A stretch of DNA of 64,000 bases from Sorangium aterium (lineage in GTDB: Bacteria > Myxococcota_A > Polyangia > Polyangiales > Polyangiaceae). Every line of letters begins with the position of its first letter. Within the stretch, counting starts at the first letter, position 1. The notes beneath the pieces were generated by a model. It saw only the letters and a program-made list of their open reading frames with translations. It was not told the origin of the DNA and ran no database searches. A program made the position numbers and the translations under genes. Location of the stretch: NCBI RefSeq assembly GCF_028368935.1, contig NZ_JAQNDK010000001.1, positions 1,178,001 to 1,242,000 of the forward strand, in the 5' to 3' direction. Below, one piece after another: positions 1 through 64,000 of this stretch.

Positions 1-1045
1 CGACGAGCGGCAGCCGCGCGTCGACGAGCTCGAGCTGGCCCTTGTAGCGCGCCGCCGTGGTCGAGAGCGCCTGCGCGCGCGCCTGCTCGTCGACCTCGGG
101 GAGGGACGGATCGGCGGTGGAGAGGCCGTCGCGCGCGAGGACGAGGCACATCACCTTGCGCTCGCCGGTCGTGAGCTCCGGCGGGCGGACGGACATCGCG
201 GGCGGGCGGACGGAGATCGCCGCGGGATCCATGAGCGCGGCGAGCTCGATCGCGACCGCGTTGCCGTCGCTCGGCCGCCCCTCGGGCGATTTCGACAGCA
301 TCCGCTGGACCAGCTCGTCGAGCGCCTCGGGCACGTCGTCGCGGAGCCACCGGAGCGACGGCGGCTCCTCGATCAGCACCTTGACGAGCACGGCGAGCCC
401 GCGCGCGCCGCGGAACGGGGCGCGCCCCGAGATGCACTTGTAGAGCAGGCAGCCGAGCGCGAAGACGTCGGCGCGCGCGTCGACGTGCGCCTCGCCGCGG
501 GCCTGCTCCGGCGCCATGTAGCCGGGGGTGCCGAGGATGGCGCCGGGCATGGTGAGCTGCTGATCGATGCCAGACATCCGGACGACGCCGAAATCGATGA
601 GCGTGATGCGGTCGATGGTGCCGCCGACGAGGAGCAGGTTGCTCGGCTTGAGGTCGCGGTGGACGACGCCGAGCCGGTGCACGGAGCCGAGCGTGGTCGC
701 GACGCGCCGGGCGAGCTTGAGGCTCTCCTCCAGGGTGAACGCCTGCCGGGCGAGGCGCTGGGAGAGGGTCTCGCCGGTGAGCCACTCCATGGCGAGGTAG
801 GGGTGGCCGTGCTCCGTGCGGCCGTGCGAGATGTACCGCACCACCCCCGGCACCCGCAGCGTGGCGAGCGCCTGCGCCTCGCGCGCGAGGCGGTTCGAGT
901 CCTGCGAGGCGGCGTTCTGGAGGACCTTGAGGGCGATGGTCTCGCCGGTCTTGAGATCGCGCGAGCGGAAGACGTGGCCCATGCCGCCGGCGCCCGCGAG
1001 CTCCATGATCTCGAACCGGCCGTCGATGACGTCTCCCGCTCGCAT
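1..1045 (-). CDS. Ser/Thr protein kinase (C-terminus beyond window)
   Basis: Hanks-type Ser/Thr kinase read on the minus strand from ATG at 1045; the 3' end lies outside the window. In the visible 348 residues the glycine loop GAGGMGHV is at 18-25, the ATP lysine is K40 (ALKVL), the C-helix glutamate is probably E56, the catalytic loop HRDLKPSN is at 129-136 and the DFG motif starts at D151, followed by GTPGYMAPEQ. All catalytic residues are present, so it should be an active kinase. After about residue 290 it reads into a stretch containing ERKVMCLVLARDG. That resembles the entry into the cyclase/AAA-type C-terminal part of large myxobacterial kinase fusions, so the full protein is probably much longer. 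It is divergent from the kinase at 1805. No ribosome site is obvious; the start is chosen because the kinase domain begins directly after it. Confidence 0.88.
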   Translation of the reverse strand, partial: MRAGDVIDGRFEIMELAGAGGMGHVFRSRDLKTGETIALKVLQNAASQDSNRLAREAQALATLRVPGVVRYISHGRTEHGHPYLAMEWLTGETLSQRLARQAFTLEESLKLARRVATTLGSVHRLGVVHRDLKPSNLLLVGGTIDRITLIDFGVVRMSGIDQQLTMPGAILGTPGYMAPEQARGEAHVDARADVFALGCLLYKCISGRAPFRGARGLAVLVKVLIEEPPSLRWLRDDVPEALDELVQRMLSKSPEGRPSDGNAVAIELAALMDPAAISVRPPAMSVRPPELTTGERKVMCLVLARDGLSTADPSLPEVDEQARAQALSTTAARYKGQLELVDARLPLV

Positions 1046-1804
1046 TGCCTGCCGTCGCTCCGGATCGTCCGCCCTGTGTGGGAGCTACGCGAAGTTCACC
1101 TGGATGGCCAGCGGTTCGGGGTTACGGGCGTGTCACCGGAAGCGGGCGTCGCGAGGCGCCGCCGCCGTCATGCAATCACCACCGATTGCCGCGCTCAGCT
1201 GCGCATCGTCACCAGAGAGCGCGGCCAGGGGCAACTCTGCAGCGTCGAAGCGCCCGGCGGTCTCCGGTCCAGCGCCACCTGGGCAGTCCGGTGCTCCGCC
1301 GCCGTCCACCGGAGCGCGGTCGGACGAGGCCCCCGCTCGGCCCTCCGGCGGCGCGCGACGATGGCAATGCGGCACACCGGCGCGGCCGTGGCGGCCCACC
1401 CGCTGAGACCGGTGCGGCGCTGGGTGGGCCAGTGGATCGGTCGCTGGCCGCTCCCGCCGCCGCGACGCGCCTCGGCCGGCGGCCCGCGCTCCGGCTCCCC
1501 CGGGACCGCGTTCGCCCCGCTGTCCCGCGGGCCGCGCGTGGCCCACGCGTCGCCCACGCGTGGCCCACGCACGATTTCCCGTGCCCCGCGGCTTTTTCGT
1601 CCAGGCGACCTCGGGTGCGGCGGGCGGCCGATGTGAAGCGGCGCTCCCCGGGTCCCAAAAACGAGGCGTGGGAGCCGTTCGTCGTGTGACGCTGCGCGCG
1701 GCGCTTCCTCTGTCGCGTCTGCGTGATAAATGAGCTTGTCTGGGGAGAGGGGGGAGGCGACCGGAACGCGCTGGACCCCCTTTGTCAAGCGAAGGAGGCC
1801 GCTC
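1046..1804. other. intergenic region between divergent kinases
   Basis: About 760 nt between two divergent kinase genes. The overlapping open frames here have arginine- and proline-rich translations that differ in every frame, as expected of chance ORFs in GC-rich DNA. The only structured element seen is the short repeat at 1536-1570. Promoters for both kinases should lie here, but I found no convincing pair of hexamers. Confidence 0.5.
1536..1570. repeat. short tandem/inverted GCGTGGCCCACGC repeat
   Basis: Three adjacent copies of a GCCCACGCG-type unit: GCGTGGCCCACGC occurs twice, joined by GTCGCCCACGC. Each unit is nearly self-complementary (GCGTGG with CCACGC), so the block could form alternative hairpins or act as a double operator between the divergent kinases. 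Function is unknown. Confidence 0.4.
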
Positions 1805-2704
1805 TTGTCAATCGTGCCCGGAACCGTTCTGCTCCAGCGCTACCGCGTGGTACGTCATCTCCGCCGCGAAGGCCTCGGTGAGGTGTTCAGCGCCGAGGAC
1901 GCGAGCACCGGCCGGCGCGTCGCGGTCAAGGTGCTCGGTGAGCCCCCGGTGCGCCAGGAGCCGGGAGGCGTGCTCAACACGCCAGAGCGCATGCCCCAGC
2001 AGGAGGCCGAGGCGCGCTTCCGGCGCGAGGCGGCGGCGTGCGAGCGGCTGCGGGGCCCACACACACTGCCCTCGCTCGACGGCGGCAAGGACCTGGTGCA
2101 CGGTCCTCTCCTCGTGTTCGAGCTGCGCGAGGGGGAGCCGCTCAGCGAGCGCATCGCCCGGCAGGGGCCTCTCCCGTTCAGCGCCGTTCACCGGCTGGGC
2201 GAGCAGCTCTGGTCGGCGATCGCCGAGCTGCACGAGATTGGCATCATCCACCGCGACATCAGCTCCACGAACGTGCTCCTCGACCAGGGTCCTGACGGCG
2301 AGCGGCTGACGCTCCTGGATCTCGGCTCGTGCAAGCTCCCTCCCGGGCTCTCCGACGCGGAGCCGACGTTACCGAGCCGGTGTCTCGGCGATTTCAGGTT
2401 CGCGCCGCCCGAGCAGCTCACGAAGGGGAAGACGGTGGATCACCGGGCCGATCTCTATGCGGCCATGACGGTGATCTTTCACGCGCTCACCGGCGAGCTC
2501 CCCTACGCCGCGCGCAATCTGATGATGCTCGCCGATCTCAAGACGCGGACGCCGCCGCGCCGCCTGGGCAGCCTGATGCCTCCGCCGGTCGACCGGGAGA
2601 TCGAGGTGTTCGTGAACAGGGGCCTGGCGCACAGCCCGGACCGCCGCTTCGCGAACATCGCCGAGGTGATCCAGGGCTGGCAGGCGCTGAGCCCCGCCAC
2701 CTGA
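1805..2704 (+). CDS. Ser/Thr protein kinase with atypical catalytic loop
   Basis: Kinase domain protein of 299 residues. I place the start at TTG 1805 because a perfect AAGGAGG lies at 1792-1798 with a 6-nt gap. An in-frame ATG at 1730 would add 25 unconserved residues and has no ribosome site. Features seen: glycine loop around REGLGEVF (21-28), ATP lysine K42 in VAVKVL, HRDISSTN at 149-156, and a DLG motif (D172) in place of DFG. The usual lysine two residues after the catalytic Asp (HRDLKPEN) is serine here, while D151 and N156 are kept. The domain fills the protein, with no membrane segment or sensor domain, so it is probably a cytosolic kinase recruited by a partner. Activity may be reduced by the K-to-S change. 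Confidence 0.85.
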   Translation: MSIVPGTVLLQRYRVVRHLRREGLGEVFSAEDASTGRRVAVKVLGEPPVRQEPGGVLNTPERMPQQEAEARFRREAAACERLRGPHTLPSLDGGKDLVHGPLLVFELREGEPLSERIARQGPLPFSAVHRLGEQLWSAIAELHEIGIIHRDISSTNVLLDQGPDGERLTLLDLGSCKLPPGLSDAEPTLPSRCLGDFRFAPPEQLTKGKTVDHRADLYAAMTVIFHALTGELPYAARNLMMLADLKTRTPPRRLGSLMPPPVDREIEVFVNRGLAHSPDRRFANIAEVIQGWQALSPAT

Positions 2705-3550
2705 ACGTCTCGACGGCCCTCGCGCGGCCGCACCACCGCTGAAGGCTGGACACCCGGCCTGCCGATTCCACCGCAGCACCCCGCATCGACGGGAAGGCAC
2801 CCGGACAGCGCCGCGCGCTTCCTGCCTTCCTGCTCCCCTGCCCGATTTCTCCGCGACGCCAGGCGCCCCTGCCCGGCCGAGGCCGCCGGTTCGTCGGCGA
2901 GCTCAGCTGGACGGCGGAATCCCCGGCCGAGAGCCGCGCCCGCTCACCGCGGCGTACGCGTCCGACAGCGCGCGCCGGCCTGGGCGGCGCTTCGCCAGCG
3001 CTGCCCCGGCGTTCCGGAGCAGGGCTCCCCCGTCGACGCTCCGTTCGACCAGCAGCCGTCACCGACCATTGCGACAACGTCCCTCTTTTTCTCATCATCA
3101 TCGCTTCCCAACAGCGTTTACCGCACAGGCCGGTTCCTCTGCGATGCGAGGACGGTTGCCGTCGGGTGCTTTACCCGAACGAGCCGCGTTATCCCGGAGC
3201 AAGCGGCGATTCCGCGCGCTTCGTCGTCACGAGAAAAGGGCGGACCTTACCGCCTGGCGTCTGACGAGGAATACGCACCTTCGATCGAGAAACTGCATCT
3301 CACAGCATTGCAGAGGGTGAGCACGCATGTTAATCCCGGGTGCGCTCGTCGCCGCGCCCTCTCGCGCGGCGCCAGGGCAACTGGATCGGCGTGCCGCTCG
3401 TCCTGCGCACGTTGCACATGTTGCGCATGTTGCGCGTGTGTCCGCGAGGCGTCTTTCGCCTCTCCGGGGCCGCCGCGGTGTACCTCGGGGCCGGCTCATT
3501 CCGGGCCGGCACGCCGTCTGGGATCTCTCAACCCTTGCCGCGACCACGCT
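2705..3550. other. long non-coding stretch upstream of glycosyltransferase
   Basis: About 850 nt with no supportable gene. Open frames here lack coding-type third-position bias and recognisable domains. GC content falls between about 3060 and 3330, which suggests a regulatory region for the glycosyltransferase. A small imperfect repeat of GTTGCRCATGTTGCGC type sits near 3409-3440. An upstream in-frame extension of the glycosyltransferase to 3308 is open but cysteine- and arginine-rich and unlike the family, so I treat it as non-coding. Confidence 0.45.
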
Positions 3551-4702
3551 ATGACGACAACTACCTACCGCTATGTCTTCCTGGGGCTCTCCATCACGTC
3601 TTCGTGGGGCAACGGCCACGCCACGACGTACAGAGCGCTCCTCCGTGCGCTCGCGTCGCGCGGCCACCGGGTGCTCTTTCTGGAGCGGAACCTCCCCATC
3701 TACGATCAGCACCGCGACCTGCCCAACCCGCCTTACGGCACGACCGAGCAGTACTCGAGCATTACCGAGCTCCGCGATAGATTCTCACGCGCCGTGCGCG
3801 AAGCCGATCTCGTGATCGTCGGCTCCTTCGTACCGGAAGGGGCGACGGTCGGGGCGTGGATCACCGAAGAGGCCCGCGGAAAGGCCGCTTTCTACGATCT
3901 GGACACGCCCGTCACGCTCGGCCGGCTGGCGCACGGGGATCACGCGTACCTGACGCCGGCGCTGATCCCGCGGTATGATCTCTATCTGTCGGCGACGGGG
4001 GGCCCGACGCTGGAGCGGCTGGAGCGCAGCCACGGCGCGGTGCGCGCGCGGGCGCTCTACTGCTCGGCGGACACGGACGTGTACCATCCCCAGCCGGCGC
4101 CGATGCGCTGGGATCTCGGCTACCTCGGGACCTACAGCGACGACCGGCAGGCGGCCGTCGAGCGGCTCCTCCTCGAGCCGGCGCGGCGCATGCGCCGCGG
4201 GCGCTTCGGGGTGGCGGGCGCGCAGTACCCGACGTCGCTCGCGTGGCCGGAGAACGTCTCCCGGACGGAGCACCTCCCGCCGGACGAGCACCGCATCTTC
4301 TACAACTCCCAGCGCTTCACGCTGAACCTGACCCGCCGTGCGATGGTGGAGTCCGGGTGGTCGCCAAGCGCGCGCCTGTTCGAGGCGGCCGCGTGCGGGA
4401 CCCCTGTCCTGAGCGACACCTGGCCGGGTATCGAGACGTTCTTCCAGCCCGGCGAGGAGATCCTGCTCGTGCGCTCGCCGGAGGACGTGCTCCGGAAGCT
4501 GAGGGAGATGAAGGAGGACAAACGCCTGACGGTGGGCCAGCGGGCGAGGCAGCGCGTCTTCGCCGAGCACACAGCGATGCACCGGGCCGAGGCGTTCGAG
4601 CGCTACACCCGCGAGGTGCTCGAGGCCGCCAGCCGGACGCGCGCGCGCCGCGAGCGCGACGGGCAGCTCACCGCCGCGCAGGTCGACAGCCAGAGCGGCT
4701 GA
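3551..4702 (+). CDS. CgeB-like family glycosyltransferase
   Basis: 383-residue GT-B-type glycosyltransferase resembling the CgeB / Glyco_trans_1_2 group. The N-terminal half has the short GLSITSSWGNGHATTYR loop followed by RGHRVLFLERN. The C-terminal half has SARLFEAAACGTPVLSDTWPG and PGEEILLVRSPEDV, the acceptor/nucleotide-sugar end typical of this group, and finishes with a family-typical C-terminal helix. The start is ATG 3551 because family homology begins there; an upstream in-frame start at 3308 would add about 80 unrelated residues. The substrate cannot be read from sequence; CgeB relatives act on spore coat or other surface glycans. It stands alone, with rlmN only 65 nt downstream but with its own promoter. 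Confidence 0.85.
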   Translation: MTTTTYRYVFLGLSITSSWGNGHATTYRALLRALASRGHRVLFLERNLPIYDQHRDLPNPPYGTTEQYSSITELRDRFSRAVREADLVIVGSFVPEGATVGAWITEEARGKAAFYDLDTPVTLGRLAHGDHAYLTPALIPRYDLYLSATGGPTLERLERSHGAVRARALYCSADTDVYHPQPAPMRWDLGYLGTYSDDRQAAVERLLLEPARRMRRGRFGVAGAQYPTSLAWPENVSRTEHLPPDEHRIFYNSQRFTLNLTRRAMVESGWSPSARLFEAAACGTPVLSDTWPGIETFFQPGEEILLVRSPEDVLRKLREMKEDKRLTVGQRARQRVFAEHTAMHRAEAFERYTREVLEAASRTRARRERDGQLTAAQVDSQSG

Positions 4703-4710
4703 CGCTCTGG
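4690..4710 (+). terminator. stem-loop over the glycosyltransferase stop codon
   Basis: Perfect 8-bp inverted repeat CCAGAGCG / CGCTCTGG with loop GCTGA; the TGA stop of the glycosyltransferase (4700-4702) lies in the loop. No T-run follows, so it is terminator-like but could also work as an mRNA 3'-end stabiliser. Confidence 0.4.
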
Positions 4711-4732
4711 CCTGGCCGCCCGCCTGCTCCCC

Positions 4733-4761
4733 TTGCCGCTGGGGGCGGCGCGCAGTAGGCC
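4733..4761 (+). promoter_or_regulatory. rlmN promoter giving a leaderless transcript (predicted)
   Basis: TTGCCG at 4733-4738, a 17-nt spacer, TAGGCC at 4756-4761, then exactly 6 nt to the GTG start at 4768. With a normal start-site distance, transcription would begin at or next to the start codon. No Shine-Dalgarno precedes rlmN, which fits a leaderless mRNA. The -10 is a poor match on its own; support comes from the same spacing at accC, the HemQ-like gene, tetR and the sigma gene. Confidence 0.45.
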
Positions 4762-4767
4762 AGGCAG

Positions 4768-5931
4768 GTGCGCTCCACACCGCTTCACCCCGTCGCCCGG
4801 CTGCCTGAAGAGTGGTCGGCCTCGCTGGCTGCCCGCGGAGAGCGGTCGTTCGCGGCGAAGCAGGTATTCCACTGGATCCATCGCCGCGGCGTCCTCGATC
4901 CGGCCGCGATGACGAACCTCCCGGCGCGGCTGCGCGAGCACCTCGCCGCGGAGGGGCTGGGCGAGGTGCTGACGCCCGAGCGGGTTCATCGCTCCGAGGA
5001 CGGCACGCGCAAGCTGCTCCTGCGCCTCCGCGACGGCGCGACCATCGAGACGGTCCTGCTCCCGTCGGTGTCGGGCCCCGGCTCGCAGGCGCAGCTCGAC
5101 GCCGACGCGGCGGCTGCCGACGACGAGGACGACGATGCGGCCGCCGAGGCGGACGCCGCGCCGCGCGTCCGCGTCACCCAGTGCATCTCGACGCAGGTCG
5201 GCTGCGCCATGGGGTGCAGCTTCTGCGCGAGCGGCGTGGCGGGGCTCAAGCGCCACCTCGGGGCCGAGGAGATCGCGGGCCAGGTGCTCCTCGGGCGGGC
5301 GATGCTCGACGAGGGCGAGGAGCTCCGCAACGTCGTGTACATGGGCATGGGCGAGCCGCTCCACAACTACGAGGCGACCGCTCGCTCGCTGCGCCTGCTG
5401 ACGCACCCGGAAGGAATCAACCTCTCGACGCGGCGGGTCACGGTGTCCACGTCGGGCCTCGTGCCCGAGATCGCGCGGCTCGGAGCGGATTTTGGCGGGC
5501 AGATCGCGCTCGCGATATCGCTGCACGCCGCGGACGACGAGACCCGCTCGGCGCTGATGCCCATCAACCGCAAGCACCCGCTCGACGAGCTGCTCGCGGC
5601 GCTGCGCGCTTACCCGCTGCCGCGGCGCCGGCGCATCACCATCGAATACACGCTCGTCGCCGGGCAGAACGACGATCCCGCCGAGGCGCGGCGGCTGGCG
5701 AAGCTGCTGCGCGGGCTCCCGGTGAAGATCAACCTCATCCCGATGAACCCGATCGAGGCCTCCTCGCTGGGTCCGCCGGCCCAGGAGCGCGTGGCGGCCT
5801 TCCAGGAGGTGCTCACCCAGGCGGGATACTCCTGCTTCGTTCGCCGCCGGCGCGGCGATGACGTCTCGGCGGCTTGCGGGCAGCTCGTGCTGCTCGGGGC
5901 CAAGCCGAAGGTGCGGCGGGCGCTCGGCTGA
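4768..5931 (+). CDS. rlmN: 23S rRNA (adenine-2503-C2)-methyltransferase, RlmN family
   Basis: Radical-SAM rRNA/tRNA methyltransferase of 387 residues that makes 2-methyladenosine. The iron-sulfur motif CAMGCSFC gives C146, C150 and C153; the extra conserved Cys of QCISTQVGC is C139. The C-terminal SAACGQL carries the methyl-carrier cysteine. Also present are GMGEPLHNYEA and HAADDETRSALMPINRKHPL, typical of RlmN. Odd feature: an acidic Ala/Asp insert at about 108-131 (runs of D, E and A) lies between the N-terminal domain and the radical-SAM core where most homologues have a short link. The start is GTG 4768, with no Shine-Dalgarno. Confidence 0.95.
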   Translation: MRSTPLHPVARLPEEWSASLAARGERSFAAKQVFHWIHRRGVLDPAAMTNLPARLREHLAAEGLGEVLTPERVHRSEDGTRKLLLRLRDGATIETVLLPSVSGPGSQAQLDADAAAADDEDDDAAAEADAAPRVRVTQCISTQVGCAMGCSFCASGVAGLKRHLGAEEIAGQVLLGRAMLDEGEELRNVVYMGMGEPLHNYEATARSLRLLTHPEGINLSTRRVTVSTSGLVPEIARLGADFGGQIALAISLHAADDETRSALMPINRKHPLDELLAALRAYPLPRRRRITIEYTLVAGQNDDPAEARRLAKLLRGLPVKINLIPMNPIEASSLGPPAQERVAAFQEVLTQAGYSCFVRRRRGDDVSAACGQLVLLGAKPKVRRALG

Positions 5932-5986
5932 TCGCGCGCGCAGCCTCCCGGGAGCGCGCGAGCGAGCGCCGCCTGCAGCGGGCGTC

Positions 5987-6016
5987 TTGACGCGCCGCCG
6001 CGCGGGGGCGTAGCTG
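5987..6016 (+). promoter_or_regulatory. accC promoter giving a leaderless transcript (predicted)
   Basis: TTGACG at 5987-5992, an 18-nt spacer, TAGCTG at 6011-6016, then 6 nt to GTG 6023. No ribosome-binding site is present between -10 and start. Same geometry as the rlmN promoter. Confidence 0.5.
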
Positions 6017-6022
6017 TCGGCC

Positions 6023-7423
6023 GTGTTGAAGAAGATCCTCGTCGCCAACCGTGGAGAGATCGCCTGCCGCGTCCTCCGGACCTGCAAACGGCTCGGGATC
6101 GCGACGGTCGCCGTCTATTCCGACGCGGACGCGAGCGCGCCGCACGTCGCGATGGCCGACGAGGCGGTGCGCATCGGGCCGCCGCCGGTCCGGGACAGCT
6201 ACCTGGTCATCCATGCGATCGTCGAGGCGGCCCGCGCGACGGGCGCCGACGGCATCCATCCCGGGTACGGGCTGCTCAGCGAGAACCAGGCGTTCGCCGA
6301 GGCCGTCGTCGAGGCCGGCGTCACGTTCATCGGGCCGCCGCCCGCGGTGCTCCATGCCTTCGGCGACAAGATCCTCGCGCGGGATCACGCGCGCGGGGCC
6401 GGCGTGTTCCCGCCGCCGGGCACGGGCGGACCGGTCGACCCCGCCGACGTCGAGGCCGCCCAGCGCGCCGCCGAGAGCATCGGCTTCCCGCTGCTCGTCA
6501 AGGCCGCGGGCGGCGGCGGCGGCATCGGCATGCAGATCGTCACCGATCCGGGCAAGCTGTCGCGCGCCCTCACCGCGTGCTCCGACCGCGGCCGCGCGGC
6601 GTTCGGGGACCCGCGCGTGTACATGGAGCGGTACATCGAGCGCCCGCGCCACATCGAGGTGCAGGTGCTCTGCGACGGCCGGGGCGGCGCCGTCGCGCTC
6701 GGCGAGCGCGAGTGCAGCGCGCAGCGCCGGCACCAGAAGATCGTCGAGGAGACCCCGTCACCGGCCGCGTTCTTCCAGGGAGCAGCGGGCGAGGCCCGCC
6801 GGAAAGAGCTCCACGAGAGCGCCCTCCGGGTCGTGACCGCCGCCGGCTACGTCGGCGCTGGCACCGTCGAGTTCGTCGCGGCGGAGAGCGGCGAGCTCTT
6901 CTTCCTGGAGGTCAACGCGCGGCTCCAGGTCGAGCACTGCGTCACGGAGATGTGCACCGGGCTCGACCTTGTCGAGCACCAGATCCGCATCGCGTCGGGC
7001 GAGCCGCTCGCGCCGGAGGTCCTCGGCCACACCTACCGCGGCCACGCCATCGAGGCGCGCCTCTACGCGGAGGATCCGGCGAAGAAGTTCGCCCCCCAGC
7101 CCGGCCGCGTCACGGCGCTCCGCTGGCCGGACGCGGGCGACGACCTGCGGATCGAGACCGGCGTCGCCGAGGGGATCGAGGTGACGCCGTTCTACGACCC
7201 GCTGCTCGCCAAGATCGTCGCTCACGGCCCGACCCGCGACGAGGCGATCGCCCGCCTCGACCGGGCGCTCGCCGAGACGACGATCGAGCTCACCGGTCCG
7301 GCCGGGCCCGCCGCGACCAACCTCGCGTTCCTCCGGCAGATCCTGCAGGACGGCGATTTCCGCGGCGGGCAGTACGACACGCGCTTCGCCGAGGCGCTCG
7401 CCGCCGGCAAGAAGCCCGGATGA
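6023..7423 (+). CDS. accC: biotin carboxylase subunit (acetyl-/acyl-CoA carboxylase)
   Basis: ATP-grasp biotin carboxylase of 466 residues (family about 450). It carboxylates biotin on a carrier protein for malonyl-CoA or other acyl-CoA carboxylation. The N-terminus LKKILVANRGEIACRVL is typical. HPGYGLLSEN is at 79-88, the glycine-rich ATP loop GGGGGIGM at 163-170, and the EVNARLQVEH catalytic strand is further on. The usual C-terminal lid and Biotin_carb_C region (AIEARLYAEDP) is complete. No biotinyl carrier or carboxyltransferase gene is adjacent, so the partner is encoded elsewhere. The start is GTG 6023 or the next codon TTG 6026. Confidence 0.92.
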   Translation: MLKKILVANRGEIACRVLRTCKRLGIATVAVYSDADASAPHVAMADEAVRIGPPPVRDSYLVIHAIVEAARATGADGIHPGYGLLSENQAFAEAVVEAGVTFIGPPPAVLHAFGDKILARDHARGAGVFPPPGTGGPVDPADVEAAQRAAESIGFPLLVKAAGGGGGIGMQIVTDPGKLSRALTACSDRGRAAFGDPRVYMERYIERPRHIEVQVLCDGRGGAVALGERECSAQRRHQKIVEETPSPAAFFQGAAGEARRKELHESALRVVTAAGYVGAGTVEFVAAESGELFFLEVNARLQVEHCVTEMCTGLDLVEHQIRIASGEPLAPEVLGHTYRGHAIEARLYAEDPAKKFAPQPGRVTALRWPDAGDDLRIETGVAEGIEVTPFYDPLLAKIVAHGPTRDEAIARLDRALAETTIELTGPAGPAATNLAFLRQILQDGDFRGGQYDTRFAEALAAGKKPG

Positions 7424-7558
7424 CGCCCGGCCGAGCAGGCTGAGCGGGCTGAGCGGTCCGAGCTGGCCGGGAGCCGCCGGCTACGTCGGCGCCGGTCCGG
7501 GCGGGCCACCGCGCGTCGTTCGCCGCCCGCGCCGCCGCCGCGCTGAATCGCGCGTGGT

Positions 7559-7592
7559 CGTGGTGCAAACCACGGCCCGCATGAACTAAATA
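7559..7592 (+). promoter_or_regulatory. hairpin and -10-like element before the phosphohexomutase
   Basis: Perfect hairpin CGTGGT-GCAA-ACCACG at 7559-7574, with a GNRA-type GCAA loop, between accC and the mutase gene. TAAATA at 7587-7592 ends 6 nt before GTG 7599, in the leaderless geometry seen at other genes here. The hairpin covers the position where -35 would lie (7564-7569, TGCAAA, a poor match), so it may be an operator rather than an RNA element. Confidence 0.35.
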
Positions 7593-7598
7593 CCAGGG

Positions 7599-9374
7599 GT
7601 GAGCCACGACTTCGTCCTAGAGCCCGCCGAACGCTGGCTTGCCCACGACCCCGATCCGGAGACCCAGAGCGAGCTGCGCCGGCTCATCGACGCGGCCAGG
7701 GCGGGCGAGGACGGCGTCCGCGCCGAGCTCGCCGAGCGCTTCGCCGGTCCTCTGGAGTTCGGCACCGCGGGCATCCGCGGCGTGCTCGGGGCCGGCGAGA
7801 GCCGGATGAACCGCGCCGTCATCCTCCGCACGACCGCGGGCCTCGCCCGTCACCTCCTCGAAGCGATCGGCGACAAGGCGCGGAGCGCCGGCGTCGTCAT
7901 CGGCTACGACGGCCGCCGGATGAGCCGCGAGTTCGCGGAGGACACCGCCTGCGCCCTCGCCGCCGCGGGCATCCCGAGCCACCTCTCGCCCGTCCCCTGC
8001 CCCACGCCGATCGCCGCGTTCGCTGTCGGCCACCTCGGCGCGGCCGCGGGCGTGATGGTGACGGCGAGCCACAACCCGCCCGAGTACAACGGCTTCAAGG
8101 TGTACTGGGACAACGGCGCGCAGATCATCCCACCTCACGACACAAGCATCGCCACGGCGATCGACGCCTCACCGCCGGCGGATCAGGTCCCCCGGATGCC
8201 CCTCGACGAGGCGAGGAGGCTCGGGCTCGTGCGCGACTTCCCCGAGGCGCTGGAACGGGACTACCTCGGCGCGATCGGCGGCCTCGCGGTGCGGAGCGAC
8301 GGGGATCGCGACCTCTGCATCGTCTACACGCCGCTTCACGGCGTCGGCGACCGCCTCGTCCACCGGGCGCTCGGCGAGGCCGGCTTCACGCGCGTGGCGA
8401 GCGTGCCCGAGCAGGCCGAGCCGGACGGCGCGTTCCCCACGGTCGCGTTCCCGAACCCCGAGGAGAAGGGCGCCATGGACCTGGCGTTCGCCCTCGCGAA
8501 GCAGGAGGGCGCCGACCTCGTCCTCGCCAACGATCCCGACGTCGACCGGCTCGCCGTGGCGGTGAGGCGCCCAGACGGCGAGTACGAGCAGCTCACGGGC
8601 AACCAGGTCGGCGTGCTCCTCGGCCATTACCTGCTCACCGAGGGGCGGGCGCAGGGCGAGGACGGGCGCCGGCTCGTGCTGGCCTCCTGCGTCTCGACCC
8701 CGATGCTCGGCGTGATCGCCGCGGCGCTCGGGGTTCATTACGAGGAGACGCTGACCGGGTTCAAGTGGATCGCCAACCGGGCGATGGACATCGAGCGCTC
8801 GACCGGCGCCCGCTTCGTGTTCGGCTTCGAGGAGGCGCTCGGCTACACCGTCGGCCCGGTCGTGCGCGACAAGGATGGCATCAGCGCCGCGGCGCTGGTC
8901 GCCGAGCTCGCGGCGGTGCGCAAGGCCGAGGGCAGGACGCTGCTCGACGAGCTCCAGGCGATCACCCGCAAGTACGGCCTCTACATGAGCGGGCAGCGCT
9001 CGTACACCCTGCGCGGCGTCGACGGCCTCGAGAAGATCGCCGCGATCATGGCCGCGCTGAGGAAGAGCCCGCCGGCCGCGATCGGCGGCGTCCCCGTGGT
9101 GGCGTGGCGCGATTTCGAGGCGCGCACGCGCACCACGAGCGACGGCCTTGTCGAGCCGCTCGTGCTGCCTCCGAGCAACGTGCTCGTGTACGAGCTCGAC
9201 GGCGGGAGCCGGCTCATCGCCCGCCCGAGCGGCACGGAGCCGAAGATCAAGTTCTACTTCGACGTGCGCGAGGAGGTCGCCGCGGACGAGCCGCTGGGCG
9301 ACGCCGAGGCCCGCGCGACGGCGCGGCTCGACGCCCTGGCCCGGGCGTTCTCGGGCCTCGCCGGCATCGGCTGA
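7599..9374 (+). CDS. alpha-D-phosphohexomutase (phosphoglucomutase/phosphomannomutase)
   Basis: 591-residue phosphohexomutase of the long PgcA/Pgm2-like type, interconverting hexose 1- and 6-phosphates. The four domains are in order: the catalytic serine loop TASHNPPEYNG with S157; the metal-binding loop LANDPDVDR near 310; the sugar-binding loop GFEEALGY near 410; and the phosphate-binding loop RPSGTEPK near 541. All key residues are kept. The start is GTG 7599, with no spaced Shine-Dalgarno. It could supply sugar-1-phosphates for envelope or storage polysaccharides; substrate preference cannot be decided from sequence. Confidence 0.92.
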   Translation: MSHDFVLEPAERWLAHDPDPETQSELRRLIDAARAGEDGVRAELAERFAGPLEFGTAGIRGVLGAGESRMNRAVILRTTAGLARHLLEAIGDKARSAGVVIGYDGRRMSREFAEDTACALAAAGIPSHLSPVPCPTPIAAFAVGHLGAAAGVMVTASHNPPEYNGFKVYWDNGAQIIPPHDTSIATAIDASPPADQVPRMPLDEARRLGLVRDFPEALERDYLGAIGGLAVRSDGDRDLCIVYTPLHGVGDRLVHRALGEAGFTRVASVPEQAEPDGAFPTVAFPNPEEKGAMDLAFALAKQEGADLVLANDPDVDRLAVAVRRPDGEYEQLTGNQVGVLLGHYLLTEGRAQGEDGRRLVLASCVSTPMLGVIAAALGVHYEETLTGFKWIANRAMDIERSTGARFVFGFEEALGYTVGPVVRDKDGISAAALVAELAAVRKAEGRTLLDELQAITRKYGLYMSGQRSYTLRGVDGLEKIAAIMAALRKSPPAAIGGVPVVAWRDFEARTRTTSDGLVEPLVLPPSNVLVYELDGGSRLIARPSGTEPKIKFYFDVREEVAADEPLGDAEARATARLDALARAFSGLAGIG

Positions 9375-9388
9375 GAGGAACGGCCCCG

Positions 9389-10165
9389 TCAGCCGCCCGG
9401 GCTGCGGAAGGCGGCGCGGCCGACGAAGAACGGGCCCATCTGGCTGATGAACTCCGAGGTCTGGCGGGTCTTCCGCATCGTCTGCACGATGTGGGAGAGC
9501 GGGTGGAGCTCCTTGCCCACGAGCCCGATCACGAACTCGTTGTCGCGGGCGTCGAGGCCGTGGCACGCGAGGCGGATGTCGTGGGCGAGGTCCTGGGCGC
9601 CATAGGCCCTGCCGATGGTGCCGTGCTCGCGCAGGATGCTCCCTTGCTCGCGCCCCTCGAGCTTGGAGAACGCGCCGCTGCGGCGGAGCGGATACCACAC
9701 GGCCCACGGCCAGGCGGGGTTCGAGACGGTCTCCGCCGGGCGCCGGAGCAGCCAGAAGTCGAGGTCCTGCTCGTAGCCGGTCGAGTACGTGCGCCCCAGC
9801 ATCGTGAAATCGGGGCGAAGCTCCAGGGCCCGGAGCTCGTTGCGGTTGAGCGCCGGGCGGACGGTCTGGACGAAGAAGGCGGGGTCCTCCGCCCATGTGA
9901 GCACAGCGATCCCGCGCGGATCGTTGATGTCCTCGTAGACGACCGCGCCGACGCGCTGGGACGAGAGCGCCTGGCCGGCTGCGCGGGTAAGCTCCGCCGG
10001 ATCGGCGTCGTCGCGGCAACGGAACACGAGCAGCTGCATGAACAGCCGGCGGTCGATGACCTGCGGCCGGCCGTCGCGCGGCGCCCCCCGCTCGGCGACG
10101 TCGATGTGCGGCAGCTCGGGCTCCGCGTGGCCGGCGGCGGGCCGGCCCGTGGTGGGTTCGCTCAT
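9389..10165 (-). CDS. chlorite dismutase / HemQ-family protein
   Basis: 258-residue protein of the chlorite-dismutase-like superfamily, closest in style to coproheme decarboxylase HemQ. Two ferredoxin-like halves are recognisable. In the C-terminal half, WYPLRRSG (Y158) matches the YPM-type motif that holds the catalytic Tyr of HemQ. It is followed by EHGTIGRAY and SHIVQTMRKTRQTSEFISQMGPFFVG, the family's end. The proximal heme ligand cannot be assigned with confidence. An N-terminal segment of about 35 polar residues is unlike the family. The start is ATG 10165; an upstream in-frame start at 10312 would add arginine-rich sequence. It converges on the mutase gene, with stop codons 14 nt apart, so it is not in that operon. 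Confidence 0.8.
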   Translation of the reverse strand: MSEPTTGRPAAGHAEPELPHIDVAERGAPRDGRPQVIDRRLFMQLLVFRCRDDADPAELTRAAGQALSSQRVGAVVYEDINDPRGIAVLTWAEDPAFFVQTVRPALNRNELRALELRPDFTMLGRTYSTGYEQDLDFWLLRRPAETVSNPAWPWAVWYPLRRSGAFSKLEGREQGSILREHGTIGRAYGAQDLAHDIRLACHGLDARDNEFVIGLVGKELHPLSHIVQTMRKTRQTSEFISQMGPFFVGRAAFRSPGG

Positions 10166-10172
10166 GGGCGTA

Positions 10173-10201
10173 GGGGTACCGAGGTTCGCGGAGGACGGCA
10201 A
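10173..10201 (-). promoter_or_regulatory. HemQ-like gene promoter giving a leaderless transcript (predicted)
   Basis: On the minus strand TTGCCG (10201-10196), 17-nt spacer, TACCCC (10178-10173), then 7 nt to ATG 10165. No Shine-Dalgarno lies between. The -35 hexamer is identical to that proposed for rlmN. Confidence 0.45.
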
Positions 10202-10656
10202 CTGCCAGGCGCAGCACCTCCGCAGGCGACGCGCAGCCCCCGCCGCGAGCGCCCGTCGCCGCTGCGAGCCCCCGTCACCGCCACGAGCGCCCGTCGACGG
10301 CCACGACGCCACGACGACGACGAGCGCGGCACGAAATCACGTAATGCGCATTACACCATTGCGTGTGTTGACGCCTGCGGCGGTCGCCTGGGGTCTGGCG
10401 TCTCGGGTCGAAAGGAGAGCTGGACAACCGGCGTGATCTTGCCCAGGGCCACGTCGGCTCGTGTCGTACGGCTGCTCCCACGTAATCATCTCTTGCCATC
10501 GAGCCCGACTCACGCTCCCCTGCGAGGTACAACCACGACTCCTGAAGTTGCCCCGACGATGTGCTCCTGGGCAGGGTTTCCCGCCCGGGGGCACGTGCGC
10601 CACGCCCGCGATCGGGCTCAGCTTCGCCAGGGCCTTCCCGCCGCAGGTTCGCCGCG
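10202..10656. other. divergent intergenic region
   Basis: About 450 nt between divergent genes with no supportable ORF. It contains the 14-bp palindrome at 10341-10354 and a second CACGTAAT half-site near 10480. Local AT content rises around 10330-10370. Otherwise nothing is recognised. Confidence 0.45.
10341..10354. promoter_or_regulatory. perfect 14-bp palindrome GTAATGCGCATTAC
   Basis: Perfect inverted repeat GTAATGCGCATTAC in an AT-richer patch between divergent genes, which is the normal look of a dimeric repressor operator. TTGACG occurs just to its right at 10369-10374. No regulator gene is adjacent, so the binding protein is unknown. Confidence 0.45.
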
Positions 10657-11262
10657 ATGAAGACGCACGAGACGAAGACCAAGACCTCGATCCCCGCCGG
10701 CAGATGCAAAGGAACGTTGCTGGTCAACCTCCGGTCGTTCGTCACGACGAACCGCGACGCCGGTGCGTGGGAGCGCCTGGTGACGTCGCTGCCCAAGTCA
10801 GACCGGGACGTACTCTATCAGCCGCTGCTGGTGAGCAGCTGGTATCCGATCGGCGTCTGGAACCGGGCCCTGCGAACGCACGTGCGGACTGCGAGCGACC
10901 AGGCCGCCGAGATCAAGCGGTTTGCCCGCTACGTCGCGGATCGCGACCTCAATACGGTGTTGAAGTTCGCGCTCTCGATCGCGATGCCGGACACGATCGT
11001 CGCCCGGACTGGAATGTTCTGGTCGCGCTACTTCGACTCCGGGAAGGTCTTCCCGCGCATGGTGAAGCCGCGGGAATGGGTGCTGACCATCACAGGCCCG
11101 ACCGGCGACGACGAGGGGCCCTCCGCGATGAACTGCGGAGAAGGTGTCTGCGGCTGGGTGGAGCAGGCGCTCCTCCTGTGCGGCGCGTCCACCCCAAAGG
11201 TAACCCACCAGCGGTGCCGGTTCCGCGGCGCGACCGAGTGCCTCTCCGAGGTCGTATGGTGA
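10657..11262 (+). CDS. DUF2378/V4R-like hypothetical protein
   Basis: 201-residue soluble protein. The N-terminal part (KGTLLVNLRSF ... LPKSDRDVLYQPLLVSSWYPIGVW) resembles the DUF2378/TIGR02265 family that is expanded in Myxococcales. The end (HQRCRFRGATECLSEVVW) has the spaced cysteines and terminal tryptophan of V4R or heme-NO-binding-like ligand domains. Cysteines also occur in CGEGVCGW and LLLCG, enough for a metal or small-molecule site, but ligands cannot be assigned. The start is ATG 10657, where compositional coding signal begins. It is 296 nt upstream of the heme-oxygenase-like gene on the same strand. The family match is a sequence-pattern judgement, not a search result. Confidence 0.65.
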   Translation: MKTHETKTKTSIPAGRCKGTLLVNLRSFVTTNRDAGAWERLVTSLPKSDRDVLYQPLLVSSWYPIGVWNRALRTHVRTASDQAAEIKRFARYVADRDLNTVLKFALSIAMPDTIVARTGMFWSRYFDSGKVFPRMVKPREWVLTITGPTGDDEGPSAMNCGEGVCGWVEQALLLCGASTPKVTHQRCRFRGATECLSEVVW

Positions 11263-11558
11263 GCGACCTGAGCGAGATCGGCCCTCTTGTCGTTGCGGCG
11301 GCGCCCGCGTTTGTCTATTGACTTGCTCCTTCCCCCTGATCCAGACTGGATGCAGGCGGGACACATGTACACGAAGCCTCTCATCGTGAGGTCGTCGTGC
11401 TGGCCCTCTCTTCTCTCGTGCTCGGGGGTCAGCATCGTGCCTGCGCCGCGGATTGTCTCCTGACGGCCGCTGGCCGGTCAGCTTGAGGTGATTCGGTGGG
11501 GTAGAGACCGGCGGGCAGCCACGAGGGAGATTGACCCAGAAACCCTCCAGGTAATTTC

Positions 11559-12305
11559 ATGCTGTCACCTCGCTCGCAGCGTCACAAGGAAGTCAAGGAC
11601 AGCCTCAAGGCGACGCCGCACCCGGTCTGGATCGACGACATGCTCGAGTCCCTGGCCGACCAGTGGAAGGCCGCGGTCTACACGCCGCCGATCGCGCGAA
11701 CGCTGACGGAGCCGATCGATCACGAGACCTGGAGCGTGCTCCTCCGGGAGTTCTTCTGTGTGGTCGAGGCGTTCCCGAAGTACATGGGGCTCAGCCTTGC
11801 CAAGACGACGTACGGCCAGTCACCGCGCGACTTCCTGGTGCGCGACTGGCTCATCGGCAACATCCGGGTCGAGGCGTTGCACGTGCGCTGGTACCTCGAC
11901 TGGGCGGCGGGGCACGGGATCAGCACCGCGGAGATCACGAGCCACCGCCCGAGCCCGGAGGTGGCGTCGCTCTTCGACTGGCTCTGGTCGATCTCCTACC
12001 GCGGCTCGCTCGCGGAGGCGGTCGGCGCCGTGAACTACGCGATCGAGGGGATCACCGGCGAGTGGTCTCGCGTGGTGCTGCCGGCCTTCACGAAGCTCTA
12101 TGGCGAGGGGAGCAAGTCGCTGACGTGGCTCGCGGCGCACGCGAACTACGATGACGCGCACCCGCGCGAGGCGCTCGAGATCGTCAAGCTCGCGACCACC
12201 TCTGGCGAGGAGATGCGCCGGGTGCAGTCGAGCATCAGCCGCTCCCTCGAGCTGTTCGAGCGCGCCTTCAAGGCCGTCAGCGTCCCGAGCCGCGGCGGCA
12301 GCTGA
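11559..12305 (+). CDS. heme-oxygenase-like diiron oxidase candidate (HDO superfamily)
   Basis: 248-residue all-helical protein with the look of the TenA/PqqC/CADD heme-oxygenase-like fold. The six ligand positions of diiron members can all be placed: E105 and H108 (VEALHVRW), E163 (AIEGITGEW), and H194, D198 and H201 in HANYDDAH. The E-x2-H and H-x3-D-x2-H spacings match those known for UndA- and CADD-type enzymes. That predicts a dioxygen-using iron enzyme rather than thiaminase. Candidate reactions in the family include fatty-acid decarboxylation, pABA synthesis and N-oxygenation; the substrate here is unknown. The start is ATG 11559. It ends 171 nt before the nested terminator at 12476. 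Confidence 0.72.
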   Translation: MLSPRSQRHKEVKDSLKATPHPVWIDDMLESLADQWKAAVYTPPIARTLTEPIDHETWSVLLREFFCVVEAFPKYMGLSLAKTTYGQSPRDFLVRDWLIGNIRVEALHVRWYLDWAAGHGISTAEITSHRPSPEVASLFDWLWSISYRGSLAEAVGAVNYAIEGITGEWSRVVLPAFTKLYGEGSKSLTWLAAHANYDDAHPREALEIVKLATTSGEEMRRVQSSISRSLELFERAFKAVSVPSRGGS

Positions 12306-12475
12306 CGCGCCCCCCGCGCCAGCGCCCCGCCGCTGCGCCGGGCCCCGACGGAGATACGAGATCTCCGAAGAAACCTCACAGACCCCAAGGCGAGCGCCAC
12401 ACGGCGACGGCGCGTGACCGCGGCGAAAACCGCCGGGATTCCTACCCAGCCGCACCACGCAGCACGCGAGAAACC

Positions 12476-12521
12476 GACTGGCGCGAGGAGAGAAACCTCG
12501 GAAATGCCGAGAGCGCCAGTC
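12476..12521. terminator. nested stem-loop between convergent genes
   Basis: Outer perfect 9-bp arms GACTGGCGC (12476-12484) and GCGCCAGTC (12513-12521) enclose an inner 5-bp hairpin CTCGG-AAATG-CCGAG (12497-12511). It lies between the convergent HDO-like gene and the response regulator. A pyrimidine-rich tract follows on the + strand. Best read as a bidirectional terminator. Confidence 0.6.
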
Positions 12522-12580
12522 TGTCTCCTCCCCTTCTCTTGGCCTCTTCAGTCCCCCGGGGCAGAGCGGCGGTCACCCGC

Positions 12581-12964
12581 TCAGCGGCCGTAGACGGCTT
12601 TGCGGACCTTTTTCTTGAGATCGTCGAGCACGAAGGGCTTCGTGATGTAATGGCGAGCGCCCGCCTGGATGCCGGCGATGACGTCCATCGGATCCGACTT
12701 GGCGGTCAGGAAGATGATCGGCACCCGGCGCGTCGGCTCGTGCTCGCGGAGCCGCTTCGTCATGCTCACCCCGTCGAGCTTCGGCATCATGATGTCCACG
12801 ATCACCAGATCGGGACGCGGCTCCTGCTGGGCCAGCGCGAGCCCATCGAGCCCGTTCGTCGCGACCACGGTGTCGAACTCGTCGCCGAGGAACCGGGCGA
12901 TCATCGCCGCCGTGTCCTGCTCGTCCTCCACCACCAGGATTCTCTTCTTCGTCGCGGTCACCAT
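12581..12964 (-). CDS. CheY-like single-domain response regulator
   Basis: 127-residue receiver domain with no output domain. The acidic pair is E13/D14 (VVEDEQD), the phospho-acceptor D57 is in IVDIMMPKLDG, the switch Thr is in FLTAK, and the conserved Lys is in ITKPF. The start is ATG 12964, giving MVTATKKRILVVEDE; a longer in-frame extension to 13042 has no family match. Stand-alone receivers of this type serve phosphorelays or bind partners directly. No kinase gene is adjacent, so the cognate kinase is unknown. Confidence 0.9.
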   Translation of the reverse strand: MVTATKKRILVVEDEQDTAAMIARFLGDEFDTVVATNGLDGLALAQQEPRPDLVIVDIMMPKLDGVSMTKRLREHEPTRRVPIIFLTAKSDPMDVIAGIQAGARHYITKPFVLDDLKKKVRKAVYGR

Positions 12965-13202
12965 CGGCGCCGGGAAAGATAGCGCGGAGCGGACGATGCG
13001 GGCGGTGTGCCGGGATTTTTTTCCGAAGAACGTTGGAAACACATCGATTTATTCACCGACAGCGCAAGCGCCGTCTGCGCCGGAGGCGCTCAGCGACGAG
13101 GGCCTTCGACGCACGCAGCCCCGAAAGCATCTCGGGAGAGAACGCCCGGGACCAAACGAGGTCGCGCGTCCGGAGGCGGGAGGCGGAGGTGGCGTGAAGG
13201 GA

Positions 13203-14813
13203 TCAGGTCGCGCCGGCGGCGGCGCGCTCGAGGAGCGAGGCGAGGCGATCGAGCGGCATCGGCTCCACGAACGTGCTGCCGATGTCCCGCATCAGCACCG
13301 TCCGGACCGACGAGCCCCGGCGCTTCTTGTCGAGCGACAGGAAGCGCAGCGCGGCGGAGACCGGCTCGTCCTCGATCCGGGTGGGCAGGCCGAGCCGCGC
13401 GAGCAGGCGGGTCGCCCGGTCGGCCGCCCCGCGGTCGGTCACGCCGAGCGCGCAGCCGACGCGGAACATGGCCACCATGCCGAGCGCCACCGCCTCGCCG
13501 TGGGCCAGCCGGACGAACCCGCCCTCAGCCTCGAGGGCGTGCCCGAGCGTGTGGCCGAGGTTCAGGAGGGCGCGGTCGCCCGACTCGCGCTCGTCGCGGG
13601 AAACGATGGCCGCCTTCACGGCGATCGAGCGGCGGATGACCTCGGCGAGCACGCCGAGGTCGCGCGCGAGGAGGCGGTCGGCCTCGCGCTCGAGCAGCGT
13701 GAGCAGCTCCGGATCGCCGATGCAGGCCGACTTCACCACCTCCGCGAACCCGCTCCGGTAGGCGCGGTCGGTCTCGGTGGCGAGCGCCGCCGGGCTCGCG
13801 ACGACCGCGGACGGCTGGTGGAACGTTCCGACGGCGTTCTTCGCGGGTCCGAGGTCGACCCCGGTCTTGCCGCCGACCGAGGCGTCGACCATCGAGAGGA
13901 GCGTGGTCGGCGCCGCGACCCAGCGGACGCCCCGGAGCAGCGTGGACGCAGCGAAGCCGCCGATGTCGGTCACCACGCCCCCGCCGTGCGCGAGCACCAC
14001 CGCGCCGCGGTCGGCGCCGGCGTCGATCATCGCCGTCAGCGCCGCCTCGACGGCCGCGAGCCGCTTGTGCTCCTCGCCGGGCTTGAGCACCGTGACGGCC
14101 GCGGCCGGCGTCCCCTGCGCCGCGAGCGCGGCGAGCAGCGGCGCGCCCCAGAGGCGGCTCACGTTCTCGTCCGTGACGACGAAGACGGACGTCGGCGCCA
14201 GCGCGGCGATGGCGTCCGCCGTGGACGCCGCCCCGTCGGAGGCGATGCGCACCGCGTAGCTCTTGTCGCCGAGCGGCACGAAGAGCGGGCGATCCGCGTA
14301 GGCGCGGAGGACCCGCGCCGCGACGTCCGCGGGGGAGACGCCGTCGGTCACGACGCGCGCGTGGGCATCGGCATAGACGGGGGCGCGCGCGGCCAGGAGC
14401 TCGCGGATGCGCGCCTCGCGATCCGGCGCGCCGTCGAGGAGCGGGCGGTTGCCGTTCGGCGTGCGCGCGGCGATCGTGCGCGAGGTGGCGGTGAGCGCGA
14501 CGACGCAGCCGCGCTCGAGCGCCTCGGCGCGGAGCGCGGGATCGACGAGGGCGCCGCCGCCGAGGGCGATGATGCGCGGGCCGCGCGCCGCGAGGAGCCG
14601 GCGCAGGGTCGCCGCCTCCAGCGCGCGGAAGCCAGCCTCGCCGCGCGTGGCGAAGAGCGACGGGACGCTCTCGCCGGCCTCCTCGACGATGGCGTCGTCG
14701 AGATCGAGGAACGGGAGCCTCGTGCGCGCGGCGGCGATGCGGCCCACGGTGGACTTGCCTGCCCCCATGAAGCCGGTGAGCAGGAGCGGAGGTGCGTCGG
14801 GAGGGAATTCCAT
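13203..14813 (-). CDS. aroKB: bifunctional shikimate kinase / 3-dehydroquinate synthase
   Basis: Fusion of two shikimate-pathway enzymes in 536 residues. Shikimate kinase occupies about residues 8-175: P-loop GFMGAGKST at 14-22, LDLDD, then ALGGGAL. Dehydroquinate synthase follows from about 180 to the end: KPGEEHK, HGGGVVTDIGGFAAS, LLSMVDASVGGKTGVDL, NLGHTLGHALE (zinc-binding His region) and the C-terminal SLDKKRRG. Both halves have complete motifs. The start is ATG 14813, only 5 nt after the aroC stop, so the two are almost certainly co-transcribed. It is the last gene of the hom-murI-aroC-aroKB cluster. Confidence 0.94.
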   Translation of the reverse strand: MEFPPDAPPLLLTGFMGAGKSTVGRIAAARTRLPFLDLDDAIVEEAGESVPSLFATRGEAGFRALEAATLRRLLAARGPRIIALGGGALVDPALRAEALERGCVVALTATSRTIAARTPNGNRPLLDGAPDREARIRELLAARAPVYADAHARVVTDGVSPADVAARVLRAYADRPLFVPLGDKSYAVRIASDGAASTADAIAALAPTSVFVVTDENVSRLWGAPLLAALAAQGTPAAAVTVLKPGEEHKRLAAVEAALTAMIDAGADRGAVVLAHGGGVVTDIGGFAASTLLRGVRWVAAPTTLLSMVDASVGGKTGVDLGPAKNAVGTFHQPSAVVASPAALATETDRAYRSGFAEVVKSACIGDPELLTLLEREADRLLARDLGVLAEVIRRSIAVKAAIVSRDERESGDRALLNLGHTLGHALEAEGGFVRLAHGEAVALGMVAMFRVGCALGVTDRGAADRATRLLARLGLPTRIEDEPVSAALRFLSLDKKRRGSSVRTVLMRDIGSTFVEPMPLDRLASLLERAAAGAT

Positions 14814-14818
14814 GGCCT

Positions 14819-16003
14819 TCAGTAAGAGCGGACCTGCTGGAGGTAGCTGTCGACGTTGCGCGACAGCTCGGTGAGGCTGTCGCCGCCGAATTTCTCGAGC
14901 AGGGCGGCGGCGAGCGTGATCGCGACCATCGCCTCGCCGACGACGGAGGCGGCCGCGACGGCGCAGACGTCGCTGCGCTCGAAGGCGGCGTCGAACTGCT
15001 CCTTGGTGCGCACGTCGACGGAGGGGAGCGCGCGCTTGAGCGTCGCGATCGGCTTCATGGCGGCGCGGCAGATGAGCGGCATGCCGTTCGTGATGCCGCC
15101 CTCGAGGCCGCCGGCGCGGTTCGACGGGCGGGTGAAGGCGTGCGCCCCCTGATCGTAGGCGATGGGGTCGTGCACCTCGGAGCCCGAGATGCGCGCGGCC
15201 TCGAAGCCGATGCCGATCTCGACGCCCTTGATCGCCTGGATGCTCATCAGCGCCTGCGCGAGCCGGCCGTCGAGCTTGCGGTCCCACTGCACGTGGCTCC
15301 CGAGCCCGGGCGGCAGGCCCGTGGCGATCACCTCGAAGACGCCGCCGAGCGTGTCGCCCCGGTGCGCCGCCTCGCGGATGGCGTCGCGCATCGCCTGCGC
15401 GGCAGCGGCGTCGACGCACGCGAGATCCGAGGCGCGGGCGCGCTCCCGGAGCTCGGCGAGCGGGAGCTCCCCCCCGCCCGAGGCGGCGGAGGTCGGCGAC
15501 GACACCGGGCCGATCGACAGGACGTGGGCGAAGACCTCGACGCCGACGGACCGGAGGAGCTTGCGGCAGACGCCGCCCACCGCGACCCGCGCCGCGGTCT
15601 CGCGCGCGCTCGCCCGCTCGAGCACGTCGCGCAGGTCCCGCCGGGCGTACTTCAGGCCGCCGGCCAGATCCGCGTGGCCGGGGCGCGGGCGGGTCAGCGC
15701 CTCGGGCGGCTCGGGGAACGGCTCGGGGCCCATCCGCCCGGCCCAGCTCGCGTGATCGCGGTTCTCGATCACCATGGCGATGGGGCCGCCGAGCGTCTCG
15801 CCGCCGCGCACGCCGGCGACGAGGCGGACGCGATCGGTCTCGATCTTCATCCGCCCGCCGCGCCCGTAGCCGCGCTGCCGCCGCGCCAGATCCTCGTCGA
15901 TGTCCTCGGCAAGGAGCGGCATGCCCGCCGGAATACCCTCGACGGTCGCCACGAGCTCCGGCCCGTGCGACTCGCCGGCCGAAAGCCACCTGAGCTGCGT
16001 CAT
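14819..16003 (-). CDS. aroC: chorismate synthase
   Basis: 394-residue FMN-dependent chorismate synthase, which makes chorismate from EPSP. Signature stretches: [24 protein letters not shown] at the N-terminus, [25 protein letters not shown] (second signature) and [12 protein letters not shown]. The conserved [12 protein letters not shown] is near the C-terminus. The start is ATG 16003, supported by AGGAGG about 11 nt upstream on the minus strand. It lies 52 nt downstream of murI and 5 nt upstream of aroKB. Confidence 0.95.
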
Positions 16004-16055
16004 CGTGTGGAAAACCTCCTCTGCGCCCGGAGCCCCGAGCGAAGCTTGCTGCGTA

Positions 16056-16985
16056 TTACAGGTCGATCTGCTCCACGTCGACGCTTTGGGCGGAAAAATT
16101 GGAAGAATGGCCAGCGGCGTCCCCGCCAACCTGGGTCGGGGAGCGGACAGCATCGCCAACCTGGGTCGAGGAGCTGGCGGCGCCGTCCGCGACGACCGGC
16201 TCCCCGAGGAACCTGGCCGCCACGGTGGCGAAGCTCTTCGGTAGATCCGTGACGAGGAGCGAGAGAGCGCCCGGCGTGCTCCGGGAGGTCGCGAGCCCCC
16301 GCTCGGCGAGGAACGAGGCCACCTCCTCCGCGGTCGCCGACGCGCTGTCCACGATCGGGAGGGGGCCGCCGGCGAGCGATGCCGTCTCGGCCTCGATCGC
16401 GGCGCGGAGCAGCGGGAAGTGCGTGCACCCGAGCACGATCGAGCGGGCTCCCGCGCCGATGAGCGGCTCCAGGTACCGCCGCGCGACGAGCCGCGGGACC
16501 TCGCCCTCGACCCATCCCTCCTCCGCCAGCGAGACGAGCAGCGGGGCCGCCTGGCCGGCGACCTCGGTGCGGGTGCTGAGCGACGCCACGGCGCGGGGAT
16601 AGGCGCCGGACGCGATGGTCCCGGCCGTCCCGAGCACGCCGATCGTCGCGCCGCGCGACGCGGCGACGGCGGCGCGGGCGCCGGGCAGGATGACCCCGAG
16701 GACGGGCAGATCCAGCTCGACCCGGAGCATGTCGATCGCGACGGCGCTCACCGTGTTGCACGCGACAACGATCGCCTTGACGCCGCGGCCGATGAGCACG
16801 CGCGCGCAGCCGAGCGCGTAGCGGACCACCGTCTCCGGCGACCGCGTGCCGTACGGGACGCGCGCCGTGTCGCCCAGGTAGACGATGTCCTCGGCCGGGC
16901 AGCGCCTGCGCAGCGCGCGCACGACCGTGAGGCCGCCGAGGCCCGAGTCGAACACGCCGAGCGGCGCGTCGCCGTGGGACGTCAC
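16056..16985 (-). CDS. murI: glutamate racemase
   Basis: 309-residue glutamate racemase supplying D-glutamate for peptidoglycan. The two catalytic cysteines are C76 in VACNTVS and C187 in LGCTHFP. The N-terminus has [16 protein letters not shown]. It starts with GTG 16985, which overlaps the TGA of hom (GTGA), so translation is coupled. The last 45 or so residues are not part of the enzyme fold; they contain two STQVG/PTQVG units encoded by copies of the CCAACCTGGGTCG repeat found elsewhere in the window, which suggests that the repeat extended the reading frame. Confidence 0.94.
16114..16186 (+). repeat. two CCAACCTGGGTCG repeat copies in murI 3' end
   Basis: CCAACCTGGGTCGGGG and CCAACCTGGGTCGAGG lie about 33 nt apart inside the murI C-terminal tail (read + strand). 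The same core occurs at 39066-39080 and, in the form CCACCTGGGTCGGG, near 41026-41040. Confidence 0.5.
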
Positions 16986-18379
16986 GGCTCCTCGATGCGG
17001 AACAGGTGCACCGGCTCGCGGAGGAACTGCTCGCGCGCGATCGCGTCGAGCGCGTTCCGCACGAGCCCTTCCCGCGCGTCGTGCGTGATGAGCACGACGT
17101 CCACCGCGGGCTGAGGAGCGGGCGCCGCGCCCGAGCTCGAGTTCGTCGGCCCCTGCTGCACGATCTGCTCGATGCTGACGCCCGCGTCGCCCAGCGCGCC
17201 GGCGAGGCGCCCCATGACGCCCGGCCGGTCCTCGACCGCGAAGCGCAGGTAGTACCGGGAGACGATCTCGCCGAGCGGGCGGACCGCGCGGGGCTTGATC
17301 GACATGCCGCGGCCCTGCATGCCCGCGACGCCCGACGCGATCGAGCGCGCGACGTCGAGGATGTCGGAGACGACGCTGACCGCGGTCGGCAGGTCGCCGG
17401 CGCCGCGGCCGTAGACGAGCGACGGGCCGACGGCGCGCCCCTCGAGCAGCACGGCGTTGAGCACGCCGGAGACGTTGGCGAGCACGCTCTCCTTCGGGAT
17501 CAGCGTGGGGTGCACGCGCAGCTCGATAGAATCGCCGAGGTCGCGGCCGATCGCGAGGTGCTTGATGGTGTAGCCGAACCGATCGGCGTAGCGGTGGTCG
17601 GCCTCCTCGATGCTCCGGATCCCGGAGGTGTGCACGTCGGCGCTGTCGACCTGCGCCCCGAAGGCGAGCATCGCCAGGACGATCAGCTTGTGCGCCGCGT
17701 CGTGGCCGTCGACGTCGAGCGACGGGTCGGCCTCGGCGTAGCCGAGCGTCTGCGCCTCGCGCAGCGCGGCGTCGAACGACGCGCCCGTGTCGCGCATGCG
17801 CGTGAGGATGTAGTTACAGGTGCCGTTCAGGATCGCGGTGACGCGCTCGACCCAGTCGCTCGCGAACGCATCCCGGAGCGTCCGGATGATCGGGATGCCG
17901 CCGCCGACCGCCCCCTCGAACGCGAGATCGACCTGGCGCGCCGAGGCGCGCGCGAGGAGCGCGGGGCCGTGGGCGGCGAGCAGCAGCTTGTTCGCGGTGA
18001 CCACGCCCTTGCCGCGGTCGATGGCGCGCTCGATCAGCGCGCGCGCGGGCGTCTCGCCGCCCATCACCTCGACGACGACGTCGATCGTGGGGTCGTCGAC
18101 CACCTCCTCGGGGTTCGTGGTGAGCAGGTCGCGATCCAGGGCGGCGACGCGCTCCTTCTCGAGGTCGCGCACGACCACGCGCTTCACGACGAGGGGGACG
18201 CCCGCGCGCTCCGCCAGGTAACCGGAGTTCTCGGCCAGGAGGCGCAGGACGCCGCCGCCGACCGTCCCGCAGCCGAGGAGCCCGATCTGGATCGGGGCGC
18301 CCCCGCGAAGGCGCCTGCGATCGCTGGCGGCGTGGGGTTCAGGGTTCAAGTTCAAGGGCGGACCGCCTTCCGTCTTCAT
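16982..18379 (-). CDS. hom: homoserine dehydrogenase with ACT domain
   Basis: 465-residue homoserine dehydrogenase (aspartate pathway to Thr and Met). The NAD(P)-binding loop GLLGCGTVGGGV is at about 33-44. The catalytic domain shows GGETPARALIERAI, TANKLLLAAHG, ILNGTCNYILTRM and the lysine/aspartate signature GYAEADPSLDVDGHDAAHKL. A C-terminal ACT domain (about 375-460, beginning RFAVEDRPGVMGRLAGAL) predicts feedback control by threonine. The start is ATG 18379; a TAAGCT ends 7 nt upstream, so a near-leaderless start is possible. First gene of the hom-murI-aroC-aroKB run. Confidence 0.94.
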   Translation of the reverse strand: MKTEGGPPLNLNPEPHAASDRRRLRGGAPIQIGLLGCGTVGGGVLRLLAENSGYLAERAGVPLVVKRVVVRDLEKERVAALDRDLLTTNPEEVVDDPTIDVVVEVMGGETPARALIERAIDRGKGVVTANKLLLAAHGPALLARASARQVDLAFEGAVGGGIPIIRTLRDAFASDWVERVTAILNGTCNYILTRMRDTGASFDAALREAQTLGYAEADPSLDVDGHDAAHKLIVLAMLAFGAQVDSADVHTSGIRSIEEADHRYADRFGYTIKHLAIGRDLGDSIELRVHPTLIPKESVLANVSGVLNAVLLEGRAVGPSLVYGRGAGDLPTAVSVVSDILDVARSIASGVAGMQGRGMSIKPRAVRPLGEIVSRYYLRFAVEDRPGVMGRLAGALGDAGVSIEQIVQQGPTNSSSGAAPAPQPAVDVVLITHDAREGLVRNALDAIAREQFLREPVHLFRIEEP

Positions 18380-18435
18380 GCGCGCGGAGCTTAGCGCTTC
18401 TCGCGCCGAGAGGTGACGCCTATGCTGCGCTGGCC

Positions 18436-20364
18436 ATGACGGAAAAGGGCGTTCTGGGCGACGAGTTCAGGTTCCACGTCGGCGAGGACGGGGGCGCCAC
18501 GGAACGGGGGCCGCTGCTCCCGCTGCGCGTTCTCGTCGTCGCCGATCTCACCCCGCGCGATCCACACAACGCCGGCGCGAGCCCGCCCTCGGGCGCGATC
18601 CGCGTCGACGCGGGCCGCTTCGATAACCTCTTCACGATGCTCCGGCCACGGCTCGCGATCGAGGTGCCGAGCGTGCTCGCGGCGGGCCGGGCGGTGCGCG
18701 TCGACCTCGCGCCCGCCGGGCTGAAGAGCTTCCGGCCCGACGCGCTGTGCGCCGAGGTGCCGCTGCTGCGCTCGCTGCTCGACGGCCGCCGGGTCCTGGA
18801 TCGGCTGCGCGACGGCTCGGCCACGCTCGACCAGGCGCGCGCCGAGCTCGATCGGCTCTGGGGCGGCTCCCCGCTGGTGCGCGACATCCTGGGCCTCCTC
18901 CCGGAGCGCCGGGACGCGTCGCCCGGCCGGTCCGCGTCGCCCGTCGCGGACCGGCCCGCGGCGCCGGCGCCCGCGCCCGGCTCGGACGTGGACGCGCTGC
19001 TCTCGATGGTCGACCTCGGCGGGGGCGAGGGCGCCGAGGCGGCGCCCCCACCGGCGACGCCGGGCAGCCTCGACGAGAAGCCGGCGGAGGGAGGGCGGTT
19101 CTCGGAGCTCATCGCGACCGTGGCGGCGAGCGCCCGCCCGCGCGCTGGCGGGCCCGCTCGGCCCGCGGAGGCGATCGCGCAGATCGAGCGCGCGATCGGC
19201 GCGCAGCTCGGCGCGATCCTGCAGCACCCCGAGGTGCGGCGCCTCGAGGAGGCGTGGCGCGGGCTGAGCCTGCTCGTGGAGCGCGCGAAGGGGGCGGAGG
19301 GCGTCCGGTTCGACGTCGTGAGCGCGCGGCCCGACGAGGCGGCCTCCGCGCTCGCGCGGGTGCTCGCGCAGACGGCGAGCTCCGAGCCGCCGGCGTCGGC
19401 CGCCATCGTGGACGTCGCGATCGACGGCAGCGCCGCGTCGCTCGCGCGGCTCGAGGAGATCGCGCGCGTCGCCGAGGCGCACGCGCTCCCCGCCGTGGTG
19501 AACGGCGACGCGCGCCTGCTCGGGGTCGACGATCTCGGCGGCGTCGAGCGGCTCGACAACAAGGCCGCGCTGTTCCGGGCGCCGCACCGCGCGCCGTGGC
19601 GCTCCGCTGCAGCGCGGCATGGCGCGCGGTGGGTCGCGATCGCGATGAACCGCGTGCTCGGCCGGACGCCGTACGACCGGTCGACCTCCCGGATCCGGGA
19701 AGCGGCGATCGCCGAGCAGCCCGGCGATGAGGGCGGCCGCGTCTGGATCTCGCCGGCGTACGTCGTCGGCGCGCTGATCGCGGGGAGCTTCCGCGAGACC
19801 GCGTGGCCCTGCCACGTGACGGGCGCGAAGGGCGGCGGGACGCTCGGGGACCTGCCGGTGCACGAGGTCAAGGGCGCCTACGAGGGCGAGGAGGGCGTCG
19901 CGATCCCGACCGAGGCGTTCGTGTCGACGGACACCCAGCGCGAGCTCTCGAAGAGCGGCGTGCTCCTGCTCGCGTCGGCCCCGAACAGCGACGCGGTGTA
20001 TGTCCTCGCCGCGCCGACGGCCTACGTCCCGCCGGAGAAGCTCACGTACGACAGCCCCACGGCCGAGCCGGAGGAGCGCCTCGAGCGCGTCTCGCTCGTC
20101 GATCAGCTCTTCGTCGCGCGCGTCGTCCAGTTCCTGCGCGCGCTCTGCTCGAAGCTGCCCCCGGAGAGCGACCCGGCGGAGGTCCAGCCGGTCGTCGAGG
20201 GCGCCCTCTGGGCGCTGTTCGAGAACGCGCCGCCCGCAAGCGTCGAGCTCACCGTGAAGGCCGCCCGCGTCGAGGGCGGCGCGCAGATCGCGGTCACGGT
20301 GCGCCCGCGCCGCTTCCTCGGCGTAGGGCTCGACGAGGTGTCGCTCGAGATGCCGCTCGGCTGA
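18436..20364 (+). CDS. fused TssB-TssC type VI secretion sheath protein (orphan)
   Basis: 642-residue protein joining both contractile sheath subunits. Residues 1-125 resemble TssB: LPLRVLVVADLTPRD, then RFDNLFTMLRPRLAIEVP and LKSFRPDALCAEVPLLRSLLDGR. A low-complexity Pro/Ala linker follows. Residues from about 215 to the end resemble TssC: EEAWRGLSLLVERA, NRVLGRTPYDR, AWPCHVTGAKGGGTLGDLPVHE, IPTEAFVSTDTQRELSKSGVLLL, and LVDQLFVARVVQFLRALCSKL. No other T6SS gene (TssK, TssM, ClpV, Hcp, VgrG) is within the window. The start is ATG 18436; TATGCT at 18421-18426 is a possible -10. The inferred role is a sheath-like assembly or a specialised sheath variant. Confidence 0.8.
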   Translation: MTEKGVLGDEFRFHVGEDGGATERGPLLPLRVLVVADLTPRDPHNAGASPPSGAIRVDAGRFDNLFTMLRPRLAIEVPSVLAAGRAVRVDLAPAGLKSFRPDALCAEVPLLRSLLDGRRVLDRLRDGSATLDQARAELDRLWGGSPLVRDILGLLPERRDASPGRSASPVADRPAAPAPAPGSDVDALLSMVDLGGGEGAEAAPPPATPGSLDEKPAEGGRFSELIATVAASARPRAGGPARPAEAIAQIERAIGAQLGAILQHPEVRRLEEAWRGLSLLVERAKGAEGVRFDVVSARPDEAASALARVLAQTASSEPPASAAIVDVAIDGSAASLARLEEIARVAEAHALPAVVNGDARLLGVDDLGGVERLDNKAALFRAPHRAPWRSAAARHGARWVAIAMNRVLGRTPYDRSTSRIREAAIAEQPGDEGGRVWISPAYVVGALIAGSFRETAWPCHVTGAKGGGTLGDLPVHEVKGAYEGEEGVAIPTEAFVSTDTQRELSKSGVLLLASAPNSDAVYVLAAPTAYVPPEKLTYDSPTAEPEERLERVSLVDQLFVARVVQFLRALCSKLPPESDPAEVQPVVEGALWALFENAPPASVELTVKAARVEGGAQIAVTVRPRRFLGVGLDEVSLEMPLG

Positions 20365-20415
20365 GCCCACAGCGCCGGATTGACGCCGCCCGGCGCGCGG
20401 GGGAGGATCGCCGGC

Positions 20416-20529
20416 ATGCGGCTCCGCGTTGCGATCCTCCTCGCAGTCCTGAGCACCCTCGTGACCACGTGCCAGCGGCCGGCGGCCCCGCAGGCGCCGA
20501 CGTCCGACTGCGGCTGCCGCAAGAAGTAG
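20416..20529 (+). CDS. 37-residue putative lipoprotein
   Basis: Small ORF starting at ATG 20416 with a GGGGGAGG-type ribosome site just upstream, around 20400-20406. The product begins MRLRVAILLAVLSTLVTTC and ends DCGCRKK. It has a basic n-region, a hydrophobic core and a lipobox-like Cys at 19, then a short Pro/Ala tail with a CxC. It may be a micro-lipoprotein or a secreted cysteine peptide; no family is recognised. It lies 51 nt after the TssBC stop on the same strand and could be its operon partner. Confidence 0.5.
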   Translation: MRLRVAILLAVLSTLVTTCQRPAAPQAPTSDCGCRKK

Positions 20530-20952
20530 CCCGCCGCCCATCGCGGCGACGACGGGCCACGTCGCGCGGCTCCGGGCGCACGGCATTGTGATGCGCGTCG
20601 AGCGCCTCTCGCGAAGACGCGAGGACCGGTGCGTGAGCGGTGCTCTCTCTCACACGCGCCGCGGAACGGCCACCCGCCAGCGGGGGGCGGCGCGTCGATA
20701 CGGCCTCTCCGCGCCGGCCGCATCGGAGGTCCTGCTTTGATGGCGACGAAGAGCGCAGGAGTGATCGTCGCTTTCACCTCGACGGAGCGCGGCGAGTTGC
20801 GTAGTTGCGCAGCTGCTCAGTCGGGCAGCAGCGCGTCGCGCGCGATGTGCGCAGCGCGCGCAACGCGCGTTGACCGCCTCATCACGAAGCGAGCATTGCG
20901 CCGGCCTTGCAATCCCCAGGGACGGCCCGAGGATTGCAATCCTGGCGGCTTC
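20530..20952. other. intergenic region upstream of FAD oxidoreductase
   Basis: About 420 nt with no supportable gene; an in-frame N-terminal extension of the downstream gene back to 20629 is open but has no family match. It contains palindrome CAACGCGCGTTG at 20861-20872, a half-site TTGCAATCC near 20908, and the 14-bp palindrome at 20930-20943. It looks like a regulatory region. Confidence 0.45.
20930..20943. promoter_or_regulatory. perfect palindrome AGGATTGCAATCCT before oxidoreductase start
   Basis: Perfect 14-bp inverted repeat ending 9 nt before ATG 20953, with a second half-site TTGCAATCC about 22 nt upstream. The position would let a bound repressor block transcription or initiation of the FAD oxidoreductase. 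The regulator is not in the immediate vicinity. Confidence 0.45.
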
Positions 20953-22404
20953 ATGAAGCCTTGCACCCAGGAGGACATCCGCTCGAGTCGCCCGTTCGCC
21001 GGCCGCAGGGCGGTGGTGATCGGTGGGAGCATCGGGGGCCTGGTCGCAGCCCGCGTGCTCGCCGACCATTTCGGCGAGGTGGCCGTCGTCGAGCGCGACG
21101 CCATCCCGGATGACCTCCGCGAGGCCCGCAAGGGCGTGCCCCAGGCTCGCCAGCTCCACGGGCTGCTCGCCCAGGGAGAGCGCATCCTGAACGACCTGTT
21201 CCCCGGCTTCACCGGGGAGTTGCTCCAGGACGGAGCCATCGCATACGACTTCGGGCTCGGCCTGGCCTGGCACCACCACGGCGCCTGGAAGCCGCGCTTC
21301 GAGACGGGGGTGCGGACCGTGTGCATGACCCGTCCGCTGCTGGAGGCGCACGTGCGCCGCCGCGCGTTCGCGCTGCCCAGGGTGCGGCGCCTCGACCAGC
21401 GCGAGGTGGTGGAGCTCTCGGCGTCTCCCGATCGCTCCCGGATCACGGGCGTCGTGGTCCGGCAACGCGACGAGGGCGGCCGGATCGAGCGGCTGCCGGC
21501 GGAGCTCGTGGTGGACGCCAGCGGGCGCGGCTCGCGCGCGCCGGCGTGGCTCGAGGCGCTCGGCTACCGGCGGCCCGACGAGTCGACCATCCAGGTCCGG
21601 GTGGGGTATGCCAGCCGGCAGTACCGGCCGCGGGATCCGGCGCAGCTCCCGTGGAAGTCGCTGTACGTCCTCGGCTCGCCGTCCGACAGCCGGCGGTTCG
21701 GCTGCATTGCGCCGATCGAGGGGGGGCGCTGGATCGTGGTGCTGGCGGGCCTTTTCGGCGATCACCCGCCCGCCGATCCCGAGGGCTTCCTGGAGTTCGC
21801 CCGGGGCCTGCCCAACGACGCGCTCTACCGGGCGCTGCTCGGGGCCGAGCCGGTGACGGACGTCGCCGTCTCCAAGTTCCCGGCGCACCTCCGGCGGCAC
21901 TACGAGCGCATGGCGCGGATGCCCGAGGGGCTCGCCGTGCTTGGCGACGCGCTCGCCAGCTTCAACCCCGTTTACGGCCAGGGGATGACGTCGGCCTGCC
22001 TCCAGGCGCTGGCGCTCGACGCCGTGCTCAAGGAGCAGCGCCGCCGCGCGGGGCGCGGCGCGATGTCGGGCCTCGGCCGCCGTTACCACGCGGCCGCGGC
22101 GAAGGCGGTCGACCTGCCGTGGCGGATGTCCACAGGGGAAGACCTCGCCTACCCCGAGACCATGGGCCGGCGGCCGTTCCTCCAGCCGATCATGCGCTGG
22201 TACACCGGGATGCTGCACCGGGCCGCGCAGGTCGATCGCGAGGTCTACGTGCGCTTCGTGCGCGCGTTGCACATGCTCGACGGGCCGGAGGCGCTCCTGG
22301 ATCCTCGCCTGATCCTGCGCGTGCTGCGCGCGGGGCGGTCCGCGTCGCTGCCCGAGGTGGCCGCGGCCGGCGCGGCCCACCGACGGCGGCCCGAAGACGC
22401 CTGA
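20953..22404 (+). CDS. FAD-dependent oxidoreductase (NAD(P)/FAD aromatic-monooxygenase fold)
   Basis: 483-residue flavoprotein. The N-terminal dinucleotide fold is AVVIGGSIGGLVAARVLADHF (glycines at about 24-29) and ends in VVERD. The second FAD motif is GLAVLGDALASFNPVYGQGMTSACLQAL, the GD motif of the p-hydroxybenzoate hydroxylase group. VVDASGRGSRAPAWLEALGY is the DG-type motif. The family includes epoxidases and hydroxylases acting on hydrophobic or polyketide substrates; the substrate is not predictable here. The start is ATG 20953, where the fold begins. It is single, with ribA 235 nt downstream behind its own ribosome site. Confidence 0.85.
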   Translation: MKPCTQEDIRSSRPFAGRRAVVIGGSIGGLVAARVLADHFGEVAVVERDAIPDDLREARKGVPQARQLHGLLAQGERILNDLFPGFTGELLQDGAIAYDFGLGLAWHHHGAWKPRFETGVRTVCMTRPLLEAHVRRRAFALPRVRRLDQREVVELSASPDRSRITGVVVRQRDEGGRIERLPAELVVDASGRGSRAPAWLEALGYRRPDESTIQVRVGYASRQYRPRDPAQLPWKSLYVLGSPSDSRRFGCIAPIEGGRWIVVLAGLFGDHPPADPEGFLEFARGLPNDALYRALLGAEPVTDVAVSKFPAHLRRHYERMARMPEGLAVLGDALASFNPVYGQGMTSACLQALALDAVLKEQRRRAGRGAMSGLGRRYHAAAAKAVDLPWRMSTGEDLAYPETMGRRPFLQPIMRWYTGMLHRAAQVDREVYVRFVRALHMLDGPEALLDPRLILRVLRAGRSASLPEVAAAGAAHRRRPEDA

Positions 22405-22639
22405 ACAGCTGAGCCCGCCGCTTCGCTCCGGCGCGCGACGTCGGCGACGGCTTCGCACCGCGCGAGGGCCGGTGTCGGCAGGACGAACGCGCCGTGATGC
22501 CGTGTCGACAGGCCTCCTCCGTCGGAAGGCCGCCTGGCGCGGCGACGGGGCGTTGCCTGGTCGTCGTGTTCTGGTAAGAAGTGCGCGCCTTTACCCACGA
22601 CGGATCGGCTCGCGAGGCGGCTCCTCGCGGAGGCAGGAC

Positions 22640-23407
22640 ATGACCGACTCGATGAACCCGCTGCTGGAGCTCGTCGCCCGCGATCGAGAGCACGACTGCG
22701 ACGGGGTTGGCCACGTGAACGTCTGCGTGCGGGTGGTCGGCGTCGCCGAGCTGCCGACGCGCGCCGGGCACTTCCGCATCGTCGCGTTCTGGAACAACCG
22801 AGACGCCAAGGAGCACATCGCGATGGTGCACGGCGACGTCATCGGCGCCTCGAACGTGCCGACGCGGCTGCACTCCGAGTGCGTGACAGGCGACGTCATG
22901 GGCTCGCTGCGCTGCGACTGCCGCGATCAGCTCCTCGAGGGGTTGAAGAAGATCAAGAGCATGGATCGGGGCATCCTGCTCTATCTGCGCCAGGAGGGAC
23001 GAGGGATCGGGCTCATCAACAAGATCCGGGCGTACGCGCTGCAGGACCAGGGGCTCGACACGGTCGAGGCGAACCTGGCGCTCGGCTTCAGGGACGATGA
23101 GCGCGACTACGCCGTCGCGGCGCACATGCTGCGCAGCCTGAACGTGAGATCGATCGAGCTCATCACGAACAACCCCAACAAGGTCCAGCAGCTGACGCAA
23201 TACGGAGTTTCTGTGGTCGGGCGCGTCCCGCACGTGATACCGCCGAACGATCACAACCGCTTCTACCTGGAGACCAAGGCGAAGCGCTCGGGACATTTCA
23301 TCGACACGTGGGGCAAGCCGCACCTGGTCGAGCAGAGCGATCCCGTCGTGGTCGACGGGATGTCGCCGCCGGAATCCGAGCCGGCCGAGCCGGCGCCCGC
23401 GGGCTGA
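22640..23407 (+). CDS. ribA: GTP cyclohydrolase II
   Basis: 255-residue GTP cyclohydrolase II, the first step of riboflavin synthesis, without a fused DHBP synthase. The zinc site is the C-x10-C-x-C of ECVTGDVMGSLRCDC. The catalytic stretch RQEGRGIGLINKIRAYALQDQG and the GTP-binding ELITNNPNKVQQL follow. The start is ATG 22640, supported by GGAGG at 22629-22633 with 6-nt spacing; an in-frame upstream extension to 22472 has no family match. The C-terminal tail is Pro/Glu-rich. Other rib genes are not in the window. Confidence 0.93.
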   Translation: MTDSMNPLLELVARDREHDCDGVGHVNVCVRVVGVAELPTRAGHFRIVAFWNNRDAKEHIAMVHGDVIGASNVPTRLHSECVTGDVMGSLRCDCRDQLLEGLKKIKSMDRGILLYLRQEGRGIGLINKIRAYALQDQGLDTVEANLALGFRDDERDYAVAAHMLRSLNVRSIELITNNPNKVQQLTQYGVSVVGRVPHVIPPNDHNRFYLETKAKRSGHFIDTWGKPHLVEQSDPVVVDGMSPPESEPAEPAPAG

Positions 23408-23410
23408 GGT

Positions 23411-23426
23411 CCCCGCGGGCGCGGGG
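23411..23426. terminator. GC-rich hairpin after ribA
   Basis: CCCCGC-GGGC-GCGGGG perfect stem-loop starting 4 nt after the ribA stop, between convergent ribA and the lipoprotein gene at 23518. There is no T-run; it may serve both directions. Confidence 0.4.
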
Positions 23427-23517
23427 GGCCCAGGCTCGGCAGCCTTTGCGGCGGCGAGCCTCCGATCGATGCCCGTCCGGCGCTACGGGGGCGCCGCGCG
23501 GCGCTGTCGAGATGGCC

Positions 23518-24027
23518 TCATGGCGCGGCGCCGGTCAGGCGGCGCACCCGGTCCGCGTGGGGGCTCGCCGGGAAATGCGAGAGGAACGCCCCGGCGCGGG
23601 TGCGCGCCTGGTCGGCGCGCCCGCTGCGCAGCAGCGCGTCGATCGCGACGATCTCCCGATCGGCCGCGAGGCGCCCCTCGGGGAACTCGGCCTGGTGCTC
23701 GTCGAGCAGGGCGAGCGGCGCCTCCGGCGATCGCGCGAACACCGCCCTGATCTCCGCGAGCCGCCCGGCCTCCCGGAGCAGCTCGTCGCGCTCCAGCAGC
23801 GCGGCCGCCGTCGCGGCGGGCCGAAGCGTGGGCTCGCCCTGACCGGCGTTCGCCTGGGGCAGCTCCCGGCCCACGCCGGGCGCGGACCGAGGCGGCAGCT
23901 CGACGCCGGGCGCCGGCACGGGCGCCCCGAGCGCTTGATCGCTGCAACCTGCGAGGAGGGCGAGGAGCGGGGCGGCCAGGCCTCCCGCGATCCACCGGGT
24001 GTGTGACGAATGGTGAACGACATGCAT
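23518..24027 (-). CDS. lipoprotein with TPR-like C-terminus
   Basis: 169-residue putative lipoprotein. The signal peptide contains RWIAGGLAAPLLALLAGC, with lipobox LAGC and lipidated C28. A Pro-rich spacer follows. The last 85 residues form a helical-repeat module (LLREAGRLAEIRAVF, ALLDEHQAEFPEGRLAADRE, LLRSGRADQARTRAGAFLSHFP). This module recalls the TPR-like tail seen downstream of FecR- or sigma-type genes in myxobacteria. The start is ATG 24027. A strong sigma-70-like promoter lies about 185 nt upstream. Confidence 0.72.
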   Translation of the reverse strand: MHVVHHSSHTRWIAGGLAAPLLALLAGCSDQALGAPVPAPGVELPPRSAPGVGRELPQANAGQGEPTLRPAATAAALLERDELLREAGRLAEIRAVFARSPEAPLALLDEHQAEFPEGRLAADREIVAIDALLRSGRADQARTRAGAFLSHFPASPHADRVRRLTGAAP

Positions 24028-24217
24028 GTCGTCGACTCCTTCATGGGGCCGAGCTGGCGGACCCCCGTCGAGACGGGCGCGCGAAAGCGCGCGTGCCCAT
24101 TGCGGGACCGCAGCTCGCCGTCGCCATGGCCGCCAGAGCGGCACGGCGTATTCGACGTAGTGGGCTCGCGCTCCAGCAACGACGGCTCGAGCGCAAGCAT
24201 TCCTAGCTGACAGGGAT

Positions 24218-24246
24218 AGTGTAAAAATGAACTATCGGTTTGTCAA
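24218..24246 (-). promoter_or_regulatory. sigma-70-like promoter, minus strand
   Basis: Perfect TTGACA (24246-24241), a 17-nt spacer and TACACT (24223-24218) in a locally AT-rich patch. Transcription would start near 24211 and give a leader of about 185 nt before the lipoprotein ATG at 24027. This is the best consensus promoter seen in the window. Confidence 0.6.
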
Positions 24247-24314
24247 CACTGCTTACTTACGCCGTCCGAAAGCAGCGCTGCCACTTGTCTATGGCCGAAT
24301 TCGCCCTACTCGGC

Positions 24315-25178
24315 TCAGAAGGCCCCGGCGACGCCCACGCCTGCGCCGCCGCCCGCCGGCGCGAGCGAGACGCGAAAACGCGGCGTGCCAGGACCGGCAA
24401 CGCCCGGGCGGGGTGCATGAAACAGAGCCGGGATCAGCACGCCGGAGGCGGCGCCGAACACGGCGCCCGTGAGCACGTCGGTGAAATAATGGCGATCGCC
24501 GGCGATGCGCAGGTAGCCGGAGAGCGCGGCGAGCGCCATTCCGTTCGCCCATACCCACGGCGCCGCGCGATAGCCGCGCATCGACGCCACGGTGCCGCTC
24601 GCGGCGGCGAGAGAGAAGACGGCCGTCGAGTGGCCGGAGAAGAACGAGAGATCGTCGTCGTTCGGGACGGGGCCCGAGGCCCCCTCGCCCGCGCGGAGCA
24701 CATCCAGGTTGTCGTAATGGGAATAGGGCCGCTGGCGGCCGACGATGTATTTGGTGATCTGGTTCAGGTCCATCGCCACCACCATCGCCTCTGTGACGAT
24801 CACGAGATCGGCGGCGATGTTGTCGGAGCGGCCGTCGTACCACGCGGCGAGCGCGGTGAGGCCCAGCGCTGCGGCGGGCGCGACGCCGAGGACCATCACG
24901 TTGCTGACATCATGAGCGGTGTTCGGGTTGTCTCTCCAGACCAGCTCGTCGCGGATCGACGTGTCGAGCGCGTTGGCCTCGCACCAGCGGCACGACGCGG
25001 GGGCGAGGCCCTTCTTCGCGAGCTCGGACGCGATCCATGAGGCGCCGCCGACGACGGTGATCGGCAGATCGATCTCGGGCAGGTACGTGAGCTCGGGAGA
25101 CGGGTCGGCGGCGGCGGACGGCGAGGACGAGACGGCGACGAGGAAGGCAGGCAGAGCGAGCGCGGCGGGGGCACGCAT
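24315..25178 (-). CDS. PAP2-family phosphatase, exported
   Basis: 287-residue protein with an N-terminal signal peptide (cleavage near SSPSAAA) and a PAP2/type-2 phosphatidate phosphatase core. The three motifs are all present: KYIVGRQRP (K-x6-RP), FFSGHS (SGH in place of PSGH) and RIAGDRHYFTDV (R-x5-H-x3-D). Hydrophobic helices flank them, so it is probably an inner-membrane enzyme with the active site outside, acting on lipid phosphates or undecaprenyl diphosphate. Cysteines in ASCRWCEAN are unusual for the family. The start is ATG 25178. Confidence 0.85.
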   Translation of the reverse strand: MRAPAALALPAFLVAVSSSPSAAADPSPELTYLPEIDLPITVVGGASWIASELAKKGLAPASCRWCEANALDTSIRDELVWRDNPNTAHDVSNVMVLGVAPAAALGLTALAAWYDGRSDNIAADLVIVTEAMVVAMDLNQITKYIVGRQRPYSHYDNLDVLRAGEGASGPVPNDDDLSFFSGHSTAVFSLAAASGTVASMRGYRAAPWVWANGMALAALSGYLRIAGDRHYFTDVLTGAVFGAASGVLIPALFHAPRPGVAGPGTPRFRVSLAPAGGGAGVGVAGAF

Positions 25179-25230
25179 GAGGGGCGCGAGCGTAGCCGGG
25201 GCCGAGGGGCACGGGAATCCGTCGCGGACG

Positions 25231-25959
25231 TCAGACGCGCGACGGCCCCGGCGCGGCGAGGAGCAGCCCGTCGAGCAGGCGCGCGTGGGCGTCGTCCACC
25301 AGGTCCCGGAGCGCCGCCGGCCCGGCCTTGGCCAGGGCCCCCGACGCCGCGAGGGTCGCGAGGCCGTGGTGCATCGCCCAGATCGGGACCGCGAGCGCCC
25401 GCGGATCGCCGGGCGGGAACGCGCCGGCGCGCTGCGCCTCCTCGATGAACCCGAGGAGCACGCCCAGGTTCTGCGCGGTGGCCGCCGTGACCCGCGGGTC
25501 GTCCACGTCCACCTCGCCAGAGTACATCACGTGGAAGGGCGCGGGGTGCTCCAGCGCGAAGGCGACGTAGGCGAAGCCGGCCGCCAGGAAACGCGCCCGG
25601 AGGTCGCCCCCGGCGCCCTCGAGGGCGGCCGAGATCCGCGCGCCGAGCGCCGCGCTCGCCTGGACGGCGAGCTCGGTCATCAGGGCGCGCTTGTCCGCGA
25701 AGTGGCGGTAAGGCGCGGCGTGCGAGACGCCGATGCGCCGCGCGACCTCGCGCAGCGTGAAGCTCGCGTTCCCTTGCTCCTCAATGAGCGAGAGCGCCTC
25801 CTCCAGCACGGCGCGCCGCAGGTCGCCGTGGTGGTAGGGCCGGTCGACGGGGGGCGACGCTGGCGCGGGTGAAGGGCGCGACGCGGGTGCGGGTGAGGTG
25901 CGCGCGCGCGGACGGCGGCGCCTTGCGGGGGAAGCCACAGCGCAGCCGCACGATACCAC
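25231..25959 (-). CDS. TetR-family transcriptional regulator (WHG-domain type)
   Basis: 242-residue regulator. The N-terminal TetR helix-turn-helix runs from YHHGDLRRAVLEEALSLIEEQG through FTLREVARRIGVSHAAPYRHFADKRAL. The C-terminal ligand domain has the AFALEHPAPFHVMYSGE and PIWAMHHGLATLA features of the TetR_C_33/WHG group. The first 38 residues are Arg/Pro/Ala-rich and not part of the fold. The start is GTG 25959, or GTG 25938, which has a TATCGT about 11 nt before it. It is divergent from the acyl-CoA dehydrogenase-like gene at 26164, which is its most likely target. Confidence 0.87.
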   Translation of the reverse strand: MVSCGCAVASPARRRRPRARTSPAPASRPSPAPASPPVDRPYHHGDLRRAVLEEALSLIEEQGNASFTLREVARRIGVSHAAPYRHFADKRALMTELAVQASAALGARISAALEGAGGDLRARFLAAGFAYVAFALEHPAPFHVMYSGEVDVDDPRVTAATAQNLGVLLGFIEEAQRAGAFPPGDPRALAVPIWAMHHGLATLAASGALAKAGPAALRDLVDDAHARLLDGLLLAAPGPSRV

Positions 25960-26163
25960 GAAGGCCGCGGTCCACCGAGCCGCCGTGCACCGAGCCGCGG
26001 GGCGCAGGGCAGCGGGGGCAGGGCCGCGAGCTCACGAGCCGCAGGCGGTCGCGAAGAAAATGTAGGCAGCGGAAACTTTCCCATGTTGTCAGTGTCATCA
26101 TCAGGCGCGCGGGCGGCCCGGTGGGGCCGGCGCGCTGCACCCGATCCAGGAAAGGAGCCCCGT

Positions 26164-27366
26164 ATGTCCGAGCCCCGTCGATCCCCCGAGCGCGAACGCC
26201 TCCTCGCCGCCGTGGAGCGCGTCCGCGGCGTCGCCGCCGCCCACGCCGAGGCCTCCGAGCGGCTGCGCACGCTCGCGCCCGCGGTCGTCGACGCCCTGCA
26301 GTCGAGCGGCCTGCTCGCTATGGCCGCGCCGCGCGCGCTCGGCGGCGTCGAGAGCGACCCGCTGACGCAGGTCCAGGTCTTCGAGGCGATGGCGCGCGCG
26401 GACGCCTCGGCGGGGTGGTCGCTGATGATCAGCGTGCTGCTCGCCGCGCTCGCCGGGGGCACGCTGCCGGACGAGGGGGCCCGTCAGGTGTTCTCAGGGC
26501 CGTTCCCGACGTTCGCAGGGCTCCAGGTGCCGACCGGCCTCGCGCGGCGCGTCTCTGGGGGGTACGTGCTCGAGGGCCGCTGGGCCTTCGGCAGCGGCGT
26601 GCGGCACGCGTCGTGGGTGTTCACCTGCGCCATCGCGGCGCCGGAGGGCGGGGCCCCTCCGGCGGGGCCGCCCGAGATGATCAGCCTCGCCATTCCGCGC
26701 GAGCAGGTGGTGATCGAGGACACGTGGGACGTGGCCGGCCTGCGTGGCACGGGGAGCGACCACTACCGGATCGAGGGCGCGCTCGTGCCCGAGGCGCGGA
26801 CGTGCCCCTTCCCGGCGGCTCCGCAGCGGCGCGGCGGCGCGCTGCATTCGCTGCCGCTGATTGCCCTGCTCGCGGCCGGTCACGTCGGCTTCGCGCTCGG
26901 CGTCGGGCGGCGCGCGCTCGACGAGATCGCCGCGGTCGCCCCGCGCCGCGTGAAGGCCTGGCCGCAGCTCGCGCTGGGCAGCCACGCGGCCTTCCACATG
27001 GACCTCGGGCGCGCGGAGGCGAAGCTCGCGGCGGCGCGGGCCTATGCGTTCGACGCGCTCGGGCGGATGTGGGACCAGGCGCGCGCTGGAGAGGCGCTCT
27101 CGGTCGAGGACTGGGCGGCGATCCGGCTCGTCCAGACGTATGCGACCGACGTCGCCGCGGAGGTCGCGAGCTTCGCCTACCGGGCCGGCGGCGGGGGCGC
27201 GCTCTACGCGGCGAGCCCGCTGCAGCGGTGCTTCCGGGACATCCACGCGGCGACGCAGCACATCGCCGCGACCGACGACGCCTACGAGTTCGCGGGGCGC
27301 GCGCGGCTCGGGATCGCCGAGCTGCACCCGATGCTCGCGCCGCGACCGCCCGCGGGCCGTCCTTGA
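26164..27366 (+). CDS. acyl-CoA dehydrogenase-family flavoprotein (monooxygenase-like)
   Basis: 400-residue member of the acyl-CoA dehydrogenase superfamily, of the group including HsaA/HpaB-type flavin-dependent hydroxylases and Acyl-CoA_dh_2. Seen: an N-terminal helical domain (LQSSGLLAMAAPRALGGVESDPL), ADASAGWSLMI, the middle beta domain with GRWAFGSGVRHASWVF, and DTWDVAGLRGTGSDHYRIEGALVP. The C-terminal helical domain ends in LQRCFRDIHAATQHIAATDDAYE, with the conserved R-D-x-H-A-x-x-Q-H. The start is ATG 26164 with AAAGGAG at 26151-26157. It is divergent from a TetR regulator, so probably inducible by its own substrate. Confidence 0.88.
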   Translation: MSEPRRSPERERLLAAVERVRGVAAAHAEASERLRTLAPAVVDALQSSGLLAMAAPRALGGVESDPLTQVQVFEAMARADASAGWSLMISVLLAALAGGTLPDEGARQVFSGPFPTFAGLQVPTGLARRVSGGYVLEGRWAFGSGVRHASWVFTCAIAAPEGGAPPAGPPEMISLAIPREQVVIEDTWDVAGLRGTGSDHYRIEGALVPEARTCPFPAAPQRRGGALHSLPLIALLAAGHVGFALGVGRRALDEIAAVAPRRVKAWPQLALGSHAAFHMDLGRAEAKLAAARAYAFDALGRMWDQARAGEALSVEDWAAIRLVQTYATDVAAEVASFAYRAGGGGALYAASPLQRCFRDIHAATQHIAATDDAYEFAGRARLGIAELHPMLAPRPPAGRP

Positions 27367-27514
27367 ACACGTTCCCGAAGTGAGCAGACCCGGCTCTCGA
27401 AGCCGCCGATGGGCCGGCAGGTCGCCGGATCGAGCCCATGGAGCGCAAGAGCGCGATCGAGGAGGGCGGGATCTACGGGAGTCGTATCATCCGCTCCAGA
27501 AGGCGGCCCCGCGC

Positions 27515-28042
27515 TCAGGGCTGGCTGCCTTCCGGCGGGCACGCGACCCTCTGGGGCGGCGGCGGGTTGCACATGATGACCACGGGAGGGCCTCCGTCGC
27601 GAGAGGGCGGAAGCCGCGGGCAGGTGTTCGGGAGAAACTGCCTGCATGTGCCGTCCGGGCCCCGGACCACCCTCGCTCCCTGCGCGGGGTGCGGAAGCGG
27701 TCCCTCCTCGCCCTGCGCCGCCGCCGCCCCCCCGCCGTGGGACGCACCCGACGCGGCCGGCGCCGACGTCGTCCCGGCGTCCTGCGACGTCTCCGGTGCC
27801 GCCGCGTCCTGCGTCTCCGTCGTCCCGGCGTCGCTGGGCGCCTCCGCATCCCCCACGCCAGACGAATACGTTTGCGGGCGATCCGGGCGCGGCGGGTTGG
27901 AGAACAGCTCCGGCGGGTTGGCGATCAGCTCCGGCGGATCGGGCGGCGGCTGGGCCGTGCCACAAGCCGCTGCGCTGCCGGCCACCGTGACGACGAACGA
28001 GGACGCGAGCACACGGCGGCGCCGGCGCGGCGAGAGCTTCAT
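27515..28042 (-). CDS. low-complexity putative lipoprotein
   Basis: 175-residue exported protein with an Arg-rich start (MKLSPRRRRRVLASSFVV), a hydrophobic core and a lipobox-like GSAAAC giving C27. The rest is Pro-, Ala- and Thr/Glu-rich, with repeated NPPEL/NPPRP units and a basic end containing three cysteines. No catalytic domain is recognised. The start is ATG 28042; ATG 28069 and ATG 28051 are in-frame alternatives. Probably a surface lipoprotein of the kind abundant in myxobacteria. Confidence 0.6.
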   Translation of the reverse strand: MKLSPRRRRRVLASSFVVTVAGSAAACGTAQPPPDPPELIANPPELFSNPPRPDRPQTYSSGVGDAEAPSDAGTTETQDAAAPETSQDAGTTSAPAASGASHGGGAAAAQGEEGPLPHPAQGARVVRGPDGTCRQFLPNTCPRLPPSRDGGPPVVIMCNPPPPQRVACPPEGSQP

Positions 28043-28187
28043 GGCGACCATCCTAGGCCCACGGACCAACCGACGTCACCCGAACGGCGATCGCTGCGGC
28101 GCGCTCGGCGCGACATCGCATAGCGCCGCCGAGCTCGACGAGGCCGTCAACCTCGTCAACCTCGAGCGCCGCAGCCAGGCGCTGCGC

Positions 28188-28763
28188 TCATTTCCCCATC
28201 TTCATCGCATGCGGACGCGCCTGCAAGCGATCGATGTAGGCCTCCAACCTGGGCCGCCCCGTCGCGTTTCCCCACAGGCGCGCCCACATGAACATCGAGC
28301 CGATCATCACATCGGCCGCGGTGAACCGGTCGCCGAACAGATAAGGCCCATCCCCGACCTCGCCTTCGATCACGTCCATGGCCGTGGCGAAATCCGTCCA
28401 GCCCCGCTGGGGTCCCGTCTCGAGCTTCATCAGGTGATCGCCCATCGACGGCTCGAGCTGCGACGTCGAGTAGACCATCAACGACAGATAACGCCCCCGC
28501 TGCGGCTCGCCGATCCGCGGCGCCAGCCTGGCTTCGGGAAACTTGTCCGCCAGATAGAGACAGATCGCCGCGTTCTCGAAGAGCCTGGTGTCGCCATCCA
28601 CAAGCGCGGGCAGCTTGCCAGCCGGGTTGATCTTCAGGAACTCCGGCGCCTTGTGCTCCCGCTTCTCGAGGCTGATGGGGACGAGGTCGTACGTGGCACC
28701 GCACTCATCCAGCATCCACTTGGTGATCGCTGCACGGCTCTTGGGGTTGTAGTAGAGCTTCAT
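28188..28763 (-). CDS. glutathione S-transferase family protein
   Basis: 191-residue GST-like protein. The thioredoxin-fold half starts MKLYYNPKSRAAITKWML and contains FLKINPAGKLPALVDGDTRLFENAAICLYL, with the cis-Pro and the Glu-Asn/Ala glutathione site. The helical half has GPYLFGDRFTAADVMIG, the N-capping box. It is slightly shorter than usual (200-220). The putative catalytic residue in the first loop is Ser (NPKSRA), suggesting a beta/theta-like active site. The start is ATG 28763 with GAGGGAG upstream. Substrate unknown. Confidence 0.88.
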   Translation of the reverse strand: MKLYYNPKSRAAITKWMLDECGATYDLVPISLEKREHKAPEFLKINPAGKLPALVDGDTRLFENAAICLYLADKFPEARLAPRIGEPQRGRYLSLMVYSTSQLEPSMGDHLMKLETGPQRGWTDFATAMDVIEGEVGDGPYLFGDRFTAADVMIGSMFMWARLWGNATGRPRLEAYIDRLQARPHAMKMGK

Positions 28764-28865
28764 TGCAATCTCCCTCGCAGGTTTGATGGGACGGCCCGGA
28801 GCATGGCAGAACGCAACGATGGGTTCTACAGCGGAGTGCAGATTTGTGTGCTACGGACTCAGCCG

Positions 28866-29537
28866 CTAGCCAGGCGCTCGAGGCGTGCGCCTGAGCTGCA
28901 AGGAAAGGAGCCGCGGCGCGTCGCTCCTGAGCGCCTCCGCGTCGCGCCACTCGCCCAGGTGAACGAGCGCGAACCCGGCCCCCAGGCCCGCATTGACGTA
29001 CTCGGAGACGTCGTGCAGAAACGCTGTCACACGCTCTGGCTGGCCCGTCTCCGGGTCGACGAAATTGGCCTGCCCCCCGCGCATCTGTCGCACGGGGTGC
29101 AGCTCGCACAGGTAGAGCTCGCCTCCCGCGCGCAAGACGCGGGCGGCCTCGGCGAAGACCGCGTCGATGTGCTCGATGTGCTCCAGCACGAGCATGGCAA
29201 TCACGACGTCGGACGAGCCCTCCGCGAGGGGCCAGGAATCGCGGATGTCGTGCTGCACGAAGCGGACGCGGGGAGAATGCACGCGGGCCCTCGCGCGACG
29301 CAACATCCCCTCGGAGAAATCGAGCGCGAGTACGCTCCTCGCGTGCTCGTCGAGCCACTGCGTGTTGCGCCCGGTGCCGCAGCCGATCTCGAGCACGTCC
29401 CGGCCGGCCAGCGCCAGGCCGCGCTTCCGGAGGACCTCGGCCGCCAGCTCGCGGGTCCGGTTGAAATCGTCATCGTACGTCGCGGCCCAGCGATCGTAGG
29501 CCGTGGCGATCTCGGGTTTGTCTGGAGAGCTGGACAT
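28866..29537 (-). CDS. class I SAM-dependent methyltransferase
   Basis: 223-residue methyltransferase. Motif I is VLEIGCGTGRNTQWL; the following acidic loop is LALDFSEGML. Then come FVQHDIRDSWPL (motif II) and SSDVVIAMLVLEHIEHIDAVFAEAARVLRAGGELYLCELHP (post-II). The N-terminus IATAYDRWAATYDDDFN is the usual UbiE/bioC-like opening. The start is ATG 29537, giving MSSSPDKPEIATAYDRW; a TTG at 29588 would add 17 residues. The acceptor is unknown. It lies upstream of the GST gene on the same strand, with a 102-nt gap. Confidence 0.86.
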   Translation of the reverse strand: MSSSPDKPEIATAYDRWAATYDDDFNRTRELAAEVLRKRGLALAGRDVLEIGCGTGRNTQWLDEHARSVLALDFSEGMLRRARARVHSPRVRFVQHDIRDSWPLAEGSSDVVIAMLVLEHIEHIDAVFAEAARVLRAGGELYLCELHPVRQMRGGQANFVDPETGQPERVTAFLHDVSEYVNAGLGAGFALVHLGEWRDAEALRSDAPRLLSLQLRRTPRAPG

Positions 29538-29663
29538 GAGCTCGCTCGGACTCCTGTGTCGTTCACCCGCCCAAGGAAACGCCGTCAACCAGGATCGCGA
29601 AGGCCTCCCGGTCTGCCGAACGCCCTCGACGCCGGGGAGTCTATCGGGGGGACGGCGGCCATG

Positions 29664-30203
29664 TCAACAGCACATCACCCGAGCATTCCAGTGGCGAGAC
29701 CCACCGCAGAGGCGCTCTCGGACCGGCGCAGCGACAGCCGCTACAAGCCGAGCTCGCTCAGCCCAGGATGCTCGTCGGGCCGCCCCGAGCGGCCAGTGGA
29801 ACTTCCGCTCCTCTGCCGCGATCCGCACGTCATTGATGCTCGCCTCGCGCCGCCGCATCAGCCCCTGCCCATCGAACTCCCACTGCTCGTTGCCGTGGGA
29901 CCGGTACCAGTTCCCGCTGTCGTCGCGCCATTCATAGGCGAAGCGCGCCGCGATCCGGTCACCGGTGAACGCCCAGACCTCCTTGATCAGGCGGTAGTCC
30001 AGCTCCCGCTGCCATTTTCGGCGCAGAAACGCCTCGATCGCCGCCCGTCCCTGGAAGAACTCGGCCCGGTTCCGCCAGCGGCTATCGACTGTGTATGCCT
30101 GAGCCACGCGCGCGGGATCCCGACTGTTCCAGGCATCCTCCGCCAGCCGCGCTTTCCGGGCGGCGGTCTCTGCGGTGAAGGGCGGCAGCGGCGGGCGCGA
30201 CAC
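29664..30203 (-). CDS. NTF2-like (DUF1348) protein with C-terminal frameshift
   Basis: Nuclear-transport-factor-2-like protein with the DUF1348 pattern: [29 protein letters not shown], the [16 protein letters not shown] strand, [22 protein letters not shown], and [21 protein letters not shown]. The start is GTG 30203 (VSRPPLPPF). After RKFHWPLG the current frame reads [13 protein letters not shown] and runs to 29664. In the +1 frame it would read [13 protein letters not shown] and stop at 29741, which is the family's usual end. The change is one extra G in the run at 29783-29786 (CCCC on the + strand). Either a real frameshift adding about 25 extra residues relative to the ancestral stop, or a sequencing error in a homopolymer. 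The core fold should survive. Confidence 0.72.
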
Positions 30204-30490
30204 GACAGGATCTTCGCTCAAGGTGCACCTGAACGAACCTTCCTCGAATCCCCCGTCCCCGGCAACCCCTTTCCACGCGGAGCTCCTCAGGGCCGTACCG
30301 CGGACCGGCCGCCCCCGTCCTGCCACCGGCGCGCGTCCGTCGCTCGAGCGCGCCGCCCCCGCGGGGCCGCCTGGCCGCTCCGGCGCACGCGCCGTCGGAG
30401 CCGCCGCGACGCTTGGCGCTCGTCCCGGCGGCGAGAGCTCGTTAGAGTCGCTCCACGCTCCGAGGAGCCTGTGCGCTCGAGAGGGATCCG

Positions 30491-30877
30491 ATGACCATTC
30501 CGATGACTTGCGTCTTCATCTCACTTCTCTTGATCTACGTGGCCCGCCTGTTCGTCGCCAAGGCGCAGTCACAGCAGCCCGAGGGCCTGGACAACCACAA
30601 CCCGCGCGACCAGCAGGCCAAGCTCACCGGCGTCGGGCGCCGCGCCCTCGCCGCCCACCAGAACGGCTTCGAGGCGTTTGCGCCCTTCGCCGCCGGCGTC
30701 TTCACGGCCCACCTCGCGGGCGCCGACGCTCGCTGGAGCGCCATCCTCGCCGTCACCCACGTCGCCGCGCGCGTTCTCGTCATGTACCTCGCCGACAAGG
30801 CGTCTGCCCGGACCGCGGTCTGGATCATCAGCTTCGCCGCCACGGTGGGCCTCTTCCTCCTGAAGTGGCTGGTCTGA
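30491..30877 (+). CDS. MAPEG-family membrane protein
   Basis: 128-residue integral membrane protein with four hydrophobic segments. The family hallmark (L)[30 protein letters not shown] lies between the first two helices. Bacterial MAPEG proteins are small and their reactions mostly unknown; some are glutathione-dependent transferases or peroxidases. The start is ATG 30491 behind GAGAGGG. It is divergent from the NTF2-like gene, and its stop is 39 nt from the convergent MBL gene. Confidence 0.85.
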
Positions 30878-30916
30878 ACGCCGCAGCGCCGGCGCGGCGG
30901 GGGCGCCGCGGCAGGC

Positions 30917-31984
30917 TCAGCGCGGCAGGGGCATCCACGCGCCGTCCGTCGGGACGTGGATCTGCGCGGGCAGGTTCTTCGCGGCGGCGCGCTGGGTGAA
31001 CGCCGTCACCGGCTCGCGGTAATGGGCGAACGTGGTGTGGTGGATAGGGATCACATGGCGGGCGCGGAGCAGCGCGGCGGCGGCGACCGCCTCTTCCGCG
31101 TCCATCGTGCGGAGGCCGCGCGCGCCGTCGACGCCGACCGCGCCGAGGTGCGGTAGCCACAGATCGATGGGCGCAAAGCGAGCCGCCACCGCGCGCATCG
31201 GGTCGGTGAAGACCGAATCGCCGGTCCAGTAGATCGAATAGGGCGTCGCGCCCTCCCAGCGGAGCACATACCCGTTGCCCTTGCCGAGCGTCGCGTCGAG
31301 CGCCGCGTCGTGGGTGTGGTTCGCGGGCACGGCGAGGATCCGCAGGCGCCCGGCGCGGGTCGGGAGGACGGTCTCCTGGTCCCAATCGAGCGGCGTCAGC
31401 TTCGTGAATCCGGCGGCGCGCGCCGCCTCGACCGCGTCGGGGGGGAGGACGAAGGTGACGTCCTTCGGGAGCGTCTCCTTCGCGACGGCGTCGAAATGGT
31501 CAGCATGGTTATGGCTGAGGAGGATGACGTCGAGGTGCCCGAGCGGCTCCGCCGGAGGATCGGTGTAGCGGGCGATCGGCGCGTTCTCGACGCCTGTCGA
31601 CGGGTGTTTGGGGAGCACGAACGCCGCTGGCCCGCGCGGGCCAAGGACGGGATCGGTGAGCAGCCGGAGGCCGTCGCGCTCGAGGATCGCCGTCGGGCCG
31701 CCGCGCCACTGGAAGCGCCCGCTCGAGGCCTCGGCCGCGGGGGCCGGCGGCGTGATCGCGGCCGCCGAGCCGGCCGGCGGCGCGCTGGCTCCGCCGCGGT
31801 CCGGCGAAGCACAGGCCGTCAGGGAGAGCGCGAGCAGCGCGGCGACGATCGACCCCACGGGCGCCAGCGGCTTGCGCGGGCGACCCGTCGAGGGCGCGCC
31901 CGCGCCGGGCTCCGCCTCGGCGGGCTGCGGGAGCTGCTCGGCACGTCCATTCCACCTGCTCGGGACACCCGTCATCCGGTTCAT
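30917..31984 (-). CDS. MBL-fold metallo-hydrolase, putative lipoprotein
   Basis: 355-residue metallo-beta-lactamase-fold protein of the UlaG/NAPE-PLD-like group (outer-membrane or periplasmic lipoprotein by its signal). The zinc motif SHNHADHFD gives H-x-H-x-DH. Further ligands are likely in VPANHTHD, YWTGDSVF and PIHHTTFAH. A hydrophobic stretch VGSIVAALLALSLTAC ends in a lipobox at C58. The n-region is unusually long; an internal GTG at 31858 would give a normal signal. ATG 31984 overlaps the tetR stop (ATGA), which supports the longer start and coupled expression with the regulator. Confidence 0.82.
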   Translation of the reverse strand: MNRMTGVPSRWNGRAEQLPQPAEAEPGAGAPSTGRPRKPLAPVGSIVAALLALSLTACASPDRGGASAPPAGSAAAITPPAPAAEASSGRFQWRGGPTAILERDGLRLLTDPVLGPRGPAAFVLPKHPSTGVENAPIARYTDPPAEPLGHLDVILLSHNHADHFDAVAKETLPKDVTFVLPPDAVEAARAAGFTKLTPLDWDQETVLPTRAGRLRILAVPANHTHDAALDATLGKGNGYVLRWEGATPYSIYWTGDSVFTDPMRAVAARFAPIDLWLPHLGAVGVDGARGLRTMDAEEAVAAAALLRARHVIPIHHTTFAHYREPVTAFTQRAAAKNLPAQIHVPTDGAWMPLPR

Positions 31985-32556
31985 CGTCGTCGCCTTCCTG
32001 GCCGCGCGGTTGCAATGAGGTTCTCGGCGAGGGACCGCGCGCGCGCGGCGGCGCCCGGTCCCCCCTCGCGGACGGCGGTCACGATCGCGCCGTCGATCAG
32101 CAACAGGAGCTGCGGCGAAAGCGCGTCGGCGGCCGGCACGCCGGCCTCGCGCAAGAGCCGCTCGAAATAGTCGATGAGCCGCAGCTTGTGGCGCTGCGCG
32201 GCCTCGTGCGCGGGGTGGCTCCGGTTCGCGACCTCGACCATCGTGTTGAGGAACGCGCAGCCGCGAAAGTCGTCCGCGGCGAACAGCTCGGCGAGCGCGT
32301 CGAAGACCGCGAGCGGCCGGTCCCGCGGATCGCCCGCGAGCGCCTCGACGCGCCCGGCCAGCCACGCGCGAAAGCGCGCGTCGCGCGCCTCGAGCACCGC
32401 CACAAGCAGCTCGTCCTTCGTCCGGAAGTGCCGGTAGAACGTGGCCTTGGCGACGTCCGCCTCGGCGATCAGGCGATCGACGCCGACGGCGCGGTACCCC
32501 TCGGCGTAGAAGAGGCGCTCCGCGACCTCGAGGATATGGCTACGCGCATCCCGCAC
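31981..32556 (-). CDS. TetR-family regulator, autoregulated
   Basis: 191-residue TetR regulator. The helix-turn-helix covers RSHILEVAERLFYAEGYRAVGVDRLIAEADVAKATFYRHFRTKDELL. The C-terminal domain includes FAADDFRGCAFLNTMVEVANRSHPAH, of the kind with a CAFLN motif seen in electrophile- or quinone-responsive members. The start is GTG 32556, 6 nt after the -10 of a strong promoter, so the mRNA is probably leaderless. A perfect palindrome fills that promoter's spacer, predicting tight autorepression. It is followed by the MBL lipoprotein with a 4-bp overlap. Confidence 0.9.
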   Translation of the reverse strand: MRDARSHILEVAERLFYAEGYRAVGVDRLIAEADVAKATFYRHFRTKDELLVAVLEARDARFRAWLAGRVEALAGDPRDRPLAVFDALAELFAADDFRGCAFLNTMVEVANRSHPAHEAAQRHKLRLIDYFERLLREAGVPAADALSPQLLLLIDGAIVTAVREGGPGAAARARSLAENLIATARPGRRRR

Positions 32557-32562
32557 GACCCT

Positions 32563-32591
32563 GCTTTAGACAGACAGGTCTGTCTTGTCAA
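32563..32591 (-). promoter_or_regulatory. tetR promoter with operator in the spacer
   Basis: On the minus strand TTGACA (32591-32586), 17-nt spacer, TAAAGC (32568-32563), then 6 nt to GTG 32556. The 18-bp palindrome AGACAGAC-AG-GTCTGTCT (32568-32585) fills the spacer exactly, touching both hexamers. This is the classic layout for a TetR repressor blocking RNA polymerase at its own promoter. Confidence 0.75.
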
Positions 32592-32967
32592 GGGCTGCCG
32601 GCGCGCGGTCCGCCGAGAAGGCCGGCGACGCGCGCCCGAGGTGCTGCCCCGAGGCGCCGCCGGAAGGCACCAACCAGCCCTGCGGCACGGTCTCCACGAG
32701 CGTGCGGTTCAGGCGATAGGCCGGATCCGGACGGGCGCGGCCGACCACCGCGACGAGCGCCTCGTCGGCAGCCCCGCTCGAATGCGATCGACAGCGACGC
32801 TCGGACGAGGAGAGGTCGAACCACCGAGGCACCAAGAGAAGAGGAGGACTCTATTGTTTCTTCTTCCGGCGTCCTCGGCGCCTCAGCTCTGGCCCTGTGC
32901 GTCGAGCACCCGGCGCGGCCGAGCGCCGGTGCGCGGCGGACAACCCCCTCACACCGGCGCCGCGCCG
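32592..32967. other. intergenic region upstream of tetR
   Basis: About 375 nt between the tetR promoter and the end of the esterase gene. No coding signal or family match in any frame. It includes a purine-rich patch (AAGAGAAGAGGAGGACTC) at about 32834-32851 followed by TCTTCTTCC, giving a weak inverted repeat. Nothing else is recognised. Confidence 0.4.
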
Positions 32968-34503
32968 TCAGGGGACGCTCATCTCGAACGCCACGCTGTA
33001 GTTCGGCTGAGCCTTGCCCGTCGTCGATCCGACGAACGGATCGGAGTCGCGCAGCTGACCCCAGCGGATCGTGCCGCCCGTCATCGACGTCCCGTCGGTC
33101 GTCATCGCATAACCGACCATCACGCCGGACGCGGGGAGGTTCCGCGCGGTGATCTGCACCGAATCGCCGGCGATCTCCACGCCGCTGATCTGGATCCGGG
33201 TGTTGCCGCTCCAGAGCTCGAAGCCGCGGCCCTGCGCCCACTCCGTGAACGCGGTCTGGTGGGGAGACGGCAGCGCGCTGTCCCAGGCGAGCGGCGGCAC
33301 CGGGACATGGAAGTGCACGGTGACGACGTTGCCGCTGCGCTCGACGCGCGTCGGCTGGAGCGGCTGCCAGTCCTTCCCGAGGACGACCTTCTCGAAGTAG
33401 ATCTGGCCGAATTTCTCGCCGAGCTGCTGGTACCCGTTCGCGTTCAGGTGGATGTGATCGTTCGCATACGGGTACTGGTACTTCGGACCCGAGCAGACGA
33501 TATCGCCAGGGTGATCCACGCCGACGCGCCACTGCGCCTGCGTCGACGTCGACCGCGTGCCAGCGTCGGTGTGCACCGAGTTCTGCTGGGACACGAGCAG
33601 GGGGATGCTCCGCGACTGGCCGGTGATCCGGAGGACATCCTGGTTGTAGTCGGACCACAGCTTTGCCAGCTCGTCCCCGTAGGTCGCGCTGCCGGCGTCG
33701 GCCTCGCCGTGCGTGATCACGATGGCGCCGACGCCGTACGTCTTGCCGGCCTCCCTGGCGAGCCGCGCGATGGCCTCCGCCTCGAACAGCGTCGCCGCGT
33801 AGGCGCGGCCCATCGACGTGTCGCCCGAGGCCGTCTGGGTGGCCCCCTTCCGGAGGACGCTCATCGGCTGCCCGCTCTCCCCGACGACGGTGTGCACCGT
33901 GATGTGATCGCCGCCAGCGGCGGCCTCCGCGAGGGACGAGATCTGGTCGGCCATCGCCGTGTGGGGCGTCTCGCCATAGATGTTCTTCGGGTAAGCGCTG
34001 GGGTAGGTCGTCGCGAACGCGCGGATCGGCTCGACGAGCGGCACCAGGGTGAGGGACGTCTTCGCCGCGTCGAAGGGGGGCACGCTCGTGTCCCCGAGGG
34101 ACAGCTTCAGGTTGTGAAAGCGCTGCGTCGTGGTGCGAGGGGGCGTGCCCTCCGCGCCGACCGAGAGGCTCTGTCCCGTACCGACGATGCCGGTCCAGTC
34201 CCAGAGCGGCGCCGGCGGCGCGCCGCCGCCCCCTTCGCCTGCACCGCCGGTGCCCGGCGCGCCCCCGCCCCCTTCGCCTGCACCGCCGGTGCCCGGCGCG
34301 CCGCCGGAGCCGCTCGCGCTGCTCGTCGCGCCCTGACCGCCGGCGCCGCCGGAGCCGCTCGCGCTGCTCGTCGCGCCCTGACCGCCGGCGCCCTGACCGC
34401 CGGCGCCGGAGGACGACCCGTCCGACGAGTCGCATCCGAACGCCGCGAGGAGGAGAGCGAGAGTGCCTGACGAACCAAGGCTCAAGAACGAAGATTGTCG
34501 CAT
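32968..34503 (-). CDS. SGNH/SASA-type carbohydrate esterase lipoprotein
   Basis: 511-residue secreted lipoprotein. Signal peptide with TLALLLAAFGC (lipobox, C24). A Gly/Ser/Ala linker of about 80 residues is built from 13- and 15-residue tandem repeats. The esterase core has WDWTGIVGTGQSLSVGAEG (block I serine in GQSLS), THGEADAGS, and DHIHLNANGYQQLG carrying the catalytic Asp-x-x-His. It resembles sialate O-acetylesterase-like (SASA/DUF303) enzymes and acetylxylan esterases. A C-terminal beta domain follows. The start is ATG 34503 with AAGGAG 5 nt upstream. It probably deacetylates plant or microbial polysaccharide at the cell surface, a fit with the GH43 enzyme at 54922. Confidence 0.82.
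   Translation of the reverse strand: MRQSSFLSLGSSGTLALLLAAFGCDSSDGSSSGAGGQGAGGQGATSSASGSGGAGGQGATSSASGSGGAPGTGGAGEGGGGAPGTGGAGEGGGGAPPAPLWDWTGIVGTGQSLSVGAEGTPPRTTTQRFHNLKLSLGDTSVPPFDAAKTSLTLVPLVEPIRAFATTYPSAYPKNIYGETPHTAMADQISSLAEAAAGGDHITVHTVVGESGQPMSVLRKGATQTASGDTSMGRAYAATLFEAEAIARLAREAGKTYGVGAIVITHGEADAGSATYGDELAKLWSDYNQDVLRITGQSRSIPLLVSQQNSVHTDAGTRSTSTQAQWRVGVDHPGDIVCSGPKYQYPYANDHIHLNANGYQQLGEKFGQIYFEKVVLGKDWQPLQPTRVERSGNVVTVHFHVPVPPLAWDSALPSPHQTAFTEWAQGRGFELWSGNTRIQISGVEIAGDSVQITARNLPASGVMVGYAMTTDGTSMTGGTIRWGQLRDSDPFVGSTTGKAQPNYSVAFEMSVP
34228..34400. repeat. tandem repeats encoding the esterase linker
   Basis: Two in-frame repeat families: a 39-nt unit twice (starting near 34232 and 34271), coding GTGGAGEGGGGAP; and a 45-nt unit twice (34303 and 34348), coding a Gly/Ser/Ala block. 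Both are multiples of three, so slippage changes linker length without a frameshift. Confidence 0.7.
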
Positions 34504-34865
34504 GATGGCTCCTTGCCGCTGCACGAGCGGACCGGGTGATTGCGCGGCCCGGAGCGTCGCTCGTCAGGCCGCGTGGAGGAAACCAGGACCGGCCATACCA
34601 CGGAGGCGCAGAAAAACTGAACCGATTCAGTTGATGGGGACCTCCACCTCGGTCGGAAGCTCCGCCGGGGCGTCGAGCTCGGGGGGCAACCGCCCTCGAG
34701 GGTCGACGGCGCGGCGGCGGGGACCAAGCCAGGCGCTCACCTTCTCCCGCCTCGGCGGCCCGGAGCTGGTGCGCCGGAAGGAGCGCGCCATGTCTGCACG
34801 CCGTGATCGAGGGCTGGCTCGGTGCGACAGTACACATCTCCGAGCACGTGCTACGGTCGCTCCCG
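34504..34865. other. intergenic region with dispersed-repeat relative
   Basis: About 360 nt between divergent genes. At 34637-34657 the sequence GGACCTCCACCTCGGTCGG matches the dispersed GGAACCTCAACCTCGGTG repeat. Downstream, TACGGT at 34852-34857 lies 8 nt before ATG 34866 and may be its -10. No other gene is supported. Confidence 0.45.
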
Positions 34866-37205
34866 ATGCATGCCAATGCAGCGTTGCACGACGCCCTCGC
34901 GGAGTTTTTCGCTCTCTTTTCATCAAGTTTCCTCCAACGAGCGAGCGAAGTCCCCCCGTTCACCGCGAGGCTCGTCGGGACGTCGATCGAAGTGACCCTC
35001 CAGGCAGGCGAGGGCGGGACGACTGTCATCCGCCAGCGAGGCTCCGCCCTCTATCTCCTCGCCGGGCGGCTCTGGGCCGAGGCCCGCGTGAGCGAGGGGC
35101 ACGGCCTCCGCTGCCTGCTGCCGACGCTCACCCCTTACCCCCTCAGCTTCTCCACGCAATGGAACAACTGGCAGAACCTCCAGCAGGCGGCGCTGCCCGC
35201 GGTGGGCCGGATCGCGCTCGCGCTCGATGACGATGCGCACGAAGAGGCGGTCCTCCTCCTCCGGCACGTCCTTGACGTCGACTCCGGCTATTGGCTCGAG
35301 CTCGAGCGCGCCGTGCCGAACGGGCTCCGGAAAGAGGTCCTCGCGAAGCTGTCCGAGCTCGAGGAGCGGACCCGCTCGACCTCCTCGCTCGGCGGCCACC
35401 TGAAAGCGCTCGCGCCTCACGCCGGCAGCAGCGATCCTCGCGAGCGCCTCTTCGTGGCCAAGCACTATCGAAGCACCACGAAGCACCTCTCGAACGACAA
35501 TCACCTCACGTTCATGAAGAACATCCAGCCTGCGCTCGAGGCGTGGCTGAACGAGGGGGACGGCGCCGTCTTCGAGACGGCTGTCGGGATCGCCGAGATG
35601 ATCGGGTACAAGCTGTTCGAGCGCGGCGCTTACGCCGAGGCCGAGCCGTGGCTGTCGGCGGCGCTCGACGCGGGGATCGCAAGCGCCGAGCTGCTCCGCG
35701 CCCGCTGGGAATGCCGGCTCTACCGCGGGGACGAGCGCGCCGCCGCGGAGGACTGGCGCGCGGCCGAGCCGATCGACGACCCGGCGCACGGGCTCTCGCT
35801 CGGCTTCTTTCATCGTGGCGACCGGCAAGATCGAAGGGCGATGGGGCTCGCGCGGGTGGCGCGATCCCTCGGGAAGCTCGCGGGCGGGGAGGACCCCTGC
35901 CGCGATCGCCCGAAGACAAGAAAAGCCAAGGCCATCTCCGAGACAGAGCGTTCGTCGCTCCTCGCGACGGCGCGCGTGCTCGCCGAGGAGGCGGTCGCGC
36001 TCGTCGACGAGCGCGCTCGAGGCGACGAGGCGCGCGCCCGCGCCGGCCAGGGGGTCACGGATCGCGGCTTCGAGGCGCGCATCTTCGCCGCGCGGGCCTT
36101 GGTCCGCGAAGGATCGGGAGACACCGCCGGCGCGCTCGACGATTATCGCCGGGCGCGGACGCTCGCCACCGCCGCCGGGCTCTCCTGGCAAGGCGATCTC
36201 CACGGGGAGGACATCCGGCGCCTCGAGCGCTCAGGCAAGGCGAACGGCGGCGCGATCCCGGAGAGCTTCGACCCCGATTGGTTCCTCGCGAGCGAGCGCA
36301 GCGACGGCGAACGCAGCCGAGCGGCCGCCGTCTGGTGCGCGCAACCCTGGCGGGTGGTCCCCGGCGCTCGCGAGCGCGGCGCGTCGATTTCGATCGCGTT
36401 CGCCCTGGTCAAGGCCATCGTCGATCACTCGGCCGCCCTGTGGAAGCTCGGCGAGGCGGACGGCGTGAAGCTGCCCGATCGGCTCGAGCTCGCGCAGCGG
36501 GCTCGACCGCTCCTCGATCGCTTCGCCGACCGGCGCGACGCCGACCGCCTGGAGAGCGTCCTCGACGACGCGCACGAGATCGCGTTCGATGTCCTGCCCC
36601 GCCATGAAAAGGCCGAGCGCGCCGGCTTCTTCGCCTTCCTGCGAGCGCTCGGCGACGCCGAGGCGATCGACGAGGAGCGGGTCCTCTCCGCGCTCGGCGA
36701 CGACGCGTGGAGCCGCGTGAGGCGGCATCTCGAGGCCAGGCTCGACAGGCTCGACCCGCTGCGCGACGTCTTCGACGCGACGGTCCACGCCGGCGCGCCG
36801 ATGGAGGCGGTCGGCGCGGCGCTCGCCGCCTACCAGCAGCTCTTCCGGAACGATTGGGGATCGTTTGCCACGCCGCGGCCGGCGTGGGTGAAGCTCGCCA
36901 AGCCGCTCGATCGGGCGGACGGCGCGAAGCTCGCCCCGGCGCTGATCGAGCTCATCCGCCGCGAACAATCCGTGCCAGGTCATTACGGCCTGGCGCGCCT
37001 GCCGGCGAAGTCCCTCTGGCCGCTCTTCTACGCATGGCACCCCTCGACCGAGGCATTCCTGCTCGAGGTGCTCGCGCGGAAGCTCGACAATGGAAAGAGC
37101 CTTTCCTCGACGCAACGCAAGACGCGCCACGAATGCCTCTCCTGGTTTGCCGACGAGAAAAAGCTCGCCAAGCTCGGCGCGGCGCTGGCGAGGAGAGGCC
37201 GGTAG
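34866..37205 (+). CDS. large hypothetical helical-repeat protein
   Basis: 779-residue protein with no recognised catalytic domain and no signal peptide. The sequence is rich in Ala, Leu, Arg and Glu. It contains TPR-like helix pairs, for example YAEAEPWLSAALDAGIASAELLRARWECRLYRGDERAAAEDW, and GALDDYRRARTLATAAGL. The N-terminal part (HDALAEFFALFSSSFLQRASEVPPF) and a mid-region LAPHAGSSDPRERLFVAKHYRSTTKHL look like a lineage-specific fold. The start is ATG 34866; GTG 34803 would add 21 residues. Neighbours do not suggest a function. Confidence 0.7.
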   Translation: MHANAALHDALAEFFALFSSSFLQRASEVPPFTARLVGTSIEVTLQAGEGGTTVIRQRGSALYLLAGRLWAEARVSEGHGLRCLLPTLTPYPLSFSTQWNNWQNLQQAALPAVGRIALALDDDAHEEAVLLLRHVLDVDSGYWLELERAVPNGLRKEVLAKLSELEERTRSTSSLGGHLKALAPHAGSSDPRERLFVAKHYRSTTKHLSNDNHLTFMKNIQPALEAWLNEGDGAVFETAVGIAEMIGYKLFERGAYAEAEPWLSAALDAGIASAELLRARWECRLYRGDERAAAEDWRAAEPIDDPAHGLSLGFFHRGDRQDRRAMGLARVARSLGKLAGGEDPCRDRPKTRKAKAISETERSSLLATARVLAEEAVALVDERARGDEARARAGQGVTDRGFEARIFAARALVREGSGDTAGALDDYRRARTLATAAGLSWQGDLHGEDIRRLERSGKANGGAIPESFDPDWFLASERSDGERSRAAAVWCAQPWRVVPGARERGASISIAFALVKAIVDHSAALWKLGEADGVKLPDRLELAQRARPLLDRFADRRDADRLESVLDDAHEIAFDVLPRHEKAERAGFFAFLRALGDAEAIDEERVLSALGDDAWSRVRRHLEARLDRLDPLRDVFDATVHAGAPMEAVGAALAAYQQLFRNDWGSFATPRPAWVKLAKPLDRADGAKLAPALIELIRREQSVPGHYGLARLPAKSLWPLFYAWHPSTEAFLLEVLARKLDNGKSLSSTQRKTRHECLSWFADEKKLAKLGAALARRGR

Positions 37206-37257
37206 CAGCTCGTCAGGGTCGCCTCGAAACCGAAGCATGATCCCTGGGCCCGATCGA

Positions 37258-38913
37258 TCATCTCTGTGTGCGCGCCGGCGCCGGCTTCTCGCCGAGCTTC
37301 TTCTCGAGCGGCGCCCCCTCCGCGCTCTTTTTCTTTTCGATCCAGGCGATCACCGCGTCTCGCCACGAGAGCCCCGTCCCCACGGGCTTCGGATCCTGCG
37401 CCGCGAAGACGGCGCCGTCACCGCCCCCGTACATGAAATCGGTGATGATGACCGTGTAGCGCTTCTTCGGATCCATCGGCTTGCCGCCCACGGACCAGCT
37501 TCCGTTGGGCGCTTTCTTCGCGCCGGACACGATGAACGACTTCGCCTCGAGATCCTCCGCGAGCGACGCGCCGTCGATGGATACCTTCACCAGGCGGTTG
37601 TCGAACGGGAGCACGCTCCAGATCGTCGCGTGCGTGATCGGCCCCCGCGGGATGGTTTGTCGCACGCCGCCTCGGTTCATGATCGCCACGTCGCCGCCCA
37701 GCTCGTGGAGCCAGGCGTCGCTCACGATCTTGCCGACGGCCTCCTCCGGCCCGATCCCCCCCTCCGAATAGCCGATGACCTTCCCGAGCGCGCTGTCGAC
37801 CATCGTTTTCCACGCCGTGACGAGCCGCGCGAGCGGAGGATCCGCTGGGACTTGCGGATCGGTCGCCACGTCGACGATGGAATGGCTGACGGTGACCAGG
37901 CGGGCCTGCGGGGGATTGTCGGGGTTGATGGTGATGGCGACGCGGGCGTACTGGTGCAGGCGCCAGCCGGGGCTGATGACGGGCGTGTCGCCCGCGCGCG
38001 CGTCGATTCTCCTGTGGCAATGGCCCCCTCCGACGAACGCGAGCCGCCACTCCGGGTGTTTCTCCACGATGGGCACGAGGTTGTCGGGGCATTCGTGCGC
38101 GGTCACGACGACGACGTCGGCCGCTCCCTTCTCCCGCGCTTCGTGGATCGCTTTGTCGAGCGAGGCCTCGGTGGGCTCAAACGTGATCCCCTTGAAGCGC
38201 TCGGCCATCGCCGCCTTCAGCGTATCTGCTGCGGCGAGCCCCACGACGCCGATCTTCACGCCCTTGCGCTCGAAGACCTCGTACTGCCGGATGGCGAGCT
38301 CGCCTGCGAGCTTCGCGTCGTCGATCTTCACGTTCGCCGCGAGGTAATGCAATCGCGCGAGGTCACGGAGCTTCGTGAATTGAGGCACGCCGAAATCGAA
38401 CTCGTGATTGCCGAACGCCGAGGCGGCATAACCCATGCGACCCATCGCGCTCGCCATGGACTCGCCGTTGAAATACGTCGAGATGGCGGGGCCGGTGAAA
38501 TTGTCGCCGCCCGAGAGGAGGAGCGTGCGCGGTGAGGTGCAGTCCTCGGGCGCGGCGGGCGTGAGCGCTCCTGCCGCCTCGATGCCCGCGGGAACGGGCC
38601 CTGGGCAATGCCCTTCGTACTTCACGAGCCTCCCGAGCAGCTCGGCCGCGCCTCCGCGGCTCACGCCGTCGTTGGACAGACTCTCGATCCAGCCGTGCTC
38701 GTCCGACGTGTAGAGCAGCGTGACGGTGACGTTGCCCCGCGGCTTCACGGCGAGCGGCGGCGGCGTCTCGCTCGGGGGTGTCGCTGCGCCCGCCTCCGTC
38801 GAGGAACCCGGCGGTTTCGGGGGTGCTGCCGGGCCCCCCTGAGGCTGGGCAGGGCCGCAAGCCAGGGGAAGCAGGACGGTGCACGAGCCAACGAGCAGGG
38901 CAAGCGGGCGCAT
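37258..38913 (-). CDS. 5'-nucleotidase / UDP-sugar hydrolase family lipoprotein
   Basis: 551-residue exported metallophosphoesterase. Lipobox PLAC gives C19, then a Pro-rich linker. The calcineurin-like domain has TSDEHGWIES (D-x-H), LSGGDNFTG (GDN), FGNHEFDFG (GNHE), VVVTAHECPD and VGGGHCHRRI (GHxH), all metal ligands of the UshA family. The C-terminal 5_nucleotid_C domain has GGDVAIMNRGGVRQTIPRG and FMYGGGDGAVF. Cysteines in GHCPGP and EDCTSPR are additions. The start is ATG 38913; TATCGT ends 8 nt upstream, again a very short leader. It probably hydrolyses extracellular nucleotides for phosphate or nucleoside uptake. Confidence 0.9.
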   Translation of the reverse strand: MRPLALLVGSCTVLLPLACGPAQPQGGPAAPPKPPGSSTEAGAATPPSETPPPLAVKPRGNVTVTLLYTSDEHGWIESLSNDGVSRGGAAELLGRLVKYEGHCPGPVPAGIEAAGALTPAAPEDCTSPRTLLLSGGDNFTGPAISTYFNGESMASAMGRMGYAASAFGNHEFDFGVPQFTKLRDLARLHYLAANVKIDDAKLAGELAIRQYEVFERKGVKIGVVGLAAADTLKAAMAERFKGITFEPTEASLDKAIHEAREKGAADVVVVTAHECPDNLVPIVEKHPEWRLAFVGGGHCHRRIDARAGDTPVISPGWRLHQYARVAITINPDNPPQARLVTVSHSIVDVATDPQVPADPPLARLVTAWKTMVDSALGKVIGYSEGGIGPEEAVGKIVSDAWLHELGGDVAIMNRGGVRQTIPRGPITHATIWSVLPFDNRLVKVSIDGASLAEDLEAKSFIVSGAKKAPNGSWSVGGKPMDPKKRYTVIITDFMYGGGDGAVFAAQDPKPVGTGLSWRDAVIAWIEKKKSAEGAPLEKKLGEKPAPARTQR

Positions 38914-38946
38914 GGTCGAGCACGATAGTCCAGGCCGGGCGTCGTC

Positions 38947-39080
38947 GGAACCTCAACCTCGGTGGGCCGGAACCTCAACCTCGGTGGGCGGCGGTGGTGC
39001 CTCAGCCTGGGCAGAGCCGGAACCTCAACCTCGGAACCTCAACCTCGGTGGGCGGCGGTGGTGCCTCAACCTGGGTCGGG
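38947..39080 (+). repeat. cluster of GGAACCTCAACCTCGGTG repeats
   Basis: Four direct copies starting at 38947, 38969, 39019 (truncated) and 39033. They are interleaved with two copies of a second block (GGCGGTGGTGCCTCARCCTGGG) at about 38990-39012 and 39054-39075, so a roughly 64-nt composite has itself duplicated. The same composite recurs at 40982-41040. All copies are in + orientation. The cluster begins 34 nt upstream of the 5'-nucleotidase start and supplies its putative -35 (TTCCGA). Confidence 0.75.
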
Positions 39081-39109
39081 TCTCGGCGCGTCCCAGCGGC
39101 GCGTCGCCG

Positions 39110-39496
39110 TCAACTGTCAGCGCGCGCCGCGGGGAGCGGGCGGCGCCGGCAGCTCACCTCGACGAGGACGTCGCCGGGCGCCTTGAAATAGAACATCACG
39201 CCGCGGCCGTTCTCGCTCACGGGGCCGCTGTCGATGCCGGCCGCGACGATCGCCGCGTGTTTGTCGTACACAGTGGCCACGTCGCCGACGATGAAGCCGA
39301 TGTGGAAGCCCTCCGGATAAGGGCCGTCCGCCTCGCGCCGGCGCTGGAGGACGAGCGTGAAGTCGCCGGGCCCCGTCAGGATGGCGATCGCCGGCGAGTG
39401 CCGGTTGCCGTGGACCTCGAACTGGAAGTGCCGCTCGAAGAACGCGGCCGTTTCGAGGACGTCGGGGACCTGGAGATCGATGTGATTGAGCTGCAT
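39110..39496 (-). CDS. VOC-superfamily (glyoxalase-like) protein
   Basis: 128-residue single-domain VOC protein: MQLNHIDLQVPDVLETAAFFERHFQFEVHG, then AIAILTGPGDFTLVLQRR and the second beta-alpha-beta unit GFHIGFIVGDVATVYDKHAAIVAAGI ... GRGVMFYFKAPGDVLVEVS. The metal-site positions H5 and the Glu in LVEV are present. Lyase, dioxygenase or resistance roles are all possible. The start is ATG 39496 with GGAGG 5 nt upstream. A 16-bp palindrome lies 16 nt before the start. Confidence 0.86.
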   Translation of the reverse strand: MQLNHIDLQVPDVLETAAFFERHFQFEVHGNRHSPAIAILTGPGDFTLVLQRRREADGPYPEGFHIGFIVGDVATVYDKHAAIVAAGIDSGPVSENGRGVMFYFKAPGDVLVEVSCRRRPLPAARADS

Positions 39497-39511
39497 GGGA
39501 GCCTCCACGGA

Positions 39512-39527
39512 GGACGCACGTGCGTCC
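39512..39527. promoter_or_regulatory. perfect 16-bp palindrome upstream of VOC gene
   Basis: GGACGCACGTGCGTCC is a perfect inverted repeat, flanked by CCACGG (39505-39510) and CCGTGG (39533-39538), which extend the symmetry. Its position just upstream of the ribosome site suggests an operator or a 5'-UTR hairpin controlling the VOC gene. Confidence 0.5.
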
Positions 39528-39538
39528 AGGTGCCGTGG

Positions 39539-40046
39539 GACCTCACTCCGTGGTGGAGGGGACATGGGCTCCCGTCATGGGAGTGGCCGGGGCTCGCCTG
39601 AACCGGCCTACCTCTTTCGGCGAGGGAGAAGATAGCGAAGCGATCGCGACCTGGCAACGTCCCGCGAGACGTCGACGCGCCGGCGTGGCGGTCGAGGGGG
39701 GGGCGCTGCGCGCGCTCGGCGAGGCGAGGGGGTGGGCAAGCCGGCTCGGCGCGCGGTCGTTGCCGGGCGGGCGGCGCAGAGAGCGGGGAGCGGCGGTGCT
39801 AGCGCGGCGGGCATGGCGACCCCGATCGACCATCGATGGCGCCTCGCATCCCGCCCCGCGAGGCTCGTCGCGGAGGCGACCTTTCGCTGGGTCGAGGAGC
39901 GGGCTCCGGCCATCAGCGCCGAGGGACAGCCTCCAGGAGGGGCGTTCCGCTGCCAACGTACGCGCCGGCACTCCGCATCAGCGGTGTTTTCAAGGAGCAT
40001 CAGCGGCACACCTCGGCTGGCGCAGACGTCGCAAGCGGGAGCAGCC
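39539..40046. other. intergenic region
   Basis: About 500 nt with several overlapping open frames on both strands but no family match and no consistent coding signal. A hairpin CTCCC-GTCAT-GGGAG lies near 39568-39582. I see nothing else. Confidence 0.4.
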
Positions 40047-40358
40047 ATGAGCGGCAAGCGTTTGATCGCCAGTTTTGCCTTGCTCTCGCTCTCATCCTGC
40101 GTAGGTGATTTGAGCGAGAACGCGGCCGACGAGACGAGCGAGGAGCCGAGCTGTGCAACTGCAAGCGAGGGAGCGGACGAGGCCAAGCCGCGAGATACGT
40201 TCGAGCTTACCCTGTGCATTGCCATCGCCGCGGACAGGGTGGCGGTCAAGGAGGCATTCTGTCGCTCGCTCACGGAAAGTGACCAACGGGGACGTTGCTG
40301 GTCGCATCGCTTCGACAGGCCCATCAAGTGGATCAACTGGTGCATCTACGAATTTTAG
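40047..40358 (+). CDS. small cysteine-rich lipoprotein
   Basis: 103-residue putative lipoprotein: MSGKRLIASFALLSLSSC with lipobox C18, then an acidic spacer and a conserved-looking C-terminal module (FELTLCIAIAADRVAVKEAFCRSL and RGRCWSHRFDRPIKWINWCIYEF) with regular Cys and Trp. The four or more cysteines outside the lipobox suggest disulfides in the periplasm or outside. GC3 and GC are lower than those of neighbours, so it may be acquired or fast-evolving. GGGAG precedes the start. A second ORF follows after 13 nt. Confidence 0.6.
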   Translation: MSGKRLIASFALLSLSSCVGDLSENAADETSEEPSCATASEGADEAKPRDTFELTLCIAIAADRVAVKEAFCRSLTESDQRGRCWSHRFDRPIKWINWCIYEF

Positions 40359-40371
40359 CTACCCTGCGTGG

Positions 40372-40797
40372 GTGGCTCGACAAAAATACAAGGTCATAGC
40401 CGTTCGTCGGTATAGCGTCGAAGGTGAATCAGGCCGGGAGATCGTTCTAAAGATCGGCGAACCAATACAGCCGGCCTCACCCAGCGGCTCGTGGACGTGC
40501 CCTGTTTTTCTTGATGGGCTGGAGCCAGACATCCAGTATGCCGAAGGGGTCGACGCCGTCCAGGCAATCCAGAGTGCCATGCGGCATGCGCGACACGCGC
40601 TAGACAATTGCGGGCTGCCGATCACATGGCTGGGTCAGGAGCCCGGAGACATCGGGCTGCCGCTTCCTATAGATGGTCCGTTTGGGCTCTGGTTTCAGCG
40701 CAGACTCGAAAAGCTCGTAGATGATGAAACCGAGCGCGTGGGCGAGATCGTGGCTGCGGTTCTCAAGGAGCGCGCACGGAGGAAGCGCGGGCCTTGA
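40372..40797 (+). CDS. hypothetical protein paired with the lipoprotein
   Basis: 141-residue protein, GTG start at 40372, 13 nt after the lipoprotein stop. It contains YKVIAVRRYSVEGESGREIVLKIGEPIQPASPSGSWTCPVFLDGL, then GVDAVQAIQSAMRHARHAL, and ends in a basic helix. It may belong to a DUF6968-like group of small cytosolic proteins, but I am not sure. An open frame extends upstream to 40153 through the lipoprotein gene in another frame and is judged spurious. No signal peptide. The pair resembles a secreted product with a cytosolic partner. Confidence 0.55.
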   Translation: MARQKYKVIAVRRYSVEGESGREIVLKIGEPIQPASPSGSWTCPVFLDGLEPDIQYAEGVDAVQAIQSAMRHARHALDNCGLPITWLGQEPGDIGLPLPIDGPFGLWFQRRLEKLVDDETERVGEIVAAVLKERARRKRGP

Positions 40798-40847
40798 GGC
40801 TCGATCGGTCTGGTGCTCCCCCGCTTCCGCGGACACCCCGACGGCAC

Positions 40848-41000
40848 CAGGAGGTAGGGATAGGACGGAGAAGGCGGAGGGCGTTCACGTCCAAGTTCAA
40901 GGCGGAGGCGGTACGGCTGGCGAAGGCGGGCGACCGGAGCATCGGACACGTGGCGAAGGACCTCGACCCGACCGAGGTGGCGGAACCTCAACCCCGGTGA
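40848..41000 (+). pseudogene. IS3-family transposase OrfA remnant
   Basis: Reads RRRRRAFTSKFKAEAVRLAK, then AGDRSIGHVAKDLDPTE, the N-terminal helix-turn-helix start of IS3-family OrfA, and then switches abruptly to VAEPQPR and stops. In intact copies the DLxxTE sequence continues into the second helix. The switch point is the start of the dispersed repeat (CCGACCGAGGTGGCGG then AACCTCAACC). Only about 37 transposase residues remain; there is no OrfB and no clear terminal inverted repeat. Confidence 0.7.
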
Positions 41001-41040
41001 GTGACGGCGGTGGCGGCGGTGGCTCCACCTGGGTCGGGCC
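40982..41040 (+). repeat. dispersed repeat copy abutting IS3 remnant
   Basis: GGAACCTCAACCCCGGTGAG followed by a GGCGGTGG-rich stretch and CCACCTGGGTCGGG, the same order of blocks as at 38947-39080, in the same orientation. Confidence 0.65.
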
Positions 41041-41588
41041 TCAACGGCCGAGGCGATGGGAGGTCGGCCAGCGGTCGCTCTTCGGTGCGATCCGGAGGGG
41101 TCCGGCGCCCCCGTGAACGCTCTGCATTGCGGTCCGGAGGGGGTCCTGCACCCCGGCTGGCGCTCTGGATTGCGGTCCGGAGGGTTCCGGACCCCTCCAT
41201 CTGGCACAATGAGCTGCGCATCCGGGGGTCGATGGCACAGAAAAACGATATGAACAGCGATGTTTGACGCAACTTGACCCCGGTGAGACGCTCTGGAGAG
41301 CGCCGCAGGGGGGTCCGGACCCCGGTGTGTCGCAATGCATTGCGGTTGAGCCAGTGTCGGACCCCCTTCAACTGGCACAGATCGAGGCCGAGGCGGCACA
41401 GGGTGAGGCGCTCGTCGCCCGGGAATATGCCGGAGGACGTCGATGGGCACCGGCCGGCGGCGGCGAGAGCCACGCCGTCCGGAGCGTACGGGAGGGTCTG
41501 CGGGGGCTTGGCCCCAGGACGGGAGCACGAGGAGGGGACGAGGCGGCAGGAGATTGCGGCGCCGGCGGCGCGCGTCAGGCAGCCGGGA
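41041..41588. repeat. degenerate GGTCCGGA minisatellite region
   Basis: Non-coding stretch with degenerate repeats. CGCTCTGCATTGCGGTCCGG at 41118 recurs as CGCTCTGGATTGCGGTCCGG at 41161 (43-nt period). Weaker copies, including palindrome GGGTCCGGACCC, lie near 41311-41325. CTGGCACA motifs occur twice (near 41200 and 41374). It has the look of decayed mobile or REP-like DNA. No gene is supported here. Confidence 0.55.
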
Positions 41589-42419
41589 TCAGCTATCGGC
41601 GGGCGTGGCGGTCGGCGCGCCGGGTTGGAGGGGAACACCGAGCGGGGCGGGCGCCGCGGTGTCGCCCTCGGGCTTGTCGTTCTTCCGGGGCGCGCCGCGG
41701 CCGCTCGACCCGACGCTCCAGCTCGCGAGCGGCGCGAGCAGCCGGTCGGAGAGTTCCTGCGTCTCCGGCTCGTCGGGCTCGACGGAGCCCATCACCTTGA
41801 TCACGTAGGCGCGCAGCGCCTCGGTGAAGGCGGCGAGCGCGTCGCGCACGCTGGGCGGCGCCGCCGCGGCCGTGGCCGCGGGCGCGGTGACGCCGAGCGC
41901 CTTGCCGTACGCCGCGTGCGCGGCCTCCAGGGCGGAGAGGAAGCGCTTGCCGCCCAGCGCCTCGATGCGCGCGTCGAGGCCGCTCTTGCGGATGCGCTGG
42001 ATCCGGAGCTCGCTCTCGGACCACTCCAGAACATACGTGAGCTGGAGGAACTTGAGCCCTCCGGTGAAGAGCGCCGCCTTCAGCGCGCTCGCCTCGGCGG
42101 CCTCGGGCGCGCCGGTCGGCAGCTTGGTGTACGCGGTCAGGAAGTCGTGGAGACCGCTCCAGCAATTGTCGAGGACGCGATCGCACTGGACAGCATCCTC
42201 GCTCGCCTCCCCTCCCTCGGAAAGCGACACCTGATCGCGCAGCGCCGACGCGAGGTCGTCGTGGCGTGACGCCAGCGCGGCGAGCACCCGCGCGACCCCC
42301 TTCGCGAGCTGCTTCTTGGCCGGCTTCGCCGCCGTGAGCAGCTGCTCGCCGAGCGCCATCGCCCCCACGGCCGTGAAGCGGGGGAGCTGGATCACTTCCG
42401 ATGCGGTGTATTTGCTCAT
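41589..42419 (-). CDS. hypothetical all-helical protein
   Basis: 276-residue soluble protein beginning MSKYTASEVIQLPRFTAVGAMALGEQLL. It is predicted almost wholly helical up to about residue 215, then a Pro/Ala-rich tail. No family recognised. The start is ATG 42419; an upstream open extension is poor in coding signal and AT-richer, and probably holds the promoter. It lies next to the RHS-type fragment, but in myxobacteria such proteins occur in many settings, so the link is not informative. Confidence 0.65.
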   Translation of the reverse strand: MSKYTASEVIQLPRFTAVGAMALGEQLLTAAKPAKKQLAKGVARVLAALASRHDDLASALRDQVSLSEGGEASEDAVQCDRVLDNCWSGLHDFLTAYTKLPTGAPEAAEASALKAALFTGGLKFLQLTYVLEWSESELRIQRIRKSGLDARIEALGGKRFLSALEAAHAAYGKALGVTAPAATAAAAPPSVRDALAAFTEALRAYVIKVMGSVEPDEPETQELSDRLLAPLASWSVGSSGRGAPRKNDKPEGDTAAPAPLGVPLQPGAPTATPADS

Positions 42420-42688
42420 GAGATCACCCTCGTCCGCGGCAGAAGCGCGGGATTGCGCTGGAATGCCAGACGGGCCATCGTGCTCTATCGATGAAATGAA
42501 GATGGTTGTCCAGGGATATTTTGACGTGAAGGCGATTTGGAGAAGAAGGTGCGGTGTCGAATTCCTGCTGTGTGGGGGCGAGCTCGGACGAAGGATCGGT
42601 GAGAAGGGTGAGAGATGTTGCGGGGATAGCGGGGTTGGCACTGATCTAGCAAACGCGGCGGACGCGCCGCTTCGTCAGCAGCCGTGGT

Positions 42689-43129
42689 TCAGCGGGGTGA
42701 GCCAGCCCGGAGCACGGAGGAGAAGCGCCCGGCAGGCGTCACGATGACGTGGTCGCGAAGGGGTACGTCGGCGCGCGCGATTTCGAGCGGCAGCGGGCCC
42801 GGCAGCTCGACGTCGAGCGCGGGATTCGTGAAGACGTTCCCCGTGACTACATCGACGGGGTCACCCTTCGACGCCTTGCCGCTCTTCTTTCCTTTGTGGT
42901 GCCGCGGGCACGAGCCACCGTTGGGATCACCAGTCCCGTTGCCGCAAGCGCCTTTGCCACCGCCACCGGTGCCCTTGCCGCCATTCTTGCCATTGGCCTT
43001 CTGGTTGCCCCTGCTGCCCTTGCCGCCCTTGCCGCCGCTGCCCCCTCCGCCCCCACCACCGCCGAGGACGAAGACACCGGGGTTCATCCCGGGAATCGCA
43101 GGGATATTGGGGACAGGGGCCGTGCGCAT
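42689..43129 (-). CDS. truncated RHS-type protein (N-terminal fragment)
   Basis: 146 residues. The opening (MRTAPVPNIPAIPGMNPGVF), a long Gly/Lys-rich spacer, and then GDPVDVVTGNVFTNPALDVELPGPLPLEIAR match the N-terminus of large RHS/YD-repeat proteins, where GDPVDVxTG introduces the repeat shell. After LEIAR the family normally continues with SYSS-type repeat sequence for more than 1000 residues. Here it reads ADVPLRDHVIV and stops after 26 residues. The gene is therefore a remnant or a solitary head domain. The start is GTG, ATG or an equivalent at 43129. Confidence 0.6.
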   Translation of the reverse strand: MRTAPVPNIPAIPGMNPGVFVLGGGGGGGGSGGKGGKGSRGNQKANGKNGGKGTGGGGKGACGNGTGDPNGGSCPRHHKGKKSGKASKGDPVDVVTGNVFTNPALDVELPGPLPLEIARADVPLRDHVIVTPAGRFSSVLRAGSPR

Positions 43130-43230
43130 GTGCTACCGATTACGGCAGCCCGCCCCGTGCGTCAAACCGCCTGCCGGCGCGCGAACACGCGTCCGCGCGG
43201 CGCGGCGCGAGCATCCCTTCCCCGCGCTCC

Positions 43231-44766
43231 TCACTGCCGCACCGGCAGCTCCACCACGAAGCTCGCCCCCTCCCCCGGCGCGCTCTCCACGGTCACCGCC
43301 CCGCCGTGCGCCTCGACGACGCTCTTCACGATGGCGAGCCCCAGCCCCGTCCCGTCGCGGCCCTCGTCGGTCGTGAAGAACCTGTCGAAGATCCTCGGCA
43401 GGTGCTGCGGCGGCACCCCCGGCCCGCGGTCACGCACCGAGATCCTCGCCGTCCTCTCCCCTTCCCGCCGCTCCCCGCCCTCCACGGTCACCACCACCGC
43501 CTCTCCCGGCGGCGAGAACTTCACCGCGTTGTCGACGAGGTTCAAGAGCGCCGTCTCCAGGTCCGTTTGCCGCGCCCGGAGCAGCCGTGTCCGCATCTCG
43601 TACCGCAGCTCCACCGGCTGCCCCGGGCTCGCGCGCCGCTCCACCACGCGCGCCACGAGCGCCTCCAGATCGAGCACCGTCATCGCCTCGCTCGAGGCCT
43701 CGATCCGGCTCAGCTCCAGGAGCCTCGACACGAGCCGGTCGAGCCGCGCCACGTCGAGCTCGATGTTCCGCAGGAAGCGCCGCCGCGCCTCGAGATCGTC
43801 CGCCGCCCCCTCGTCGAGCAGCTCGGCGGCGCCCCGGATCGACGTCAGCGGCGACTTGAACTCGTGCGCCACATCGGCCGCGAAATCCGAGATGTACCGC
43901 AGCCTCGCCCCCAGCCGCTCATTCATCGCGGCGAACGACTCGCCAAGCTCGCGGATCTCGCCGGTCCCCGACACGGGCACCACGACGTCGCGCTCGCCGG
44001 CCGCGATGCGCTTCGCCGCGCGCGACAGCTTGCCGAGCGGCCTCGAGATCGACCACGCGAGCGCCAGCGTGACGAGGCCGGTGAACAGGCTCGCGACCAC
44101 GAGGACCTTGGTGAGTCCCGAGCGGATCCGGTAGAGCTCGACCAGCACCGGCTGCGTCGAGCGGACCACGTAGACCGCGCCGACCACCTGGCCGCCCCAC
44201 CGGATCGGCTCGGCCAGGAACAGAAACACCGCCAGCTCCTGCTGCCGGACACGCGTCCGCGCCGCGCGGCGCCCGGCGAGCGCCTCGCGCACCTCCGGAC
44301 GATCCGGGACCTCGGACCAGCGCTCGCGCGCGCCCTTTCCGATCGGCTGCACGTTGTCGGCGAGCTCCCGGAAGTCCGCCGAGCTCGGGCGACGGCCTGC
44401 CGTCGGCATGAGCGCGGGGGCCGCCGGCTCGGGCCCCTCGGGCGGGCCGTTCTCGTGCGAGTCCACGACGACCGCGCCCGCCCTGTCGAGGATCCGGACG
44501 CGCGTGCGCGTGTGCGTCGCGGCCTGGGTCAAGACGTAGCGGTGATCGAGCGCGCCAAGCTCGACACCCCGGTCGAGATCCGACCCGAGCATCGCCGCGA
44601 CCAGGACCGCCTGGTTCGCCATGTCGCGCTCCAGCGAGCCGAGGAGCTGCCGCTCGTAGAGGCGCGCGAACTCGAGCCCCGCCACCGGCACGAGCAGCAC
44701 CACCAGGTTCACGACCAGCAGCCGGACGCGGATCCGGCCGAGCTCCCAGCGCAGGCGCTCGATCAT
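43231..44766 (-). CDS. sensor histidine kinase (ChvG-like)
   Basis: 511-residue membrane kinase: TM1 at about 15-34, a periplasmic sensor of about 180 residues containing DRAGAVVVDSHENG, TM2 at about 220-241, HAMP about 242-290, phospho-acceptor H301 in DVAHEFKSPLTSIRG, then N-box LLNLVDNAVKFS, DRGPGVP, FFTTDEGRDGTGLGLAIV and a final GEGASFVVELP. The EFKSPLTSIRGA H-box is of the ChvG/CreC type. It starts at ATG 44766, 13 nt after the response-regulator stop. Last gene of a five-gene operon. Confidence 0.93.
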   Translation of the reverse strand: MIERLRWELGRIRVRLLVVNLVVLLVPVAGLEFARLYERQLLGSLERDMANQAVLVAAMLGSDLDRGVELGALDHRYVLTQAATHTRTRVRILDRAGAVVVDSHENGPPEGPEPAAPALMPTAGRRPSSADFRELADNVQPIGKGARERWSEVPDRPEVREALAGRRAARTRVRQQELAVFLFLAEPIRWGGQVVGAVYVVRSTQPVLVELYRIRSGLTKVLVVASLFTGLVTLALAWSISRPLGKLSRAAKRIAAGERDVVVPVSGTGEIRELGESFAAMNERLGARLRYISDFAADVAHEFKSPLTSIRGAAELLDEGAADDLEARRRFLRNIELDVARLDRLVSRLLELSRIEASSEAMTVLDLEALVARVVERRASPGQPVELRYEMRTRLLRARQTDLETALLNLVDNAVKFSPPGEAVVVTVEGGERREGERTARISVRDRGPGVPPQHLPRIFDRFFTTDEGRDGTGLGLAIVKSVVEAHGGAVTVESAPGEGASFVVELPVRQ

Positions 44767-44778
44767 GGCGAGACCCGG

Positions 44779-45477
44779 CTACGCCCCCTGCAGCTTGTAG
44801 CCGACGCCGTGGACGGTCGCGATCGGATCGCCGCCAACCACGCGAAACTTCGCGCGAATCCGGCGAACGTGCGTGTCGATGGTGCGCTCCGTGATCAGGT
44901 TGTCGTAGCGGTAGGCCCGCTGCATGAGCTGCCCGCGCGAGAGCACCACCCCGGGCCGCTCGAGCAGCGCGCCGAGCACGCCGAGCTCCGTCGCCGTGAG
45001 CGACACCAGTTGCCCCATGTAGCGCGCCTCGTGACGCTCGGTGTCGACCTCGATCGGGCCGTGGCGGAGGACCGCGGCGCGCGCCTCCGCCGGTGCGGGC
45101 GCGGGAGGCGGCGCCTCGGTCCGCCGGAGCAGCGCGCGCACCCGCGCCACGAGCTCGCGCGGCGAGAACGGCTTCGTGAGGTAGTCGTCGCCGCCGAGCT
45201 CCAGGCCGACGATCCGGTCGACCTCGTCGGCGCGCGCCGACAGGAACAGGATCGGCGTCCTGCTCCCGGCGCGCAGCCGCCGGCACACCTCGAGGCCGTC
45301 GAGCTCGGGGAGCATCACGTCGAGCACCACGAGGTCCACCGTGCCCGCCCCCGCCGCCTCGACGGCGGCGCGCCCGTCGGCCACCGCCGTCACGGCGTAC
45401 CCCTCCTTTTGCAGGGCGTAGAGCAGCACCTCGCGGATGCGCGCCTCATCGTCGACGACCAGGATGTGCTTGCTCAC
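44779..45477 (-). CDS. OmpR/PhoB-family response regulator
   Basis: 232-residue regulator. The receiver begins SKHILVVDDEARIREVLL, with phospho-acceptor D53 in LVVLDVMLPELDG and the Lys in YLTKPFSPREL. The winged-helix output is PIEVDTERHEARYMGQLVSLTATELGVLGALLERPGVVLSR ... ITERTIDTHVRRIRAKF. It starts at GTG 45477, which overlaps the stop of the previous gene (GTGA). It pairs with the downstream histidine kinase. Confidence 0.94.
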   Translation of the reverse strand: MSKHILVVDDEARIREVLLYALQKEGYAVTAVADGRAAVEAAGAGTVDLVVLDVMLPELDGLEVCRRLRAGSRTPILFLSARADEVDRIVGLELGGDDYLTKPFSPRELVARVRALLRRTEAPPPAPAPAEARAAVLRHGPIEVDTERHEARYMGQLVSLTATELGVLGALLERPGVVLSRGQLMQRAYRYDNLITERTIDTHVRRIRAKFRVVGGDPIATVHGVGYKLQGA

Positions 45478-46166
45478 GTCGCGATCGGTCCCTCTGTTCC
45501 GGCGCCGTGCGCGTCGATCGCCGCGCCGAGGCCCTCCACGCGCGCCCAGACCTCGGACACGATACCACCGACGCCCTCGACCGAGGATCCGGCGAAGCGC
45601 GCCAGCACGAGCTGCGTGCGCAGCGCCTGGACGAGATCCGCGAGCTCCTCGAGGGCGCGGGCGTCGCGGTCGCGCATGGCCCGCAGGCGCCGGATGTTCT
45701 CGAGGTGGAGGTGCGCCGTCGCCAGCGACCGCGCGCCCGCGCCGCCGCCGCCCCGCTCGATCTCCGCGACGCGCGCCGCGGCGGCGCCCTCGTCGAAGCC
45801 GCTCTGGCGCAGCAGCGCGTCGAGCTCCGCATGCCGGGAGGCGGCGCGCGCCACCTCGGCCTCGATCCGCGAGGCCGCTTCGCGCGAGAGGAGCGCCTCG
45901 AACGAGGTGCCGGCGCAGGCGCTGACCCCCTCGCGCAGCGCGCCCTGGACGCGCGCGGCGGCCTCGCCCGCGGCGCCGCTCACGCGCTCGCTCCCCTCCC
46001 CGCGGCCCGCCGTGAGCGCGATGGGCGCCCAGATGGGCCAGAGCGGCACGCAGAGCGCCGCGGAGAGGGCGGCGCGGCGGCGTCCCTCGGGGGAAGCGCG
46101 GTACACCGCCACAGCGCACGCGAGCCCAGCGATCAGGTACAGCACCGAGAGATCGCGGAGGCTCAT
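45474..46166 (-). CDS. membrane-anchored coiled-coil hypothetical protein
   Basis: 230 residues. Two hydrophobic segments near the N-terminus (LSVLYLIAGLACAVAVY and a weaker LCVPLWPIWAPIALTAG) are followed by a long Ala/Glu/Arg-rich helical region (about 60-215) with heptad-like leucines, probably a coiled coil. No family recognised. ATG 46166 overlaps the preceding stop (ATGA), and its own stop overlaps the response regulator start (GTGA). The position between membrane proteins and the two-component system suggests an accessory to signal input. Confidence 0.7.
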   Translation of the reverse strand: MSLRDLSVLYLIAGLACAVAVYRASPEGRRRAALSAALCVPLWPIWAPIALTAGRGEGSERVSGAAGEAAARVQGALREGVSACAGTSFEALLSREAASRIEAEVARAASRHAELDALLRQSGFDEGAAAARVAEIERGGGGAGARSLATAHLHLENIRRLRAMRDRDARALEELADLVQALRTQLVLARFAGSSVEGVGGIVSEVWARVEGLGAAIDAHGAGTEGPIAT

Positions 46167-47068
46167 GGCGCCTCCTTCACCCGGTCGCCGCGCTCGGCGC
46201 CCCGATCGAGGCCGTCCAGGCCCGCGCCGTCCGCCGGCGGGATCTCCCGCCGGGTCGCGCCGTCCGCCGGCGAAATCTCCCGCTGGGTCGCGCCGTCCGC
46301 CGGCGGGACCTCCCGTACGGTCGCGCCGTCCGCCGGCGGGTCATCGACCGGAGCCACGCCATCGCGCCAGGGTCCCTCCCATGGGCGCAGCCCGCCGTGC
46401 GAGCGCAGATCGTCGTCGTAGGTGAGCGCGGAGCGAAAGCTCTTCACGAGCGCGTCGGAGAAGCTCCCCTCGCGGGCGCGCAGGAACGGGACCTCCTTCT
46501 CGCTCGGCCGCCCGAGGTAGGGCCGGAGGATCCAGGCGGCCTGGCCGCCGACGGCGAAGAAGACCGCCATGAAAGCGACCGCGGTGAGCCAGCGGCCCCG
46601 GCCCGCGCCGATGCCCCGCACGAGCACGCCGAGCGCCGCGAGGCCGGCGACGGCGTAGGCGAGCCAGGCGGCGACCGAGGACGCGTGGTAGCCGAGCCCC
46701 ACGTCGATGGCCAGCCAGAGCACCGGCGCGAACGCGAGCAGCACCAGCGATGAGCGGCCCGCCGACGCGAGCGCAAGCGCGATGACGGACCGCATGGGCC
46801 ACGGACGCCCGAGCACGGCCGAGAACGCGTGGAGCGCCGGGACCGACAGCGCGAGCGTGATCAGCATCGCCAGCGGCACCTTGACGGCCGCAAAGACGAT
46901 CTGCTCGCTGCCGCGGAAGCTCCCGATCACGCCGCCGAACACGGCCGAGCCGAGGGCAATCGCGCCGAGCGACGCGAGCGCGATGGCGCGGATGTCCCTG
47001 TCTTCTCGGCAGCTCGCGGCCACCTCGGAGGGCGCCCGGAGGAGACGGCTCACGACGGAGGCGCTCAC
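46163..47068 (-). CDS. multi-pass membrane protein with repeat tail
   Basis: 301 residues, about six transmembrane helices between residues 28 and 190 (for example IALASLGAIALGSAVFGGVI, VPLAMLITLALSVPALHAF), somewhat Yip1-like in layout. The C-terminal 75 residues are soluble and end in four 11-residue PADGAT-type repeats. The start is GTG 47068, overlapping the stop of the upstream gene (GTGA). No enzymatic motif is seen. Confidence 0.72.
   Translation of the reverse strand: MSASVVSRLLRAPSEVAASCREDRDIRAIALASLGAIALGSAVFGGVIGSFRGSEQIVFAAVKVPLAMLITLALSVPALHAFSAVLGRPWPMRSVIALALASAGRSSLVLLAFAPVLWLAIDVGLGYHASSVAAWLAYAVAGLAALGVLVRGIGAGRGRWLTAVAFMAVFFAVGGQAAWILRPYLGRPSEKEVPFLRAREGSFSDALVKSFRSALTYDDDLRSHGGLRPWEGPWRDGVAPVDDPPADGATVREVPPADGATQREISPADGATRREIPPADGAGLDGLDRGAERGDRVKEAP
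46224..46345. repeat. 33-nt tandem repeat x4 in membrane-protein gene
   Basis: Units start at 46224, 46257, 46290 and 46323 with exactly 33-nt spacing, coding four copies of an 11-residue unit around PPADGATRREI. In-frame, so copy number can vary without breaking the gene. Confidence 0.8.
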
Positions 47069-47796
47069 AGGCCACCCCCCTTCAGGATCGGGAGCATCCC
47101 CCACCACACGCGCAGCGCGAGCACCACGGCGAACGCCGCGAACAAGACGAGCGCCGCGGTCGTCCCCGATACACCGGCGAGATCGTCTTTGCGCTGAAGC
47201 ACCGCGCCGAGGTCGCGCAGCAGGATGCAGATGCCGACGGCGCCGCCCACCGCGAGGCCGAGCAGCCCCATGAGGGCCGCGGTCGCGTCCGCGCCGCTCG
47301 TCACGACGAAGAGCGCCGAGGCGGGCGCGAGGCCGCCGAGCACGAGGCCCGTCGCGGCGGCGGCGCGCGCCGTCGCCGACAGCGCGCGCGGCGGGTCGAG
47401 CGGCGCGTCGAAGAGCGTCAGCACGATCGTGAGCGCCGGAACGCCGACGCAGGCGACGGCGATCAGCGCCGCAGGGACGCCGGCCGCGTGGCGGACGAAC
47501 GACACGCCGCCCTGCCGCGCGCCGAGCGAGAGGCCGTACAGCGAGGCGAGGCCGAGGCCAACGCCGAACCGGGACAGCTCCTCGCGGAGCGAGACCGAAG
47601 GCCGCTCCGCGAGGAGGGCAGCCGTCCAGCTGCGGTGCCCCGCGCCCGCGGTGGGCTCCGCAGCGGGGCTAGACACGGGGGCCGCGGGGGCGTCGCCCCG
47701 ACGCTCCACGGGCTCTTCTGCGCCGGTGTCCGTGCCGGACTCGGGCGATGACGTTACGGGGAGACAGGTAGCTTGCGCCTGCACGAGGACCTCCAT
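47065..47796 (-). CDS. multi-pass membrane protein, first gene of operon
   Basis: 243 residues. The first 75 are Pro/Ala/Glu-rich and probably cytosolic; then four or five hydrophobic helices (GVPAALIAVACVGVPALTIVLTL, AAAATGLVLGGLAPASALFVV, ALMGLLGLAVGGAVGICILL, AALVLFAAFAVVLALRVWWG). No family recognised. The start is ATG 47796. It precedes four genes joined by 4-bp overlaps or a 13-nt gap, ending in the histidine kinase. Confidence 0.7.
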   Translation of the reverse strand: MEVLVQAQATCLPVTSSPESGTDTGAEEPVERRGDAPAAPVSSPAAEPTAGAGHRSWTAALLAERPSVSLREELSRFGVGLGLASLYGLSLGARQGGVSFVRHAAGVPAALIAVACVGVPALTIVLTLFDAPLDPPRALSATARAAAATGLVLGGLAPASALFVVTSGADATAALMGLLGLAVGGAVGICILLRDLGAVLQRKDDLAGVSGTTAALVLFAAFAVVLALRVWWGMLPILKGGGL

Positions 47797-48141
47797 CGGG
47801 GTGAGCGCTGCGCGGCCTGGTCACGGCCGCCGCAGACCTCGATGGACGTACCCCCCGGGTGAGGCGCACCCGCGCGCCCGACGAGGAACAAACACGGAGA
47901 GGTTGTGGCGAAGATGTGGCGATCGCCCGCGGCCTCCGGAGCGCCCCGTGGCCCGGAGCGCCGGCCCCGAGGAGCCCTCAACAGGAAGTCTCCCGCGACG
48001 GTCTACACGCACATCACAGCCTCTGAGCGCCCGATGCCGGCGATCCGTCGACATGTACATCGGTGTGCGGCAAACCACACATTGCCGTTTTGTACGCGAC
48101 GGATCGATGCTTGGCGCGCAGCACTCGCGAGGGAGGAAGTA
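47797..48141. other. divergent intergenic region
   Basis: 345 nt between the membrane/two-component operon and the luciferase-like oxidoreductase. No gene. Palindromic ATGTACAT lies near 48054-48061, and TGTGCGGCAAACCACACA (TGTG/CACA arms) near 48063-48080; either may be an operator. No convincing -35/-10 pair. Confidence 0.4.
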
Positions 48142-49317
48142 ATGAAGATCGACCTGTTCACAGAGATGCAGAGTCCCCGTCCGTGGTCGGAGGACCACGA
48201 GCACCGGATCATCATGAACACCCTCGAGCAGGCGAAGCTCGCCGATCGGCTCGGGTACGGCTGCTGGTGGCAGGTCGAGCACCATACGGCCGAGGAGTTC
48301 AGCTACTCGTCGGCGCCGGAGGTGATGCTCGCGGCGATCTCGCAGCACACGACGTCGATGCGGCTCGGGCACGCCTCGGTGCTGTCGCCGTTCCGGTTCA
48401 ACCACCCCATCCGCGTCGCCGAGCGCGCGGCGATGCTCGATCACCTGAGCGGCGGGCGCCTGGAGCTCGGCCTGGCCCGCTCGACCATCCCGGAGTGGCG
48501 CACGTTCAACATCCCTCCGGACCGGACGCGCGATCAGATGCAGCAGGCGTTCGAGATGATCCCGAAGATGTGGACGCAGGAGCGGTTCTCCTGGAAGAGC
48601 GAGGACGCCGAGATCAACAACGTGCCCATCATCCCGAAGCCGTACCAGAAGCCCCACCCGCCCCTCTGGCAGGCCTGCTCGAGCCTGGCCTCGTTCGAGC
48701 AGGCCGGGCGCAACGGGGTCGGCGCGCTCGGCGTCACGCTGTGGGCGCCGCCCGACCAGGTGAAGGAGTGGATCGGCATCTACCGCGAGGCCATCCGCCG
48801 GTGCGAGCGGCCCGTGGGCGCCTTCATCAACAACCAGGTCGGGTTCTTCACGTTCGCTCACTGTGCCGAGACGGACCAGCAAGCCATGGAGAACGGCGCC
48901 GCCTCCGCGGCCGCGTGGTACACGAACGGGTCCTTCACGTTCTTCGAGGCGAAGGAGCACTTCCTGCGGACCCACGCCGAGGAGCAGGCGCTGGCCAAGG
49001 ACCCGGCGGGCGGCGGCCTCGTGGGCCAGCTCCTGCGCGACCGCGCGGGAAAGACGCCGGCCGAGACCAAGGCCAACGCCGTCCTCGCCCGCATCATGCA
49101 GAACGAAGACGTCCCGAACGAGGAGGTGTTCGACGCCCTGAAGGAGCAGAACTCGCTCATCGTCGGCAGCCCGGAGACGTGCCGGCAAAAGATTAAGTTC
49201 TACCAGGACCTCGGCATCGATCGCCTGCTGAGTTTCCAGCAGGTCGGGCGCCTGTCGCACGAGCAGGTCATGAGCAGCATCCGCCAGATCGGCAAGCTCA
49301 TCCCCGAGTTCGAGTAG
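48142..49317 (+). CDS. LLM-class (luciferase-like) flavin-dependent oxidoreductase
   Basis: 391-residue bacterial-luciferase-fold protein. It begins MKIDLFTEMQSPRPWSEDHEH and has AKLADRLGYGCWWQVEHHTAEEFSYSSAPEVMLAAISQHTTSMRLGH, the usual first half, then NHPIRVAERAAMLDHLSGGRLELGLARS with the flavin-site loop, and IVGSPETCRQKI towards the end. The active-site His pair VEHH is typical. It acts on an unknown substrate with reduced FMN or F420. The start is ATG 48142 with GGGAGG at 48131-48136; an upstream in-frame extension is not conserved. Confidence 0.9.
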   Translation: MKIDLFTEMQSPRPWSEDHEHRIIMNTLEQAKLADRLGYGCWWQVEHHTAEEFSYSSAPEVMLAAISQHTTSMRLGHASVLSPFRFNHPIRVAERAAMLDHLSGGRLELGLARSTIPEWRTFNIPPDRTRDQMQQAFEMIPKMWTQERFSWKSEDAEINNVPIIPKPYQKPHPPLWQACSSLASFEQAGRNGVGALGVTLWAPPDQVKEWIGIYREAIRRCERPVGAFINNQVGFFTFAHCAETDQQAMENGAASAAAWYTNGSFTFFEAKEHFLRTHAEEQALAKDPAGGGLVGQLLRDRAGKTPAETKANAVLARIMQNEDVPNEEVFDALKEQNSLIVGSPETCRQKIKFYQDLGIDRLLSFQQVGRLSHEQVMSSIRQIGKLIPEFE

Positions 49318-49384
49318 AACGGCAAACAGGTCGAAGATCGTCTGATTCCACGGCCAGAGGCGCGCGCCGGCAGGGGCGTAGGCC

Positions 49385-49425
49385 GCAGCCTCCAGGGGCT
49401 GCAGGCAGCAGCCTCCAGGGGCTGC
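49385..49425. terminator. duplicated hairpins after LLM oxidoreductase
   Basis: GCAGCC-TCCAGG-GGCTGC occurs twice, at 49385-49402 and 49408-49425, 23 nt apart. Each is a perfect 6-bp stem. The second is extended by CAGG and CCTG flanks. They start 67 nt after the oxidoreductase stop and may act as a tandem terminator. Confidence 0.45.
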
Positions 49426-49508
49426 CCTGCGGGGGCATCCGGCGCGCGCGCTGCGCGGAGAGGCGTGGGTGCGAGGCGGCGGCACGTGAGGTGCAATGCG
49501 CCCACGGC

Positions 49509-51326
49509 ATGAACACGCGCCCCCTCTTCTATCGAATCCTCACCGCGGCGACGATCCTCTCGGGCTGCGCCTATGACGAGCTCACGACGGAGAGCGTCGA
49601 GAGCGTGAGTGAAGCCTACCGTGTGAACGACGCCGCCCTGGCCTGCGGGACGCCGAACACCAACCTCGGCGAAGACCTGAATACGAGCGGAGCGAACGCC
49701 GAGCTCCAGGAGTGGACGGACAGCCTCCAGGCCATGCCGAGCTCGGCCACCAAGACCGACCTCTTGAACCGGCTGCTGACGAACATCCAGGGGCCGGCGA
49801 CGGCGTTCCCCGACGCCGCGGCCCGGGAGACGTTCCTGCGCAACGTGCGCGCGCCGCTGCCCATGAGCCTGCCCTACGGCCCCCAGAGCACAGGGAACCA
49901 GGTCAGCCTGGGGCAGGGCTGGATCTACGGCGGCGGCGGCAGCCACCGGGGCCTGGACATCGGGCGCGCCGCCTCGGGCTCGGAGGATCCGAGCTTCGAT
50001 GTCCTGGCCGTGGCGGACGGCAGGGTCATCGGCGTGTACTTCGACGGACCTCCCGGCGGCGGCGGCAACACCGTCATCATCGAGCACACGGGCGAGAACG
50101 GGAAGAAGATCTACTCGCTTTACATGCACCTGCGGAACGGAGCGACGAACGACGCAAGCGCCGTGAAGAACATCAGCTGCGGCGCCTCGGTGGCGTGCCA
50201 GCGCTATCAGCTGGCCGCGAACAAGTCTCCCCTGGCGAAATGGTGGGGCAAGGAGTCGGACACGATCCCCGTGAAGCCCGGCCAGCTCGTCAAGCGGGGG
50301 ACCAAGATCGCGCGGGCGGGGAGCAGCATGACGGTCATGGACACCCTGGACGCGAACGGCGTCTCCTCGGCCGACTGGGGCAACATGCACTTGCACGTCT
50401 ACATCGCCGTCCCCAAGGGCACCACGGCGCCGAACGACAAGATCGCGGTAGAAGTGGACGCCTTCGGCGCGTACCAGAAGGCCAACGGCTGCTATGTCGA
50501 GGATCCGCTCACGGAGACCGATCAGCCGACGTACTACTCGCGGCTGTTCGCGCCGTTCCTGCCCGACTTCCACGACCTCGGCTGGAAGCCGTTCACCGAC
50601 TACCCGGATTACCTGAGCGGGATGGGCTATGCCCCGGCGACGCTCAGCTTCTACAACGAGGGCGGCTTCAAGGTGACGGGCTCCTACCAGCACTCGACGA
50701 CCGGCTTTTTCCTGCAGGTCGGCGTCGGCGGCTCCAAGATCGCCGAGAACGACGGCGCGAACGAGGCGTGGGTGCCGCGCGAGACCCGGATCCGGATCGA
50801 CGGCAGCGGAAGCCCCGTCTACGACTTCACCGCCACGCCCAGGCAGTCCGGCGAGCAGACGGCGTTCTGGCACCAGCTCACCCAGGCCCAGCTCGACAGC
50901 CTGTACAACGTCTATGTCGTCAATGGCGGCTATGGCATCGGCGACTTCTTCCCGTACCGCGTGGCCGGCGTGCAGTACTATGCGGTGCTGTTCACGACGA
51001 GCGCGAGCACATCGAACTGGCTGACGTACGGCCGGTCGGCGGCGCTGGTCCAGAGCGACATCGCGGGCATCCCCGCGGGCCTGCAGGTCGGCCAGGTGGT
51101 CGCCGACACCACGTGGAGCCCGGCGAAGTTCAGCATGCTCGCGGTCCCCGCCGCGGGCTGCGCGCCGCACGCGTACGTCGACACGTCGACCCTGGTATAC
51201 CCGGTGTACGCCGCCCAGGAGGCCTCGCTCGGGTACAAGCTGCAAAGCGTGCAGGTGTACAGCGGCGGCTCCAGGTTCAACGCGGTGTTCGGGAAGGCGT
51301 CGGGCGCCTGCCACGCGCACCCCTGA
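49509..51326 (+). CDS. M23-family metallopeptidase lipoprotein with PGH-type repeats
   Basis: 605-residue exported protein. ILSGC forms a lipobox with C20. The peptidase domain has SHRGLDIG (H146 and D150) and GNMHLHVYIA (H294, H296), the zinc ligands of the LytM/LAS fold. A large C-terminal part from about 335 has repeated units of the polyglycine-hydrolase-like type, such as GMGYAPATLSFYNEGGFKVTGSYQ and LYNVYVVNGGYGIGDFFPYRVAGVQYYAVLF. It likely cuts peptidoglycan cross-links of prey or self; predation is an inference. The start is ATG 49509; GTG 49491 would add six residues. Confidence 0.85.
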   Translation: MNTRPLFYRILTAATILSGCAYDELTTESVESVSEAYRVNDAALACGTPNTNLGEDLNTSGANAELQEWTDSLQAMPSSATKTDLLNRLLTNIQGPATAFPDAAARETFLRNVRAPLPMSLPYGPQSTGNQVSLGQGWIYGGGGSHRGLDIGRAASGSEDPSFDVLAVADGRVIGVYFDGPPGGGGNTVIIEHTGENGKKIYSLYMHLRNGATNDASAVKNISCGASVACQRYQLAANKSPLAKWWGKESDTIPVKPGQLVKRGTKIARAGSSMTVMDTLDANGVSSADWGNMHLHVYIAVPKGTTAPNDKIAVEVDAFGAYQKANGCYVEDPLTETDQPTYYSRLFAPFLPDFHDLGWKPFTDYPDYLSGMGYAPATLSFYNEGGFKVTGSYQHSTTGFFLQVGVGGSKIAENDGANEAWVPRETRIRIDGSGSPVYDFTATPRQSGEQTAFWHQLTQAQLDSLYNVYVVNGGYGIGDFFPYRVAGVQYYAVLFTTSASTSNWLTYGRSAALVQSDIAGIPAGLQVGQVVADTTWSPAKFSMLAVPAAGCAPHAYVDTSTLVYPVYAAQEASLGYKLQSVQVYSGGSRFNAVFGKASGACHAHP

Positions 51327-51359
51327 CGGCGGCAAGGGGCAACAGATCCGCCGCCGTCA
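51324..51359. terminator. 10-bp inverted repeat between convergent genes
   Basis: TGACGGCGGC (51324-51333) and GCCGCCGTCA (51350-51359) are perfect complements with a 16-nt loop. The TGA stop of the peptidase gene is the first arm's start. It lies between convergent genes and may terminate both. Confidence 0.55.
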
Positions 51360-51389
51360 CGGTCGAGCGGCATAGGGAAGGTCGCTCGA

Positions 51390-52001
51390 TCAAAACCGAC
51401 CGACGAGGCCGAGGCCGGCGCTGCTCGGGCCGAGCGCCACCGGCGCCGGGAGCACGAACGGCTGGCTGACGTCGTCGCGGACCAGCACACTTCGCGGCAC
51501 GAGGAGACCCGGGACGAGCAGGGCGGCTCCCGTGATCTGGACGAGCCCGTCGAGGACGAGCGCCATGGTCTCGAGGTCGTCCTGCCGGGTCGTGGCCAGC
51601 GTGATGAAGGGGCCCGCGCACGGCACGAACAGCGCCGCATACCCCGGGGATCCACGGTACACCGCGTCGCCGCCGCCGATCGCGGTGAACAGGTAGACGG
51701 TTCCGAAGACGATCGCGCCGCTGATCAAGAGCCCCTTCCGGACGCGCGTCTCCGGATGATAGCCGGGCAGCACCGGCTCGCCCTCCCTCCAGGGGAGCAC
51801 CTTCGGGCCCACCGCGGGCAGGGCGCCGTGGAAGCCCGGAGGCGGAGGAGCCTGCGGCGCAGGCAGGGATTGTGTCTGCATGGCCGGCGCAGCAGGCGGT
51901 GCGCCGTCGTCCGCGCGCGCCTGCCCGGAGCCGGAGGCAGAGACAACGACCCCGGTCGCGACAGCGAGCGACCATCGTTCAAGCGATCGTCGATTCCACA
52001 T
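51390..52001 (-). CDS. exported hypothetical protein
   Basis: 203 residues with a signal peptide (RRSLERWSLAVATGVVVSASGSGQARA), a Pro/Gln-rich stretch and two hydrophobic segments (KGLLISGAIVFGTVYLFTAIGGG and LVLDGLVQITGAALLVPGLLV). The last residues GLGLVGRF end in Phe, as many outer-membrane proteins do, but a barrel is not evident. No family recognised. The start is ATG 52001. Confidence 0.65.
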   Translation of the reverse strand: MWNRRSLERWSLAVATGVVVSASGSGQARADDGAPPAAPAMQTQSLPAPQAPPPPGFHGALPAVGPKVLPWREGEPVLPGYHPETRVRKGLLISGAIVFGTVYLFTAIGGGDAVYRGSPGYAALFVPCAGPFITLATTRQDDLETMALVLDGLVQITGAALLVPGLLVPRSVLVRDDVSQPFVLPAPVALGPSSAGLGLVGRF

Positions 52002-52190
52002 GTCAATCCACCCTCGCTCGCGCTCTCGCATGCGCCGTGACCTCGCGCCCGGAGCGAGCGACAGACGAGGATACACGAGGAGGCTTTGATCGTAGTCTTA
52101 ACATTCACACTGGCATCCGCGCCCCGCGCCCCGCGCGTCGCAGCACGAGTGTGCGCGCACGCACATGCACCGTCCATGTCCGTCGCGCCG

Positions 52191-52451
52191 CTACGCACCG
52201 GTGGAGCGCGCGATCTCACCCTTCGCGATCGCGTGCAGGCAGGCCGGCACCGCCCGCGCCCCGCTCACGCGCAGGCGCGCGACCATCTGCTCGGTGAGCT
52301 TCTGCCAGCCCGGGAGCCCCGCGGCGGCAGAGACGCCGGCCCCCGCGAACACGACGAGCTGCCCGCTCTCGTAGGCCTTGCGGAGGTCCTGGAGCGCCGG
52401 GTCGATCGGCACGTCGATATCGCTGCTCGCTCGATCCGCAGCCATCGTCAT
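52191..52451 (-). pseudogene. truncated SIR2-domain protein
   Basis: 86 residues with the SIR2_2-type NAD-binding start: LRKAYESGQLVVFAGAGVSAAAGLPGW (GAGVSAAAGLPGW at about 36-48) followed by QKLTEQMVARL. SIR2 domains normally continue for 200 or more residues; here the ORF stops after VPACLHAIAKGEIARSTGA. Either an internal deletion has joined a head to a tail, or only the head remains. The start is ATG 52451 or ATG 52445. Probably a decayed NAD-hydrolysing defence or housekeeping gene. Confidence 0.6.
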
Positions 52452-52610
52452 CGACACTGCGCTACATCTTTGTCGAGCCAGCCGGCATCGCTGTGCTCCG
52501 CCCGTTGCGCGCCGGACGAGCGCGGGACGAGCGCCAGCAGCCGCTGCAAGATCACAACGATGCGCGACACGCCTGGCCGCCTCGTATCGCGGCGCTGGAC
52601 AGGCGCGCGA

Positions 52611-52787
52611 ATGTTCGCTAGGCTGCACCTCGATGTCCGTCCCTCGCGCGCGCTCCCTACGCCCCTGCCTAGGCCTACGGCCCGGGGGCCTTTGCGCGCG
52701 CTGCTGACGACGTCGCTCCTCGCAGTACGGCCCCCGTCGGTTTTCTTGGTCCCGATGGGGGTCCCCCGCATCGTCGTCGTGTCGTGA
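52611..52787 (+). promoter_or_regulatory. leuA leader ORF with alternative hairpins (possible attenuator)
   Basis: An ORF from ATG 52611 to TGA 52787 ends MGVPRIVVVS, so Ile and Val codons cluster just before its stop, 35 nt upstream of leuA. Its segment CGATGGGGGTC (52753-52763) can pair either with the adjacent CCCCGCATCG (52764-52773) or with GACTCCCATCG (52789-52799; 11 bp with one G-U). The two pairings exclude each other, as in ribosome-mediated attenuation. A T-run is missing, so the mechanism is uncertain. The true peptide could be a shorter one from ATG 52755. Confidence 0.4.
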
Positions 52788-52803
52788 CGACTCCCATCGC
52801 TAG

Positions 52804-54513
<1,710 letters not shown>

Positions 54514-54921
54514 GCTGGCGCGCGGTCGCTCGACGCGCTCAACGCGCTCGACCCCACCGGAGGCGCCCGCGCAGCAGGACGAAGCGTCTGGACGTGGGCG
54601 CGCACGGTGCTACCCTCGCGCGCCGACGGCGGAGCTCCTCCGGCGGGTCCCGCTGCGCGGCCACGGACCGCAGATGCGGGAACCAGCAGGGGCGACGTTG
54701 CAGACGCCACGTTCCCCTATGATGCCTTCGCCCCCCACGCCGCATCCCGAGCTCGCGCTGCACCCCGAGCTGCCTGTGGCGACGCACCTCCGGTGCCTCA
54801 CGCCGGCGCGCGAGCGGCGGCGCATGGGCGGGGTGCGTCCCCACGATGCCGAGCGTATCCGTCGAGCGCTGGAAGCAGGACTGGCTGCGCTGGAACACAA
54901 CGAGACAATCAAGGTGAGTGA
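54514..54921. other. region between leuA and GH43 gene
   Basis: About 400 nt. The only candidate gene is the small ORF listed at 54674-54925. No terminator-like hairpin was clear after leuA. If the small ORF is not real, this is non-coding. Confidence 0.35.
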
Positions 54922-54925
54922 ATGA
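54674..54925 (+). CDS. possible small ORF coupled to GH43 gene
   Basis: 83 codons. From MMPSPPTPHPELALHPELPVATHLRCLTPARERRRMGG onward GC3 is high, and the end is a basic/helical segment AERIRRALEAGLAALEHNETIKVSE. Its TGA overlaps ATG 54922 of the GH43 gene (ATGA), which argues for coupled translation. No family recognised; it could be a chance frame. Confidence 0.35.
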   Translation: MREPAGATLQTPRSPMMPSPPTPHPELALHPELPVATHLRCLTPARERRRMGGVRPHDAERIRRALEAGLAALEHNETIKVSE

Positions 54926-56493
54926 GCAAGGTTGAAAATCCGGCACTGAGAGGGTTCAACCCCGATCCGTCGATCGTGCGCGTGGGGGACGACTACTACA
55001 TCGCGACCTCGACGTTCGAGTGGTTCCCGGGCGTCCAGATCTCCCATTCGAAAGACCTCGTCAACTGGCGGGTGGTCGCGCGGCCGCTGGAGCGGTACTC
55101 GCAGCTGGACATGCGCGGCAACCCGAACTCCGGCGGGATCTGGGCGCCGTGCCTGACCTACGCAGACGGCTTGTTTCACCTCATTTACACCAACTCGCGA
55201 CGCTGGGCGGGGGCGTTCAAGGACGTATACAACTACCTGGTCACCGCGCCTTCCATCACCGGTCCGTGGTCGGAGCCCATCTACCTGAACAGCTCGGGGT
55301 TCGATCCTTCGCTGTTCCACGACGACGACGGCCGCAAGTGGCTCGTGAACATGGTGTGGGATCACCGGCCGGGCAACAACGCGTTCGGTGGGATCTTGCT
55401 CCAGGAGTACAGCCCCAAGGAGCAGAAGCTCGTGGGTCCGGTGGAGAACATCTTCCGAGGCACCGCGCTGGGGCTCGTGGAGGGGCCGCACCTCTACAAG
55501 CGAGATGGCTACTACTACCTGCTGACCGCGGAGGGGGGCACGTTCATCACGCACGCCGCGACGGTCGCGCGCTCTCGCTCGATTCACGGCCCCTACGAGG
55601 TCATGCCGAACAATCCGCTCATCTCCAGCGCGTCCCGCCCCGATGTGCGGCTCCAGAGCGCCGGCCACGGTAGCTTCGTGGAGAACAAGGACGGCTCGTG
55701 GGCGTTCGCGCACCTGTGCCGTCGGCCGTTGCAGAATGGCCGGTCGACGCTGGGGCGTGAGACGGCGCTCCAGGGCATCACCTGGGTCGAGGGGTGGCCT
55801 CGGCTGACCTCGGGCGGGCAGGTTCCGCTGGACGTTTACGAGGGGCCGAACCTGGCTCGCCACGAGTGGCCGAAGACGCCCGAGCGCGACGACTTCGATA
55901 AGCCCACGCTGGGCATCGAGTGGCAGTCGCCGCGCGTGCTGCCGGCAGACGTGAGCAGCCTCGCCGCCCGACCCGGGTACCTGCGCCTGATTGGACGCGA
56001 GAGCATCACGTCGAACTTCGAGCAGAGCCTCGTCGCGCGGCGCCAGCAGGCCAAACATGTGCAAGCGACGACGTGCATGCAATTCGCCCCTCAGCACTTC
56101 CAGCAGATGGCGGGCATCGTCGCGTTCTACAGCACGGACTCGTTCTACTACCTCTACGTCTCACGGGCGGACCACGCCGAGAAGGCCCTGGCGCTCATGA
56201 AGTGCGAGCGGGGGAACCTGACGTTCCCGATCGAGAAGGAGTACGTGCTGGACGGGGCGGAGAACATCTTCCTGCGGCTCGAGATCAAGGACGATCGGAT
56301 ATCGTTCTTCTACTCCCGGGATGGCGTCACCTTCCACGCGGTGGGGTGGGAGCACGACGCGTCCATCCTGTCGGACGAACACGCGGTGCCCTGTGGGTTC
56401 ACGGGCAATTTCGTCGGGATGGCGTGCCAGGACCTGGCCGGCACACGCCTGCACGCGGACTTCGACTGGTTCGACTACCGCGAGATCGGTTGA
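54922..56493 (+). CDS. glycoside hydrolase family 43 (beta-xylosidase type)
   Basis: 523-residue GH43 enzyme with the five-blade propeller followed by the C-terminal beta-sandwich (about 325-520), the layout of GH43_11/12 beta-xylosidases. The catalytic trio is in place: D15 in GFNPDPSI, D128 in GFDPSLFHD and E187 in LVEGPH. There is no signal peptide, so it is probably cytosolic and acts on imported xylo-oligosaccharides. ATG 54922 overlaps the small upstream ORF. The neighbouring TonB receptor on the other strand and the esterase lipoprotein at 32968 fit polysaccharide use, but no operon links them. Confidence 0.92.
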   Translation: MSKVENPALRGFNPDPSIVRVGDDYYIATSTFEWFPGVQISHSKDLVNWRVVARPLERYSQLDMRGNPNSGGIWAPCLTYADGLFHLIYTNSRRWAGAFKDVYNYLVTAPSITGPWSEPIYLNSSGFDPSLFHDDDGRKWLVNMVWDHRPGNNAFGGILLQEYSPKEQKLVGPVENIFRGTALGLVEGPHLYKRDGYYYLLTAEGGTFITHAATVARSRSIHGPYEVMPNNPLISSASRPDVRLQSAGHGSFVENKDGSWAFAHLCRRPLQNGRSTLGRETALQGITWVEGWPRLTSGGQVPLDVYEGPNLARHEWPKTPERDDFDKPTLGIEWQSPRVLPADVSSLAARPGYLRLIGRESITSNFEQSLVARRQQAKHVQATTCMQFAPQHFQQMAGIVAFYSTDSFYYLYVSRADHAEKALALMKCERGNLTFPIEKEYVLDGAENIFLRLEIKDDRISFFYSRDGVTFHAVGWEHDASILSDEHAVPCGFTGNFVGMACQDLAGTRLHADFDWFDYREIG

Positions 56494-56581
56494 CGCCCGA
56501 ACAGGAAGACGGCAGCAGCCTCGCGCTGGGCTGACGGCTGATCCCGTATCCCACGAACCTGCACCCCGCTCCCGCAGCCGG

Positions 56582-58777
56582 CTAATAGGCCGGCTCCGGC
56601 TCGCGCTCCTTGCCGCGGAGGTGGATCTGGAGCGTCAGCATCCACGCGATCGGCGCCGCGACGAGCACGTGCGGCGACGGCAGCGAGGGCGCGCTGTCCT
56701 TCACGAAGCTCGAGGCGTAGACGTACTGCGCGTCGTAATACGGAAGGCCCAGGAGGTTCGTGCCGTTCAGGGCGAGCTCCATGCCGCGCCACCCGACCGC
56801 GGCGACGGCATCGAGGCTGACCGCGTCCTTGCCGTCCCGCCCGCCCGGGAGGGAGCGACCCGCCATGCCCTCGACGCCGGCGCCCACGCGGACGGTCACC
56901 TCCTTGCCAGAGAGCCGGCCGACCACCCCCGAGGCGAAGACGTCGTCGCGCAGGACGAACGCCGGCGCATAGGGCACCGGGTCGCCCTCCGCGAAGCGCG
57001 CGTCGGAGCCGGTGAAGCGAGCGTGGGTGTACGTGCCGCTCAGGTGCGCGCCGAACGGGCCGGAGCGCGCGCTCATCACGACCTGCGCGCCGGCGCGCAC
57101 CGACGGCGGGGCCTCGATGTTCTGCCGCGACGCCGCGTCGAACACGCGGTCATTGCCGAGCCACGAGCCGAACCCCACCGCCGAGCCCTGGAAGGTCTTG
57201 CCCTCCTTGAGCCGGACGCCGGCCTCGACGCTGCGCACCTTGGTGAACGGCACGCGCTCGCCCTCGTCGAGGTCGCGCGCCTGCGGGGAACGGAACCCCT
57301 CGCCGTAGCTCGCCACGAGGTGCACGCCGCCGCTGACCGCGATGTCGGCCATGGCCTTGCTCGACACGACGAAGCCCTGCGCGGTGCGCTCGAGCCCGGC
57401 GTTGCTGGTGCGATCCTGCACGCTGTACGAGAGCGAGTCGAGGCGCGCGCCGCCACGGACGACCACGCGCCGGATCGGGTAGAGCGAGAGATCGGCATAC
57501 GCGGCCACGTTCGTGGCGTCGATCGTCGCGTCGACGAGCGCGGCGTTCTTCGTGCCGTCCTCGAACAGGCGGGTGTCGGTCTGGTCGACCGAGTCCACGC
57601 GCGCGTAGGCGCCCATCTCGATGGAATCGCGCTTCGACGTGATCTCGACGCCATGGCGGTAAAGCACCGTGAGGCCGAAGGTCGAGGCGTCGTTCACCAT
57701 CTCGCTGTCGTCGCTCTCGACGATCGGCTCGCCGGCGAGCTGGTCGAGCGCGTACCCGGTGAGGTTCTGGTGAAACGTCGTCTTGGTCTTTCCCGCGAAG
57801 CCGCCGATGCCCATCGTGCCCTCGCCGAGGCTCCACAGGACATCGGATCCTACGAGCGCCTGCGATGTCCGATCGCGGCCGAGCGGCCGCTGCGCCGCGT
57901 AGGGGTAGGCGCCCCGCTCCACGGGGCCCTGCGGCAGGTAGCCGGGAAAGTCGAAGCGCGCCGATCCGATGGCCACCGTCGCGCGGAACTGGACCTGGTT
58001 GGTGCCCCCGCCGAGCTGCCCGACGAAGGAGCTGCGCTCGCCGCCGCGCGCGCCGCCCGGCCCGTCCATGGCGTCGGTCTCGAAGGCCGCGAACGTGTCC
58101 ATCATCTCGTCGTGCTCGGGCGCAAACGCGATGAGGAGACGCCTCGTCCCGAACGAGCCGACTCCCCCCTTCAGCCAGAAGCCCGGCGCCTCCAGGCCGA
58201 GATCCATGTGGAGCGAGCCGGCGACGCCGAAGTCGCCTTGCCTCGGATCGTGAGGGCCGCTGGCGATCCGGATCGACCGGACCACCTCCGGCATGATGAG
58301 GCGCATGTCGGCATAACCAGGAGCACGGATGTGCGAGACCTGGTTCATCGGGATGTTGCCGGCGAAGATCTCGACGTCCTGACCGGAGGTGCCGTCGAAG
58401 CCGCGCAGCGACAGGTGCGGCGCGCGACCGGGCAGGCCGCGATCGCTCACGAAGACGCCCGGGAGGACCCGCAGCACGTCGGCGCCCGAGCCGTGCGGCG
58501 CCGCGGCGAGGACCTGCGCGTCCGCCTCGACGTCGGAGGCGCTCCGGGCCGGCGGCTTCGCCCGCACCCTCACCTCGATGGGCTCGTCCTTGGGGGCGCA
58601 AGCGTCGATCTCGGCCTGGGTCGCCGCCTCGCGGACGCACCGCTCGTAGCCGTCGGCGCGGGCCACCGCCGGCCATGACGAGGCACAAAGGAGCGGGACG
58701 GCGGCGGCCAGCGGTCCTGCCGGCCCGAGCCGCCGTGATGGCCATCCCCTCGAGCCCCGTCCCCGGCGGTGCCTCAT
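56582..58777 (-). CDS. TonB-dependent outer-membrane receptor
   Basis: 731-residue receptor. N-terminal signal (LAAAVPLLCASSWPAVARA), a short CVREAATQAEIDAC segment, then the plug (VLAAAPHGSGADVLRVLPGVFVSDRGLPGRAPHLSLRGFDGTSGQDVEIFAGNIPMNQ) with the usual LPGV...LRGF pattern. The long barrel follows, ending in an AWMLTLQIHLRGKE strand. A clear TonB box was not found; two cysteines near the mature start may form a disulfide. The start is ATG 58777; TATCAT ends 6 nt before it, in the leaderless geometry. The ligand is unknown; it stands next to GH43, so a sugar is possible. Confidence 0.88.
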   Translation of the reverse strand: MRHRRGRGSRGWPSRRLGPAGPLAAAVPLLCASSWPAVARADGYERCVREAATQAEIDACAPKDEPIEVRVRAKPPARSASDVEADAQVLAAAPHGSGADVLRVLPGVFVSDRGLPGRAPHLSLRGFDGTSGQDVEIFAGNIPMNQVSHIRAPGYADMRLIMPEVVRSIRIASGPHDPRQGDFGVAGSLHMDLGLEAPGFWLKGGVGSFGTRRLLIAFAPEHDEMMDTFAAFETDAMDGPGGARGGERSSFVGQLGGGTNQVQFRATVAIGSARFDFPGYLPQGPVERGAYPYAAQRPLGRDRTSQALVGSDVLWSLGEGTMGIGGFAGKTKTTFHQNLTGYALDQLAGEPIVESDDSEMVNDASTFGLTVLYRHGVEITSKRDSIEMGAYARVDSVDQTDTRLFEDGTKNAALVDATIDATNVAAYADLSLYPIRRVVVRGGARLDSLSYSVQDRTSNAGLERTAQGFVVSSKAMADIAVSGGVHLVASYGEGFRSPQARDLDEGERVPFTKVRSVEAGVRLKEGKTFQGSAVGFGSWLGNDRVFDAASRQNIEAPPSVRAGAQVVMSARSGPFGAHLSGTYTHARFTGSDARFAEGDPVPYAPAFVLRDDVFASGVVGRLSGKEVTVRVGAGVEGMAGRSLPGGRDGKDAVSLDAVAAVGWRGMELALNGTNLLGLPYYDAQYVYASSFVKDSAPSLPSPHVLVAAPIAWMLTLQIHLRGKEREPEPAY

Positions 58778-59218
58778 GAGGCGATGATACCGACGACGAG
58801 GGCGGAGCTTGGGAGGGAAACGCCCGTCGTAACCCTGCGCTCGCCCCGCCGCCGGAGGTGCGTCTCGAGCTCGAGGTCCCTGTTCAGGAGGCGCTTCCAG
58901 GAATGGCATCGCGTAGGCGAGGAGTATTTGTCAACCCACGCTGGGGCACGACAGATGCTCGTGGAGAGGAGAAGACAACCAAGGCCGATAGCGGTCCTTT
59001 GGCCTGGCCGCGCTCGTGGAGCCGCGGCAGTTTGAGGTTGTCGGGAAACCTGCCGTGCTGTAGCGTGTCGCCGTCGACGAGCAGGTTTTCGCCTCGTTTG
59101 GCAGACATCGCTCGTGCCATCGCGGGGCTGCGCTCACGCCGGTCCGTGTGTGACCATCGCCGTGGCCTCCAGGCCCACGGCGCGAGCCCGCCGTTGCCTG
59201 AACAAGGAGATAGCCCGG
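58778..59218. other. intergenic region with unassigned ORF fragments
   Basis: About 440 nt between divergent genes. Open frames on both strands overlap at 58884-59225, with a mixed signal such as AKRGENLLVDGDTLQHGRFPDNLKLPRL (minus). They match no family I know and may be a decayed gene. TTGACA occurs on the minus strand at 58933-58928 and could serve the TonB receptor, but with no good -10. Confidence 0.4.
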
Positions 59219-60379
59219 ATGACACGCAGGGTTCACCTTCGGATCGTTCTCATCGCTTCTTTCTTTCTCTTGCTCTCGTTCGCCGGGATTCGCCCGAGCG
59301 CCGCCCGGTCGAGCCTGCCCTACTGGACCGAGATTCCGCAGGGCGGCGCCATCCCCGACGCGATATGGGACGGCGCGAGCGCCTATCACCAGGGCCTCTT
59401 CTACATCTTCGGCGGATTGAACGGGACCTACCCGAATGACGAGCCCGTGGCCGATTTCAGCGCCTTCGACGTCGACACGCTCACCTGGTACGACCTCGGC
59501 CAGTACCCGGGCGGGCCGTCCGCCAGGGCCGAGTCGATGATGTGGTGCGTCGCCGAGGATGACGCGCTGATCGTCTCCGGCGGGAGAGGTCCTTTCCGGC
59601 GCGGGCTCGACCTCACGCACCAGGACACGTTCCGGTTCGATCCGGTGCATGGGTGGACGCAGATCTCGCAGAGCGCGGCCCAGATCGGGCGCGCCAACCG
59701 CTCCACGGAGGCGGTCGCCGTGCGGGAGAAGGGCAAGCACAAGACCGTCGCGTATGCCTTTTCGGGCTCGTCGTCGACGCTGCCGGCCTTCATCAACCGT
59801 CCGGACGGGCTCCAGCACGACCTGGTCCGCTACAAGAACGGCTGGAAGCAGGTCGCGACCGGCTCGCCCGGCCCGCGCGCTCGAGCCCATCACCCGCTCG
59901 TCTACGCCCAGGGCTGGAACGCCCTGCTGGTCTACGGCGGATACACGAACGACGCCGTGAACGGGACCGGCCTGTTCACGCCGGAGAACTACCTCGGCGA
60001 CCTCTGGATGTTCGACGTCGGCACGGAGACCTGGGATCAGCTCGTCTTCGACGAGGCCGGCGGACCGGGCCACCGCGACAACGCGAAGCTGATCGCCGAT
60101 GAGCACAACGACCGCATCTGGCTCTTCGGGGGAAGCCAGTTCGACGGTACCACCCTGTCCGATCTCTGGTACTTCGATCTCCACGCCGGGACCTGGACTC
60201 GCGTGGACACCGCGATGACGGGGCCGGCGCCGGCGCCGAGGTTCGGCCAGTTCTACTTCTCCCGCAAGACCGCCACGGCCTACGAGCTCTACATCTTCGG
60301 GGGAGCGACCGCGGAGTTCGCGCCGGTGCTGCTCAACGACATGTGGAGATTGACGATCCCCCTCGCCTGCGGCGGCTGA
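59219..60379 (+). CDS. secreted Kelch-repeat protein
   Basis: 386-residue protein with a signal peptide (VLIASFFLLLSFAGIRPSAA) and a beta-propeller of Kelch repeats. Each repeat has GG followed by Y/W strands, as in YHQGLFYIFGGLNGTYPNDEPVADF, NALLVYGGYTNDAVNG, DRIWLFGGSQFDGTTLSDLWYFD and YELYIFGGATAEFAPVLLNDMW. Five or six blades can be counted. No enzyme motif, so it is probably a surface-binding protein. The start is ATG 59219 with AAGGAG at 59204-59209. Confidence 0.86.
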   Translation: MTRRVHLRIVLIASFFLLLSFAGIRPSAARSSLPYWTEIPQGGAIPDAIWDGASAYHQGLFYIFGGLNGTYPNDEPVADFSAFDVDTLTWYDLGQYPGGPSARAESMMWCVAEDDALIVSGGRGPFRRGLDLTHQDTFRFDPVHGWTQISQSAAQIGRANRSTEAVAVREKGKHKTVAYAFSGSSSTLPAFINRPDGLQHDLVRYKNGWKQVATGSPGPRARAHHPLVYAQGWNALLVYGGYTNDAVNGTGLFTPENYLGDLWMFDVGTETWDQLVFDEAGGPGHRDNAKLIADEHNDRIWLFGGSQFDGTTLSDLWYFDLHAGTWTRVDTAMTGPAPAPRFGQFYFSRKTATAYELYIFGGATAEFAPVLLNDMWRLTIPLACGG

Positions 60380-60432
60380 TCGCGGGCGATCCCGGTGGGC
60401 TCGCTCGTGGACGAGCTGGCGGGCCAGCCGGA

Positions 60433-60461
60433 TTGACGGGCGTGTGGCGCGCGTTTATCCG
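60433..60461 (+). promoter_or_regulatory. sigma-gene promoter giving a leaderless transcript (predicted)
   Basis: TTGACG at 60433-60438, 17-nt spacer, TATCCG at 60456-60461, then 7 nt to ATG 60469. No Shine-Dalgarno is present in the 7-nt gap. Confidence 0.5.
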
Positions 60462-60468
60462 TGCGCTG

Positions 60469-61215
60469 ATGGCCCCGAGCTCTCCCTTGCCCGCGCAGCC
60501 GCGGACGATCGATGAGGACGCGCGGCGGGGATCGGCGGGCGCCGCCGCCCCGGGCCCGGAGGCCGCGCTCATCGCGCGGGCCGTGGCCGGGGAGCCGGCC
60601 GCGGTGAGGGCGCTCGTGGATCTGCTGACGCCCACCATCCAGGAGCGGGTGATGCGGCCGCTGCTCCGCCGGCGGCGGGCCGCGGGGCACCGCGACGTCC
60701 GGCAGGAGGTCGAGGACCTGACCCAGAGCGTGTTCCTCGCGCTCTTCGCGGACCGCGGGCGCACGCTGCGCCAGTGGGACGCCGGCCGGGGGCTGCCGCT
60801 CGCGAGCTTCGTGGGGCTCGTGGCGGAGCGTGAGGCGTGCTCGATCCTGCGCAGCCGCCGCCGGAACCCCTGGACCGAGCAGCCCACCGAGGACGACGCG
60901 CTCGAGCGCGTGGACGGCGCCTCCGTGTCGCCGGAGCCCGCGGCGATCTCGCGCGAGCTGCTCGCGGCGATCGCCAGGAAGCTCCGCGATCGCCTGAGCG
61001 AGCGCGGGGTGGAGCTCTTCTATCTGCTGCTCGTCGACGAGCGATCGACCGAGGAAGCCTGCACCATCACCGGCATGACCGCGGACGCCGTGTACGCGTG
61101 GCGGAGCCGCATCGCCCGGCTCGTCCGGCAGATCGCCGCGGAGCTCGCGGCCGAGGCGGAGCCGAGAGGACACGGCGCCTCGCCGAGCGCCGCGAGCCCG
61201 GGAGGGGGACGATGA
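60469..61215 (+). CDS. ECF-like RNA polymerase sigma factor
   Basis: 248-residue sigma-70-family protein of the ECF kind, with a longer and diverged region 2. Region 2 covers RAVAGEPAAVRALVDLLTPTIQERV, VEDLTQSVFLALFADRGRTLRQWD and LASFVGLVAEREACSIL. Region 4 covers LRDRLSERGVELFYLLLVDERSTEEACTITGMTADAVYAWRSRIARLVRQ, an HTH. The usual Asp-rich linker is present (EDDALERVDG). The C-terminus SAASPGGGR is duplicated downstream. The start is ATG 60469; GTG 60442 is in frame. It heads a three-gene unit with a putative anti-sigma and a TPR lipoprotein. Confidence 0.85.
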   Translation: MAPSSPLPAQPRTIDEDARRGSAGAAAPGPEAALIARAVAGEPAAVRALVDLLTPTIQERVMRPLLRRRRAAGHRDVRQEVEDLTQSVFLALFADRGRTLRQWDAGRGLPLASFVGLVAEREACSILRSRRRNPWTEQPTEDDALERVDGASVSPEPAAISRELLAAIARKLRDRLSERGVELFYLLLVDERSTEEACTITGMTADAVYAWRSRIARLVRQIAAELAAEAEPRGHGASPSAASPGGGR

Positions 61216-61248
61216 AGAGCGCTGCGAGCCCGGGAGGGGGACGATGAA
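61192..61248 (+). repeat. 25-nt direct repeat duplicating sigma 3' end and start signal
   Basis: The 25-nt block from GCGAGCCCGGG to GACGATGAA occurs at 61192-61216 and 61224-61248, 32 nt apart. It carries the sigma C-terminal codons, a GGGAGGGGG ribosome site and an ATG. The duplication leaves an 11-codon ORF (61212-61247) coding MKSAASPGGGR. Its ATG overlaps the sigma stop, and its stop overlaps the next gene's ATG. Confidence 0.85.
61212..61247 (+). CDS. 11-codon mini-ORF between sigma and anti-sigma genes
   Basis: MKSAASPGGGR, with the same last residues as the sigma factor. ATGA overlaps on both sides chain sigma, mini-ORF and anti-sigma translation. It has its own GGGAGGGGG. It may be only a coupling by-product, but ribosomes should translate it. 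Confidence 0.35.
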   Translation: MKSAASPGGGR

Positions 61249-62272
61249 CGACGACGATCTGCTGAAGGCGCTGGCGCGCGTCGCGCGCGAGCAGGACCGG
61301 GCGAGCGATCCACGCTGGTCAGCGAGGGCGCTGGGGACGCTCGCGGCCGGCGAGCGCGATGCGCTGGAGGCGGAGGCGCAGCGCACCCCGGAGGACCGCG
61401 AGGCGTGGGAGGCGTCACGCCCGCTGGACGGCGAGGCGCGAGCGCGGATCGCCGACCGCATCCTGGCCGGGCTGCAGGCGAGCGCGGGCGAGCGAGGCGC
61501 GGAGACGGCAGGCGCCGCCGCGGCGACTGGCGCAGAGACGACCGGCGCCGCCGCGGCGACTGGCGCGGGGACGGTAGGCGCGGAGGCGGTAGGCCCGCCA
61601 CCTCCGGGACAGCACACGGCGGCGGCGCGCGGCGGCGAGGTGCTCCCGCTCCCGCGAAAGCCGGACAGGGCGCCCTGGCGGACCGCAGCGACGGCCCTGG
61701 CCGCGGCCGCCGCGGCGGTCCTCATCGTGCGGCTCTCGCTGGAGGGCGACAAGCACCACCCGCGCGGCCTGCTCGACGATCCGGGCGCGTTGGCCATGCT
61801 CCCGGTGCCCGCCTACGCCATGACGCTCGCCGGCGGCGAGGTCAGCGAGCGCTCCGCCTCCAGCGGCGCCGACGCGACCGCGCGGCTCGGGCCCGGATCG
61901 AGGCTCGAGATCACCCTGCGGCCCGCAACCCGGGTCGACGGCCCCGTCGCCCTACGCGCCTTCCTGATCCAGGGCGAAACGGCGCGCCCCTGGGATGTGC
62001 ACGCAGACCTCTCGGAGCAGGGCGCGGCGCGCATCGAAGGCGACACGGAGAAGCTCTTCTCCGGAGTGCCCGAGGGCGAGTGGGAGATCGCGATCGCGAT
62101 CGGACGGCCAGCGGCGCTGCCAGACAGCGCGGCCGGACTGGCGGACGCACGGCCGTCTGAGAAAAAAGATAAACCATTCCGAATTTTACGCTTCAAAGTC
62201 CTCCTCCTGCCGCGCGCAGCGCCGCTCCCCCTCCCCACCGCCCGACCCGCAGCGCCCTCCAAGGACCCGTGA
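61244..62272 (+). CDS. single-pass membrane anti-sigma candidate
   Basis: 342 residues. The N-terminal 70 residues form a helical zinc-less anti-sigma-like domain (MNDDDLLKALARVAREQDRA, LGTLAAGERDALEAEAQRTPEDREAWEASRP). An Ala/Gly/Thr linker with 30-nt repeats follows, then a single transmembrane helix (TAATALAAAAAAVLIVRLSL). The outside domain contains a beta-rich stretch LEITLRPATRVDGPVALRAFLIQGETARPWDVH. The layout is that of a membrane anti-sigma/sensor of the kind found downstream of ECF genes. The start is ATG 61244 behind GGGAGGGGG. Confidence 0.72.
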   Translation: MNDDDLLKALARVAREQDRASDPRWSARALGTLAAGERDALEAEAQRTPEDREAWEASRPLDGEARARIADRILAGLQASAGERGAETAGAAAATGAETTGAAAATGAGTVGAEAVGPPPPGQHTAAARGGEVLPLPRKPDRAPWRTAATALAAAAAAVLIVRLSLEGDKHHPRGLLDDPGALAMLPVPAYAMTLAGGEVSERSASSGADATARLGPGSRLEITLRPATRVDGPVALRAFLIQGETARPWDVHADLSEQGAARIEGDTEKLFSGVPEGEWEIAIAIGRPAALPDSAAGLADARPSEKKDKPFRILRFKVLLLPRAAPLPLPTARPAAPSKDP

Positions 62273-64000
62273 CGCGCTGGCGAGCGCTCCGGCCCGCGCT
62301 GGGCGCAGCGATCCTCGGCGCGGCGGCGCTGGCGCCGGGATGCGACGCGCGCCGCCCGACGGGGACCGCAGCCCAGGCGACCACCGGGGCGTCCGTGGCC
62401 CCGGCGACCGCCGCGGCGCCCGCGCCGCCGCTCGAGGTGGAGTTCGCCGGCTGCAGCGCCGTGCACGTCGGCCCCGCCTGCGCGCTGCCCGACGACCGGA
62501 CCCTCCGCATCTGGGTGAAGGCCCCTGCGGACGCCCGCGTCGCGATCGCCGTCGACGCGGCCGTCGTGGCGGACGCCCCGCTCGCCTCGCTCGATGGAGC
62601 GCGCGTCCAGGGAGGCGTGCTGGCGCGCGTCCCCGTCGCCGAAGGCGCCCGCGCCCTCTCGGTGACCGCCGAGCGGGGCGGCGGGCGCGCGTCGTTCCGC
62701 CTGGAGCTCCGCCCGGCCGTCGACGCACCCGGGCTGAAGGAGGCCGAGACGCTGCGCCGGCGCGGCGATCTCGACGCGGCTTCCTCGGCGCTCGACGCGC
62801 TGGCGTCCGACGCGGACCCCGCCGTCCAGGCCCTGGCGATCGGCAAGCGCGCGCGCGTGGACCTCGCGCGCGGCAGGATCCCGGAGGCGATCGCGGGCTT
62901 CGAGGCGTCGATCCGGGCGCACCGGGAGGCGGGGCGGATCTCCGACGAGTTCCTCGACCGCTTCGCGCTGTCGTACGCCCTCCTCTTCAACGGGCGCAGG
63001 TTCGCGGAGGCGCGGGCGGCACTCGACGCGCTCGGGCCGCTCGAGGCGAGCCACCCCGAGGGGCGCGCGGTGAAGCCGTACTACGCGGCGCTGCTCTCGT
63101 CCGAGGCCGGCGACCTGCGCGCGGCGCTCCGGCAGCTGGACGCGTCAGCGGCGGGCGCGGAGCGCCTCGGCCTGAGCGACCACCGGCTGCACGTGCTCCA
63201 GGAGCGCGCCGACGTGCTCCAGACCCTGGGGCGACCGCTGGAGGCGCAGGCGCTGCTGCGCGACGTGCAGGCGTCCTCCCCCGCCGGGAGGGCCCCGTGC
63301 GAGCGAGCCTCCCTCCTGAACGACCTCGGCTGGAACGCGCTGCAGGTCGCGTGGGCGAGCAGCGGATCCAGCGAGCCGCGTGCGGGCGCCGAGCGGCCTC
63401 GAGCTCTCACGGACACCGAATCGCCGCTCATGGCGGCGCTCGAGCTGTACGGGGCCGCGTGCCCGAAGCCGGCGAAGCGCGCGAACGCGCTGACGAACCT
63501 GGCCCTCGCCAAGCTGGAAGCGGGCCAGGCGAGCGCGGCGCGCGCCCTCCTCGACGAGGCCCGGCGGACGGACGCGCGCCCCGACGCCGGCGTGGCGATG
63601 TACTGGCTCGAAATCGAGGGGCGCGTCGCGCTGGGCAGCGGCGATCCCGCGAGCGCGCTCCAGATCTACGGCCGGCTCGCGCGGCTCGCGGACGCGAGCG
63701 AGCTGCCGGAAGGCCGCTACCGCGCGGCGCTCGGCCGCGGGCGGGCGCTCGAGGCGATGGGGCGGCTCGACGCGGCCGCCCAGGCCTACGAGCAAGCGGA
63801 GGAGTTGCGGGGCGACCTCGGCGCGCTCGTGCCGCTCGGGCAGGGCCGGGGCGGTTACCTCGGCCGCCTCGAGGAGAGCGCGCGGCGGCTCGTCGACCTC
63901 CTGCTCCGGCGCGATCCGCGCCGCGCCGTGCGCGCCGCCCGGCGGTCGCGCGCGCGGGCGCTCGCGATGCTCGGCTGGATCGACCGGATCGAGGCGCTCG
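62269..64000 (+). CDS. TPR lipoprotein (C-terminus beyond window; possible CHAT protein)
   Basis: 577 residues visible, open at the window end. GTG 62269 overlaps the anti-sigma stop (GTGA). The signal peptide LGAAILGAAALAPGC gives a lipobox with C25. A beta domain of about 120 residues follows, then TPR arrays from about 155 (LRRRGDLDAASSALDALASDAD, ALAKLEAGQASAARALLDEARRTD, LARLADASELPEGRYRAALGRGRALEAMGRLDAAAQAYEQAEELRG). The last visible stretch, LLLRRDPRRAVRAARRSRARALAML, resembles the lead-in to a CHAT protease domain. That domain, if present, lies downstream and cannot be seen. Confidence 0.75.
   Translation, partial: MTRWRALRPALGAAILGAAALAPGCDARRPTGTAAQATTGASVAPATAAAPAPPLEVEFAGCSAVHVGPACALPDDRTLRIWVKAPADARVAIAVDAAVVADAPLASLDGARVQGGVLARVPVAEGARALSVTAERGGGRASFRLELRPAVDAPGLKEAETLRRRGDLDAASSALDALASDADPAVQALAIGKRARVDLARGRIPEAIAGFEASIRAHREAGRISDEFLDRFALSYALLFNGRRFAEARAALDALGPLEASHPEGRAVKPYYAALLSSEAGDLRAALRQLDASAAGAERLGLSDHRLHVLQERADVLQTLGRPLEAQALLRDVQASSPAGRAPCERASLLNDLGWNALQVAWASSGSSEPRAGAERPRALTDTESPLMAALELYGAACPKPAKRANALTNLALAKLEAGQASAARALLDEARRTDARPDAGVAMYWLEIEGRVALGSGDPASALQIYGRLARLADASELPEGRYRAALGRGRALEAMGRLDAAAQAYEQAEELRGDLGALVPLGQGRGGYLGRLEESARRLVDLLLRRDPRRAVRAARRSRARALAMLGWIDRIEAL

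Follow-up and report, generated by a model that had tools for sequence, protein, structure and literature searches.

Which reaction does a heme-oxygenase-like diiron oxidase catalyze in a myxobacterium, and is the protein encoded upstream of it a sensor that belongs to it or a gene that happens to lie there? The question is raised by a locus in the 13.47 Mb genome of Sorangium aterium. All coordinates refer to the analyzed window, a stretch of 64,000 nucleotides of this genome. The oxidase gene (11559–12305, plus strand) encodes an UndA-like protein of 248 residues followed by a stop codon, and upstream on the same strand lies a gene of the DUF2378/V4R family (10657–11262), whose product of 201 residues plus stop is a putative small-molecule sensor with a predicted H-NOX-like fold. 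Both open reading frames (ORFs) were found where the first-pass annotation of this DNA had placed them, separated by an intergenic region of 296 nt (11263–11558).

The same annotation had set the pair outside any known biosynthetic cluster, which fits the neighbors seen, namely phosphoglucomutase, a chlorite-dismutase-family protein, a response regulator and shikimate-pathway genes. The chlorite-dismutase/HemQ-family gene (9389–10312, minus strand) is divergent from the 201-residue gene, and its product scores far under the NCBIfam HemQ cut-offs. At 13203–16159, on the minus strand, chorismate synthase adjoins an ORF that combines shikimate kinase and 3-dehydroquinate synthase domains. Further along the window, a 642-residue ORF (18436–20364, plus strand) matches the T6SS protein VipA at residues 28–141 and VipB at residues 245–528, and is possibly a fused contractile-sheath protein.

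A Predicted Heme-Oxygenase-Like Diiron Oxidase

The 248-residue protein matches the Pfam family Haem_oxygenas_2 with 76.1 bits (E 3.7e-21; cut-off 28.9), and the top three matches of a PDB sequence search are the UndA-type entries 3oql, 4wwj and 6p5q (E 2.2e-37 to 2.2e-34). Chance similarity is excluded by these scores and by the dN/dS of both genes (NG86, six pairs of Sorangium orthologs), which is 0.13–0.24 for the enzyme gene and 0.05–0.17 for the upstream gene; both are under purifying selection among the Sorangium orthologs. Identity to two UndA fragments is 34–37%, with all six ligands aligned. Six diiron ligand positions had been read from the sequence in the first-pass annotation, and all are present: E105, H108, E163, H194, D198 and H201 correspond to E101, H104, E159, H194, D198 and H201 of the Pseudomonas UndA homologs, which gives the 3H/3C set by position in the alignment to UndA. 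These six residues and W190, which is numbered alike in the Pseudomonas UndA homologs, are the same in all 40 aligned homologs, and no homolog lacking E105, H108, H194 or H201 was found among them. According to one source, UndA-type enzymes use a 3H/3C ligand set and hold the substrate carboxylate on Fe1, and in UndA only a change of W190 does away with the tyrosyl radical, which probably originates at this residue (PMC13108848); this radical-forming Trp is present in the 248-residue protein. For UndA the same source gives a transient absorbance near 550 nm.

The AlphaFold2 model of the enzyme (pLDDT 90.8) has the seven-helix heme-oxygenase-like fold of this family and aligns with UndA chains at TM 0.83–0.84. 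Comparison of a model with both UndA and CADD had been proposed, and among the chains ranked by Foldseek it gave Z of about 29–30 for the former and about 26 for the latter. In VIA-align, the UndA chains reach Z 29.3–29.9 at 2.2–2.7 Å over 227–235 residues (3oql, Z 29.9, 2.2 Å, 230 residues; 4wwj, Z 29.6, 2.7 Å, 235 residues), and CADD reaches Z 26.1–26.4 at 1.8–1.9 Å over 207–209 residues (1rcw, Z 26.4, 1.9 Å, 209 residues). Judged by its sequence, the protein is a 3H/3C heme-oxygenase-like diiron oxidase with a presumptive bound metal. The original call of such an oxidase therefore holds and can be sharpened, since the nearest solved sequences are UndA and UndA homologs and CADD is remote (E 0.0014–0.0018 in the PDB sequence search). 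A second, remote relative is encoded in the same genome (L002:1189–2037; 29% identity over query residues 96–222, E 0.004).

Distribution and Kinship of the Enzyme

The enzyme gene was found in six of six Sorangium genomes, in one of them as a contig-end fragment, and in none of the 53 others of the order (59 relatives searched); the protein is 88–92% identical in the named Sorangium records. Among 377 genomes drawn evenly from across the phylum, the only match at E ≤ 1e-10 was the genome itself. The undA-like loci surveyed were the best 78 of 554 matching stretches, and these 78 include two named Myxococcaceae, not among the matches of the draw, that carry a relative with 45–46% identity. Outside Sorangium, the nearest relatives among the matches listed are actinomycetes, mostly Thermomonosporaceae, with 50–58% identity.

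In the trees, the Sorangium rows form one clade (100/99) with the actinomycete rows as its sister (92/87, and 99/96 in the second tree) and the Myxococcaceae outside, and transfer between Sorangium and actinomycetes, in either direction, would be one reading of this pattern. A separate clade holds the Pseudomonadota rows, among them the relatives of the UndA structures; there, 11 Pseudomonadota rows and two Nitrospirota rows, the latter unreliably placed on long branches, exclude the 248-residue protein (100/99). Five weaker Pseudomonadales genes (L141–L145) make up their own clade of UndA-like proteins, partly linked to TgpA, and the Sorangium protein is as close to this clade (34–41% identity) as to UndA. 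The grouping of the Sorangium/actinomycete clade relative to UndA and to the partly TgpA-linked clade is supported at 86/75. Because its relation to UndA is thus weakly placed, we name the protein UndA-like and not UndA.

The Upstream Protein as a Putative Heme-Free Sensor

The upstream product had been described as a Cys-rich, DUF2378/V4R-like protein. With six Cys in 201 residues it is Cys-rich in a mild sense. Its own sequence has no Pfam match at E ≤ 1 (DUF2378 PF09536, V4R PF02830 and HNOB included) and no NCBIfam match (TIGR02265 included), and a PDB sequence search with it gave two matches, the better at E 0.04. The DUF2378/V4R likeness stands instead through its relatives and its fold: among 19 aligned family members, six match V4R, three DUF2378 and one HNOB at E ≤ 0.1, and two match TIGR02265 at E ≤ 0.01. 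One source describes DUF2378 proteins as being without known function and records that one of them is up-regulated in two myxobacteria under HHQ, a Pseudomonas quinolone signal (PMC9257966).

The model of the 201-residue protein (pLDDT 90.6) shows a full-length H-NOX fold over residues 17–201, aligning, among the chains ranked by Foldseek, with the H-NOX structure 4u99 at Z 17.8 (2.5 Å, 169 residues). Bet3/TRAPPC3 aligns over about residues 56–201 with Z of about 12, and palmitate-bound TRAPPC3 and phenol-bound DmpR appear lower down the Foldseek list. A hallmark of H-NOX proteins is the YxSxR motif, by which seven Polyangiales H-NOX proteins were picked for a profile alignment with the 201-residue family; the alignment spans the length, and one pair reached 72% probability (E 4e-06). 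In the 201-residue protein itself His occurs only at 4, 75 and 184, with none between 76 and 183, and both YxSxR and the proximal heme histidine are absent from the sequence. A heme-binding NO sensor was rejected on these grounds. From the model, the best description of the protein is a heme-free member of the H-NOX/V4R fold group; it is probably a heme-free small-molecule sensor, and the fold suggests that the ligand would be small and hydrophobic.

Neighbors of undA in Other Bacteria

Among the best 78 of 554 stretches, genes of one cluster lie beside undA, on the same strand, in all 55 Pseudomonadota loci, and three representatives of this sensor cluster are PAS-GGDEF-EAL proteins. The sensor-cluster gene lies upstream, mostly at about 30 nt, in 40 of these loci (Pseudomonas, Aquitalea, Paraburkholderia and one Pantoea), and downstream, at 47–74 nt, in the other 15 (Rhodanobacteraceae and one Lysobacterales bin); at locus L104 it reads as two ORFs. 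The PAS-GGDEF-EAL protein of a Pseudomonas locus (L119:5466–7922) has a conserved N-terminal region without a Pfam match, and in 55 of 55 loci of the same survey (best 78 of 554) the N-terminal 240 residues match those of L119 with E ≤ 5e-11. The protein is a candidate receptor for 1-undecene or a fatty acid.

A search of 194 Pseudomonadales genomes found undA-like genes in 10 and the sensor N-terminal region in 15. Five of the 194, the query's own included, have both genes, side by side, and these five alone reach at least 61% for undA and at least 51% for the sensor; the five genomes with weaker undA-like genes and the ten with weaker sensor-like genes each do without the other gene. Such counts reflect common descent and do not stand for independent events.

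Other clades have other neighbors. In Myxococcaceae, a chemoreceptor-cluster gene lies downstream of the undA-like gene in two of two loci (one representative tested; best 78 of 554). In actinomycetes (L046–L056 and L062), a divergent flavoprotein-cluster gene was found in 12 of 13 loci of the same 78 of 554, again with one representative tested; at L054 the called ORF overlaps undA. The flavoprotein of L048 has DAO, Trp_halogenase and FAD_binding_3 matches and weak similarity to QhpG and geranylgeranyl reductase. Near some actinomycete relatives are genes for a flavoprotein, a WS/DGAT acyltransferase and an Acyltransferase-family protein (one representative each), and the flavoprotein might act on an alkene or acyl product to modify it. 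In the clade of the five weaker Pseudomonadales genes, TgpA transglutaminase genes adjoin the UndA-like genes in the two Pfam-tested loci (L142 and L143), and a GAF-GGDEF-EAL gene lies downstream at L141. For three Nitrospirota loci and Streptomyces eurocidicus, no common neighbor was seen among the best 78 of 554. A general rule that undA always lies beside a sensor gene was considered and rejected: it fails in actinomycetes, given the flavoprotein cluster at 12 of 13 loci (best 78 of 554), and partly in the L141–L145 clade, given the TgpA neighbors at L142 and L143.

The Gene Pair in Sorangium

The 201-residue protein had been suggested as a possible sensor or partner of the enzyme. The two genes are adjacent in five of five readable Sorangium loci, with gaps of 268–369 nt, and the case in which they never co-occur does not apply; in the sixth genome the pair is split over two contigs, with the 201-residue gene cut off by the end of one and the enzyme gene beginning at the first base of the other. 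Conservation of the pair across Polyangiales, to which the first-pass annotation had looked, thus extends through the readable Sorangium loci and stops there, as the enzyme was found in none of the order's other 53 genomes searched.

The 201-residue gene may also be a bystander, one of several paralogs that lies upstream by chance, a reading to which we give slightly less than an even chance. The family is multi-copy, with four matches in the same genome at E ≤ 1e-3 and at least one such match in 33 of 59 genomes (own included), and no homolog was found in the flanks (≤8 kb) of the 73 non-Sorangium loci among the best 78 of 554 (best E 0.98). Adjacency within Sorangium is weak evidence for a link, because the loci are collinear over many genes. 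The gap, 268–369 nt in the five readable loci, fits chance placement too, and the 296 nt of the window together with a conserved TTGACTT element argue against a simple two-gene operon. This element (11318–11324) is the same in five of five Sorangium sequences in an alignment read by eye and may give the enzyme gene its own promoter; a CAGACT-like hexamer follows in the intergenic region (11342–11347), conserved with changes among Sorangium in the same alignment.

Against a bystander, the ortholog is 92–97% identical across the genus and adjacent to the enzyme gene in every readable locus, whereas the chlorite-dismutase-family neighbor is 87–92% identical across Sorangium; therefore, conservation of the 201-residue gene is no lower than that of its surroundings. 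In two further clades as well, undA has a signaling gene next to it. A role as sensor or partner hence remains plausible by adjacency, although the collinear loci and the 73 other loci (among the best 78 of 554) without a homolog weigh on the other side. An empty insertion site in relatives was sought around the chlorite-dismutase-family gene, which 35 of the 39 genomes searched carry (own included); in six such regions no second window gene was collinear at E ≤ 1e-15, bar one weak kinase-type match, so that no collinearity was there to place one.

Proposed Chemistry and Its Alternatives

In the joint reading that we propose, the 248-residue protein would be an UndA-type 3H/3C decarboxylase and its neighbor a heme-free H-NOX-fold sensor tied to its substrate or product; we regard this combination as evenly balanced between true and false. 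UndA converts C10–C14 fatty acids to 1-alkenes (PMC6410514). By analogy, a medium-chain fatty acid would be bound by its carboxylate at Fe1, O2 would be activated to a peroxo-diferric state, and oxidative loss of the carboxylate would yield CO2 and a terminal alkene. The DUF2378-family sensor would regulate, or respond to, the substrate or product of the enzyme. The UndA-type part is supported because the best PDB matches, the fold, the six ligands and W190 are UndA-like, and from this kinship 1-alkene formation is likely; it is weakened because the protein lies outside the UndA clade and as near to the partly TgpA-linked clade. The sensor part draws support from adjacency, purifying selection, the H-NOX fold and the signaling gene beside undA in Pseudomonadota, and it is weakened because the actinomycete kin adjoin a flavoprotein gene and the sensor neighbor is seen in Sorangium only.

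The protein might instead be a diiron oxidase with this fold that carries out another reaction or uses another substrate, such as fatty-acyl desaturation or alkyne formation (MboA), beta-hydroxylation or amino-acid chemistry. About a dozen enzymes of the heme-oxygenase-like diiron fold have validated reactions, and their chemistry is varied (PMC13108848). The separation of the Sorangium/actinomycete clade from UndA points the same way, as do the flavoprotein, WS/DGAT acyltransferase and Acyltransferase-family genes near some actinomycete relatives. However, the nearest solved relatives by both sequence and fold are UndA and its homologs, and W190 is conserved, which leaves a different reaction with an appreciable but clearly minor share of the probability. 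A CADD-type, self-sacrificing 4-aminobenzoate synthase is very improbable and was rejected: the fold is similar (1rcw, above), chorismate-pathway genes are nearby and the NCBIfam CADD model TIGR04305 matches weakly, but its 35.9 bits fall far under the curated cut-off of 200 and do not single out the protein, since the Pseudomonas UndA homolog L119 scores alike (42.6 bits), and the sequence match to CADD is feeble beside that to UndA (E 2.2e-34 or better).

Possible Volatile Signaling and Significance

Returning to the UndA-type decarboxylase with a sensor neighbor, the genes found beside undA suggest a link between hydrocarbon making and signaling. In the boldest form of this idea, UndA would be the synthase half of volatile-hydrocarbon signaling modules, and the neighboring signaling gene would supply the receptor or output half: in Pseudomonadota the PAS-GGDEF-EAL protein with its conserved N-terminal region, in Myxococcaceae the chemoreceptor, and in Sorangium the protein with the heme-free H-NOX fold. 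We consider this form, with the Pseudomonas PAS-GGDEF-EAL protein as the 1-undecene receptor, unlikely, though the enzyme-plus-receptor idea is testable. Biofilm maturation in Pseudomonas fluorescens MFE01 is impaired when undA is lost and recovers with volatiles from the wild type; the accessible part of the report supposes dedicated 1-undecene receptors and names none (PMC10614000). If the idea were true, the PAS-GGDEF-EAL protein of Pseudomonas would be the missing receptor behind this effect. In the literature searched, which excludes most subscription papers, no paper was found that joins undA and undecene with GGDEF or diguanylate cyclase, Sorangium with both volatiles and undecene, or, among the papers listed, UndA with Actinomadura, and nothing relevant linking V4R with H-NOX or fatty acid was found.

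The neighbor survey yields candidates for how bacteria perceive 1-undecene, and the Sorangium/actinomycete branch near UndA would be a tractable source of another 1-alkene-forming enzyme or fatty-acid oxidase. By sequence, the 248-residue protein is a real, well-conserved new relative within a known enzyme family, with a putative function.

Comparison With Known Systems

The 201-residue protein resembles the H-NOX domains (4u99 and 3tf8) and the V4R/Bet3 fold group, which align to its model residues 17–201 with Z up to 17.8, and differs from H-NOX domains in lacking His between 76 and 183, the YxSxR motif and a Pfam HNOB match. It is akin to the myxobacterial DUF2378/TIGR02265 family through relatives that match PF09536 (3 of 19) and TIGR02265 (2 of 19), although it matches neither model itself. 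CADD (1rcw and 8va9) shares the heme-oxygenase-like dimetal fold of the enzyme (Z of about 26), but with 16% identity in the structural alignment and with the NCBIfam CADD cut-off missed by the Sorangium protein. The UndA-like proteins of Thermomonosporaceae, other actinomycetes and Streptomyces eurocidicus are closer, being its sister clade (92/87, 99/96) at 50–58% identity among the matches listed, but their loci have the divergent flavoprotein gene (12 of 13), and a DUF2378/V4R neighbor was not found there among the best 78 of 554. The UndA proteins of Pseudomonas (4wwj, 4wx0 and the lauric-acid-bound 6p5q, with 3oql as the P. syringae homolog) have the predicted fold, the six ligands and W190 in common with the 248-residue protein. 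They differ from it in sequence (34–37% identity for two of them), in forming a separate clade and in their neighbor, which is a PAS-GGDEF-EAL gene in Pseudomonas and a DUF2378/V4R gene in Sorangium.
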